A DNA stretch of 40,244 nt from an archaeon (GTDB lineage: Archaea; Thermoproteota; Nitrososphaeria; Nitrososphaerales; CADDZS01), in contig CADDZS010000004.1 in the NCBI GenBank assembly GCA_902812485.1, positions 1 through 40,244 of the forward strand. The letters are read 5' to 3'. A program made the position numbers and the translations under genes. Below are positions 1-40,244 of the stretch, in pieces. How positions within the stretch are numbered: the stretch's first letter is position 1; the number at the start of each line of letters is the position of its first letter. Under the pieces are notes generated by a model. That model did no database searches and was not told the origin of the DNA. It saw nothing but the letters and a program-made list of their open reading frames with translations.

Positions 1-37
1 CTAGCGCATTGGATATGTTCTTCAGCTCGACTCGTTC

Positions 38-346
38 CTAAACACTGTCGCTTATTTTTGTCTTGGAAGCTATTCCAATAATCGTGTTTGTATCGATGAC
101 GTATTTCACGCTCTCGATTTTGGCTATCGCAGTGTTGAAAAGAACGTCATAATCGGCTTCTAGAAAGTGCCTCCTAGCCTGAACTACTGCAAGAACATCG
201 TACTCTCCGGTTATCATATGTGCTTCGATGACCTCCTCCATCTTTAAGAGCTCTTCCATCACATCCTTTTCCCTCATGGGCTCCACCTGTACAAGTATGA
301 AAGCCCTTAGAAATTGCTTCATCTGTTGAGGTTCCTGCAAGAACAT
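38..346 (-). CDS. Stand-alone RAM-domain (Lrp/AsnC C-terminal domain) protein
   Basis: Small protein consisting almost only of the effector-binding and oligomerisation (RAM) domain of Lrp/AsnC regulators, without a helix-turn-helix. The domain begins near MKQFLRAFILVQVEP and contains the typical pattern of a conserved acidic strand, 'EVIEAHMITGEYDVLAVV', followed by a helix and the closing strand ending in DTNTI. Such single-domain proteins usually bind amino acids and mix with full-length Lrp proteins. I chose the ATG at 346 because a GAGGAAGG Shine-Dalgarno-like run lies just upstream; a GTG at 367 and an ATG at 322 are alternatives. A full-length Lrp gene lies 2.4 kb away at 2770-3225 and could be a partner, but that is only inference. 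Confidence 0.8.
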   Translation of the reverse strand: MFLQEPQQMKQFLRAFILVQVEPMREKDVMEELLKMEEVIEAHMITGEYDVLAVVQARRHFLEADYDVLFNTAIAKIESVKYVIDTNTIIGIASKTKISDSV

Positions 347-440
347 TTTCCTTCCTCTTAACTCCACATTTCAGTTGAGATTTGAATTCCATTCGTCCTT
401 CAATCATTGATTCCTTCTCTCTTAAGAGAGAAAGGATCAA

Positions 441-769
441 TGAAGTAATCTGCCTTGCATCAAGAAAGAATCAAGAGTTTAAAACCATTCCGAATTTGAA
501 GTGAGTCAGTACGAGGCAAACGGAGGGGGATTCCCACTCCTTTCGCCTGTTGGCGAGCAGAAAAAAAGTAGATCAAACCCATATTCTTTTTAGACCTAGT
601 TTATTAGTTCCGTTTTCATATCATACTTCAGTATTGATGCGGTTGAATGACCCGCTGAACCGAATAGGTTCTTCCTACATGTCTTGAATCTTAGTGGATT
701 GAACCATCAAAGGGGAACAGATCTGAGCGGATGGACTAACATGCACTTGTAAGAATCTGGGGTTTTTCG
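441..769. other. Intergenic region with candidate small RNA
   Basis: No protein gene is visible between the RAM-domain gene and the glycosyltransferase. The notable content is a pair of adjacent hairpins at 521-556 with a TATA-like site upstream (about 478-485) and a T-run downstream (586-591), described separately. The rest (about 592-769) shows nothing I can interpret. Confidence 0.5.
508..591 (+). ncRNA. Candidate small structured RNA with two adjacent hairpins
   Basis: Hairpin 1 is 521-528 paired with 532-539 (eight positions, one G/A mismatch, ATT loop). Hairpin 2 is 543-547 paired with 552-556 (TCGCC/GGCGA, loop TGTT). A TATA-like TTTAAAA lies at about 479-485, which would place the transcription start near 508, and a T-rich stretch at 584-591 could end transcription. 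No known family is recognised; it does not show clear C/D or H/ACA boxes. Boundaries are inferred from promoter and T-run spacing only. Confidence 0.35.
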
Positions 770-1603
770 ATGGAATCAAGTTCGAGCGATCCCAACGTGC
801 CTCCGTTGCTCGCTCTAGTCATCCCTACTTTCAAAGAAAGGGAAAATATCTGCCCTTTGATCGAGAGAATCCAGAAGATAGAATCCCTGCTCCCCTTCAG
901 GCTCAAGATCGTAGTTGTCGATGATAATAGCCCGGATGGCACGGCGGATGTGGTGCGAAATATGATATCTCAGTCCCCGAATGGGAAGAATATTGTGTTA
1001 ATCGAAAGGCCCAAACCGTTAGGCCTTGGGTCAGCATATCTTTCGGGTTTTGCTTACAGTCTAGAAAAGCTGCATGCTGACTTTGTCGGTGAAATGGATG
1101 CCGACCTCCAACATCCTCCTGAAGTACTTGTGGAAATGTGCAAGAGAGTTGCCGGTGGTTACGATGTTGTCATCGCCTCAAGGTACGTGACAGGAGGAGG
1201 TAGCAGAAACTGGTCGCTTGGTAGAAGAGTTGTAAGCAGAGGGGCAAATTTGCTAGCAAAGATCTTCCTTAGGCTTCCAGTGGCAGATGCAACCAGTGGT
1301 TATAGGGTTCTGAGCAATCGTGCCGCCAGCACTTTATTGAAGAGCCAAGTGTCAAGTAAGGGGTATGCATTCCAAGTCGAGAGTCTCTACGTTTACAAGA
1401 AGAACAATTGTACTTTCTCAGAAACTCCGTTTGAATTTAAGACACGTAATGCAGGGAAGACAAAGCTGAACTGGAAAGAAATAATCAGATTTGCAGGGGC
1501 CGTGGTCCGGACAGCCATATTGGGAGTAGAAAAGAAGAAGAATAATAATGAGAGAGAAACGATGGCACCCGAGAGAGTCACGGTTGTCCTCAAAAACAAT
1601 TGA
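770..1603 (+). CDS. Polyprenol-phosphate mannosyltransferase (DPM1-like, GT2)
   Basis: Family 2 glycosyltransferase of the dolichol-phosphate mannose synthase type, which moves a sugar from a nucleotide donor to a lipid phosphate at the inner face of the membrane for protein or lipid glycosylation. Seen: VVDDNSPDGT (residues 49-58) for nucleotide binding, the metal-binding DAD followed by QHPP (110-117), SRYV (137-140) and DATSGYR (173-179). At 277 residues it has the catalytic domain but no C-terminal membrane segments, like the short, peripheral DPM1 class. The sugar (mannose or glucose) cannot be decided from sequence. The C-terminal tail after residue 250 is basic and asparagine-rich. It faces the oxidoreductase gene convergently. 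Confidence 0.85.
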   Translation: MESSSSDPNVPPLLALVIPTFKERENICPLIERIQKIESLLPFRLKIVVVDDNSPDGTADVVRNMISQSPNGKNIVLIERPKPLGLGSAYLSGFAYSLEKLHADFVGEMDADLQHPPEVLVEMCKRVAGGYDVVIASRYVTGGGSRNWSLGRRVVSRGANLLAKIFLRLPVADATSGYRVLSNRAASTLLKSQVSSKGYAFQVESLYVYKKNNCTFSETPFEFKTRNAGKTKLNWKEIIRFAGAVVRTAILGVEKKKNNNERETMAPERVTVVLKNN

Positions 1604-1698
1604 TACTTTCTGTCGAAGTCGAAGCCCATAGGGACTAAAAGTAAGAAAAAGGGATGACAAGACAGATGCGTTTTTGTGAACTCTCGAATGTTCGAAAC

Positions 1699-2637
1699 TC
1701 AAATTTCTTCTACTGCTTCTTCCACGATTTGTTCTTTGAATGATTCATCTTCGGAGCTATTTGTGTAAGGGTAGATGCATGGGAGATCTACTCCAGCCTT
1801 CCTGAAATTTTCCACATACTCCGCAAGCTCGTCATGAGATGGGTTGGCCATTGAAATTCTCTTTAGACTAGTTGGTACGCTCGTCTCTCCTAAAGCAAGA
1901 TTCCTTTCCAAAAAATGTATGTCTTGAGCCACCCGATCCTCTTGAAACATTCTGTGATACTGTGGGAGCTTGTCGTACTTGACAAACTCTTCCGCGAGCA
2001 ATCTCTCAGCTTCTTCGTTTGTTCTTCCAAAGAAAACTTTGAGATAGCAAACAAGCTTGACCTTTTTCCTCCTATCTCCCAAAAACTCGACTATCCTTTT
2101 CACATGATTTGGCGAGCAGAAATTGAGAAGCAGTCCATCAGAGATCTCTGCTCCCAGTCGGGCCATGTGAGCCCTAAGGGCGGATACGAAGATCTCGAGC
2201 TTGATGCTGTGATCTTCACTGGTCTTTGTCTGGTTCATGTGGCCTGATTTCTTAGCTAGTCTATCCCTTAGAGCCTGAGTTCGTTTGAGCATTTCATCGA
2301 TCTTAACTGCTGGATTGGGGCCTGGGCTTCCCACACCAACACCAAGAAAGAAGCGATTGCCAAACATGCTTTGAAGCGTGCTTATCCTTCTATCCAGAAG
2401 CTCAATATCGTGCTCAAGTATTCGAATTACGCCAGGGCCGACATGCAATCTTTGAGACACCGTGAGATCAGCGGTGACAATTTCTAGTGACTCGAAACTG
2501 CGGGGGATATCTGGGACAAATAGGTGAGTTACATTCTTGTACGATTCATCTATTCTTCTAGCTAATCGAATTTCCAAAGCTGGAGGAAAAACTTCAGGTC
2601 TGAGAGCTAAAGCAATATCCTTTGGCAATTTTTGCAC
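1699..2637 (-). CDS. Luciferase-like (probably F420-dependent) oxidoreductase
   Basis: 312-residue protein of the bacterial luciferase-like (LLM) TIM-barrel family, which in archaea mostly comprises coenzyme F420-dependent enzymes related to methylene-tetrahydromethanopterin reductase. Supporting signs are a barrel-like pattern with the segment FFLGVGVGSPGPNP (about residues 96-109), a long helix with several basic residues before the 'EIFVSALRAHMARLGAEISDGLLLN' type barrel core (strand, helix and the conserved ISDG turn), and a C-terminal AEYVENFRKAGVD element. Substrate is unknown. GTG start. The gene lies 132 bases downstream of, and in the same direction as, the Lrp gene, so it could be its target, though this is inference. 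Confidence 0.7.
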   Translation of the reverse strand: MQKLPKDIALALRPEVFPPALEIRLARRIDESYKNVTHLFVPDIPRSFESLEIVTADLTVSQRLHVGPGVIRILEHDIELLDRRISTLQSMFGNRFFLGVGVGSPGPNPAVKIDEMLKRTQALRDRLAKKSGHMNQTKTSEDHSIKLEIFVSALRAHMARLGAEISDGLLLNFCSPNHVKRIVEFLGDRRKKVKLVCYLKVFFGRTNEEAERLLAEEFVKYDKLPQYHRMFQEDRVAQDIHFLERNLALGETSVPTSLKRISMANPSHDELAEYVENFRKAGVDLPCIYPYTNSSEDESFKEQIVEEAVEEI

Positions 2638-2769
2638 CTATCTTCAAGTTGTTTTTCAATTTACATTCGGACTGGAACTCACGCCTTTTTCCAACATTTT
2701 GACTTGCTTGGAAATGCGATGCTTCAGCTGGATAAGACCAGATCTCGTCATGAGCCCCTTACTTTCGAA

Positions 2770-3225
2770 CTAGATATTCTCCTTAACGCAAAGAAACGAT
2801 GCGCAAGTAAGTGTCTTTCCGACCCCTCGAACATTTCTAATTCTATCTATGACAAGCTTGCCAATAGACTCTAGCGAATCTCCCCTCGCTTTAGCGATGA
2901 TGTCCCATTCACCCGAGATCAAATGTACTTCGTGGACATCTTCCATCGCAGCTATGCTCTCCGCAGCTTCACGTTGGGATAGCCCGGTTCCTGGAGAGAA
3001 CGAGACCATTATGAACGCGGTCACAGGTTTGCCGAGTTTTGAATGATCTTGTTGGATTGTGAACTTCTTGATTATCCCGTTTCTGACCAATCTGTTTATC
3101 CTTTCTTGAACCGTAGTTCTTGGAATCTGAAGCTCGCTTGCGAGATCTGAAACATTCACTCGTGAATTGTCCCTGAGCTTAAGCAGTATCTTCCAGTCTT
3201 TTTCGTCCAGATCGAACATTGTCAT
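2770..3225 (-). CDS. Lrp/AsnC family transcriptional regulator
   Basis: Full-length Lrp-type regulator (151 residues): N-terminal winged helix-turn-helix (about residues 4-55, containing VNVSDLASELQIPRTTVQERI) followed by a RAM domain (about 65-148, with HEVHLISGEWDIIAKARG). These proteins bind DNA as dimers or octamers and respond to amino acids or related metabolites. ATG start. Upstream, two inverted-repeat pairs (3227-3232/3260-3265 and 3234-3239/3272-3277) surround a TATA-like AATATT at about 3253-3258, consistent with autoregulation. It is divergent from the tRNA gene at 3337. Confidence 0.92.
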   Translation of the reverse strand: MTMFDLDEKDWKILLKLRDNSRVNVSDLASELQIPRTTVQERINRLVRNGIIKKFTIQQDHSKLGKPVTAFIMVSFSPGTGLSQREAAESIAAMEDVHEVHLISGEWDIIAKARGDSLESIGKLVIDRIRNVRGVGKTLTCASFLCVKENI

Positions 3226-3226
3226 A

Positions 3227-3277
3227 ACGACGATATGTCGGGACCGAATTTCAATATTACGTCGTCAAATTGACATA
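3227..3277. promoter_or_regulatory. Candidate Lrp operator / divergent promoter region
   Basis: Two interleaved perfect 6-base inverted repeats: ACGACG (3227-3232) with CGTCGT (3260-3265), and TATGTC (3234-3239) with GACATA (3272-3277). A minus-strand TATA-like element lies near 3253-3260, giving a nearly leaderless lrp transcript; CATAAAATAA at 3274-3283 could serve the plus-strand tRNA. Binding by the adjacent Lrp is inferred from position only. Confidence 0.4.
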
Positions 3278-3336
3278 AAATAAGGCAAAATGCTCATATT
3301 CGAGCCTTCCCTTCATGTGGATTCAGCAAGGCAATA

Positions 3337-3414
3337 AGGGGATTGGTCCAACGGCTTTAGGATGCCAGCGTGTCTCGCTGGAGGAAGGGCGTTCGACTCC
3401 CCTATCCCCTACCA
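3337..3414 (+). tRNA. tRNA with anticodon GTC (Asp by anticodon; atypical)
   Basis: Cloverleaf read by eye: acceptor AGGGGAT/ATCCCCT (3337-3343 / 3404-3410), D stem GTCC/GGAT, anticodon stem CCAGC/GCTGG (3365-3369 / 3377-3381) with loop GTGTCTC, so anticodon GTC at 3372-3374. The T stem pairs fully (AGGGG/CCCCT) only if C3390 is bulged out; T loop TTCGACT. Discriminator A (3411) followed by an encoded CCA. Odd points: G at position 32, T at 37, an A rather than G discriminator for an Asp tRNA, and the bulged C. Identity is therefore uncertain although the gene fold is clear. Confidence 0.8.
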
Positions 3415-3497
3415 ACGTCATCGTGCTTGAGAAGGAACAAAATTCAACACTAAAAACGGGTTCAGACACCATCAGTTTTTTCTAGCTGTGGTTCCCT

Positions 3498-4736
3498 TTA
3501 CTTCTTCCCCTCTTGTCTTTTGAAAGTTGAAACAATTGAGAGAACGTCTCGGTCCTTCAATTGGTAGTCCACCGGAAGGCGGATTCCAGATCTAGCATCA
3601 ACTGCATAGAGGAGTCCTCTAGCGAGATCAGAGTGTATCGAGCGAGCAAGATCCTGAACTGAAGACCCCGCAGGGAGTAGATAGACATCTGGCAGAATGT
3701 TGCCTGAGCCGTCTGCAAACTTGGTCGGGTCTGAAACGGGATAGACAGAATTCATTCTGAGGAGTTTGAAAACGGCCACGTTGAGAGCAAACTGGACTCC
3801 TGTTCTGAGGTACTCTCCAAGTATTGCTTTTGAAATATGAGAGAGTGCCCATTTCTGCTTCTCATTTAGAACTGCCCCCCTTACTATGTCAAAGCGCTCC
3901 TCTCCCGGAAAATATTTGATCAAACCGCTCTGCTCGGCCTTTCGAAGTGTGAGCTCAGACTCTGCGCTTGCTGGAACCACGATCATGTCACTGTAGGCTT
4001 CCCTGATTCGCGAAAAATTCTTTGCAGCTTCTGGGACGTCTATCTTATTTGCGACTATGAGGGTTGGCTTTGAGATCTCTCTGAGCGTCCAAGCAAAATC
4101 TGTTCGCTGTTGCGAGGTCCAGCTTCCCGCATCCTCCCCCTCAAGTCTCAATTTTCTGAGAGTCTCGACCACGTGTTCTCTTCGAACCCCAACACCATGC
4201 ATGATTTCGCTAAGCTCTCCCGAAAAATCCGTTGCTTTCGAAGACTTCATGGATCTTACGATCTTATCGAGATTGTTCTCAATAAGCTTCAGATACCACA
4301 TTGCAAGCTCCTGTTCGATGTCGGCGATATCCGCAACCGGATCGCCAGCTCCTGGGCTAGTTATCTTGCCTTCGGCATCGATGCTGCCTGATGCATCGAC
4401 TACATGCAACAGAGCATCAGACTGAGCCGCGACTGAGAGGAACTGATTTCCGAGCCCTCTCCCCTCCCACGCCCCCTTAATTAGTCCTGGTAGATCAATG
4501 ATTTCTATCGGGATCATCCTCCAACCATCAACACAGCTAGAGTTCTTCGGGTTGTCTGAAGGGAGTCCCAGTTCCTTGTGGACGCATATCGTAACAGCGT
4601 TTGCAATAGCAGAGTTCGGCGTCTTTGTGGTAAACGGATAATTGCTTACTTCTGCACTCTGAAGTGTTGCTGCATTAAAGAAAGTAGTCTTACCAGTATT
4701 GGTCTTGCCGATAAGACCGATCCTGACCATTGGCAT
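3498..4736 (-). CDS. Obg/YchF-family (OLA1-like) GTPase with TGS domain
   Basis: 412-residue P-loop NTPase of the Obg/HflX superfamily, YchF branch, thought to act on ribosomes or in stress signalling. Seen: Walker A GKTNTGKT (residues 10-17), switch II DLPGL, an NKID G4 motif (in LIVANKIDVPEA) and a C-terminal TGS-like domain (about 330-405, including YLLPAGSSVQDLARSIHSDL). The canonical NKxD is worth noting because bacterial YchF and eukaryotic OLA1 have an altered G4 and prefer ATP; the archaeal branch keeps NKxD and so should prefer GTP. ATG start preceded by two GGAG runs within 25 bases. Divergent from the nuclease gene at 5051. Confidence 0.88.
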   Translation of the reverse strand: MPMVRIGLIGKTNTGKTTFFNAATLQSAEVSNYPFTTKTPNSAIANAVTICVHKELGLPSDNPKNSSCVDGWRMIPIEIIDLPGLIKGAWEGRGLGNQFLSVAAQSDALLHVVDASGSIDAEGKITSPGAGDPVADIADIEQELAMWYLKLIENNLDKIVRSMKSSKATDFSGELSEIMHGVGVRREHVVETLRKLRLEGEDAGSWTSQQRTDFAWTLREISKPTLIVANKIDVPEAAKNFSRIREAYSDMIVVPASAESELTLRKAEQSGLIKYFPGEERFDIVRGAVLNEKQKWALSHISKAILGEYLRTGVQFALNVAVFKLLRMNSVYPVSDPTKFADGSGNILPDVYLLPAGSSVQDLARSIHSDLARGLLYAVDARSGIRLPVDYQLKDRDVLSIVSTFKRQEGKK

Positions 4737-5050
4737 TTTTTCTCCCTACTTACTCCTTTTGTTTCTCCTGCCTTTCAATTTGTTATCATATCGCTCTACG
4801 GTCCAATCTTTGTGCTAAAAAATTCAAAACCTATTGCAATTTGCCGGAATTAAGGCGATGAAAGCCCACTCTTCTCCACAGCTCGGATCAAATCCAGAAA
4901 TACACATCCTCGTTCGTTGAGTCGGCCAATGATTTTTAAGGTTGCGTTGGTGCTTCCTTCTCCTAACCCTAAAGAACAAAGGTACGGAAAGTGCTCGGGA
5001 CTGAAAGGGGCTGAACTGTAATTCTTCTCTTCAATGGTCGTGAAGGTTTC
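4737..5050. other. Divergent intergenic region
   Basis: A 314-base gap between the divergent GTPase and nuclease genes. A TATA-like TTTTTAAGG at about 4932-4940 could drive the plus-strand nuclease. AT-rich elsewhere; no gene or RNA recognised. Confidence 0.4.
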
Positions 5051-6160
5051 TTGAGGTCGAAGAACCTTTTGCTGGGAAATGGCAAGAAGATCTCGATTTC
5101 TCTTGGCAATGGAATCGTGGTCAAAATGCCTGAACTAACCATCGCGCTTGACCCAAAGTCTAATTCGGAGTGCAAGTATTCCTTCGTTTCCCATGCTCAC
5201 CTCGACCACGTACACTCGCCGAAGGGAGTATCAAAGGTAGTTGCAAGTAAGGAAACGGTTTCTCTTGCAAGAGCAAGAGGATATGATCTCTCGCGTTCTG
5301 TTGAGCAAATCCCCGGCATGGAACTTGTGGATGCAGGTCACATACTGGGTTCAAGAGGGGCACTGATTGAAGATCGGGTGTACTATACAGGAGATGTCTC
5401 GACGAGGGATAGGGGATTTCTAAAGGGTTTCCGGGGAGTCAAATGCGAAATACTCATTATGGAAACAACGTATGGAAGGTCTCGATATGTCTTCCCCGAT
5501 ATTAATAGCTTGGCCCACGAGGTCAACAAATTCATCGCCGCAAGCTATGATCGCGGCCTGCCCGTGTTATTGACCGGTTATCCTCTTGGAAAGGCCCAGA
5601 TTATATCGAGGCTCTTTGACACTTGGGAACCAGTCTTTCTTCATCACTCAGTATTCAAGATGAACTCTGAGTACAGAGCCCTAGGAGTGGATCTAAAAGA
5701 ATTTGAAGAATACTCCCAGCCGCCAGATTTTGAGAGGGTGATGAGACGCGGCCCGTGGGTAATGATCGCTCCTTCTTTTTCAAGATCTTCGGCGTTTGTA
5801 GGTGATATTGTCAAGAATTATCATGCGTCGGTTGCGACTTTTACTGGGTGGGCAGTTGATCTCTGCCGAACTTACAGAAGTGCATCCGAAAAGCAACAAT
5901 ATCATGATGATGATGAAGAAGAAGAGGAAGGATTTCGCAGAGGGGGAGGAAGAAAGACTAGAGTAGAGTACTTTCCACTGAGCGATCATTGTGATTTCAG
6001 AGAGCTTGTCGAGCTTGTGAAATACTGCAATCCGTCAAAGATTTACACAGTGCATGGATTCGCCAAGGATTTTGCCTCATATCTCAATTCAATAGGTTTT
6101 GATGCTGAGCCGCTTTCTATCGAAGATGACCAGATGTCCATTTCTATGTTTGCTACCTAA
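5051..6160 (+). CDS. Metallo-beta-lactamase/beta-CASP family nuclease (exonuclease-like)
   Basis: 369-residue metallo-beta-lactamase fold protein of the COG1236/YSH1-like type that processes RNA or DNA ends. Motif 2 is HAHLDH (residues 49-54), the next zinc ligands are in DAGHILGS and YYTGD, and a late SDHCDF and VHGF supply C-terminal histidines, as in beta-CASP enzymes. It lacks an N-terminal KH domain, unlike the aCPSF1 at 30368-32281, so the window holds two different beta-CASP-type proteins. An acidic stretch (DDDEEEEE, about residues 284-291) followed by glycine/arginine residues is inserted before the SDHCDF motif and looks lineage-specific. TTG start; no clear Shine-Dalgarno sequence. 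Confidence 0.82.
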   Translation: MRSKNLLLGNGKKISISLGNGIVVKMPELTIALDPKSNSECKYSFVSHAHLDHVHSPKGVSKVVASKETVSLARARGYDLSRSVEQIPGMELVDAGHILGSRGALIEDRVYYTGDVSTRDRGFLKGFRGVKCEILIMETTYGRSRYVFPDINSLAHEVNKFIAASYDRGLPVLLTGYPLGKAQIISRLFDTWEPVFLHHSVFKMNSEYRALGVDLKEFEEYSQPPDFERVMRRGPWVMIAPSFSRSSAFVGDIVKNYHASVATFTGWAVDLCRTYRSASEKQQYHDDDEEEEEGFRRGGGRKTRVEYFPLSDHCDFRELVELVKYCNPSKIYTVHGFAKDFASYLNSIGFDAEPLSIEDDQMSISMFAT

Positions 6161-6362
6161 GCTCTCCTTTGCCCCCAAAGCTTGGCTTCTTGCAACCTCC
6201 TGACCCCAGCTTAAGGTGAATAGATCTCTCTATTTGTTGTGAAGACTGTCTGACATTCGCGTAATTGAAAATAGATTCCTATCAAAGAAGCCCAGCTTCT
6301 TTGAACATGTTTTCTGTTCCGAGTTCTCAATCCCACGATTACTAAATGGATTTGTCGACTTT

Positions 6363-9005
6363 ATGGCGTTACAACGTACAATCACGGCTTATTCAAGGGA
6401 GGAGATACTTCAAATTCTCGATCCAGCCGTTGCCAAGTGGTTTTCATGCTTCAAAGAACTGACTCCTCCACAGAAATACGCGATTGCGAGTATTAACGGA
6501 GCTAAGAGCACTCTCATCTCAAGCCCGACCGGATCAGGAAAGACACTCGGAGCCTTCCTTGCCATAATCAATGAGCTTGTGATGCTACAAAGGAAGAGTT
6601 TGCTCGAAGATCGGGTATACTGCGTTTACGTGAGCCCTCTTCGATCTCTCGACAACGACATTGCGAAAAATCTCTCAGAACCTCTCAAAAAGATCCAGTC
6701 GAACCTTTCAGAAGAGTCACCAAATTTGGAGCTCAAGCAAATCCGCATTGCAGTAAGAACAGGCGACACGCCCGAGAAAGAAAGGCGTCGCATGCTTCTC
6801 AAGCCTCCTCACATCCTTATTACGACCCCCGAGACCCTCGCGATAATCTTGGTGGCCCCGAAATTCAGGGGCAAGCTCAAAAAAGTGAGATGGGTCGTCG
6901 TCGACGAAATTCATGAAATTTGCGCTTCCAAACGCGGAACCCACCTCTCACTTACTCTTGAGCGCTTAGAAGCAATCTCTCAAGGTAAACTGGTGAGAAT
7001 AGGGCTGTCAGCTACCATGAGCCCGTTGGAAGAAGTGGCTGCTTTCCTTGTCGGTGTCGAAAAGGACGGATCTCCAAGAGACTGTGAAATTGTGGAAGTG
7101 CAGTCTCGGAAAAGGGCCAATTTGCTTGTATGCTCACCCTCAAGGGATCTCGTTCACCAGAAGTTCGAATCGCTTGCGGATATAATGTACAAGGATGTCA
7201 AGGATGTGATAGAAAGAAACAAGTCAACACTCGTCTTTGCTAATACTCGTGCTTGGGCAGAAAGAATTGCTTTCAATCTTGCCAAGGATGGCAAAGTATA
7301 CCCAGACTCAACGGCTGCTCATCACGGCTCTCTTTCGAGGGAGCATAGGCTCGCCATTGAAGAGAGGCTCAAGCTTGGCAAGATGAAAGCAGTCGTGTCT
7401 AGTACGAGTCTTGAGCTCGGACTTGATATCGGTTCAATTGATGCGATCTTCCAAGTGGGCTCACCCAAATCAATCACAAAGTGCGTCCAGAGAATGGGTC
7501 GATCTGGTCATTCTCTTAACAGAGAAGGAAGAGGAGTCCTTTTCGCCTTCGATCAAGATGAGCTTGTTGAACTTGCAGTCATATGCAGAGAAATTAAGAA
7601 TGGGAATCTGGACAAGATCCAGATTCCTAAAGGTGCGCTTGACGTTTTAGCGCAACATATAGTTGGCATGTCCGTTGAGAAGAAGTGGCAGGTCAAAGAG
7701 GCCTTTGAGTTGATCAGGGGCTCTCTTTGCTATCGAGATTTGGATTTGGACTCTTTGCGGCGCGTTATTCGTTTTCTTGCGGGGAGATATTCTCATCTTG
7801 AGAACTATGGGTTCCATGGAAGAATCAGGTACGACGAAAAGTCGGATACGTTTGAAAAGAAAGGATGGATTACAAGGGTTATCTACTCGATGAACATTGG
7901 AACGATCCCCGATCGGGCTTCCCTGAAAGTAATCAGCAGAATTGGAGGAAGTTTCATTGGAGAAGTGGATGAAGAATTTGCGGAGCGTCTGAGGTGCGGG
8001 GACGTGTTCGTTTTGGGCGGAAAAACCTACAAAATGCGCTACCTGCGTGGTTTCAACTTGTATGTCGAGCCTGCTGATTCTGAAAGGCCAACGGTTCCCG
8101 CGTGGACTGGAGAGATGGTTTCGTTAAGTTTCGAGCTGGCGGAAGCAATTTCGAGATTCAAATTCGAGATATTAGCCATGCTAGAATCCGGGAAAACTGA
8201 AGATGAGGTTTTGAGATATTTAGCCTCTTCCTGTGATTGCGATGAGTCGGCTTCAGTTGCAATCCTTTCTTACTCCAAGGCTCAAAGATATTTCCTGCGC
8301 TACACAGGGTTGATCGGAAATATCGGTGCCTGCGACATCTTGCTTGAGAACTATATCGATTCTGAAAACAAACAGAGCCTTGTATTTTCATGCACCTTTG
8401 GCAGAAGAGTCAACGAAGCTTTGGGTAGAGTTGTTGGTGAGAGAATCGCCGAGAAAAGGCATGGCGATTTAATCTTCGCCTCGTCAGATCACGGATTCAT
8501 GATTACCCTACCGCCAGGGGTCTACCTCCAACCTGCCCTTGCGGCGAAGATGCTAAATCCAACGAAAATGAGGGAGTCGCTAATTTTTGCATTGAGGAGA
8601 AGCGAATTGCTTCGAAGAAGATTCAGGCATTGCTCCTCAAGATCACTCATGATTCTTCGAAATCGCCTTGACAAGGAAGTGTCCGCAAAGACACAACAAT
8701 TCAACTCGCATATCCTTCTTGGGCTCTGCGAAAGACTAGATAGATTTCCAATCGTCGAAGAAGCATACAGAGAGATCGTCGAAGATTTGATGGACATCAA
8801 GAACGCGGAGAAGGTTGCGGGAGAAATAGCGCAAGGAAAACGAAAGATAGTCATCTGCCCAAGGCAGAAAGTTCTTTCTCCCTTCTCACACAACTTGTTC
8901 GCTAGAGGTTCGTCCGATATTGCCCAGATGTCAGAGAAAAGGGAGACAATTTCGCTTCTCTATGACGAACTAATGGAAAAGGTCAGTAATTCTCCTTTGA
9001 CATAG
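6363..9005 (+). CDS. lhr: Lhr-type superfamily 2 DNA/RNA helicase
   Basis: 880-residue ATP-dependent helicase of the Lhr (large helicase-related) family, implicated in archaeal and bacterial DNA repair. Seen in order: Walker A SSPTGSGKT (53-61), motif Ia SPLRSL, motif Ib TPETL, DEIH box (181-184), motif III SAT (216-218), HHGSLSRE, STSLELGLDIG and QRMGRSGH (motif VI), then a winged-helix and Lhr-core region in the C-terminal half. Length fits the archaeal Lhr core proteins. ATG start 202 bases after the nuclease gene on the same strand. A role in repair or RNA metabolism is known for the family, not proven here. Confidence 0.88.
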   Translation: MALQRTITAYSREEILQILDPAVAKWFSCFKELTPPQKYAIASINGAKSTLISSPTGSGKTLGAFLAIINELVMLQRKSLLEDRVYCVYVSPLRSLDNDIAKNLSEPLKKIQSNLSEESPNLELKQIRIAVRTGDTPEKERRRMLLKPPHILITTPETLAIILVAPKFRGKLKKVRWVVVDEIHEICASKRGTHLSLTLERLEAISQGKLVRIGLSATMSPLEEVAAFLVGVEKDGSPRDCEIVEVQSRKRANLLVCSPSRDLVHQKFESLADIMYKDVKDVIERNKSTLVFANTRAWAERIAFNLAKDGKVYPDSTAAHHGSLSREHRLAIEERLKLGKMKAVVSSTSLELGLDIGSIDAIFQVGSPKSITKCVQRMGRSGHSLNREGRGVLFAFDQDELVELAVICREIKNGNLDKIQIPKGALDVLAQHIVGMSVEKKWQVKEAFELIRGSLCYRDLDLDSLRRVIRFLAGRYSHLENYGFHGRIRYDEKSDTFEKKGWITRVIYSMNIGTIPDRASLKVISRIGGSFIGEVDEEFAERLRCGDVFVLGGKTYKMRYLRGFNLYVEPADSERPTVPAWTGEMVSLSFELAEAISRFKFEILAMLESGKTEDEVLRYLASSCDCDESASVAILSYSKAQRYFLRYTGLIGNIGACDILLENYIDSENKQSLVFSCTFGRRVNEALGRVVGERIAEKRHGDLIFASSDHGFMITLPPGVYLQPALAAKMLNPTKMRESLIFALRRSELLRRRFRHCSSRSLMILRNRLDKEVSAKTQQFNSHILLGLCERLDRFPIVEEAYREIVEDLMDIKNAEKVAGEIAQGKRKIVICPRQKVLSPFSHNLFARGSSDIAQMSEKRETISLLYDELMEKVSNSPLT

Positions 9006-9122
9006 GCGATGCAAGTGAAGGATGCCTCTACCCTTGATGTTCTTTAAGAGCCACATGAAACCATTCCATCCAATGAAACTACACTTTGCTTGATTGCGAG
9101 GAAAAGAGATTTGATCTGGGTT

Positions 9123-12100
9123 TCAATTTATATCCAATGCGAGCTTCATTCCGTCTATCTCGACATTCTCCCAAGAGTGCTTTGAATCACTCTTCCCGGG
9201 GTAGAAAACTACTTTCTTCACCCTAACCAAGAAAGCAAGTTCGTCTTTCTTTCCTTCGAGCATATTCACATTATGCTCTCCAAGACCAGCGATTGAAGCT
9301 TCGTTTAGCATTGCAGTCGGATCGAATCCTCTCTTCTTTCGAAGCGCTTGAAGATTCCTTGCTAGATCCCTCACAAGCCCCTCCGTCACGAGATTTTCGT
9401 CTCTTGACGTGTCAAGGGCAACCACTATCCCAAAATTTTCACTTGTTACGAGTTCCGGGCTCGAAGGATTAAATGAGAAGGAAACGTCCGCAGGGCCTAG
9501 CTCTATTTTTTCGTCGGCAATTGAAAGATGAGCTTTCCCTTTTGTTGAGAGCTCCTTGTATAGAGAAGTAGCGTTCACTGAACCGAGCGCCTCAGCCACT
9601 TGATTCATCTTTTCGCGAAAGCGCGGAGCTAAGCGTTCGTAGTTGGGACTTGCTCTGACTTTGAGAGGCAACAAGCCAGGATCTGACTCAATTATCACAT
9701 CTAGGATGTTGGTCTGCTCGAGAAGTATCTTTCTGTTTTCTAGGACGAGGTCTTTCATAGAATCGCTTGCAAGATAGAAAGCTCTTTTCAAGGGCCAACG
9801 CCTCTTAATTCCAGCTTTCATCCGCGCAGAATTTGTAACGGAAACGAACTTGACGAGGAGATCAAATTCTGCTTCTACTCTCTCATTTCTGAGTTCTGCA
9901 TGCGACCCGGGCCAGTCCTCAAGGAGAAGGTGGTCAGTGCCAAATGTCCTTGTAGCGAGAAAATCTGTCACATACGGAGAAATCGGATGGAGAAGAAGAT
10001 CGCAAACATAAAGTGCAAATCCAAGAACCGTGTAGACTTGTTCTCTTCTTGTTTGACTGCTTGCATGCCCGGATTCTTGCTGATACCCTTCGTCTTCACT
10101 CCAAAGTTCTCTCCTTATTATTGGAACGTATGTTTGACTAAGTTCGTCTATGAGAAATCTTTCAAGTGATCTAGCGGCAACCTCGTATCTTGCATTAGAA
10201 TAACTCAGGGTTACCGAGTCGATCAAAGCTTCGACTCGAGATAAAAGCCAGACATCCTGCTTCGGAACCTCTTGAATCCTTCGAGCAATTTTCTCGAATC
10301 TTTCGAGTAGGATATCCTTCTTTGAGACGAACCCATCGAATGAGCTGTTCTGAAGATAGAAAACATGCATGTGATACAGCGTATTAAGAACTTGATACGG
10401 GCGCGCATTCATTTCCTTGAAAGAGAAATTGATCGAGTCAATTGGGGGCGCTTTCCACACTAGGTAATAGCGAGCTACATCTACCGACTCGCGCGAAAGA
10501 AGATCATTTGCTCCAATGAAGTTGCCCTTGCTTTTGCTCATCTTTTCTCCCTGCTCGTTAAGGACGAAACCATAGAATAGAAATGCCCTGTACGGCGCCT
10601 CTTTCTCCATTTTCAAGATCACATTTTCAAGCAGAAGTGAATAGGCCCAGCCGCGGGTTTGATCTATTGCCTCGACGAGAAAGGGGACCGGTACGTACTC
10701 CTCAAATTCTTTGTCTGAAAGGGACGCATAGGGTGCAGCCCCGCTGTTGTGCCAGGTGTCAAGCACAAATGGCTCTCTTCGCATCTCTGACCCACATTTT
10801 GGGCAATCGATCACGATCCTGTCAATCCACGGCCTGTGAAGCTCAAAGTTTTCGCCGTCTGGAAGTGACTTCGCTCTCTCCACGATTTCCTTTCTGCTGA
10901 AAAGGGCCATTTTCTCGCCGCATTTATCACATCTCCAGATCGGAATAGGATTGCCCCACAGCCTTTCACGCGAGATGCACCAGGGCCTCTTTTCCTTCAC
11001 GATTTCCAAGAACCTATTTCTGGGCTCTTCGTAATAGTACTCCACATTGGATGCCGCCTCGACCGCCCTTTCCCCCAGCCTATCGACGAAGTAAAAGTAT
11101 CCTCGTCTAGCGAGCCAGAGCAACCTGTGCCCACTTCTCCAGCAGACTGGATAGTCGTGCCTGATCTTTCCGTACTTGAGCAAAAGCCCTTTCTCATTTA
11201 GAAGATCCCTCACTTTCCTGTCTGCGTCACGAACGAAGAGACCATTGAAGATGCCAGCCGCCTCGTTGAAATTCCCTTGCTCGTCAATTGGGTTGAAAAT
11301 CGGTACGCCCCTTTTGCGAGATACTGCAAAGTCGTCCTCACCATTCGCGGGCGAGAGATGCACGAGGCCAGACCCCGTCGTGACATCTACAAAGTCTTCA
11401 GCCACAACCGAGTGGACCAGGTCACTCTTCAGTTCTATCTTCGCTTGTTCAGGAATATAGTCTGAAAGAGGGTGCTCGTATCTTAGCCCTTCGAGATCCC
11501 TGCCAAGGACTTTCCTTTCTACCTCATACCCGGAAATTCGCAGCTCCTCTTGCAAAAGAGGTCCAAGCCTCTCAGCACCAACGATCCAAGTCTCGAGCTT
11601 GCCTTCAGAGGTCTTTACTTTTACGAAGCAATACTCTGCATCAGGCTTGACGCCGACCATTTCATCAGTTACGACAGTAAAGGGCATAGTTGTCCAGACA
11701 ACCAAGAAAGTATCACTGTACTTTACATCAGAACTTTTTACCTTCAGTTTGAAGTACATGGAAGGGTCTTCAAGATTTTGATAGCCTCCGAGGGCTACCT
11801 CTGCCGCGCTCAAAGAAGTTTGGCAGCTTGGGCAGAACGGCGTCACTCGGAATCCTTCTTCGAGTATTCCGTTGTTCCACGCAGATCTGAGATACTTCCA
11901 CTCTCTTTCTATGTATTCGTCACGATATGTCCAGTAGGCCTTACTGTCATCAATTGAAAGGCCAAGCATTTCGTCGGCCTTCTTCCAGACGTCGTGATAT
12001 TTCGAAAGCATTTTCTTGCAAGCATCAATCAGCTTCTCTTCTCCGATGACTTTCAGGTTGGCCGTCTTGTTGCCAGTTAGGCCGAGCTCCTTCTCTGCTT

Positions 12101-12422
12101 CGAGCTCCACCGGCAAACCCTGGCAATCCCATCCGCCTCTGAAATCTACGAAATCTCCGCGCATTGTGGTGAAGCGATACCAAAGATCCTTGATGAGCCG
12201 CCCTCTCATATGCCCGACGTGGGGTTCGCCGTTGAGAGTCGGGGGTCCCTCAACGTAACCGTACTTCTTCTTTCCTCTCAGTTTTTCCTCGATGAGCTTT
12301 TTCACATCGATCGATTTCCAGTTTTGACGTACATTTGCTTCCACTTCCTTCGGGCAATAATTTGCAGACAACGGCCTTTGAGGCTGGGAAATCTTCGAAG
12401 AAGTAATATATTCAGAAGTCAT
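9123..12422 (-). CDS. ileS: Isoleucyl-tRNA synthetase
   Basis: 1099-residue class I aminoacyl-tRNA synthetase charging tRNA-Ile, with CP1 editing domain. The HIGH-class signature is PTLNGEPHVGH (residues 61-71) and the KMSKS loop appears as GEKMSKSKGN (about 655-664). The CP1 insert includes threonine-rich and GSGLVHLSPANGEDDF editing-pocket segments; a C-terminal anticodon-binding domain follows and a CxxC pair (CDKCGEKM) plus a second (CPKCGSEM) suggest zinc binding. Length and form match archaeal/eukaryotic-type IleRS. ATG start. A perfect 7-bp hairpin lies 70-90 bases upstream of the start codon (12492-12511). Confidence 0.97.
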   Translation of the reverse strand: MTSEYITSSKISQPQRPLSANYCPKEVEANVRQNWKSIDVKKLIEEKLRGKKKYGYVEGPPTLNGEPHVGHMRGRLIKDLWYRFTTMRGDFVDFRGGWDCQGLPVELEAEKELGLTGNKTANLKVIGEEKLIDACKKMLSKYHDVWKKADEMLGLSIDDSKAYWTYRDEYIEREWKYLRSAWNNGILEEGFRVTPFCPSCQTSLSAAEVALGGYQNLEDPSMYFKLKVKSSDVKYSDTFLVVWTTMPFTVVTDEMVGVKPDAEYCFVKVKTSEGKLETWIVGAERLGPLLQEELRISGYEVERKVLGRDLEGLRYEHPLSDYIPEQAKIELKSDLVHSVVAEDFVDVTTGSGLVHLSPANGEDDFAVSRKRGVPIFNPIDEQGNFNEAAGIFNGLFVRDADRKVRDLLNEKGLLLKYGKIRHDYPVCWRSGHRLLWLARRGYFYFVDRLGERAVEAASNVEYYYEEPRNRFLEIVKEKRPWCISRERLWGNPIPIWRCDKCGEKMALFSRKEIVERAKSLPDGENFELHRPWIDRIVIDCPKCGSEMRREPFVLDTWHNSGAAPYASLSDKEFEEYVPVPFLVEAIDQTRGWAYSLLLENVILKMEKEAPYRAFLFYGFVLNEQGEKMSKSKGNFIGANDLLSRESVDVARYYLVWKAPPIDSINFSFKEMNARPYQVLNTLYHMHVFYLQNSSFDGFVSKKDILLERFEKIARRIQEVPKQDVWLLSRVEALIDSVTLSYSNARYEVAARSLERFLIDELSQTYVPIIRRELWSEDEGYQQESGHASSQTRREQVYTVLGFALYVCDLLLHPISPYVTDFLATRTFGTDHLLLEDWPGSHAELRNERVEAEFDLLVKFVSVTNSARMKAGIKRRWPLKRAFYLASDSMKDLVLENRKILLEQTNILDVIIESDPGLLPLKVRASPNYERLAPRFREKMNQVAEALGSVNATSLYKELSTKGKAHLSIADEKIELGPADVSFSFNPSSPELVTSENFGIVVALDTSRDENLVTEGLVRDLARNLQALRKKRGFDPTAMLNEASIAGLGEHNVNMLEGKKDELAFLVRVKKVVFYPGKSDSKHSWENVEIDGMKLALDIN

Positions 12423-12491
12423 TTCTCTAGAAAATCACTCACAGATTGCCCGAGAAGTAAAGGAATTGGTTTGAGATGCTTCAAGACTATT

Positions 12492-12511
12492 TACTTGCAC
12501 GAAAGCAAGTA
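12492..12511. promoter_or_regulatory. Perfect hairpin in the ileS upstream region
   Basis: TACTTGC (12492-12498) pairs perfectly with GCAAGTA (12505-12511) around a six-base loop ACGAAA. It lies 70-89 bases upstream of the ileS start. It could be part of an RNA leader or a protein-binding site; no family assigned. Confidence 0.35.
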
Positions 12512-12867
12512 CGGCACGTCTTTCAAAAAATGTGGCAAGCAAAAAACAGTTCGAAATAAAGAAACAATGTTCGGGGGGACTAACAATGGGAAAACTTCTT
12601 CTAGGGAGAAGGACAACAAGAAGGCAGAATTTGGCGACCACCGAACACTTTAGGCACCGAAACCACCATTCCTCTTGCTATGACCACGTATTTAGAACTT
12701 TTCCCTCATTTGAATCCGCTGGCATAGCGGCTAAACAGATCGACCGAAGACAAATTGACGTTTTCGAGTGCTGACCTCAAACCTAACTACTTTCGTCTGA
12801 TGAGAAAAAAGGAAAGCGAAAATCTCTGCAAGAGGAGGAAAGTCCAGCGAAATTACATTGCGGGAGT

Positions 12868-13104
12868 CTAGGATTGTCCTATGCAATTATCCATGCCTTT
12901 TCTCCACTTGAGACTGATAAATTCTAGAGCCTGGAATGTAAGATCATCTATTTGGAATTTCTCCCCTTCTCTTCTACGGCTTGATTTGATTTGTTCCGGA
13001 ATAGTGTGAACTGTAGATCCAAAATCTACTACCGCCTTTCCGTGAGAAGCGCCGTCATCGCCTAAATTTGTCGACTGAGAATATTGATATTTCACATCTT
13101 CCAC
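12868..13104 (-). CDS. Possible small hypothetical protein
   Basis: A 78-codon frame with a GTG start. The product has mixed, protein-like composition with a charged middle (KSSRRREGEKF) and a hydrophobic helix-like end (LTFQALEFISLKW), but there are no recognisable domains, no Shine-Dalgarno sequence and no homologue I can name. It may be a chance frame in a long non-coding region. Listed only because nothing else occupies this stretch. Confidence 0.2.
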   Translation of the reverse strand: MEDVKYQYSQSTNLGDDGASHGKAVVDFGSTVHTIPEQIKSSRRREGEKFQIDDLTFQALEFISLKWRKGMDNCIGQS

Positions 13105-13588
13105 AAATTGTAATTACTGTTAGCAAATCGCCATCTTATTATTATTAGCCAGATTTTATGGCTGTGAGGATCCCTCCAAGGATATCTTCCTTCATTTCTT
13201 TTCCTTTGATGTAACTCTCTATCTCTCTCCTCGAAAAATGTGTGAGTAATGATCAACGAAGTACAAAGGAGAATCTAACGGAAATAGCTTAATCAGGAGA
13301 GGCTGAGCTTCCTTCTTATGACATTCTAATGAACAAAAACAAAAGGGAAAAATGTGGAGAAGTGTTTATCGTTCCATATACACATCTCGAAAGCGATTTT
13401 TCGTTGATTTCTGATTGTTTCACAAAAGCCTCTTTCCGCTTTCCTTTTCCACTTCCATGATTTTCGAGACCTTTCCGAACCACCATTACTCAAAGATGTG
13501 AAAGATCATCGAGACGTCTCGCATACATGATAGAAGCCCTACACTCGGATTCTGACCGATCAGGCCAAATTTTCCGCGAGCTCGTGCC

Positions 13589-13602
13589 ATAATATAATTA
13601 AA
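13589..13602 (+). promoter_or_regulatory. TATA-like element ahead of hairpin RNA candidate
   Basis: The AT-only run ATAATATAATTAAAAA-type segment at 13590-13604 has a TATA core that would place a start near 13618-13622, exactly where the hairpin begins. Inference from spacing. Confidence 0.35.
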
Positions 13603-13619
13603 AACGCACGACCAACCCC

Positions 13620-13680
13620 CGACTTGTCAGGAAAAAGGGCTCTTCCCTTGACAGGATTCATTCATCTTTCCTCTTTTCGT
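13620..13680 (+). ncRNA. Candidate structured RNA or long 5' leader upstream of cdvB
   Basis: Stem CTTGTCA (13623-13629) pairs with TGACAGG (13649-13655) including one G-T pair; after an asymmetric six-base bulge GGAAAA, AGGG (13636-13639) pairs with CCCT (13645-13648) around a five-base loop. A TATA-like site sits 25-30 bases upstream. T-rich sequence follows at 13660-13678. Either an independent small RNA or the start of a 320-base cdvB leader; a nearer promoter at 13902 argues for the former. No RNA family recognised. Confidence 0.3.
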
Positions 13681-13901
13681 GCCTCTCATCAGGAGGGAAA
13701 GAACTCATGGAGCCGAGAGCGTCTAATTAACTAGAGATAGGAAGAAAAAAGGGGGCTTAAGGAGGGGAGAACAAAGTGGCTGCGAGAGCGGGATAAAGAA
13801 GAATTAATATCGAAATGGCGAGAAAAAGAGAAATTCCCTGATCGCCTTCAGTTGAACAATTTTAGCCCGAAGTGAAGAACAATTAACCCCGCTCGTTATC
13901 G

Positions 13902-13912
13902 TTATGATAAAA
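13902..13912 (+). promoter_or_regulatory. Probable promoter of the first cdvB gene
   Basis: TTATGATAAAA lies 29-39 bases upstream of the ATG at 13941, which would give a transcript with a leader of only a few bases, as is common in archaea. Confidence 0.4.
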
Positions 13913-13940
13913 GCAATTCCCTCTTCGGTGCTAATACCGA

Positions 13941-14588
13941 ATGTCACAGTTTTCGTCCAGATGGCAGAAATCTCCCAACGACGGACTCGGCACTAGAATC
14001 AAAGATACGGTCCGATCACCAGGTCCGCTCAAGCCGAGACTAGAGCAGGCCACGCGACAGATCCAAGTTCAGATATCAAAGCTTGACGCAACTTCAGCAA
14101 AACTGAGGGAGCGAGACGCTTCGATTTTTAACAAGGTAGTCGCATCAATCCAAAAGCATGACACGGCTCACGCAAACATTCTCGCAAACGAGCTCGCTGA
14201 AGTTCGCAAAATGAACAAGATGGTTACACAGGCAAAGCTAGCTCTCGAACAAATCACTCTCAGACTGAACACGGTTCAGGAGCTTGGAGACATCGTGGTC
14301 ACACTGTCACCAGCCATGGGTGTAATCAGAAACGTGCGTTCAGGGCTTGTGAGTGTCATACCTGAAGCCGAGCACGAAATAGGCGAGATATCTGGATTAC
14401 TGAGCAGCATTCTGGTCGATGCTGGGCAGCTTGGCTCAGGCGTCATCAACTTCGAATCCGCAAACGAAGAAGCGGATAAGATCTTGGCTGAAGCTGGAGC
14501 GGTTGCTGAGCAAAGAATGCGAGACAAGTTTCCAGACCTGCCAACATCTGTTCCAACTGGAACAGAATCTACCACAGGCTTCTCCTAA
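13941..14588 (+). CDS. cdvB: ESCRT-III-like cell division protein, CdvB paralogue without winged helix
   Basis: 215-residue Snf7/ESCRT-III protein that polymerises on membrane in archaeal cell division or remodelling. Seen: N-terminal FSSRW (residues 4-8), basic helix 1 with PLKPRLEQATRQIQVQI, the long helical hairpin with KLRERDASIFNKVVASI, the highly conserved LANELAEVRKM and LALEQITLRL segments, and ELGDIVVTLSPAM. The C-terminus ends in FPDLPTSVP (197-205), resembling the MIM2 peptide that binds the MIT domain of Vps4; the CdvC encoded 1.6 kb downstream has such a domain. No winged helix, so this is the CdvB1/B2-like form. After the TAA stop the same frame stays open for 29 more codons. 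ATG start with promoter about 30 bases upstream. Confidence 0.93.
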   Translation: MSQFSSRWQKSPNDGLGTRIKDTVRSPGPLKPRLEQATRQIQVQISKLDATSAKLRERDASIFNKVVASIQKHDTAHANILANELAEVRKMNKMVTQAKLALEQITLRLNTVQELGDIVVTLSPAMGVIRNVRSGLVSVIPEAEHEIGEISGLLSSILVDAGQLGSGVINFESANEEADKILAEAGAVAEQRMRDKFPDLPTSVPTGTESTTGFS

Positions 14589-15034
14589 CTGAGCAAAAAG
14601 AGGAAGAGGAAGAATAAGAAAGAGCTACCTGTAGTAGTAACAGCAGTAGCTAAGCTTACAGCGAAGACAAGAAAGTGAAGAAGCTGCGCAACATGACTGA
14701 CCTATTTGTTGCGCAGCCATTCACTATGTTTTTCGCCCCTTCTTGCCTCCCTCTTTCTCAATCGCCTAGATCCCTCGACTGGTCTAGCATCCTGTGGTTC
14801 TTTTTTTCCCTTCGCAAACCAGAGGAAATGTCAAAAAGATTGAAAGAAACAGGGTAAGTAAGGAAAAACAAGCATACAAGTGGCACCATCATTAGAAGCA
14901 AAGAACCGATTTTTGAGCAAACGCTCGAATAAAAAAATGCGTAGAGAAAGTGCGAAAGAGGGCAAAGTGACTTCTTGAAAGCTTACCCTATCCGCAAGGT
15001 AGCCAAAAGCAATGAGCCTTGAGGTACTTGCGTT
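14589..15034 (+). other. Gap between the two cdvB genes, partly open in frame with the first
   Basis: The first 87 bases (14589-14675) continue the cdvB frame past its TAA as a lysine/arginine-rich then valine-rich stretch, ending at TGA 14676-14678; it includes GTA/GCA triplet repeats (about 14631-14650). A run of seven T at 14801-14807 could terminate the first cdvB transcript. An A-rich AATAAAAAAA near 14929 is a weak promoter candidate for the second gene. No other gene seen. Confidence 0.4.
14798..14807 (+). terminator. T-run, possible terminator of first cdvB
   Basis: TTC followed by seven T residues, 210 bases past the cdvB stop. Archaeal RNA polymerase often terminates at T-runs without a hairpin; no hairpin is obvious here. 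Confidence 0.3.
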
Positions 15035-16024
15035 TTGGCCCCGCCTCCTTCGCTTCGTCATGCGCTAATGGGTGATGGAGGAAAGGATCTGAAAGAGAAA
15101 ATCACCTACGCGATAAGGCAAATAGAGATTCAAAGAAAAGAACTCGACCAATTGCGCCTGAGGCTCGAGGAAAGAAGGAAGAGCATCTTCGGGGCGACTG
15201 TGCGTGCTATAGAGCAATGTGACGAAATGAGAGCTCGTCTGCTTTCTGGAGAGCATGTTGAACTTCAAAAAGTGACACATATTGTAAATGCCGCCGAGCT
15301 TGCACTTCTCCACATAGTTGTAAGGCTGGAAACTCTCCGAGACGTAGGTGACATTATGTATGTGCTGACGAACGCATTCAAGGAAGTAAAGAGAGTTGGT
15401 AAATCTATTTCAAACATTGCACCAAACCTTGAACGAGCGGCAGAAGAAATCAACCAATCGTTTTCGGACATACTTGCAGAGCTTGGAATCCTGAGCCCAG
15501 AGGTGAGAATAACCCTCAGCGACACACCGCAGGAGATTTTTGACAAGGCTCATCAGCTCATAAAGGAGAAGACATCGCAAATTTCTGATCTTCCAAAGTC
15601 CCTAGAGCAAGTGGAAAATTCTCAAGAGGGATCGTTATTCGAGAAGACCAAGAAAATTGCGCTACTTGCGACTCTTGATGGCGATAACGGAGACGAACAA
15701 GAGGAGGAGGAAGAAGAAGAGAAATTAGTCGGAGTCAAAGTACCCGAGCCAGCTAAGGACCAACAGGTAGCAGATTTGTCAGAAGAACAGTTCAAACCCA
15801 TACTTCTTTCTGTGAGATCCCCGCCTCAGCAGACTGACGTTGATTATGAGTTAAGGCGGTACATTGCAGAACACGGCGAGGCTAGCTTTGATGTGATCGC
15901 TGCCTCCGCCAGACTCAATTTACCAGTTTACAAGATTGAAGAGTCTTATCTTAGGATTCTTGACCAAAGGAAGAGGCTCCGTCAGACGAAAGAACAAGAT
16001 CAAGAGGGTGCAGAGGCGATATAG
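15035..16024 (+). CDS. cdvB: CdvB: ESCRT-III protein with C-terminal winged helix
   Basis: 329-residue ESCRT-III family protein of the CdvB type. The helical ESCRT-III core spans about residues 20-150 (VRAIEQCDEMRARLL, AELALLHIVVRLETLRDVGDI), then comes a linker with an uninterrupted glutamate run (about 223-229), and a winged-helix domain at about 268-318 (DYELRRYIAEHGEASFDVIAASARLNLPVYKIEESYLRIL by pattern of helices), the part that in Sulfolobus CdvB binds CdvA. The core lacks the N-terminal FxxxW segment present in the neighbouring paralogue. TTG start at 15035 because a TGA lies five codons upstream; ATG at 15068 is the alternative. Same strand, between the short paralogue and cdvC. No cdvA is in the window. 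Confidence 0.88.
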   Translation: MAPPPSLRHALMGDGGKDLKEKITYAIRQIEIQRKELDQLRLRLEERRKSIFGATVRAIEQCDEMRARLLSGEHVELQKVTHIVNAAELALLHIVVRLETLRDVGDIMYVLTNAFKEVKRVGKSISNIAPNLERAAEEINQSFSDILAELGILSPEVRITLSDTPQEIFDKAHQLIKEKTSQISDLPKSLEQVENSQEGSLFEKTKKIALLATLDGDNGDEQEEEEEEEKLVGVKVPEPAKDQQVADLSEEQFKPILLSVRSPPQQTDVDYELRRYIAEHGEASFDVIAASARLNLPVYKIEESYLRILDQRKRLRQTKEQDQEGAEAI

Positions 16025-16215
16025 ATGGTTTGATATCATCTCACCCCTGAACCGATGATGATAATCGAAGAGAGAAGAATTCCCAGAATGTGAGATGTAG
16101 CGAAAGGAAAAAGGACTGCTTTATACAGTGAACTAGTGAGAAAATGCACCTTTTCTAATCAATGAGTCAAGAAGAATTAACAGAGCAAGTAACCTTGAGC
16201 GCGATTAGGATTACA

Positions 16216-16220
16216 GGAGG
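16216..16220 (+). promoter_or_regulatory. Shine-Dalgarno sequence for cdvC
   Basis: GGAGG 11 bases before the TTG at 16232; supports that unusual start and is one of few strong ribosome-binding sites in the window. Confidence 0.6.
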
Positions 16221-16231
16221 TCTCTAGTGTC

Positions 16232-17593
16232 TTGAGTGAGAACGCAGCAAAAGTTCTTGAAAGTGCAGCCCAAAAATACGCCTCGGAAGCCATCCGTTTC
16301 GATTCTCAAGGTGCGAGGGGGATGGCGATCAAGAATTATCAGAATGCCATTCAAACCCTTGTACAGCTGGCGCGCTTGTATCCAGATTACAAGCTCAACT
16401 CAATGTATCTGCACAGGGCTCAGCTCTATCAAGAGAGAGTTAAAGCGCTACAGTCAGCTCATGGAATAATGCCTCCTGACGAGTCCGAAACTACTGAATT
16501 TGTATTCAGCGCTCCGTCGAGTTCTTCCTCTTCTTCTTCATCATCCTCGGCCGCTCTTTCTTCACCACGTCCAAGCTCTTCTCTTGTTCCACCAAAACAA
16601 GATCCACGCCAGTCAAGTAAAGGGTCGCTGCTGTCATCTTCCGCTGCTTCTCCTCCTGCTTTCTCCCAGAGGCCGGAGGGAATATCGGGCGGACCTCAAG
16701 TCGTCGAACAGCTCAAGGCAAGCTATAGCGATCTCATCATGAAGGAGAGGCCGAATGTAAAGTGGGATGAAGTTGTAGGTCTTGAAGATGCAAAGAAGGC
16801 CTTGAGAGAATCTATCATCTTTCCGGTGCACAGACCTGATCTTTTCCCTCTGGGGTGGCCAAGAGGGATTTTGATGTACGGTCCTCCAGGATGCGGGAAA
16901 ACTCTACTCGCCGCTGCGACTGCCTCAGAGATCGAGAGCTACTTCATCACTGTCGATGCAGCCTCAATCATGTCCAAGTGGCTCGGTGAAGGTGAGAGAA
17001 ACGTAGCGAAACTCTTCAACTCGGCTCGCAAGCTTCTCGAAAAGGACGCAAAATCTGTCATTGTTTTCATAGACGAACTAGATTCGATTTTAGGCTCTAG
17101 AAACAATGAAGTCGGAGGAGAAGTGAGGGTGAGGAATCAGTTTCTGAAGGAGATGGACGGTGTCGCTGATAAGGGCAAGCACCTTCATCTTTACGTAATC
17201 GGCGCAACGAACAAGCCTTGGTCTCTAGACTGGCCATTCTTGAGGAGATTCCAAAAGAGGATCTATGTTCCTCTTCCAGACATCAAAGCTAGGACCCAAA
17301 TGCTGAAGCAGTACACTGCACCGCTCAAAATCGACCCCGAGCTCAAGCTTGACGATTTGGCTAAGCTTACCGAAGGCTATTCCGGCTCCGACATGAGAGA
17401 CATATGCCAAGCTGTTCAGCTCAAGGTGGTAACAGAGCTCTTCGAGCAGAACAAGGCCGATGACAGAGAGGTTCAGCCCCGAGCAATTAATCTTGAGGAC
17501 TTTAAGGAAATACTTCACTTGAGGAAACCCAGCGTCTCCCCTGAAATGCTTAAAGCATATGTGATGTGGTCGGAGAACTTCAAAGCATTGTAG
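16232..17593 (+). CDS. cdvC: CdvC: Vps4-like AAA ATPase
   Basis: 453-residue AAA ATPase that disassembles ESCRT-III polymers during archaeal division. Domain order: N-terminal three-helix MIT domain (about 3-76) that binds ESCRT-III tails, a long low-complexity linker (about 77-155) with a run of eleven serines starting near residue 96, and the AAA module. Seen: Walker A GPPGCGKT (217-224), Walker B VIVFIDELDS (277-286), sensor 1 in IGATNKPW, arginine finger region FLRRFQKR (337-344), and a C-terminal Vps4-type helix. The serine-rich linker is longer than usual for crenarchaeal CdvC. TTG start, supported by the GGAGG at 16216. It is the last gene of the Cdv cluster and converges on aspS. Confidence 0.96.
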   Translation: MSENAAKVLESAAQKYASEAIRFDSQGARGMAIKNYQNAIQTLVQLARLYPDYKLNSMYLHRAQLYQERVKALQSAHGIMPPDESETTEFVFSAPSSSSSSSSSSSAALSSPRPSSSLVPPKQDPRQSSKGSLLSSSAASPPAFSQRPEGISGGPQVVEQLKASYSDLIMKERPNVKWDEVVGLEDAKKALRESIIFPVHRPDLFPLGWPRGILMYGPPGCGKTLLAAATASEIESYFITVDAASIMSKWLGEGERNVAKLFNSARKLLEKDAKSVIVFIDELDSILGSRNNEVGGEVRVRNQFLKEMDGVADKGKHLHLYVIGATNKPWSLDWPFLRRFQKRIYVPLPDIKARTQMLKQYTAPLKIDPELKLDDLAKLTEGYSGSDMRDICQAVQLKVVTELFEQNKADDREVQPRAINLEDFKEILHLRKPSVSPEMLKAYVMWSENFKAL

Positions 17594-17616
17594 TGCTCCC
17601 GCTACGAACAACTGTT

Positions 17617-18933
17617 TTACGGTTCGAGCCTCTCAGGAGTCCTTGGAAAGAGACATACTTCTCTAATATTTTCAATGTCGAGCATTTGGGCGACTGACCT
17701 TTCTATCCCAAGGGCAAACCCGCCGTGAGGAGGAACTCCGTACTTGAAGTTCTTCGTGAACCACTCAAGCCCACTTTCGTCAATCCCCTTCTCCTTGATT
17801 TGGGCTATGAGCTTGTCGTACCTATTCTCACGCTGACCGCCTGATGAGACCTCGAGCCCTTTGTAAATCAAATCGACGCTTCGAGCCCATCGGGGGTCCT
17901 CGTCCACCCTCATTACGTAAAATGGCTTAGCAGCGAAGGGAAATCTGTTGACAAAGAAGAACTCGCTCCCTGTCTTCTCCTTTACATGTCTTGCAAGTAT
18001 CTCTTCGCTCTCTCGATTCAAATCTGTGTCTGGAGGAAGATCTCTTCCATACTCTTTCAGTATGTCGTAAATTTCTGGGAATCGAAGCTCAGGGAAGGGG
18101 ATTCTTGGCGAGTGCAGGTCACTCTTTCCCAGGATCTCAAGCTCGCGCTTACAATCATTTTGTATTTTCTTGATTGCATGTGATACCATTGCTTCTTCCA
18201 CTCTTTCTGTATCAGTCTCGTCTTCGATGAACCCAATTTCCGCCGCGCACGCTCTGTGTTCGCAAAGGTGTCGCGGAGTGTGCGACGCCTCCGCCCGCCA
18301 ATTCGGGCCCAGGTCGTAGAGCTTGTCGATCCCACCAGCTATTGCGAGCTGTCTGTGAAGCTGAGGATCCTGCCTCAAGAAAGCGCTCTTTCCAAAATAA
18401 TCAAGCTTGAAAACTTCAGAACCCCCCTCACTCGTTCCTCCGAGAATTGCAGGAGTAGAAACTTGCACAAATCCGTTTGTGCGAAGGTACTCTTCTAGTC
18501 CTTCCATGAACTTTGCTTCGATGGTGATTATCGCCAAGTTACGTGGATTTCTCAGGTCTATTACTCGCCAGTCTAGCCTCGTGTCAAGCTGAGTCTCAAC
18601 CGACCATGTGACATCAATCGGCAATGGTGAAACTGACTTGCTGAGAACCTTAACCATGATCGGATAAACCTCAGGACCAATTTTCGCAATTTGTTTGTCG
18701 AGAACAGTACCAGTGACCGCGATCACATCATGAAGTTTCAAGTCCCGAGTTGATTGTTCGATCTCCTGAGGCGATTTCTTCTTGTCAACTGTGACCTGCA
18801 TCAAGCCACTTCTGTCCCTGATCACTATGAATCTGAAATTAGGAAGCTCCTTTACGTTGTCTACCCATCCTGCAATTGTAACTGTCTCGCCCTTGTGGGA
18901 TGAAAGTTCTCCTGAGTAGTGTGTTCTGATCAT
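17617..18933 (-). CDS. aspS: Aspartyl-tRNA synthetase, archaeal type
   Basis: Class IIb aminoacyl-tRNA synthetase charging tRNA-Asp. N-terminal OB-fold anticodon-binding domain (VTIAGWVDNVKEL to VLSKS, about 20-105 counted from the GTG) and a catalytic core with motif 1 (FMEGLEEYLRTNGFVQVSTP), motif 2 (LGPNWRAEASHTPRHL) and motif 3 (GFALGIERSVAQML). No bacterial GAD insertion, as expected for archaea. Starts near MIRTHYSGEL; I use the ATG at 18933, with a GTG three codons upstream (18942) as an alternative. It stops 23 bases from cdvC, tail to tail. Whether it is discriminating or also charges tRNA-Asn is not decided here. Confidence 0.95.
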   Translation of the reverse strand: MIRTHYSGELSSHKGETVTIAGWVDNVKELPNFRFIVIRDRSGLMQVTVDKKKSPQEIEQSTRDLKLHDVIAVTGTVLDKQIAKIGPEVYPIMVKVLSKSVSPLPIDVTWSVETQLDTRLDWRVIDLRNPRNLAIITIEAKFMEGLEEYLRTNGFVQVSTPAILGGTSEGGSEVFKLDYFGKSAFLRQDPQLHRQLAIAGGIDKLYDLGPNWRAEASHTPRHLCEHRACAAEIGFIEDETDTERVEEAMVSHAIKKIQNDCKRELEILGKSDLHSPRIPFPELRFPEIYDILKEYGRDLPPDTDLNRESEEILARHVKEKTGSEFFFVNRFPFAAKPFYVMRVDEDPRWARSVDLIYKGLEVSSGGQRENRYDKLIAQIKEKGIDESGLEWFTKNFKYGVPPHGGFALGIERSVAQMLDIENIREVCLFPRTPERLEP

Positions 18934-19193
18934 TTCGTGCACTCTAACCTATGGTACGCAAATTTTTGATCAAAAAGAATTACTCCGAGTCCGAACTAGA
19001 GAATCTGAAAAATTCTAATGTGCACACTAGCTGATTTCTTTCATTTTCTCTCCAAGTGTCCTCAATTTTTGATTGAGCTCGAGATAAAGCGGGGTTCCTA
19101 CTCTCAAACTATGTTTACTATTCGTTCCTTACCATGGCAGCTATAGGATGGCGATTAACACATACAACTTGAGAGTAAAAAAGCCGAGATGCT

Positions 19194-19703
19194 TCACTGA
19201 CGCTCAAATTCCACCATCAGTTCCATTCCGCGTGTATCCTTTAGTATCTTCGAGATCATTTCAGTGTCGTGAGGGAAGCGATCTGTCTTTCTCCCTGGAA
19301 TGACCACTTTTGTCATCTTGCTTCCATCAGGCAACCAAGCGGTATTGACGTTTGCAATCCTCACAGGGAAGAAGAGATCTTCAAGCACCTTTCTATCTGT
19401 CGTGTCGGCTTCTGTGAGCCATACTTTTCCGCCGAGAATGTTTTGAATCGCCCTTTGAAGCGATGGGTCCCTCCTTAAGGGGGCAAGAGTACCAGGCTCC
19501 AAGACTAGAACATAGTCTTGGTCCACTCGCTCTGCCTTTGCGAGGGAAATCTTGGAAATCTCTGGATTCTTGTCTAATGCCTTTGCAAGTTTAGTCGATA
19601 CTTCGACGTCTACCCCGCTTATCTGACCAGATCTAAGTTTTGAATTGCATTGAGGACAAAGTATCCCTGTACGAGCATCGAAAGAGCAAATTGGTGTTTT
19701 CAC
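19194..19703 (-). CDS. Zn-ribbon/KH-like RNA-binding protein (NusA-related archaeal family)
   Basis: 169-residue protein starting with a cysteine-containing segment (ICSFDARTGILCPQCNSKL; cysteines at about 6, 16 and 19) that suggests a small zinc-binding module, followed by an alpha/beta part with two segments that look KH-like: IQNILGGKVWLTEADTTDRKVLEDLFFP and KVVIPGRKTDRFPHDTEMISKIL. Resembles archaeal proteins annotated as NusA-like KH or transcription factors; the exact role is unknown. GTG start with TATA-like TTATAATATG at about 19712-19722 (minus strand), so probably leaderless. Downstream of sucD on the same strand but with its own promoter. Confidence 0.65.
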   Translation of the reverse strand: MKTPICSFDARTGILCPQCNSKLRSGQISGVDVEVSTKLAKALDKNPEISKISLAKAERVDQDYVLVLEPGTLAPLRRDPSLQRAIQNILGGKVWLTEADTTDRKVLEDLFFPVRIANVNTAWLPDGSKMTKVVIPGRKTDRFPHDTEMISKILKDTRGMELMVEFERQ

Positions 19704-19762
19704 TTTGAGTACATATTATAATTGGTGTCATGAACCTTTAAAACCGTTGCCTGATTCTACCT

Positions 19763-20665
19763 TTATGGTCCATTCTCCTTTTTCTTCTCTTCAAATTCTC
19801 TTTGCAGTAGCTCAGGGATTTGCGAAGGCAGTTCAGCCACAGGCACTCCCGCAGACTTGAAGGCTTCTATCTTCGATGCAGCGGTTCCAGTACCCATTGA
19901 AATTATCGCTCCTGCATGACCCATTCTCTTCCCCGGCGGTGCTTTCCTGCCAGCTATAAACGCTACAACAGGCTTCTTGAAATTTCCATGCTTGATCTTA
20001 CCTGCAAGCCTTTCTTCAGCATCCCCCCCTATCTCTCCGATCACGACTATGCTGTTTGTACCTCCGTCTTCCGCAAACATTTCAACAATTTCTAAGAGAT
20101 CTTTTCCTATGATTGGATCGCCACCGATCCCGACAGCAGTAGATTGCCCATAACCAGCTCGAGTGAGGATCCATGCGATCTCATAGGTTAGAGTCCCGCT
20201 TCGAGAAACCATACCCACCTGCCCCTTTGAGAAGATATGGCCCGGCATTATCCCAATCTTTGATAGCCCGGGCGAGATTATTCCAGGACAGTTAGGTCCT
20301 ATAATCGTAACACCCTTTGAATAAGCATAATTTGTGAACCTTATCGAATCGTGAATAGGAACGTGCTCTGTAATTACAACGATCAGCTTGAGTCCAGAGT
20401 CGATCGACTCGTAGACTGCGTCGGAAGCAAAAGGCGCAGGCACAAATATTATACTCGAATTCAATTGAGGAAACTTTTCAACTGCTTGCTTTACAGTGTT
20501 GAAAACTGGCACAGTGTTTTCGATAATCTCACCTCCTCTTCCAGGCGTTACCCCTGCAAGGATCTTTGTTCCGTATCTGAGCATCGCTGCTGTATGCAAT
20601 CTTCCTTCCCTTCCAGTTGCGCCTTGCACAAGCACCTTTGTGTCATTCCCTACGAGTATTGTCAT
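19763..20665 (-). CDS. sucD: Succinate-CoA ligase, alpha subunit
   Basis: 300-residue CoA-binding subunit of succinyl-CoA synthetase, interconverting succinate and succinyl-CoA with nucleotide triphosphate. Seen: Rossmann CoA site near VQGATGREGRLH, GPNCPGIISPG, and the phosphohistidine loop GHAGAII (about 255-261). ATG start with a clear GGAGG about 12 bases upstream. It follows sucC on the same strand with a 126-base gap, forming a two-gene unit. In archaea the enzyme serves the citric acid cycle or the hydroxybutyrate carbon-fixation cycle; which applies here cannot be told from the window. Confidence 0.96.
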   Translation of the reverse strand: MTILVGNDTKVLVQGATGREGRLHTAAMLRYGTKILAGVTPGRGGEIIENTVPVFNTVKQAVEKFPQLNSSIIFVPAPFASDAVYESIDSGLKLIVVITEHVPIHDSIRFTNYAYSKGVTIIGPNCPGIISPGLSKIGIMPGHIFSKGQVGMVSRSGTLTYEIAWILTRAGYGQSTAVGIGGDPIIGKDLLEIVEMFAEDGGTNSIVVIGEIGGDAEERLAGKIKHGNFKKPVVAFIAGRKAPPGKRMGHAGAIISMGTGTAASKIEAFKSAGVPVAELPSQIPELLQREFEEKKKENGP

Positions 20666-20791
20666 AACAGGATTCTTCCTCCTATATTCTCCATCATAAT
20701 CTGTTTCTTTTCAAATTGAGCCAATTTGAATCCCGATTCCGCAAGATTTTGATCAAATGAAATAATTTGATTTCCATGCAATGAAAGAAGA

Positions 20792-21919
20792 TTAGGTGTA
20801 GGCTTTTTGTACTGCTAGCTTTGCTGCATCTTCCATCGAATCAAGAGTTGCGACGCCGGCGTCGGCGAGAATCTTCCTTCCTTCTTCTTCGTTGTTTCCC
20901 ACCATTCTGACTATGACCGGTACCTTGGTCTGAGAACCTTTGAGAGCTTGCACAAGACCCCTTGCAACATCGTCACATCTCGTAATTCCTCCTAGCACGT
21001 TAACAAAGAGCGCTTTGAGATTCGTCTGTTTGAGTGCAAGACTTACCGCGTTGAAAACTACATCCGAGCTTGAGCCCCCACCCATGTCCAAGAAATTAGC
21101 AGGCCTCCCTCCATAATGAGAGACGACATCGAGGGTTGCCATAACGAGTCCTGCCCCATTTCCTATTATCCCGATGTCTCCATCGAGCTGGACAAAGGCA
21201 AGCCCCCGCTGCGAAGCTTCCCTTTCTAGAGGAGACATATCCTCGCTCTCGTTCCTGTATTCGGGATGTCTGAAAAGTGCATTGTCGTCAAGCGTTATCC
21301 TCGAATCGAGGGCTACAAGCGAGCCGTCATACGTGACTGCAAGAGGATTAGACTCTGCGAGATCGGCTTCAACTTCGCAGAATATGGCGAATATCTTCTT
21401 GCAAATAGATGAAAAATCGGTTGCAGTTCTGCCGCCAAGCCCAATTGAATCGGCCGCGAGTCGTGCCTCGAAATCATGAAGCCCTATAAGCGGTTCGATC
21501 TCTCTCCTGAATATCTTATCGGGTTGAGTAAGAGCTAGCTCCTCAAGATCCATTCCACCTTGGGAGCTTGCGATTAGGACGAACTTTCTTGCACCTCTGT
21601 CTATCGTGAATCCCAAATATAGTTCCTGCTTTGGTTCAACGGACTCGACCACAAGAACGGAGTTGACCTTGATTCCTTTAATCACAGAACCAATGAGTTT
21701 CTTCGCAATCTCTTCGGCTTCAGAAGGGGTCCGAGCCAGCCTTATGCCGCCGGCCTTGCCGCGACCAGCAACGAGAATTTGCGACTTTATGACAACTGGC
21801 TTTTCAAGCTCTTGAGCAGCCGTTCTTACCTCTGAACTTGTTGTGCACAGTTTCCCTCTTGGGACTGGTATCTTCTTTTGCTCGAATAGGATTCGAGCCT
21901 GATATTCGTGAATTTTCAT
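20792..21919 (-). CDS. sucC: Succinate-CoA ligase, beta subunit
   Basis: 375-residue ATP-grasp subunit that binds nucleotide and succinate. N-terminal MKIHEYQARILFEQKKIPVPRG is characteristic, followed by VIKSQILVAGRGKAGGIRLA (glycine-rich nucleotide loop), ESNPLAV (metal binding), and the C-terminal half with GNGAGLVMATLDVV and ANFLDMGGG and NVLGGITRCDDVARGL. Length is that of the family. ATG start. First gene of the sucCD pair, transcribed away from eL40. Confidence 0.97.
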   Translation of the reverse strand: MKIHEYQARILFEQKKIPVPRGKLCTTSSEVRTAAQELEKPVVIKSQILVAGRGKAGGIRLARTPSEAEEIAKKLIGSVIKGIKVNSVLVVESVEPKQELYLGFTIDRGARKFVLIASSQGGMDLEELALTQPDKIFRREIEPLIGLHDFEARLAADSIGLGGRTATDFSSICKKIFAIFCEVEADLAESNPLAVTYDGSLVALDSRITLDDNALFRHPEYRNESEDMSPLEREASQRGLAFVQLDGDIGIIGNGAGLVMATLDVVSHYGGRPANFLDMGGGSSSDVVFNAVSLALKQTNLKALFVNVLGGITRCDDVARGLVQALKGSQTKVPVIVRMVGNNEEEGRKILADAGVATLDSMEDAAKLAVQKAYT

Positions 21920-22123
21920 TTGGAGCGTTTACGCCAGACCATGAAAGGAAGAGAAAAGATATTTGGTTCGACATCTCTCTCTTTTCAATTATCGCAATAA
22001 AAAGTTAAATGCGCAACCTGAACGAAAGTAAAGATCTTCTACTTAGAGTCGAGGCTAGGAAGAACTCCAATCTTTCAAAAAAGAGTTTTGTGATCTCTGA
22101 AGAGTAAAGTGGATCAGCGAAAA

Positions 22124-22291
22124 ATGCCTATAACAGATGCCGCAAAGAAGCAGATCGCGCAAAGGAGAAGGATCTTCTTCAAAATATGCCTTAGATGCGG
22201 AATTAAGAACCCGATAACTGCAACGAGATGTCGGAAATGTAAAGCTCAGGTTTTGCGCCTCAAGAATCGAACACTTGGTGTCAAGAAGTAA
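22124..22291 (+). CDS. rpl40e: Large ribosomal subunit protein eL40
   Basis: 55-residue zinc-ribbon ribosomal protein. Four cysteines in two CxxC pairs (CLRCG and CRKCK) bind zinc, and the flanks are strongly basic, fitting rRNA binding. In archaea eL40 stands alone, whereas in eukaryotes it is fused to ubiquitin. I start at MPITD (ATG 22124), the usual archaeal N-terminus; an in-frame GTG at 22109 would add five residues. No evident Shine-Dalgarno sequence. Single gene, followed by a T-run at 22338. Confidence 0.95.
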   Translation: MPITDAAKKQIAQRRRIFFKICLRCGIKNPITATRCRKCKAQVLRLKNRTLGVKK

Positions 22292-22312
22292 GAAAGAATT
22301 TGAAAGGATGGA

Positions 22313-22343
22313 ACCTCTAACCTATTGGGAGGCCTTCTTTTTT
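22313..22343 (+). terminator. Probable terminator of eL40
   Basis: CCTC and GAGG can pair across about eleven bases just ahead of a T-rich run (CTTTTTTC, 22337-22344), 46 bases past the stop codon. Confidence 0.35.
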
Positions 22344-22567
22344 CTGCACTTCAAGCATGTTTTTTCGAGTTTCTTTTCAGCATAGATAATTGAAAATGAA
22401 AAGGATAGGAATACTCGGAGGCCCGCCTTCAACGTCTTCGAAACTGGAGTAATGCGGATAAGACCTAGAGGCGAAAGAACGTCGCGTATTCTTTATTCCT
22501 AGAATCTAGAAATACACTTGAATTGACCAGAAAAAAGAAGAGAATGGGGAGAAAGACTACACTCGCT

Positions 22568-22678
22568 GGGCGTGTGGTCCAGCTGGTCTAAGACACCGCT
22601 CTCACACACGGAAATTTCAAAGCTTCAAAATGATCCGATGAAGAGCGGGAATCGACGGTTCGAATCCGTCCACGCCCA
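22568..22678 (+). tRNA. tRNA-Val (CAC) with intron
   Basis: Acceptor GGGCGTG/CACGCCC (22568-22574 / 22671-22677), discriminator A 22678, no encoded CCA. Anticodon stem CCGCT/AGCGG (22596-22600 / 22644-22648); loop begins CTCACA, giving anticodon CAC at 22603-22605. T arm GACGG-TTCGAAT-CCGTC is perfect. An intron of about 36 bases occupies roughly 22607-22642 at the canonical 37/38 site; CGGA and TCCG inside it pair, as expected for the bulge-helix-bulge splice structure. Exact splice points are inferred and may shift by a base. Confidence 0.93.
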
Positions 22679-22798
22679 TCTTGTACGGACCGTGGGCTGC
22701 AACAAGTGCTGGAACCAGTTCCCGTTATTGAGAATTGGCTTTCTGATGATTTAGAAACCACACGGACAGCAGAAAAGACTTCTTCTTCTTCGTCTTCG

Positions 22799-23191
22799 TC
22801 ACTGAGAAACAGCTTGTTTTGCTTTTTCAGCCACATCTCTGCTAGCCTTGAACGACAGGCCACAACCACAGGATGCAGCCGCGTTTGGATTGTCCACCTT
22901 GAAACCCGAGGACTGAAGGTTTTCGACGTAATCTATTTTTGATCCGCGCAAATAGATGAGACTGAGTTTGTCCACGATGACCTTGATACCCCTGGTTTTC
23001 ACTACGGCATCATCGTTTGAAATGCTATCATCAATGGACATCCCATAGGACATCCCGGCGCATCCTCCGCCAGAGATGTAGAGCCTAAGACCAGCATCCG
23101 GCTTTCCTTCCTTCGCCAATATCTGCTTGATTCTTTCGACTGCTGCGTCAGTAAGTATTAGTTGCTCAGATGTGCTTGTTATCAGCGACAT
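22799..23191 (-). CDS. IscA/HesB A-type iron-sulfur carrier
   Basis: 130-residue A-type carrier that accepts and delivers Fe-S clusters to target proteins. Conserved features: LRLYISGGGCAGMSYGM containing the first cysteine, and the C-terminal CGCG pair within SCGCGLSF. These three cysteines bind the cluster. I start at ATG 23191 (MSLITS); a TTG at 23212 would add seven acidic-hydrophobic residues. The gene lies on the opposite strand from, and 120 bases beyond, the tRNA-Val gene and downstream of the proteasome subunit. No other isc/suf gene is nearby. Confidence 0.94.
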   Translation of the reverse strand: MSLITSTSEQLILTDAAVERIKQILAKEGKPDAGLRLYISGGGCAGMSYGMSIDDSISNDDAVVKTRGIKVIVDKLSLIYLRGSKIDYVENLQSSGFKVDNPNAAASCGCGLSFKASRDVAEKAKQAVSQ

Positions 23192-23323
23192 GGCTGGAAT
23201 ATCATCATCCAATAATCTTTCGCTTGAGAGGATTTAATCGTTTTGTGCCTAAAAACTGAGCTTCCAAAGAAACTGATTACCTCAAAAGGGAAAAAAATGA
23301 AGCGAAATGGATTCTTTTCGCCC

Positions 23324-23953
23324 TCAGCCAGCAACCTGAGGCGGAATGAAGGGTGCAGCTTCTTCACGGAGGCCATCCTTTGTAGCGTAAATCAAATCAA
23401 CGCCGTCGCCGCTAGATACGTCCCTCTTTATTGCGGCCTTGATGGCCTTGAGGGCAAGTTCTTTTGCTTCCTTTTCGGACATGCCCTCAGAATAACCATT
23501 TTCAATGACACCAATCGCGATTTCCGCACCAGAGCCAACTGCCGCGTAGTCATCTGGAATAACACTTCCTAGAGGATCAAGGACGTAGATCGAAGGTTTC
23601 TTGACATCATCGTAGCCGCCAAGCATTACTTGGGTAATCATTGGGGCGAATCGCCTTTCAAACATTATTACCGAGAGGAGCTTTGCAATCGAATTGGCGC
23701 TTAGAGGCCTCTTTATCTCAAGTTCTCTGAGTTTTACATAGGATTGAAGCTCCTTGATGAGAATTTGCATGTCTCCAATCATCCCAGCGCAAGCGGCGCC
23801 GACTCTGTCAGTAACACGAAATGTCTTCTTTCCTGTCTTGCTTACGACGAAACCTCCCAATGTGACTCTTCGCTCTGCTCCGAGCACGACTCCGCCGTCG
23901 AATGTCAAGCCTACAACAGTTGCGCCTGGAATGAATGCTTCGTTGAATGCCAT
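23324..23953 (-). CDS. psmB: Proteasome beta subunit, catalytically inactive form
   Basis: 20S proteasome beta-type subunit (Ntn fold), 209 residues from the ATG at 23953. Ungapped comparison by eye with the other beta subunit in this window shows the nucleophile Thr1 replaced by Ala (IPG-ATVVG, residue 11) and Asp17 by Glu (LGAERRVT), while Lys33 (GKKTF) and later active-site neighbours (GSG; RDVSSGDG) remain. Without Thr1 it cannot autoprocess or cleave peptides, so it should be a structural or regulatory beta subunit in mixed rings. An upstream TTG-type extension to 24040 is open but overlaps rtcA and lacks family character. It lies 45 bases downstream of rtcA, same strand. Confidence 0.92.
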   Translation of the reverse strand: MAFNEAFIPGATVVGLTFDGGVVLGAERRVTLGGFVVSKTGKKTFRVTDRVGAACAGMIGDMQILIKELQSYVKLRELEIKRPLSANSIAKLLSVIMFERRFAPMITQVMLGGYDDVKKPSIYVLDPLGSVIPDDYAAVGSGAEIAIGVIENGYSEGMSEKEAKELALKAIKAAIKRDVSSGDGVDLIYATKDGLREEAAPFIPPQVAG

Positions 23954-23997
23954 TTTAAGAAATAACAGCTCTGTAAAGGAATTCATTCTTCGTTTAT

Positions 23998-25089
23998 CTA
24001 GATAGATTTTTCGGAACGCCCTGATAGTGAAACAATCCAATTTCCGCGATTTGCATCTCTTTCAATCTCAGAGTAGCAACCTGCAAGCCGCTCTACAATC
24101 TTCAGGTTGGTGGTCAAGTGAGAAGTGAGATTCGAAGTTGAGAAACGGCTTTTACCGGAGGAACAAGAAAGCGCAGTCACGAGCATATCCGCAAGGTGCG
24201 AATCGACTGAGGGATTTGTCTTTGCTTCCTTAACGAAGGCCTGGGCCGCCTCAGACCCCACAACTTCTGCCTTTTTGCCTCTTTCGCCTAGGGAACTGGA
24301 CCCAACAAAGCTCTCGGGAGTGATCCTGTAAACGAGCATAGATGACCCGGGGGAAAGTGACTCTCCCTCTGAATCCTCTTCTGAATGAATCTTACTGAAT
24401 CCTGCCTTTACCAGTTCTCTCTTTGCAGATTCCGTTTGCCTTTCGCAGACATGTCTGGGGAGGGATCTCGAAACGCTAAGAATCCTTACTTCAGAGCCTT
24501 CATGCAAGGCATCCCAGTCTTGTTCTCGAGTTGCTTCAACAAGATCTACGTTTCTAGTGTTGCATCTTGAGCCATCTACGTGCAGTTTGATCCTGCCACC
24601 GCCTCTGGGATAGTAGCCTCTTCTCTCCAACTCGATTGATGATATCCACCCGATGCGAGCATAAGCAGGAAAGACTACTTCCCTTAGATAGTCAACTGTA
24701 GGACTGAAACTGACCTCTGTCCCTCCGAGAACTGTGGCCTCGAGATCGATTCCAAGATATGCAGCTATCGGCATTAGGGTCTGACAAATGAGTGTCACGC
24801 TACCTGCGGTTCCAGTGTCTATGAGCATTTTGGAATCCTTTTCGGGATCTCCTGGGACATACTCGATAGTCTGAGACCCAATTTCGGCCCCTTTCAATTT
24901 TGCCTTGCACAGTTCGGCGGCTGAGTTGATAGCTTGGAGATGCTGAGGTTTCAGGCCAGGTTCCTTTCTCCTAGCCCTAATGTTTGTGATTCTTAGTGGT
25001 CTCTTGAGGACTGAGGCAACTGACACGGAGGTTCTGAGAATTTGGCCTCCGCCTTCGCCCTCAGAACCGTCTATTTCAACAAAGTCCAT
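23998..25089 (-). CDS. rtcA: RNA 3'-terminal phosphate cyclase
   Basis: 363-residue RtcA, which converts RNA 3'-phosphates to 2',3'-cyclic phosphates using ATP. Seen: N-terminal EGEGGGQILRTSVSVAS, RRKEPGLKPQHLQAI, DTGTAGSVTLI, RRGYYPRGGG, and the adenylated active-site histidine in SHLADMLV (about 308-315). True RtcA rather than the Rcl1 ribosome factor because this histidine is present. ATG start; palindromic TATA-like CTTATAAG at 25137-25144 lies about 50 bases upstream. Co-directional with the proteasome subunit downstream, probably one transcript. Confidence 0.96.
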   Translation of the reverse strand: MDFVEIDGSEGEGGGQILRTSVSVASVLKRPLRITNIRARRKEPGLKPQHLQAINSAAELCKAKLKGAEIGSQTIEYVPGDPEKDSKMLIDTGTAGSVTLICQTLMPIAAYLGIDLEATVLGGTEVSFSPTVDYLREVVFPAYARIGWISSIELERRGYYPRGGGRIKLHVDGSRCNTRNVDLVEATREQDWDALHEGSEVRILSVSRSLPRHVCERQTESAKRELVKAGFSKIHSEEDSEGESLSPGSSMLVYRITPESFVGSSSLGERGKKAEVVGSEAAQAFVKEAKTNPSVDSHLADMLVTALSCSSGKSRFSTSNLTSHLTTNLKIVERLAGCYSEIERDANRGNWIVSLSGRSEKSI

Positions 25090-25136
25090 TGCCGTTCAGA
25101 ATTCACTTTTGTATCTGAAAATTTCCAACGGCATTT

Positions 25137-25144
25137 CTTATAAG
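25137..25144 (-). promoter_or_regulatory. TATA-like site for rtcA
   Basis: Perfectly palindromic CTTATAAG, 48-55 bases upstream of the rtcA start in the divergent gap toward nadM; spacing fits a leader of about 25 bases. Confidence 0.4.
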
Positions 25145-25312
25145 CTACCTGAAGGTCATGATGAAAGTAAGAACCGCGTTTCTTTGCCTAGGAAGCGTCA
25201 TTTTCCTATCCCGAAAGATTTTGGAAAGGCCATCCAAACTCTAGGAGAGAGATGTAAGACTAAAACGGTTTTCAATTTTGGGACCTAAAGAAAGGCTGAA
25301 TTTCTCAAATTG

Positions 25313-25819
25313 ATGGACGTCGGACTTTACATCGGGAGATTCCAGCCATTTCACTATGGACACCTCTCAGCCGTGAGATTTGCGTTAAAGAAAGTGCGCG
25401 AGCTGTATATAATCGTAGGAAGCTCTCAGAAGAGTCATGAACCTCGGAATCCCTTCACTGCGGGCGAGAGAATCATAATGATACGAAACAGTCTTCAAAA
25501 GGAGAGGATCGATCCTTCTCGCTATCTCATAATTCCAATTCCAGACGCGATAGGCCATGCAGTATGGACTGCCTTCATCGATCAAGTGGTACCAAAATAT
25601 GACATTGTGATATCAAACGATACCTTGACTCTACAGCTTTTCAGAGAAAAGGGAATAAAGACACTTGAGGCCCCTCTCAAGGATAGATCGAAGTTTTCAG
25701 CGACAGAGGTGAGACGCCGAATCTCTGCGGGTGAAAACTGGAAAGAGCTAGTTCCCCCTTCAGTTGCCAAAATCATAGAAGAAATCATTGCGAGGGGAAG
25801 ATTTGAAGGCTTGGAGTAA
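25313..25819 (+). CDS. nadM: Nicotinamide-nucleotide adenylyltransferase, archaeal type
   Basis: 168-residue nucleotidyltransferase making NAD from NMN and ATP. The N-terminal GRFQPFHYGHL (about residues 8-18) carries the HxGH signature, and FSATEVRRRI near residue 128 is the second ATP-binding motif (ISSTxxR type). Length matches archaeal NadM. ATG at 25313 chosen over a TTG at 25310 directly before it. Divergent from rtcA; 268 bases precede the aminotransferase on the same strand. Confidence 0.94.
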   Translation: MDVGLYIGRFQPFHYGHLSAVRFALKKVRELYIIVGSSQKSHEPRNPFTAGERIIMIRNSLQKERIDPSRYLIIPIPDAIGHAVWTAFIDQVVPKYDIVISNDTLTLQLFREKGIKTLEAPLKDRSKFSATEVRRRISAGENWKELVPPSVAKIIEEIIARGRFEGLE

Positions 25820-26044
25820 ACTCTCTCTCTGAAATTTCTCTCCAAAACTGGGTCAATTTCTAATCCTGCTGCAAGGAATTTTTGAACAAAAACTCATCGG
25901 GGCCCTCATAAAGAAAATTTGGGTGAAGTTGACCCAGAGTGAAGAATCTGCAATCGGGCTTTCGATATCTCAGGTTCAGTAAGGGTTTTTTTCTTTGAAC
26001 TATCGAAGCACGCGCCTCTTCAGTCTGGCAAAGTTTAGATGCGC

Positions 26045-26051
26045 ATATTAA
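26045..26051 (+). promoter_or_regulatory. Probable TATA box of the aminotransferase gene
   Basis: ATATTAA about 37-43 bases upstream of the TTG at 26088, giving a leader of about 10-15 bases. Confidence 0.35.
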
Positions 26052-26087
26052 GAGAGAAAAATTCGCCACTCTCGTGATGTTTCGAGA

Positions 26088-27257
26088 TTGAAAAAATTAG
26101 TGATGCTACCGGGGCCGACGAATGTGTCAGATAGGGTCATGCAAGCAATGCTCTCGCCAGTGATAAATCATCGTAGCCATGATTTCGCTGAACTTCACAA
26201 GAACGTCATAGAAGGTTGCAGGTACGTTTTCGACACGAAGAAGGCTGACATAGTTGTGCTTTCTAGCTCTGGAACAGGAGGAGTTGATGCTGCTATGCAA
26301 TCGATTCTCGATCCAGGGGACTCTGTCGTAATACCTGCTTTTGGAGAGTTCTCATCCAGACTGGGGGACTCGGCGAGGTACTTGGGAGCAAAGGTGATTG
26401 CGCCTGAGGCCAATCTTGGTGGACTGCCAAATCTTGAGAGCGTAGAAGCTTCGATGAAACAAGCCCCGAAGGTCAAAGCCCTCTGTGTTGTTTACAATGA
26501 GACCTCAACGGGAGTCACTTGGAGGAAGCTCAAAGAGCTCAAAGAGTTAGCAAATAAGTATGGTTCGCTCTTTATCGTGGATGCGATTTCAGTGCTCGGA
26601 GGCGATTTTCTGCCTGTCGATGAGCTAGGAGTAGACGTTTGCATCACGGGCAGTCAAAAGTGTTTGGCTGCTCCACCTGGGCTTGCTATACTGTCTTTCA
26701 GCGAAGAAGCTAGGAAGATCGTAATGAAGGCTAAGGATCCGAAGTCACAGTACTTTGACATTAAGAGATATTTCAAATACGCTGAATCAGGCGAAACACC
26801 ATACACTCCAGCTCTACCTCTTTTCTATGCGCTTGACGAGGCGCTGAAAATAGTAAAGGAAGAAGGGCTCGAGAGGAGAATCAGGAGGCATGCAGTCTGT
26901 GCTAAGGCTTTCTATGATGCTTTCGAGTCAATCGGCATCTCGGCTCATTGCAAGAACTTGGAAGAACGTTCTCACACGGTTATAGGCATGGTGTATCCAA
27001 AAGGAATCGAAGACCAAAAATTCAGATCAATACTCTCTGAGAAATTTTGGATATTGATCGCTGGTGGGTTCGGAGCACTGAGAGGAAAGATGTTCCGTTT
27101 AGGTTGTATGGGCGAAGTAAACCAGCAAATTGTCACTGCCACAGTTAGCGGAATCGCAAACTGCTTGAAACTTTTGGGGTACGATTGTGATCCATCGAGG
27201 GCACTTGAAAGAGTGTGGAGTGCTCTTGGAGAGCCCACTTTCGACCTAAAATCTTAA
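26088..27257 (+). CDS. Class V aminotransferase (alanine-glyoxylate / serine-pyruvate type)
   Basis: 389-residue PLP enzyme of the small-subunit hydrogenase/AGXT branch of fold type I. Seen: N-terminal MLPGPTNVSDRVM, SSSGTGGVDAAM, NETSTGVTWRKL, DAISVLGGDFLPVDELGVD (PLP-binding Asp), and the Schiff-base lysine in TGSQKCLAAPPG (about residue 194). Typical activity is transfer of the amino group between alanine or serine and glyoxylate or pyruvate. TTG start at 26088; an ATG at 26103 would start right at MLPGPTN and is plausible. Followed after 34 bases by the FKBP gene. Confidence 0.92.
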   Translation: MKKLVMLPGPTNVSDRVMQAMLSPVINHRSHDFAELHKNVIEGCRYVFDTKKADIVVLSSSGTGGVDAAMQSILDPGDSVVIPAFGEFSSRLGDSARYLGAKVIAPEANLGGLPNLESVEASMKQAPKVKALCVVYNETSTGVTWRKLKELKELANKYGSLFIVDAISVLGGDFLPVDELGVDVCITGSQKCLAAPPGLAILSFSEEARKIVMKAKDPKSQYFDIKRYFKYAESGETPYTPALPLFYALDEALKIVKEEGLERRIRRHAVCAKAFYDAFESIGISAHCKNLEERSHTVIGMVYPKGIEDQKFRSILSEKFWILIAGGFGALRGKMFRLGCMGEVNQQIVTATVSGIANCLKLLGYDCDPSRALERVWSALGEPTFDLKS

Positions 27258-27291
27258 ACGATGCTTTCCGTGAGACTAGGGGTTATTACAA

Positions 27292-28257
27292 ATGGCCCTC
27301 GAAACAGGAGCTCTCATTCTTGCCGACTACACGGCTAGAGTCAAAGATACAGGACAAATCTTCGAAACTACTCGCCGCGAAGATGCTGAAAAGGCAGGCA
27401 TAGCTGATCCCACTCGGAACTATGAACCGAAGCTCATAGCCATTGGAGAACCAAGTTGGAGCCTTGTATTGAAGGGTGTCGACGAAGCACTTCAGAAGGC
27501 TGACCCAGGTCAGACAATAGATGTGGAATTGCCGCCGGAAAAGGCCTTCGGCCCAAGAGACCCAACAAAGCTATCAAGGATACCCATCCGAAGATTTGGT
27601 GAAAAAGCATCAGATCTCTCAGTTGGAGCTGAAGTAGAGATCGATAATAGAGTTGGGATTGTAAGGCAGCTCGAATCGGGAAGGGCCCTTGTTGATTTCA
27701 ATCACAGATTAGCCGGTAAAACGCTTGTGTACAACATCTTCGTGAAGGAAAAACTCGAAGATAGGAATGCAAAAATCGAGGCTCTAATAAAACGTAGGCT
27801 GCCTGTGGACAAGGAGAAAATCAAGTTTGAATCTGAGGGTGATTCTGGCCTCAGGATCTACATCCCTAACGAGATTTTTCTCTGGGAGGGGCTGCAAATA
27901 ACGAAGCGAGGAATAAGCAACGATCTTTTCAAGTTCATCAAACCACTTGAGAAGGTAACTTTTGTAGAAACTTACGAAAACCCATCGAAGAAAGCTGAAG
28001 AGCAAGCTCCAGCTCAGGCGGCACAGAAGGAAGAGGAGAAAATCCTAGAAGAAGAAGAAAAGAAGCCTACAGCTGGAAAACCGCCAGAGCCCTCTGAAGG
28101 AGAAAGAAAGGCAGAGGCCGAGAAGAAAGAGGAGGAGGAAGAGGAAGAAGCGCGGAAAACGAGCGAAAAGCAACCCAAGCCTCAAAAAGGGAAATCGAAA
28201 AGCTCAAAGAAAGGCGGAGGTAAGGCGGCTTCTTCGAAGAAAACAAGACACTCTTGA
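27292..28257 (+). CDS. FKBP-type peptidyl-prolyl isomerase with charged C-terminal tail
   Basis: 321-residue protein. The N-terminal 150 residues form a SlyD-like archaeal FKBP: GALILADYTARVKDTGQIFETT, the insert-in-flap region PPEKAFGPRDPTKLSRI, and NHRLAGKTLVYNI. A middle domain (about 155-235) follows as in long archaeal FKBPs. The last 85 residues are low-complexity, rich in E, K, A and P with a run of seven glutamates and a lysine/serine/glycine-rich end. Such a tail is not needed for isomerase activity and suggests a chaperone-like or interaction role (inference). ATG start, 34 bases after the aminotransferase. Confidence 0.9.
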   Translation: MALETGALILADYTARVKDTGQIFETTRREDAEKAGIADPTRNYEPKLIAIGEPSWSLVLKGVDEALQKADPGQTIDVELPPEKAFGPRDPTKLSRIPIRRFGEKASDLSVGAEVEIDNRVGIVRQLESGRALVDFNHRLAGKTLVYNIFVKEKLEDRNAKIEALIKRRLPVDKEKIKFESEGDSGLRIYIPNEIFLWEGLQITKRGISNDLFKFIKPLEKVTFVETYENPSKKAEEQAPAQAAQKEEEKILEEEEKKPTAGKPPEPSEGERKAEAEKKEEEEEEEARKTSEKQPKPQKGKSKSSKKGGGKAASSKKTRHS

Positions 28258-28327
28258 TGGCGAAGTGCCCAGAGTGTTTCTCGTTTGAAATTCATCCCTA
28301 CTAAGATTCTTGTCACTCCCTGCTCTC

Positions 28328-29368
28328 TCAAATGACTCTCGTTTCCTTAGCTAGGTTCCTTGCGCTCTCACTAGTTAGCTTAGCCTCGTCTAAAATCGTG
28401 TATCTCTCCTTTCTCAAGTTCCCCGCAAGGAGAAGAGCCTCTACAACCTCGTCCTCTGTTGCAGAGATCTCCTTCGCAGTAGTGGGCGCCCCAATTTCCT
28501 GAAGTGCCTCCCTAATTGCTTCATGATCAATTCCATGGAGCTTTGCCATCATTATCGTGCCAATCCCACATTTTTCTCCATGGAGTCCCTTTCCTGGAGC
28601 CAAAATCTCCATTGCGTGACTGAACAAATGTTCAGAACCACTGCATGGCCGACTGCTTCCAGCAATTCCTGCGGCCACTCCCGCGCTGATCAATGCTTCA
28701 ACAACTACTCGCACACCTTCTAGCTCTCTCCTTCCTATGCTCATACAATTAGCGAGCACGAGATCTGCTGAGAGCATGGCTAGACTCGCAGCGTATTTTC
28801 CGAAATAGTCGTTCTTTCTCTTTGACGCAAGCTCCCAATCTCTCACGGCAGTTTTCTTTGAAATTAGGTCTCCGCAACCACTTGTAAGTAATCTAGGGGA
28901 AGCACTCGAAATGACTCCAATGTCTGCAATGATTGCCATAGGTGGTTTCGCGACGATCGAATATGGTCTACGAAGTCCCAAGACTGAGGCAAAAGGACTA
29001 GATATCCCATCGTGCGAGGCGCTAGTAGGAACACTTACAAATGGTAAGTTTGAGTTGAATGATGCAAGCTTTGCAACATCGATCGACTTTCCCCCTCCGA
29101 CGCCAATAAGAAATGATGTTTTGCTTTCCTTTGCTATGTAAGAAATCCTTTCGCATTCGGAAAAGGAAGAAACCGATATCGTCTCCCATGAGAAACCAAA
29201 CCCATGGTCTTTGTCGTTGAGGGCAGAACTCAGAGGGGGTTCAACGATCTTTCGTACATTCGGGCCAGAGACTATAAGTGCCGATCCCTCAAGGTGAAGC
29301 TCTTTCAAGATGCGTCCGATCTCGGGAAAGATATCAAATCCTATGATCACTCGTTGAGGGAGCTCCAT
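28328..29368 (-). CDS. egsA: sn-Glycerol-1-phosphate dehydrogenase
   Basis: 346-residue NAD(P)-dependent dehydrogenase that reduces dihydroxyacetone phosphate to G1P, the backbone of archaeal ether lipids; diagnostic of archaeal membranes. Seen: GVGGGKSIDVAKLAS (nucleotide binding), PTSASHDGISSPFASV, the zinc ligands in CGDLISK (Asp), SEHLFSHAM and GLHGEKCGIGT (His). ATG 29368 starts the family-typical N-terminus MELPQRV; a TTG at 29383 adds five residues. Convergent with the FKBP gene and divergent from the proteasome gene. Confidence 0.95.
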   Translation of the reverse strand: MELPQRVIIGFDIFPEIGRILKELHLEGSALIVSGPNVRKIVEPPLSSALNDKDHGFGFSWETISVSSFSECERISYIAKESKTSFLIGVGGGKSIDVAKLASFNSNLPFVSVPTSASHDGISSPFASVLGLRRPYSIVAKPPMAIIADIGVISSASPRLLTSGCGDLISKKTAVRDWELASKRKNDYFGKYAASLAMLSADLVLANCMSIGRRELEGVRVVVEALISAGVAAGIAGSSRPCSGSEHLFSHAMEILAPGKGLHGEKCGIGTIMMAKLHGIDHEAIREALQEIGAPTTAKEISATEDEVVEALLLAGNLRKERYTILDEAKLTSESARNLAKETRVI

Positions 29369-29618
29369 TGAGTGGATAGACAATGTAGGATTCTCAACAC
29401 TCTTTTTCTTTCTTTGTTCCCAAAATATGAGTTGATTTTACTTAGACAAGACGCTGATGGCCTGTATTCTTGGGCTTTTCGGAAGAGATGGCTAGGAAAG
29501 TTATTTAAATGACATCAAAGAAGATAGATTTCGCACCTGTAGAGTCTGGAGTTTTACTCTGCTTCGAGAACCCTCAGACATTCCGTTTCATCTCGTCCTT
29601 TTCGCCTTTTCGATGTGA

Positions 29619-30365
29619 TTGTCTAAATTGTCAAGCGATTTCAAAAGTATGATTGGAAGAAGAATGGAATCCAAGCCGTATAATAGCGAAATGGACCTAA
29701 GGGATAGGGTCAACGCAATGAAGTATCACGGCACGACCACTGTGGCACTTTCCTGTCCAGACGGTGTGGTTCTCTGCACTGATACGCGTGTTACCGCGGG
29801 CTATCTTTTCATAGCCCATAGACGTGGGAAGAAAATGTACAAGATAGACAATCATGTGGGCGTGACCATAGCTGGAACAGTGGCGGATGCGCAGAATGTG
29901 ACTGACACTCTCAAATATTACGCAAATATTTACAGACTCGAAAATATGGAACGAATCCCGATCAAATCACTTGCTCGTATCGCCGCAAATATTTTCTTTT
30001 CACAGCGGCTATATCCCTTTATTGCGGACTTTCTGATAGGCGGGGTCGACGAGAAGGAAGGCCCTTCGATATATAGTGTTGATTTTTTCGGCGCCCTAAC
30101 GAAGGAAGACATGGTTTCAACTGGTAGCGGTTCTCCAGTCGCGTATGGAATTCTTGAAGACGAATATACAAAGGGCATGAAGGTTGAGGAGGCTATTCCA
30201 GTCGCGATAAGGGCAGTTAACGCGGCGATAAAGAGGAACGCAGGAACTGGAGATGGTTTCGATGTAGCTATAATTACAAAGGAGAGCGGCTATAGAGAGC
30301 TTTCATCTGAAGAAAAGAACAAACTTCTTGCCTCCGCCCTCGCAGGCAGTAATAGTAGAAATTAA
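29619..30365 (+). CDS. psmB: Proteasome beta subunit, catalytic form
   Basis: 248-residue 20S proteasome beta subunit with a 38-residue propeptide. The processing site is HG-TTTVA: Thr39 becomes Thr1; Asp17 equals D55 (CTDTRVT) and Lys33 equals K71 (RRGKKMYKI), and the GSG serine (about 170) is present. The residue that is usually Asp166 appears as Asn (KRNAGTGDG, N207), and the Ser169 position as Thr. It should supply the proteolytic sites for rings also containing the inactive subunit at 23324. TTG start with alternatives ATG 29649, 29664 and 29691 that only shorten the propeptide. Three bases before aCPSF1, so probably one operon. Confidence 0.95.
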   Translation: MSKLSSDFKSMIGRRMESKPYNSEMDLRDRVNAMKYHGTTTVALSCPDGVVLCTDTRVTAGYLFIAHRRGKKMYKIDNHVGVTIAGTVADAQNVTDTLKYYANIYRLENMERIPIKSLARIAANIFFSQRLYPFIADFLIGGVDEKEGPSIYSVDFFGALTKEDMVSTGSGSPVAYGILEDEYTKGMKVEEAIPVAIRAVNAAIKRNAGTGDGFDVAIITKESGYRELSSEEKNKLLASALAGSNSRN

Positions 30366-30367
30366 CG

Positions 30368-32281
30368 TTGACCGAACGTCAAAACGCACAAAGCGTAACA
30401 AGCACTATTCTGAATCATATTCCAGCCGAAGCTGAGATAACTAGGGTAGAGTATGAAGGGCCGAGGATTGCCCTTTACTCAAAGAACCCCAAGTTCCTTC
30501 AGCAGAATCGCTACATCGTGTCTGATGTAGTTAACATGGTCAAGCGGAGGGTTGTGGTCAGAACTGACAAGTCGATCCGCAAAGACGAGCAGGATGCTCA
30601 AGAGATGATAATGCAAAGTGTCCCCCCCGAGGCAGGAGTTGACAACATTTTCTTCGACGCAGCATTAGGAGAGGCTGTGATCGAAGCACTGAGGCCACTC
30701 CAGCTTTCCCCCGAAAAGGGGTTTAATGCTATTGAGCTTACTGACAAGACGGGATGGAAGCTTCGAATCAGGAAGAAGCCTCACATCCCATGCCAAAGCA
30801 TCCAGAATGTGTATTACACACTCAAGCAAAGCGTTTCCGAGAGGAGCAAATTCTTCAGAGAGGTTGGAGAGAATATCTTTCGGCCGAGGCTCAGTTCTGA
30901 GGCGGAAGTTAGCCTGCTTACACTCGGAGCCTTCGAAGAAGTTGGAAGATCTTCGATAATCGTTCAGACTTCTGAAAGCAAGCTCCTGCTTGATTGCGGG
31001 ATACATCCTGGCGCAAAGAATACTTGGAACGCCTACCCAAGGCTAGATTGGGCAGACTTTGAGCTAGACGAGCTTGACGCGGTTATAATAAGCCACGCTC
31101 ATCTCGATCACACGGGTTTCCTTCCAGCGCTGTACAAGTATGGATATGACGGACCGGTTTATTGCACTGAGCCAACTCTTCCTCTCATGACACTGCTTCA
31201 GGGAGACATGGTGAAACTCGGGCAGACTCAAGGAGCGAGGATGGTCTACGATCAACGCGACATAAGGGAAGTCATAAAACATGCGATCACGGTTCCTTAC
31301 GGCTTGGTCACCGATGTCGCGCCTGATGTGAAGCTTGTTTTCAACAATGCTGGACACATACTCGGATCTGCAACCGTGCATCTTCACGTTGGCGAGGGTG
31401 CTCACAACATTGTATACACCGGCGATTACAAGTATGGAAAGACGAGACTTCTCGACCCAGCTTTTTGGAATTACAAGAGGGTCGAATCGCTGATAACAGA
31501 GTGCACCTACGGTGCAAAGGAGGACATAATGCCTCCACGAGAGGAGGTCGAGAGCAACTTCGTGAAACTCGTAAACGAAACACTCCAGAAGGGAGGAAAG
31601 GTGCTAATCCCAGTGCCCGCAGTTGGCAGAGCCCAAGAGATCATGCTTGTCATTGACCAGTATATGAAGCAGAAGAAGATGATCCAAGCTCCAGTCTTCA
31701 TAGAAGGAATGATCTCTGAGGCTACGGCGATTCATGTGGCCTACCCAGATTACCTCTCAAAAGAGCTCAAATTCAGAATACTCGAGGAAGATGCGAATCC
31801 CTTCGCTTCAGAGTACTTCACTGTAGTGGAGCATCCAAGCAACAGGGAAGAAGCCCTTCGGGAGGGAGGTGCCATAATTATGGCGACTTCAGGAATGCTA
31901 GAAGGTGGTCCTGTGATCGAATACTTTTCCGAACTTGCCGGAGATGAGAAAAACAGAGTTCTCTTTGTTTCGTACCAAGTCCAAGGCACTCTTGGAAGGA
32001 GAGTGCTCGATGGCTCAAATCAAGTGAGCCTCTTGGGAGAAAACGGCAAAATCAGAATCATAGACATGAGGTGTAGTGTTAATCGAATCGAGGGTTTCTC
32101 AGGACACAGCGATTACAACCAAATCGTACGATTCATCCAAAAAATGCGCCCCAAACTTCAGCAGATATTTGTGAATCACGGAGAAAAGCGAAAGTGTGAA
32201 ACTCTAGCTTCCTCACTTGCAAGGATGTTCAAACTTCCGGTTTATCACCCACGGGTTGAAGAAGCGATTAAGATTCGCTAG
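30368..32281 (+). CDS. aCPSF1: KH/beta-CASP ribonuclease (transcription termination factor)
   Basis: 637-residue archaeal CPSF73-like ribonuclease; in methanogens and Thermococcus, aCPSF1 (also called FttA) cleaves nascent RNA and promotes termination at T-runs. Domains: two N-terminal KH-like domains (about 1-150), metallo-beta-lactamase with SHAHLDHTGFLP (about 238-249) and GHILGSATVHLHVGEG, TGDYKYG, beta-CASP insert, and C-terminal GFSGHSDY and VNHGEK histidine motifs. All zinc ligands appear intact. TTG start right after psmB. A second, KH-less family member is encoded at 5051-6160. Confidence 0.97.
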   Translation: MTERQNAQSVTSTILNHIPAEAEITRVEYEGPRIALYSKNPKFLQQNRYIVSDVVNMVKRRVVVRTDKSIRKDEQDAQEMIMQSVPPEAGVDNIFFDAALGEAVIEALRPLQLSPEKGFNAIELTDKTGWKLRIRKKPHIPCQSIQNVYYTLKQSVSERSKFFREVGENIFRPRLSSEAEVSLLTLGAFEEVGRSSIIVQTSESKLLLDCGIHPGAKNTWNAYPRLDWADFELDELDAVIISHAHLDHTGFLPALYKYGYDGPVYCTEPTLPLMTLLQGDMVKLGQTQGARMVYDQRDIREVIKHAITVPYGLVTDVAPDVKLVFNNAGHILGSATVHLHVGEGAHNIVYTGDYKYGKTRLLDPAFWNYKRVESLITECTYGAKEDIMPPREEVESNFVKLVNETLQKGGKVLIPVPAVGRAQEIMLVIDQYMKQKKMIQAPVFIEGMISEATAIHVAYPDYLSKELKFRILEEDANPFASEYFTVVEHPSNREEALREGGAIIMATSGMLEGGPVIEYFSELAGDEKNRVLFVSYQVQGTLGRRVLDGSNQVSLLGENGKIRIIDMRCSVNRIEGFSGHSDYNQIVRFIQKMRPKLQQIFVNHGEKRKCETLASSLARMFKLPVYHPRVEEAIKIR

Positions 32282-32428
32282 AATTTTAGTTAGCTCATGT
32301 TACAAAGGAAAAAAGTAGACAACAACCAACATCCTTCTTCATTCTCTCTTCACTTTTATGCTAATTCGAATAATTTGGGATAGATATCTAGCAGGAAGAC
32401 ACAAAACTTTCTGGCTTCATTAACTGGG

Positions 32429-32752
32429 TCAAGTGTCTACAGCTCTTTCTCCGCGCCAGATTCTTACCCTTGGCGGAGTTATTATTATTCTTTCCTCTCC
32501 AAGCCGGGCGATGTCTCCTCCCAAAGATGTGGCAAACACAGTGAGCTGCTCGACTGCATCCTTCAACTCTTCGACATTCTTCCTAGCAAGAGGAGTGATT
32601 TTCAAAATAACAATCGTATTGTTCTTCACATCATCCTTTACCCTGTCGATCTCACTCTTGTCCTTGAGTGGAAATGCCTTGAGAAAGACTTCTGCCGGGG
32701 GGGCTTCTTGCTCCTGTTTTGACCGTTCTGGAACGGCCGATGAATCAACCAA
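32429..32752 (-). CDS. sepF: SepF-like cell division protein
   Basis: 107-residue SepF (DUF552) protein, the membrane anchor of FtsZ in archaea and many bacteria. The conserved core is FLKAFPLKDKSEIDRVKDDVK, then ILKITPLARKN, then GGDIARLGEERIIITPP. The first 20 residues are polar and do not show an obvious membrane-binding amphipathic helix, unlike characterised archaeal SepF proteins. TTG at 32752 is the only start before an in-frame stop eight codons upstream. A TATA box (32787-32794, minus strand) suggests a leader of about 13 bases. FtsZ is not in the window; the Cdv cluster is. Confidence 0.9.
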   Translation of the reverse strand: MVDSSAVPERSKQEQEAPPAEVFLKAFPLKDKSEIDRVKDDVKNNTIVILKITPLARKNVEELKDAVEQLTVFATSLGGDIARLGEERIIITPPRVRIWRGERAVDT

Positions 32753-32786
32753 AGCAAAGGAAGGCCTCTGTTTTCACCAGGTTCGA

Positions 32787-32794
32787 ATTATATA
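32787..32794 (-). promoter_or_regulatory. TATA box of sepF
   Basis: TATATAAT on the minus strand, 35-42 bases upstream of the TTG start. Confidence 0.5.
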
Positions 32795-32852
32795 CAGAGG
32801 ACTCGCGCCTTAAAAACTGTTATTAAATCCTACCTTGATTTTCGAACTTTTT

Positions 32853-33359
32853 CTAGTGAACTATCTGTTTCAGCGCTTCCCAATAGCGATCACCAACATA
32901 GTGTAGATTCTCAATTGCAGTCCCTCTTTGCATGTTCTCGACAATCTGACTTGATTCCAGCGCTCTTCCCACTGAGATGGCCTTTCCATACTTTTCCTCA
33001 TGAATGACTACAAGGTCTGATTTCCGGAATTGACCACCGATTTTCACAATGCCTGGGCGCATCACGTTTGCACCGTTGCACACGAACTTTACTGCGCCGC
33101 TGTCGACGATCACAACTGGGAGGAGTGGAAGAACTTGCTCATCTCTGAGGAGAGGAACGTATCGAAGTGTTGAGTTTCCAGATTGAGCTACTTTGAGAAG
33201 AAAGAGATTTTCGCTTGTGTCAAATAGGATTGTGAAACTCGGATCTTCGTTTTCAGCGGCCTTGAGATCTGAGAGCTTTGTTCTTTTCCATCCAAAGCAA
33301 TCGGATAGATTCTGGGCGAGTTCGTCGCGAGTTTTCTTTGAGAGATTGTAGATGCGCAA
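32853..33359 (-). CDS. PUA-domain RNA-binding protein (MCT-1-like)
   Basis: 168-residue protein with an N-terminal alpha/beta domain (about 1-75) and a C-terminal PUA domain (about 80-160: LPVVIVDSGAVKFVCNGANVMRPGIV, then AISVGRALESS). This arrangement is that of the MCT-1/archaeal pre-PUA plus PUA family, linked in eukaryotes to translation re-initiation and ribosome recycling. TTG start. Divergent from the LSm gene. Function in archaea is not established. Confidence 0.85.
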   Translation of the reverse strand: MRIYNLSKKTRDELAQNLSDCFGWKRTKLSDLKAAENEDPSFTILFDTSENLFLLKVAQSGNSTLRYVPLLRDEQVLPLLPVVIVDSGAVKFVCNGANVMRPGIVKIGGQFRKSDLVVIHEEKYGKAISVGRALESSQIVENMQRGTAIENLHYVGDRYWEALKQIVH

Positions 33360-33543
33360 GATCGACCTTGTAACCTGGAATTGCCCTTGATAATGTAGAT
33401 CAGTTGAAAGGGACAGTCAAATAAGGCTTAAAAGGTCTTCAAGAAAGATAATCTCGCAACTTCCTCGCTGACCGAACAATTCGGTCGGATAGGAAGAACA
33501 AAACAAAGCCCAAATTCTCGTGGAGGCGATTGTCTGTTTCAAA

Positions 33544-33783
33544 ATGTCTCAGGACATGGCATCAAAGATTTTGGATGAAAGTGTTGGAAAGGTCGTGTTA
33601 ATCAAGCTTAAAGGTGGGAAGATAATTAGGGGAAATCTTCAGGGCTTTGATATGCACATGAACCTTCTTCTCGAATCTTCTGAGGAAATTTTAGATGAAG
33701 GCAAAACCAATTCTCTTGGCACGATAGTGGTTCGGGGAGACAATGTCGTCATAATTTCGCCTCCACCCTCAACAAATCATTGA
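33544..33783 (+). CDS. LSm (Sm-like archaeal) RNA-binding protein
   Basis: 79-residue Sm-fold protein forming a heptameric RNA-binding ring. Sm1 motif: KVVLIKLKGGKIIRGNLQGFDMHMNLLLE; Sm2 motif: GTIVVRGDNVVIIS. I start at the ATG 33544 (MSQDMAS), with an in-frame GTG at 33520 as alternative. It precedes eL37 on the same strand by 225 bases, an arrangement (LSm followed by eL37) that recurs in archaeal genomes. Confidence 0.95.
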   Translation: MSQDMASKILDESVGKVVLIKLKGGKIIRGNLQGFDMHMNLLLESSEEILDEGKTNSLGTIVVRGDNVVIISPPPSTNH

Positions 33784-34008
33784 ATGGCTCCAAAAGTCTG
33801 CTACGGGATAAACAAAAAAAAGAAAGAGAAGGACTGTGCTATAGTTTCGCATCAATGTTTTTCTCTCGTAACTCTATGCGCACTTCCAAGCTTGTTGCGT
33901 TGTACCTTCCGGAGAAATCAGGAAAAGGCTATAGAACCGGTGCATTCGGGAACACAGAAATAGGGAGAGAGAAAAAGGGGAGATTCGCACACATACGGTG
34001 ATGAGATT

Positions 34009-34179
34009 ATGCGCGGAACCTCTTCGATGGGGAAGATGGGTCGAAAGAAGACCCATATCAGATGCAGAAGATGTGGACACCACTCCTTTCATGTAAGGAA
34101 GAAAGTGTGTTCCCAATGTGGATTTGGGGCAAGTCCCAAAATCAGAAAGTACTCTTGGATGAGCTACTATCGTGGATAA
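34009..34179 (+). CDS. rpl37e: Large ribosomal subunit protein eL37
   Basis: 56-residue zinc-ribbon ribosomal protein, reading [19 protein letters not shown] and onward. Two CxxC pairs (CRRCG, residues 19-23, and CSQCG, 34-38) bind zinc, and the C-terminus KIRKYSW is diagnostic for L37e. Strongly basic. Start ATG 34009; a nearby ATG at 34001 is out of frame. Between LSm and the coiled-coil gene on the same strand. Confidence 0.96.
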
Positions 34180-34266
34180 AACGTCGAAAAGATTAGGGTT
34201 ACAGGAGTCTGGGGCTTGTCAAAATGAAAGACTCAAGGGAGTAGAACGGAAAGGCGTCCTGACAGC

Positions 34267-35250
34267 TTGTCTTCAGAAGAAGTAGCTCTTGTGTTGGGCG
34301 CTGCTGCTCTGGGTGCGGCCGCCGGATCAGTTGCTATCTACCTATATTCCAAGAGATCGAGCAAGTCGGTTAGCCTTTCGAACAATGGATCAAGATCTGA
34401 GCTCGATAGAGTAGGAGGAGGAGTTGGCGAAGGCAACGATGCAGAAGACGCGAACCTATCTTTTTCTTCCTCTGCCAACCACAAAATAATGAGCAAGATT
34501 GTTGGTGAAGAGTCAGGGCAGAGACTGATACCAAAGCTCGAGCTAGAAAGGAGCAAGAGGGAACTTAAGACTCTCCAACTTGAAAGAGAGCTTGTCTCAT
34601 CAGCTATTACTAGACTATACGAAGCAGAAGCTGCTCGAGAGATTACTAGAGAAGAGCGCGAGATACTGAGTGAGAAGTATAGAGGTGAACTTCTCGCGAT
34701 CGATGAAAAAATTCAGAAGATTGGCGCACTCGTCGAGATTGGCGATCTTGAAATGTTACGCGATCAGCTGCTGAGACTGGTTACTCAAAAGATCGAGGCT
34801 ATCGATAAAAGACTTGAGAGAACCAAGGCTCTTGTTGAGCCGTTACTTGCTGATCTCTCAAAGAAGAACCGACAAGAGATTGGAATGGAGAGAACAGAGA
34901 TAAAGGCAAGAGAGATAAAACAGCCGCATGTACCCGATATTTCTAATCTTATAAAAAGTCCGGGACAACAAAAGGTAGACCAAACTCCCAGAGGCGAAGG
35001 CGATGTGGCTTCTTTCCCCAAAGATTCCAACGAAGAACACCAATCAAAAGTCGAGAGCGTGGTTTCTAGCTCTGGTTCTTCATCAGAAAGCGAGATTACG
35101 GTTGAGAAGGGTAAGCTCGTTGATCTGGAGAGCGGTCAATCCAACTCGAAGAGATCCAGAGAAGCTTCCTCAAGGAAAGCAGAGGAGCTTCAAAGAGAAA
35201 TCCTTGAAGCGCTTGAGAGACTAGAGAAATTGGATGTCGAAGATACTTGA
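34267..35250 (+). CDS. Membrane-anchored coiled-coil protein, function unknown
   Basis: 327-residue protein I do not recognise. A single N-terminal hydrophobic segment (VALVLGAAALGAAAGSVAIYLY, about residues 6-27) followed by KRSSK suggests a membrane anchor with the body in the cytoplasm. Residues about 95-205 are rich in E, K, R, L with heptad character (LELERSKRELKTLQLERELV through KIEAIDKRLERT), predicted long coiled coil. The last 110 residues are polar, ending in another short helical stretch. TTG start; it overlaps rpiA by four bases (TTGA), so translation is probably coupled. Neighbours are LSm, eL37 and RpiA. Confidence 0.8.
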   Translation: MSSEEVALVLGAAALGAAAGSVAIYLYSKRSSKSVSLSNNGSRSELDRVGGGVGEGNDAEDANLSFSSSANHKIMSKIVGEESGQRLIPKLELERSKRELKTLQLERELVSSAITRLYEAEAAREITREEREILSEKYRGELLAIDEKIQKIGALVEIGDLEMLRDQLLRLVTQKIEAIDKRLERTKALVEPLLADLSKKNRQEIGMERTEIKAREIKQPHVPDISNLIKSPGQQKVDQTPRGEGDVASFPKDSNEEHQSKVESVVSSSGSSSESEITVEKGKLVDLESGQSNSKRSREASSRKAEELQREILEALERLEKLDVEDT

Positions 35251-35960
35251 TCTCAAAACACGGCCAAGTTTACTCAGAGAGCCTCGAGAAAGCTGCGTCT
35301 TCGATCGTCTCCGAACACTTGGTTCGGGGTTTCATCGTGGGTCTTGGGAGTGGATTTGCGGTTTCGAGATTTGCGGCCGTATTGGGGGCTGCCATTAAGC
35401 GCAAAGAGCTTGAAGTGAACGTAGTTCCTTCATCGATGCAAGCTTGGAGGCTTGCAAGAGAAAATGGCATCCCCCTATATTCTGATTCTTCTCACTGCCC
35501 GCCAAGCTTGGATGTGTGTGTGGACGGTGCTGATGAAATATCTATTGCCGACAGATCTATGATAAAAGGAGGCGGTGGGGCGCTTCTAAGAGAGAAGATA
35601 CTCCTCTCAAATTCGAAACTTTCATTGATTTTGGCTGATGAATCAAAATTCGTTACGATGCTCAGCCGACCTGTACCGCTAGAAGTAATCCAGTTCGCCT
35701 GTCTTTCTGTGGAGAAAGTCGTGACCGAAAGATTTGGAGCAAAGCCAGTCCTTAGGTCTTTAGAAAAGGGGTATCCATACTTCACTGAATCTGGCAACGT
35801 CATACTCGATTGTGATCTCCCGCAAGATGTGATCGGTAAGGCTACAAGCTTGGAAAGAGAGCTGAAGCAGATCCCGGGAGTCGTAGAGACCGGTATCTTC
35901 ACATGCAAGGTCGACAAGTTCTACAGAGCAAGAAGGGATGGTCAGTTCGATGTGCTTTGA
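35247..35960 (+). CDS. rpiA: Ribose-5-phosphate isomerase A
   Basis: 237-residue enzyme interconverting ribose 5-phosphate and ribulose 5-phosphate, supplying nucleotide precursors. Seen: GLGSGFAVSRF (phosphate loop), DGADEI (catalytic Asp), KGGGGALLREK (Lys/Glu active site) and a C-terminal GVVETGIF strand. TTG start inside the stop codon of the coiled-coil gene (overlap TTGA), so an operon of at least two genes. Its 3' end overlaps the convergent orphan gene by 19 bases. Confidence 0.96.
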   Translation: MISKHGQVYSESLEKAASSIVSEHLVRGFIVGLGSGFAVSRFAAVLGAAIKRKELEVNVVPSSMQAWRLARENGIPLYSDSSHCPPSLDVCVDGADEISIADRSMIKGGGGALLREKILLSNSKLSLILADESKFVTMLSRPVPLEVIQFACLSVEKVVTERFGAKPVLRSLEKGYPYFTESGNVILDCDLPQDVIGKATSLERELKQIPGVVETGIFTCKVDKFYRARRDGQFDVL

Positions 35961-36364
35961 GCAAAACTGATCCTATGCTTGCGGTTGTAAGAATGCAATA
36001 GCGCGTTTGTTATTTCTCCTGCGATTTTCAGCATGAGTGGTCTGTCGGTCATTAGGTTTCGAAGAGACCTTCCTCCCAATTGACTTCCTGCCTCTTCTTC
36101 ACCGACTTTTGCGACAAGCTTGATTAGATTCGTATTTTTTATCGAGTCTATCGCATTTCTCCATCCATATGCTTCTCTTGCTGTTGCAATGTGAGAAGTA
36201 CTCTTCCAAGAAGAAAGGTTCTGAGGGGAAGTAAAATTTGTTTCTTCGTTTAGGAGGCAAACGAGCCTATCCACTGCACTCCACATTTCACGTGATCTTT
36301 CGTTTGAAAGAGGAATGTGACGCTCCGAGTCACAGAAGATTGCAAAGAGATCAGCTTCACTCAA
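35942..36364 (-). CDS. Hypothetical protein
   Basis: 140-residue protein, not recognised. Predominantly helical, hydrophilic, with segments SREMWSAVDRLVCLLNEE, AREAYGWRNAIDSIKN and RSLRNLMTDRPLMLKIAGEITNALL. TTG start. It converges on rpiA with a 19-base overlap at the stop codons. Composition is protein-like and no better frame competes over its length, but its status is not certain. Confidence 0.6.
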   Translation of the reverse strand: MSEADLFAIFCDSERHIPLSNERSREMWSAVDRLVCLLNEETNFTSPQNLSSWKSTSHIATAREAYGWRNAIDSIKNTNLIKLVAKVGEEEAGSQLGGRSLRNLMTDRPLMLKIAGEITNALLHSYNRKHRISFAQSTSN

Positions 36365-36533
36365 TTCTTACGAATGACACCGATTGCTCGAGAGTATTTC
36401 TCCTTTCAGATCAGCTTTCTATTTTTTTTGCATTACTCTAGCTCTTTTTCTCAATGTATCTTTTACGTGTCTCATCGAAAGAGAGGGGGAGAAAGAAGGC
36501 TAGGATAAATTTTCATCGACGATAATCTTTCCG

Positions 36534-36932
36534 TCAGCTTGGAGAGCCGTTTCTCGATCTGATGAATCTTAGGATGATGGGAAGTGTGAATATAAGAAGC
36601 AAGGCCTCAGGATAGTTATAGACGATTGCTATGCCTATTCCAACGAGTGTAACTCCGACAACAACCAAGGCAATCACTTTTTCTCTTCTACCAATGCGGA
36701 AGAATCTGGCTTGGTTTCCAGGCCTTTCTCCATCGAAAGTTGGCCCGTCAGGAAAAACTGGTCGTGGTCCATGCTTCTCCTTCTCACTCTTCCTTCTCCA
36801 GTATCTGTAGTAGTCTTCGTTTTCATATCTCGGCCTTGAAATTCTGCGATCGAGCAGATAGAAGCCCCAAACTACGAGAAAGATTGCTCCCCCAAAGATT
36901 AGCAAAATGATTGGCGTGATGAGACCGATCAA
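36534..36932 (-). CDS. Small membrane protein, function unknown
   Basis: 132 residues with three hydrophobic segments: about 3-25 (ITPIILLIFGGAIFLVVWGF), 86-104 (VIALVVVGVTLVGIGIAIV) and 108-123 (PEALLLIFTLPIILRF). Between the first and second lies a charged loop rich in R, K, E and P (YYRYWRRKSEKEKHGPRP). TTG start. No family recognised; the protein is isolated between an orphan and a 780-base gap. Confidence 0.7.
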   Translation of the reverse strand: MIGLITPIILLIFGGAIFLVVWGFYLLDRRISRPRYENEDYYRYWRRKSEKEKHGPRPVFPDGPTFDGERPGNQARFFRIGRREKVIALVVVGVTLVGIGIAIVYNYPEALLLIFTLPIILRFIRSRNGSPS

Positions 36933-37712
36933 GATTTGATCACAGACCTGTAGGTTTTAGAGAGCATGTATCTCTTCAGGAATGCCCATCAATCGTCAGC
37001 AATGTCATTAATGACCGATTTCCATGGATAAGGGTTTTGCCAGATCCCATTCAAACTTTGAGAAAGATCTCTTGAAAAGCTTCAGGAACAATCCTGGCGG
37101 CTAGCGACTCAGTGAAGCACTTCTCTCAATCGAGCTGCTACACGTTCGCCTTGGGAAGTCGGGCATTGAAGGATGAAGTAAACGAAGAGATGTTTTTTGG
37201 CAGCTGCTATGTCGCCGAGCGCGGGCCACTCCTTTGGAAGCTAAAGAGGCGGTAAAAACGATTCCCCTTTTGATCTTCGCTAAAGCTCTTGCTCAAAGAC
37301 AGGCTGTCAAGAGGAAGGACGTACCAAGTTTCCTATTTTCAAATCAAAGGAGAAGCTACGTACTAGAAGGCTGAAATTAACTTTTCCAACAATTAAAGTT
37401 GGCGAACAGACATTGTGGCTCCTATGAAGTCTTTCGTTGGTAATATTCGGAAACGAACACGAACACGACTAAAATACAAAAAAGCCAAAAATAAGAAGCA
37501 GAGTAGAGCAGATCGATATGTCTCAGAAAAAAAATCATTACGAGAATGATGTGGAAAAATTGAGTTAAAGAAGTTGTAAAGTGTTGAATGATCTCCAAAA
37601 ATGCGGCAACTAGGAAGCTGGTAAGGTGGAATATTCGCCGCTGAAACAGTTCGCTATCTCATAGGGCTCTCTGAATCCCTTCCTATTCTTAATTCAATCA
37701 TCATTGAATAAA
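36933..37712. other. 780-base gap, no convincing gene
   Basis: Between the small membrane protein and the DUF2182 gene, both on the minus strand. It contains no frame with a start codon of reasonable length. The minus strand at 37109-37240 is open for 44 codons with a protein-like reading (EWPALGDIAAAKKHLFVYF) but no start codon at its head, so it may be a gene remnant. A-rich tracts occur at about 37440-37560. Confidence 0.4.
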
Positions 37713-38546
37713 TCAGAGCATCATCAATAGCTTTGGAAAGATCAACACTCCGATCCCTAACGCGATGAAGCAAGATCCAAGCAAACCATTGAACAAGGGT
37801 GTGCCTTTCACCAAAATCTTTTCAAGCGCAATGGTCGCAGCCAGCGCGGCCATGACAGGGATGCTCATTGCTCCGACGGCGAGCATTACCAACATGAAAG
37901 CCCAGCAACAGCCAACGCAGTACATCCCATGTCTTAGACCCATTTTCATCGCACCAAGGGGACCGCTGGTGTAGTGCAGAGCAAAGAAGCCTATCGGTGA
38001 GACGCATTTTGAAAGGCAAGCCCTCTTAAGCGGTGTGAACTGGTAAACTCCTGCAAACGCAAGCAATGCGCTGGATGCTAGAATTGAAAATCGAGCAAAA
38101 CTTGGAAAGTTTCCAAAGGCTCCGACGAGTATTGATATCGCCAAAAAGAGCAGTATACCAAGTAGCGAATATACAATGAGATAACCACCCAAAAAGAGCG
38201 GTGTTCCGGTAGCTCTTGAAATACGCCCTGATGATTCTTGTTTAATCACGATCCTGTTGTAAAAGAGAACTATGGGGATCATAGCTGGGAACATCATAGC
38301 TATCATCCCAATAATCCAAACTGTTTCGAAGATCGTGATCGAAGTAAGGGAGGGAGAAGAAACTACAGAAACAACCCCAGAAAGCATGCCTGCGGACTCG
38401 GGTGGCGTCATCATCATGGTCAGAGGCATCAGGTAATATGTGGCGATCCATGCGACTATTGCCGAGCATACGAGTGAAAGCGAGATTATTAGGGCGAGTC
38501 TGTCTCGAACAAATATTGGACTTCCGGATTCCCTAGAAGATGTCAA
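37713..38546 (-). CDS. DUF2182 integral membrane protein
   Basis: 277-residue polytopic membrane protein with about seven hydrophobic segments. The family (DUF2182, putative metal-binding membrane protein) is recognised from GLRHGMYCVGCCWAFMLVMLAVGAMSIP (about 199-226), where the histidine and paired cysteines may bind a metal, and from MMFPAMIPIVLFY. TTG start. It follows the DUF1326 gene by 33 bases on the same strand, a pairing seen in several bacteria and soil archaea. Function unknown; a role in metal handling is inferred only from the conserved residues. Confidence 0.85.
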   Translation of the reverse strand: MTSSRESGSPIFVRDRLALIISLSLVCSAIVAWIATYYLMPLTMMMTPPESAGMLSGVVSVVSSPSLTSITIFETVWIIGMIAMMFPAMIPIVLFYNRIVIKQESSGRISRATGTPLFLGGYLIVYSLLGILLFLAISILVGAFGNFPSFARFSILASSALLAFAGVYQFTPLKRACLSKCVSPIGFFALHYTSGPLGAMKMGLRHGMYCVGCCWAFMLVMLAVGAMSIPVMAALAATIALEKILVKGTPLFNGLLGSCFIALGIGVLIFPKLLMML

Positions 38547-38579
38547 TTGTTTTTCACACGTTTTACCTGCCCAGTTGAG

Positions 38580-39194
38580 CTAGTTACCACCATGCTCGAC
38601 TGTAGCATAAAATGCTGTTTTGCCTGGCCATGCATATTTTAGCCCATCTGCAAAGACTGAGAAGACCTTGGTGGCAGTAACGTTCTCCTCACGCGTAAGA
38701 AGCCCGTCGGGAAGCAGTATCTTTGCTCGTACTTCCTTGCCTGTGACAGGATTCCTCATAGGTTGCAAGGCAACTCTAACTTGCTCTCCAACCACAACCT
38801 CTGATTCTGATGCATTTGATTTCCATTCGATCGGCACAAAGGATGTTTCGAGCCACTTGTCGATTGTAGGAGCAAAAATAGGCCATGGTTTCCCTCCGAG
38901 TTTACCTTTCAACATCCTTTCCATCAAGTCTCTTAATTTGGTTGAGGCCTTTTCATCGATGAATAATTTCGCAGTTCCACTCCCAAAATGCAGAGCTTTA
39001 GGCCAGCTTGCCATGTATGCAAATGATAATCCATCAAGCGAAAATCCGCCAAGATTTCCTTTCTTAACGTTCAAGAGCCAGCCCCCTTGGCAGAATCCCA
39101 GTGTTGGAGGCTGATTGAATGTGCAGGGACATCCCCAATCACAGCTGCAAGGAGTAATTATCTCGGCTTTGTAGCTCCACTTGGTTTGAGGCAT
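38580..39194 (-). CDS. DUF1326 domain protein
   Basis: 204-residue soluble protein of the DUF1326 family. The hallmark is the N-terminal cysteine cluster CSCDWGCPC (residues 16-24), likely binding a metal or forming a redox centre; then QGGWLLNVKKGNLGGFSLDGLSFAYM and the C-terminal GLKYAWPGKTAFYATVEHGG. ATG start. First gene of a two-gene unit with DUF2182. No signal peptide is visible. Precise function is unknown. Confidence 0.88.
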   Translation of the reverse strand: MPQTKWSYKAEIITPCSCDWGCPCTFNQPPTLGFCQGGWLLNVKKGNLGGFSLDGLSFAYMASWPKALHFGSGTAKLFIDEKASTKLRDLMERMLKGKLGGKPWPIFAPTIDKWLETSFVPIEWKSNASESEVVVGEQVRVALQPMRNPVTGKEVRAKILLPDGLLTREENVTATKVFSVFADGLKYAWPGKTAFYATVEHGGN

Positions 39195-39415
39195 GAAGAA
39201 AATTCAGGTCTTGAACATCGCGGGGAAACCGATACGAAAAGGTTTCGTTCAAAGAACGAGGAAGAGGACTGAATTCGTTGCTCGACCCCTGCGAGAAGCA
39301 GCTAGACTATAGATGGCAAGGCAAGTTCATGAAGCATTTTTCTCCTCATCTTGGTTACATAGTTGAGATCTTCTTCGTTTCAAGACTGCCTTTGTAACAA
39401 CTGGTGGGAAAAACA

Positions 39416-39465
39416 TTATATGACATACGTTATAATATTGAGCCAAGTCCACAAATGTCATATAA
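39416..39465 (+). promoter_or_regulatory. Promoter with perfect 11-bp inverted repeat reaching the start codon
   Basis: TTATATGACAT (39416-39426) is repeated inverted as ATGTCATATAA (39455-39465). Between the arms lies a TATA-like TTATAATAT (39430-39438). The second arm begins exactly at the ATG of the downstream gene. Arm centres are 39 bases apart, near four helical turns, so a dimeric regulator could bind both on one DNA face. Confidence 0.5.
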
Positions 39466-39793
39466 AGCTCCAGATTTGCCAGCCGAGAAAGTAACTCCAG
39501 AGCTAGTGAGGGACGAGCTCCTATCCTGCTTTGAAAGTGCCAACCGAGAATTTGCAAAGATCCTGAATCAACCCACGAGTGACGAAGCGCTCCGAGAACA
39601 AGTCAAGCAATTCGTTACCAGTGTCTTTGGAAAATGTGGCGTGAGCTTCGACAGTCCTTCCAAGGAAGGAATCATCCTTGCAATAAACGAGTGCAAGAGA
39701 AACGCTGAAGCAATGATGGGGCCAAAAGGATCAGAGATAATCAGACATCACTATCAAGAAATGATGAAACTTGTTGAAAAGCTTCCAGATTAG
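39455..39793 (+). CDS. Hypothetical small helical protein
   Basis: 112 residues, no recognised domain though it resembles conserved small archaeal proteins of unknown function. Mostly helical and charged: TPELVRDELLSCFESANREFAKIL, an EAL-type REQVKQFVTSVF segment, and a C-terminal HHYQEMMKLVEKL. Two cysteines in the first half and near KCGV. I chose the ATG at 39455 (MSYKAPDL) since the TATA-like site is 17-25 bases before it and gives an almost leaderless mRNA; an in-frame upstream TTG/ATG-type start at 39404 would place the TATA inside the gene. Plus strand; its stop faces the thermosome 3' end. Confidence 0.75.
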   Translation: MSYKAPDLPAEKVTPELVRDELLSCFESANREFAKILNQPTSDEALREQVKQFVTSVFGKCGVSFDSPSKEGIILAINECKRNAEAMMGPKGSEIIRHHYQEMMKLVEKLPD

Positions 39794-39902
39794 GTTTTGA
39801 ATTGCGCCTCTGAATTTTCGCCCTTCGAGGAGAAAAATCATTGCGACGAGTTGAAACAAAAGGGCGAAGCGTAATGTCCTTACGAAGGCTCTAGACCCGA
39901 GT

Positions 39903-39915
39903 CTCACTTGGTGAG
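39903..39915. terminator. Possible hairpin between convergent genes
   Basis: CTCAC (39903-39907) pairs perfectly with GTGAG (39911-39915) around TTG, in the gap between the orphan and thermosome stops. No T-run follows directly, so terminator status is weak. Confidence 0.25.
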
Positions 39916-40024
39916 CCCAGGAAAAGAAGAGGAAGAAAAGGATGAGGGAGAGAAAAAGAGAACTCCTCCCCCCTATTCGCGCTGTTGTCCTACTTTTTTC
40001 ATTCTTCGCGATTGAATTTGTCTT

Positions 40025-40244
40025 CTAGTCTTCACCAGCTCCAGTACTTGTCTCTCCTGCCCCTGCGCCTCCTCCTCCCTTGCCGGGTGGAGTTGATGGC
40101 TCTTTCATCTTTCCTGCTGCGATCACATCATCTATTCTCAGTATCATAGAAGCAGCTTCAGTAGCAGACTTGATTATCTGCTCCTTGACAGCAGAAGGCT
40201 CGTATACTTCTTCAGCTTCCAGATCCCCAACCTTGCCTGCAAGA
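40025..40244 (-). CDS. Thermosome (group II chaperonin) subunit, C-terminal part
   Basis: Partial gene: the 5' part lies outside the window. The visible 72 residues read LAGKVGDLEAEEVYEPSAV onward, with VKEQIIKSATEAASMILRIDDVI, the conserved end of the equatorial domain that contributes the DDVI element of the ATPase site, followed by a glycine-rich tail ending in GAGED. The tail has GGGGAGAG rather than GGM repeats. Thermosomes fold proteins in the cytosol with ATP. Confidence 0.93.
   Translation of the reverse strand, partial: LAGKVGDLEAEEVYEPSAVKEQIIKSATEAASMILRIDDVIAAGKMKEPSTPPGKGGGGAGAGETSTGAGED

Follow-up and report, generated by a model that had tools for sequence, protein, structure and literature searches.

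The proteasome rings of T. acidophilum, A. fulgidus, and M. jannaschii contain one type of beta subunit. The catalytic triad is composed of Thr1, Lys33, and Asp/Glu17 (Huber et al., 2016, PMC4792962). In Sulfolobus, two beta subunits, Saci0662 and Saci0909, were described as carrying "equivalent threonine residues" (Anjum et al., 2015, PMC4569737). The alpha subunit and a truncated Saci0662 formed a 28-mer without activity, and Saci0909 alone failed to bind alpha, whereas alpha, Saci0662, and Saci0909 together gave an active particle in which Saci0909 was the minor beta, at a ratio below that of Saci0662 (PMC4569737). Saci0662 was thereby shown to be inert as a catalyst and to bind the alpha rings. 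The structure 6z46 is the S. acidocaldarius particle of Saci0613 and Saci0662. Our literature search for an inactive beta subunit in archaea returned nothing specific.

The window analysed here is a stretch of 40,244 nucleotides from an archaeal genome of 2.36 Mb, which was 94% complete and divided into 211 contigs. MAGs of the JOPF series, which belong to Nitrososphaerales, were the closest named relatives of this genome. The order was assigned from named loci and also includes Nitrosopumilaceae-like genomes. The genome contained exactly three PF00227 genes, two of which encode beta subunits (P0001 and P0002) and one an alpha subunit on contig C18. An earlier note had described P0001 as a beta subunit lacking both Thr1 and Asp17. 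The features of P0001, with residue numbers anchored by alignment on the T. acidophilum beta sequence, were as follows.

23324..23953, minus strand: Thr1-less (putatively non-catalytic) proteasome beta subunit P0001, 209 aa (PF00227, 173.6 bits; TIGR03634; AF2; Foldseek)
First 10 residues of P0001: N-terminal extension MAFNEAFIPG, preceding position 1
23921..23923, minus strand: Ala at catalytic position 1, codon GCA (sequence; alignment to T. acidophilum beta)
23918..23920, minus strand: Thr at position 2, codon ACT (invariant in the Thr1-less and catalytic clades)
23873..23875, minus strand: Glu at position 17 (residue 27), as normal there as Asp
23825..23827, minus strand: Lys33 (residue 43), kept (alignment; orthologue survey)
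23420..23422, minus strand: Asp166 (residue 178), kept (alignment; orthologue survey)

The start codon of P0001 was the ATG at 23953 on the minus strand, and family relatives begin with the identical MAFNEA. P0001 scored 216 bits with the archaeal beta equivalog model TIGR03634 and 78 bits with the archaeal alpha model, which places it among the beta-type subunits; the curated cut-off of 224 bits was reached neither by P0001 (216.4 bits) nor by its catalytic partner P0002 (215.7 bits), to which P0001 was 37% identical. The AF2 model of P0001 had a pLDDT of 85 and was matched by Foldseek to 6z46 at 1.8 A with a TMt of 0.92. P0001 was therefore beta-type in fold and in sequence, as a structural beta of the Saci0662 type should be. 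Alpha subunits are likewise without a working N-terminal nucleophile, and P0001 could on that ground be taken for one of them. However, besides the profile scores, P0001 contained no alpha-type N-terminal helix, fell within the beta tree, and occurred in a genome with a separate alpha gene, so that an alpha-type identity can practically be dismissed. The neighbours of the gene, RtcA and a HesB-like gene, were adjacent to it in near relatives only, and a neighbourhood common to the phylum was rejected.

The anchored alignment of P0001 contained Gly0, Ala1, Thr2, Glu17, Lys33, Gly47, Ser129, Asp166, and Ser169. The alanine at the Thr1 position and the retention of Lys33, both pointed out in the earlier note, were borne out by the alignment to the T. 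acidophilum beta, in which the GCA codon at 23923-23921 occupies position 1. The supposed loss of Asp17 was not: the active T. acidophilum beta itself carries Glu17, 60 of 68 orthologues contained it, and the triad allows either Asp or Glu (PMC4792962). This second lesion had been read from a comparison with a single Asp17 sequence, and it was rejected. As judged from the alignment, Thr1 is the sole active-site residue lost in P0001; of the features of a catalytic proteasome beta (Ntn threonine peptidase), the nucleophile was absent while Asp/Glu17 and Lys33 were present. The prediction of a dead beta subunit in a two-beta genome thus stood insofar as no N-terminal-threonine protease is possible, with one active-site residue lost instead of two.

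A relative was found in all 151 genomes searched across the phylum. Residues were read from fetched loci in a phylum-wide sample of 68 distinct Thr1-less orthologues. Position 1 was occupied by Ala in 63, Gly in four, and Ser in one of them, and by Thr in none; position 17 contained Glu in 60, Asp in seven, and Val in one; Lys33, Gly47, and Asp166 were each invariant (68/68). In a separate collection, Gly-Ala-Thr was found at positions 0 to 2 in 80 of 80 named loci, and the same motif was present in five family members 77-82% identical to P0001. A maximum-likelihood tree was built with residue 1 and the propeptide excluded and was rooted on three euryarchaeal sequences. The Thr1-less betas, including P0001 and the Sulfolobaceae member L064, formed one clade with a support of 100/99, and the catalytic beta group was supported by 86/83. 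In a larger FastTree tree, parsimony needed one change of the Thr1 state. These sequences show that Thr1 was lost once, anciently, and that its absence is the normal state of this subunit across the phylum. Alignment and phylogeny, which the earlier note had proposed as checks, thus agreed on the absence of Thr1 and on a single clade.

Genomes without a clear Thr1-less orthologue were, among the cases examined, incomplete assemblies; in G142, which was 99% complete, the gene was broken across two contig ends. A true absence of the subunit from some genomes was therefore rejected. In the Sulfolobaceae orthologues L310, L313-L316, L319, L320, L322, L323, and L329, Ser was present at position 1, accompanied in most by Val17; L314, L319, and L329 kept Glu17, and a weak Ser nucleophile is conceivable in these three.

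The draft genome to which the window belongs is fragmented (211 contigs), and a pseudogene, a sequencing error, or a misassembly might have masked Thr1. The open reading frame was intact, the related loci without Thr1 (68/68 and 80/80) and the five family members carried the same state, and the gene was found to evolve under purifying selection within the family (dN 0.14-0.18, far under a saturated dS). These results refute such an artefact, which hardly deserves any weight. The earlier note had named a conserved Thr1, an alpha-type subunit, and a misassembly as findings that would overturn its reading, and none of them held.

P0001 might instead be active through Thr2, if an N-terminus one residue further inward exposed the Thr of Gly-Ala-Thr as the nucleophile. 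Thr2 was invariant in the 68 Thr1-less orthologues, and the "equivalent" threonine reported for Saci0662 (PMC4569737) can only be Thr2: a protein of genome G081 that is 100% identical to 6z46 chain H (Saci0662) reads LEELPATAIG, which puts Ala1 in register with P0001, and we infer that the threonine in question is at position 2. However, Thr2 was equally invariant in 120 of 120 catalytic betas, so its conservation has another cause, and Saci0662 truncated at that Thr assembled without activity (PMC4569737). The inactive Saci0613/Saci0662 particle disfavours Thr2 as the nucleophile, and we consider this route very improbable. Exposure of Thr2 instead of Thr1 by the truncation would explain the lack of activity.

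P0001, the orthologue of Saci0662, is in our view very probably a structural, non-catalytic beta of a heteromeric archaeal 20S proteasome. Its fold type is that of a normal beta subunit. By analogy with the Sulfolobus work, it would share the inner ring of seven subunits with P0002, which bears Thr1, touch the alpha ring, and be without activity, so limiting how many subunits of each ring can cut. An even alternation of two subunits is impossible in a seven-membered ring. Since P0001 has no Thr1 hydroxyl, it could not cut its own N-terminal extension, and MAFNEAFIPG would stay on unless trimmed by another subunit; yeast T1A subunits retain propeptide remnants (PMC4792962), and the same may be expected here. 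At first sight, the invariant Lys33, Gly47, and Asp166 suggest a working pocket and speak against a structural role. The alpha subunit of the genome (L002), however, also keeps Glu17, Lys33, and Gly47, so the retention of such residues can be structural, and the kept Lys33 and Asp166 were not accepted as a decisive sign of activity.

Alpha and P0001 could also form a separate, fully inactive 20S particle besides those of P0002, which might serve as a reserve or compete for the regulatory ATPase. Such a barrel is complete in vitro for alpha and Saci0662 (PMC4569737) and was solved as 6z46, but it arose from over-expression without the partner, and one mixed particle was obtained when both Sulfolobus betas were expressed (PMC4569737). 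We regard a separate particle as unlikely, and a mixed beta ring as likely in the window organism. The proposal that this organism is a clear case of its own for mixed rings does not hold, as the orthologue is phylum-wide, of single origin, and already characterised in S. acidocaldarius. Since Thr1 was lost once, long ago, and its absence has persisted across the phylum with the rest of the pocket intact, these archaea would have inherited the mixed beta ring, which would then not be peculiar to Sulfolobus.

The Thr1-bearing paralogue of the same genome (29619-30365) and its surroundings contained the following features.

29619..30365, plus strand: catalytic proteasome beta P0002, 248 aa, with Thr1 at residue 39 and Asp17, Lys33, and Ser129 kept (PF00227, 186.6 bits)
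30237..30239, plus strand: Asn at position 166 of P0002 (residue 207), with Thr at 169 (alignment)
30368..32281, plus strand: aCPSF1/FttA-type beta-CASP nuclease (PF17214, PF10996)

The Thr1-bearing partner was constant, and Thr1, Asp17, Lys33, and Ser129 were present in 120 of 120 sampled catalytic betas. The aCPSF1/FttA-type nuclease directly follows the catalytic beta, and the two genes were neighbours at all 29 loci examined across the phylum. In seven of eight family relatives (loci L147, L148, and L150-L160), an additional beta and an additional alpha-type subunit, each of archaeal type, were found in tandem; the pair was not present in the window genome. The additional beta begins Met-Thr-Thr-Ile-Val-Gly with every catalytic residue present, and the pair is possibly a second complete 20S proteasome. 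Matches to a third beta were also found in other Nitrososphaerales.

P0002 contained Asn166 and Thr169 where Asp166 and Ser169 are usual, which may be more surprising than the loss of Thr1. Among the catalytic betas sampled from Nitrososphaerales, ammonia oxidisers among them, 55 of 58 contained Asn166, against four of 55 outside the order. Asn166 is carried, among other named cases, by Nitrosopumilus, Nitrososphaera, Nitrosocosmicus, Nitrosocaldus, Nitrosothermus, and Nitrosopolaris; Asp166 was kept in Bathyarchaeum and a Methylarchaceae genome. Beyond the 55 Nitrososphaerales, a change at 166/169 like that of P0002 was seen in a few others (L079, L081, L178, and L189). The catalytic betas of Nitrososphaerales formed a clade supported by 100/99 in the maximum-likelihood tree, with an Asp166 family nested inside. 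In the yeast beta5-D166N mutant, the propeptide was still removed and about 60% of activity was lost (Huber et al., 2016, PMC4792962); from this result, Asn166 in P0002 would be expected to be tolerated, though with some effect if nothing compensates for it. Tentatively, and with somewhat more doubt than confidence, the proteasome of Nitrososphaerales, with that of the ammonia oxidisers, may combine a Thr1-less beta with an Asn166 catalytic beta in a lineage-wide retuning, partly compensated by Thr169 or other residues, that turns down both the number and the chemistry of the sites relative to every characterised 20S. A search of the open literature on Asp166 in ammonia oxidisers gave nothing specific, and the change may already be described. 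With Asn166, their catalytic beta naturally carries a substitution that is damaging in yeast and that lends itself to a direct test.

Compared with known systems, P0001 was closest to Saci0662, and 6z46 chain H was its best PDB sequence match. Both belong to the same clade, contain Ala1, Glu17, Lys33, and Asp166, and occur in a two-beta genome layout; they are 44% identical and superpose at 1.8 A across about 185 residues. The extension of P0001 has 10 residues and a Pro-Gly end, whereas Saci0662 has EELP directly before Ala1. Saci0662 was studied as a protein and characterised biochemically, whereas P0001, an ordinary member for its phylum, is described here from sequence and model. The catalytic archaeal betas of T. 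acidophilum (1pma), A. fulgidus (1j2q), and M. jannaschii (3h4p) share the fold and the other active-site residues of P0001 but, unlike it, contain Thr1. The best eukaryotic sequence matches of P0001 were the catalytic beta5, followed by beta6/PSMB1, and no specific kinship to the eukaryotic inactive betas was seen in these sequence matches. Eukaryotic beta3, beta4, beta6, and beta7 nevertheless resemble P0001 in that they lack a working Thr1 and sit in a mixed ring, as P0001 probably does. The two-component rings of these archaea would be natural material with which to study why active sites are diluted in eukaryotes too.

Follow-up and report, generated by a model that had tools for sequence, protein, structure and literature searches.

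Among the described systems closest to the locus reported here, IscR, RirA, and RisR are Fe-S-linked regulators of the Rrf2 family in bacteria, regulators of the DtxR/IdeR/MntR type control metal genes, and archaeal regulators of the ThiR type consist of an XRE-like helix-turn-helix (HTH) fused to ThiN. In cyanobacteria and mycobacteria, suf genes are reported to be repressed by SufR (PMC6034842). As reported, the IscR, RirA, and RisR systems resemble the putative archaeal circuit in placing Fe-S assembly or iron genes under a presumed cysteine-ligated sensor, and differ from it in HTH type, operator, and gene set. With SufR it shares the control of suf genes; our candidate regulator is an XRE-like protein of ~140 aa. 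The likeness to DtxR/IdeR/MntR lies in metal-gene control, and the difference in that their own genes lack the dyad described below. ThiR-type proteins have an N-terminal HTH similar to that of the candidate, but the ThiR-type matches found here are reading frames of roughly 300–415 aa, whereas the candidate is much shorter and ends in a short C-x2-H-x11-C-x2-C tail. The regulation of Fe-S cluster assembly in archaea seems little described; among the matches listed from the open-access literature, passages of PMC10746257 and PMC12584684 included, bacterial Fe-S regulators were present and no archaeal suf operator or regulator was found, and an earlier description of the archaeal circuit elsewhere is possible. 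An open-access search for COG2522 returned no literature match. Here, we describe a 14-bp dyad that is probably bound by a dimeric repressor co-regulating archaeal Fe-S, sulfur, and metal genes, with the XRE-like protein as the likely repressor. Taken together, the findings supply a precisely defined putative operator, the genes it accompanies, a candidate regulator bearing a possible sensor motif, and a cysteine protein, as yet nameless, that is linked to Fe-S metabolism, all of them accessible to experiments on short DNA fragments and purified protein.

The window analysed, a stretch of 40,244 nucleotides from an archaeon of the Nitrososphaerales (contig CADDZS010000004.1), contains an exact 11-bp inverted repeat that the original prediction had singled out as the best in the window, and as a means of repression by looping or of forming an mRNA 5' structure at the start of an orphan gene. 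Its arms, TTATATGACAT and ATGTCATATAA, lie where they had been placed, 28 nt apart and 100% complementary, and the first bases of the second arm are the ATG of a gene encoding a 112-aa protein (Table 1). As a unit, the repeat is mostly coincidence. Counting exact arms of at least 11 bp with loops of at most 60 nt, we found two such repeats in the window, whereas 40 simulations under a first-order Markov model yielded 0.58 on average (sd 0.77), which places the count at chance level; the other one, a GC-rich repeat at 14683–14717 with a 13-nt loop, matches it in arm length and has the shorter loop, so the first is not the best in the window. The check proposed was for recurrence upstream of orthologues and elsewhere in the genome; the 11-mer TTATATGACAT occurs in its own assembly at these two places only, and full pairing (11/11) of the start-codon 11-mer with the region upstream of it is seen in the window only, compared with 5–8/11 in 38 other promoters of the gene family and 5–10 in most shuffled upstream DNA. 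The second arm reads ATG TCA TAT AA, that is, codons 1–4 of the 112-aa gene. A functional repeat, whether acting through a protein that joins two operator halves across 39 bp or through a hairpin at the 5' end of the mRNA, would account for the exact arms and for the half-site-like ATGTCAT within the second arm; it is nonetheless most improbable, given the chance-level count and a second arm whose sequence is fixed by the codons for M-S-Y-K and is found in 0/38 other promoters. Looping repression through an operator that needs both arms conserved is left without support by that same absence, and an mRNA hairpin is unlikely since the first arm sits on the TATA-like element, upstream of the transcription start expected from archaeal promoter geometry, and would go untranscribed. 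The refutation test set in advance, absence in relatives combined with a chance count, thus removed the 11-bp repeat and uncovered the dyad.

Table 1 Coordinates of the features at the start of the 112-aa gene, in positions of the window.
Feature	Position	Strand	Remark
TATA-like box ATTATATGAC, sharing bases with the left half of the dyad	39415–39424	+	Relatives mostly have (T/G)TTATATAAC or a sequence close to it
First arm of the reported repeat, holding the left half-site of the dyad	39416–39426	+	Exact arm match
14-bp dyad ATGACATACGTTAT, putative operator, consensus ATRACRTAYGTYAT	39420–39433		Conserved in orthologue promoters
Second arm of the reported repeat, encoding M-S-Y-K, judged coincidental	39455–39465	+	Absent from 38 other promoters
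112-aa protein of an archaeal family without a name	39455–39793	+	Predicted three-helix protein

That the TATA box coincides with an inverted repeat of probable regulatory function is borne out, with a different pairing: not the two 11-mers 39 bp apart, but a compact dyad composed of ATGACAT from the first arm and the adjoining ACGTTAT. Lining up the promoters of the 112-aa family revealed a compact dyad, ATAACATATGTTAT or ATAACGTATGTCAT, on the TATA-like box, and the window's ATGACATACGTTAT is, base for base, the opposite strand of ATAACGTATGTCAT, a form present in six orthologue promoters (L024, L026, L029, L030, L033, and L039). The dyad is present at 13/14 or better in 23/39 promoters and at 14/14 in 19/39, leaving 16/39 in which it is wanting at 13/14. 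These 39 promoters exclude L017 (broken frame), L028 (masked upstream region), and the duplicates L023, L025, and L042 (of L003, L004, and L016, respectively), and include L018, whose gene copy is interrupted by a TGA, as well as the partial L045. Among the 16 lacking promoters, four (L034, L038, L040, and L044), from loci titled Euryarchaeota and Micrarchaeota, have ATAAC-N3-GTTAT, with a 3-base spacing, upstream of the 112-aa gene in place of the 14-bp dyad. With the 23 dyad-containing promoters in register at the dyad, the conserved stretch outside it takes in just the five bases on its 5' side (0.9–2.0 bits), the high conservation inside the dyad being partly a matter of choice, since these rows were picked for having it.

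Beyond the 112-aa gene, the dyad recurs at a small set of genes. The window's own assembly holds four exact copies of ATRACRTAYGTYAT against 0.05 expected, located before the 112-aa gene, sufB (58 bp), a ZIP metal transporter, and a rhodanese gene (23 bp). Allowing one mismatch brings no excess in this genome (six sites at 0–1 mismatch versus four reversed controls), where the two additional sites fall within reading frames. Across 121 genomes, there were 89 exact sites compared with 22 for the reversed pattern, with the difference concentrated in the window's family (f1, 14 versus 0) and a related family (f10, 46 versus 0); together these account for 60 sites and no reversed-pattern controls in 32 genomes, whereas the remaining 89 genomes have 29 exact sites versus 22 reversed. 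Labelled genes (sufB, sufC, ZIP/radical-SAM, rhodanese, 112-aa/PALP, and the XRE-like regulator) have their starts downstream of, or overlapped by, 14/14 sites in f1 and 44/46 in f10, a raw total of 58/60 that comes from related species that are not independent and was obtained with a consensus and label set fixed after the window and its relatives had been viewed, the labels being taken from the neighbours seen first. At these sites, the ZIP gene is often divergent with a radical-SAM gene, and the 112-aa gene with a cysteine-synthase-like PALP gene. The 59th site lies on the start of a FeS_assembly_P gene in f10, and no fitting gene was found at the last f10 site (L165, in genome G099). Family f16 contributes three sites, at sufC, at a rhodanese gene, and at a gene of DsrE type whose Pfam score falls short of the cut-off. 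Families f8 (5 versus 10 reversed) and f9 (2 versus 2) show no site excess, though regulator relatives are present there. Dyads also lie 12–16 bp before the gene of a small cysteine-rich protein in f4 and f13 (L076, L141, L142, and L143); at L076 this gene is divergent with a DHHA1-domain gene, and the proteins of L076 and L142 have no Pfam match. The literal dyad 14-mers occur in one Drosophila paper among the literature matches listed.

The candidate regulator combines an N-terminal XRE-like HTH with the C-terminal C-x2-H-x11-C-x2-C, a candidate metal or Fe-S site whose residues C108, H111, C123, and C126 are invariant in 24 aligned members. Scores against PF01381 (HTH_3, cut-off 23 bits) were 24.0 for the member in genome G023, 19.7 for a paralogue in f13, and 18.7 for L065, and the family profile picks up lambda-repressor-like, Cro, and HipB chains with E values of 0.001–0.014. 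Relatives occur in 117/121 genomes, in some of them only as longer ThiR-like proteins, and a structure model of the candidate has a pLDDT of 76.9 and is weak in the cysteine tail. The dyad is also present at promoters of these regulator genes. In f10, where 17 of 21 loci were counted (L097, L100, L102, and L103 were dropped for want of an anchor), it reaches at least 12/14 in 15/17 promoters, at least 13/14 in 11/17, and 14/14 in 6/17, compared with an average of about 9.2 and maxima of 11–13 in 100 shuffles of each promoter. It scores 13/14 in f4 (L113) and 12/14 in f16, and the f13 paralogue has tandem exact dyads before its gene; at L138–L140, these lie 21 bp apart, between the divergent XRE-like paralogue and an ORF of ~75–87 aa. 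Nine other promoters outside f10 split into four at 12/14, a score that some shuffles reach, and five at 9–10/14. The regulator promoters of f1 score 9–11/14, that of f6 scores 9/14 (L114) although f6 has a sufB site, and those of f8 (L169, 9/14) and f9 (L170, 8/14), whose recognition helix has asparagine, lack it. In f1, four of the five promoters read (L116–L119) have a distinct ATGCCGTTCGGCAT-type dyad, with ATGCC half-sites, after a TTAAATA element. In the window's own genome, which is about 94–94.5% complete, the regulator profile finds only a ThiR-like match, in a 369-aa frame, and no clear orthologue.

Given its overlap with the TATA-like element, the dyad might be regarded as an extended TATA/BRE variant of the core promoter and not as a regulator's site. 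We consider this very unlikely: the dyad is palindromic, it has only the four exact copies in its own assembly, and the 58/60 sites described above belong to a handful of gene families with related functions. Moreover, most XRE-like genes of f10 have it downstream of a separate TTAAATA-like element, and the f13 dyads occur in tandem.

Evolutionarily, the half-site covaries with one residue of the candidate, namely the x of the recognition-helix motif S-x-Y, which favors the XRE-like protein as the likely binder. Lineages with lysine at this position use ATGAC (16/28 half-sites in f1, 16/16 in the f13 paralogue contigs, and 5/6 in f16), whereas f10, with asparagine, uses ATAAC and has ATGAC in 2/92 half-sites; the lysine of f16 was expected from its sites before the protein was read and was then found, an expectation that had not been recorded beforehand. 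Another binder may instead serve the same Fe-S/metal regulon in the window's organism, for instance an Lrp/AsnC-type protein encoded beside the suf operon or one of the DtxR type. Its own genome (G000) has an AsnC-type gene adjoining the suf operon, with a similar ORF in G001, as well as a DtxR-type protein, and the short XRE-like protein with the cysteine tail was not found there. We nevertheless regard this as unlikely, if still worth weighing. The half-site changes with the recognition helix of the XRE-like protein, and the dyad stands at XRE-like genes in f10, f4, f16, and, for the paralogue, f13, but at 0/16 DtxR gene starts (best 11/14); DtxR-type proteins also occur in G015 and G016, where there is no exact site, and none was found in G005, a genome with three such sites. 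DtxR-type proteins score above the PF02742 cut-off in 9/10 tested genomes, the window's included, and were rejected as the obvious regulator on these two grounds, genes without the dyad and a presence that does not track it. Rrf2 proteins were rejected likewise, with 0/10 tested genomes above the PF02082 cut-off, again including the window's own; five of the ten gave weak matches below it, and the own genome none.

Functionally, we posit that a dimeric repressor, probably the XRE-like protein, would occupy the dyad and, given that in the 112-aa promoters the dyad lies on the TATA-like element, should block access of TBP/TFB to the TATA box. Its regulon would comprise SufB, SufC, the ZIP metal transporter, the rhodanese sulfurtransferase, and the 112-aa three-cysteine protein. 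Since the regulon serves the provision of Fe-S clusters, sulfur, and metal, and cysteine and histidine ligands are present in the candidate, a shortage of Fe-S clusters or metal could release the repressor and allow the genes to be transcribed. With the dyad at its own promoter in several related families, the XRE-like repressor would appear to control its own gene as well, and the same arrangement may be present in the window's organism. A broader reading, in which a small, autoregulated XRE-like sensor-repressor acting on ATRACRTAYGTYAT forms a hitherto undescribed circuit of archaeal Fe-S homeostasis, and in which the 112-aa protein would, if this is true, be a new Fe-S or sulfur-handling factor, is put forward more tentatively, as possible rather than probable.

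The 112-aa gene itself is not the orphan it had been taken for, with relatives in 16/121 genomes, its own included, and 26 loci in a second collection, at least three of which repeat genomes among the 121. The assembly titles of these loci include Thaumarchaeota, Bathyarchaeota, Euryarchaeota, Calditenuaceae, and Micrarchaeota, and the gene was not found in eight other searched genomes of the window's own family, which points to a patchy spread. An alignment of 33 members (A1, which, like the 24-row A2, was chosen from a larger set of fetched members) has C25, C61, C80, N83, E85, H99, Y100, and E102 invariant. Searches with the window's protein gave no Pfam match over the cut-off and no NCBIfam match, and the family's sequence profile found no convincing relative in the PDB (best E value 0.15). 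AlphaFold2 models it confidently as a three-helix protein (pLDDT 92.5), for which Foldseek returned nothing from the PDB at E ≤ 0.001 and VIA-align gave a top Z of 5.8, usual for helical bundles and spread over unrelated rows; a missing structural match of this kind shows neither a new nor an old fold. Decay of the family in certain lineages is possible: genome G061 has a second gene copy with an internal TGA (L018) and G085 a degenerate copy with two stops (L017). Next to the 112-aa gene in the window, and divergent from it, genes for PpoB2 (PF09948, 'Copper chaperone') and a DUF1326 protein lie together on the minus strand at 37713–39194.
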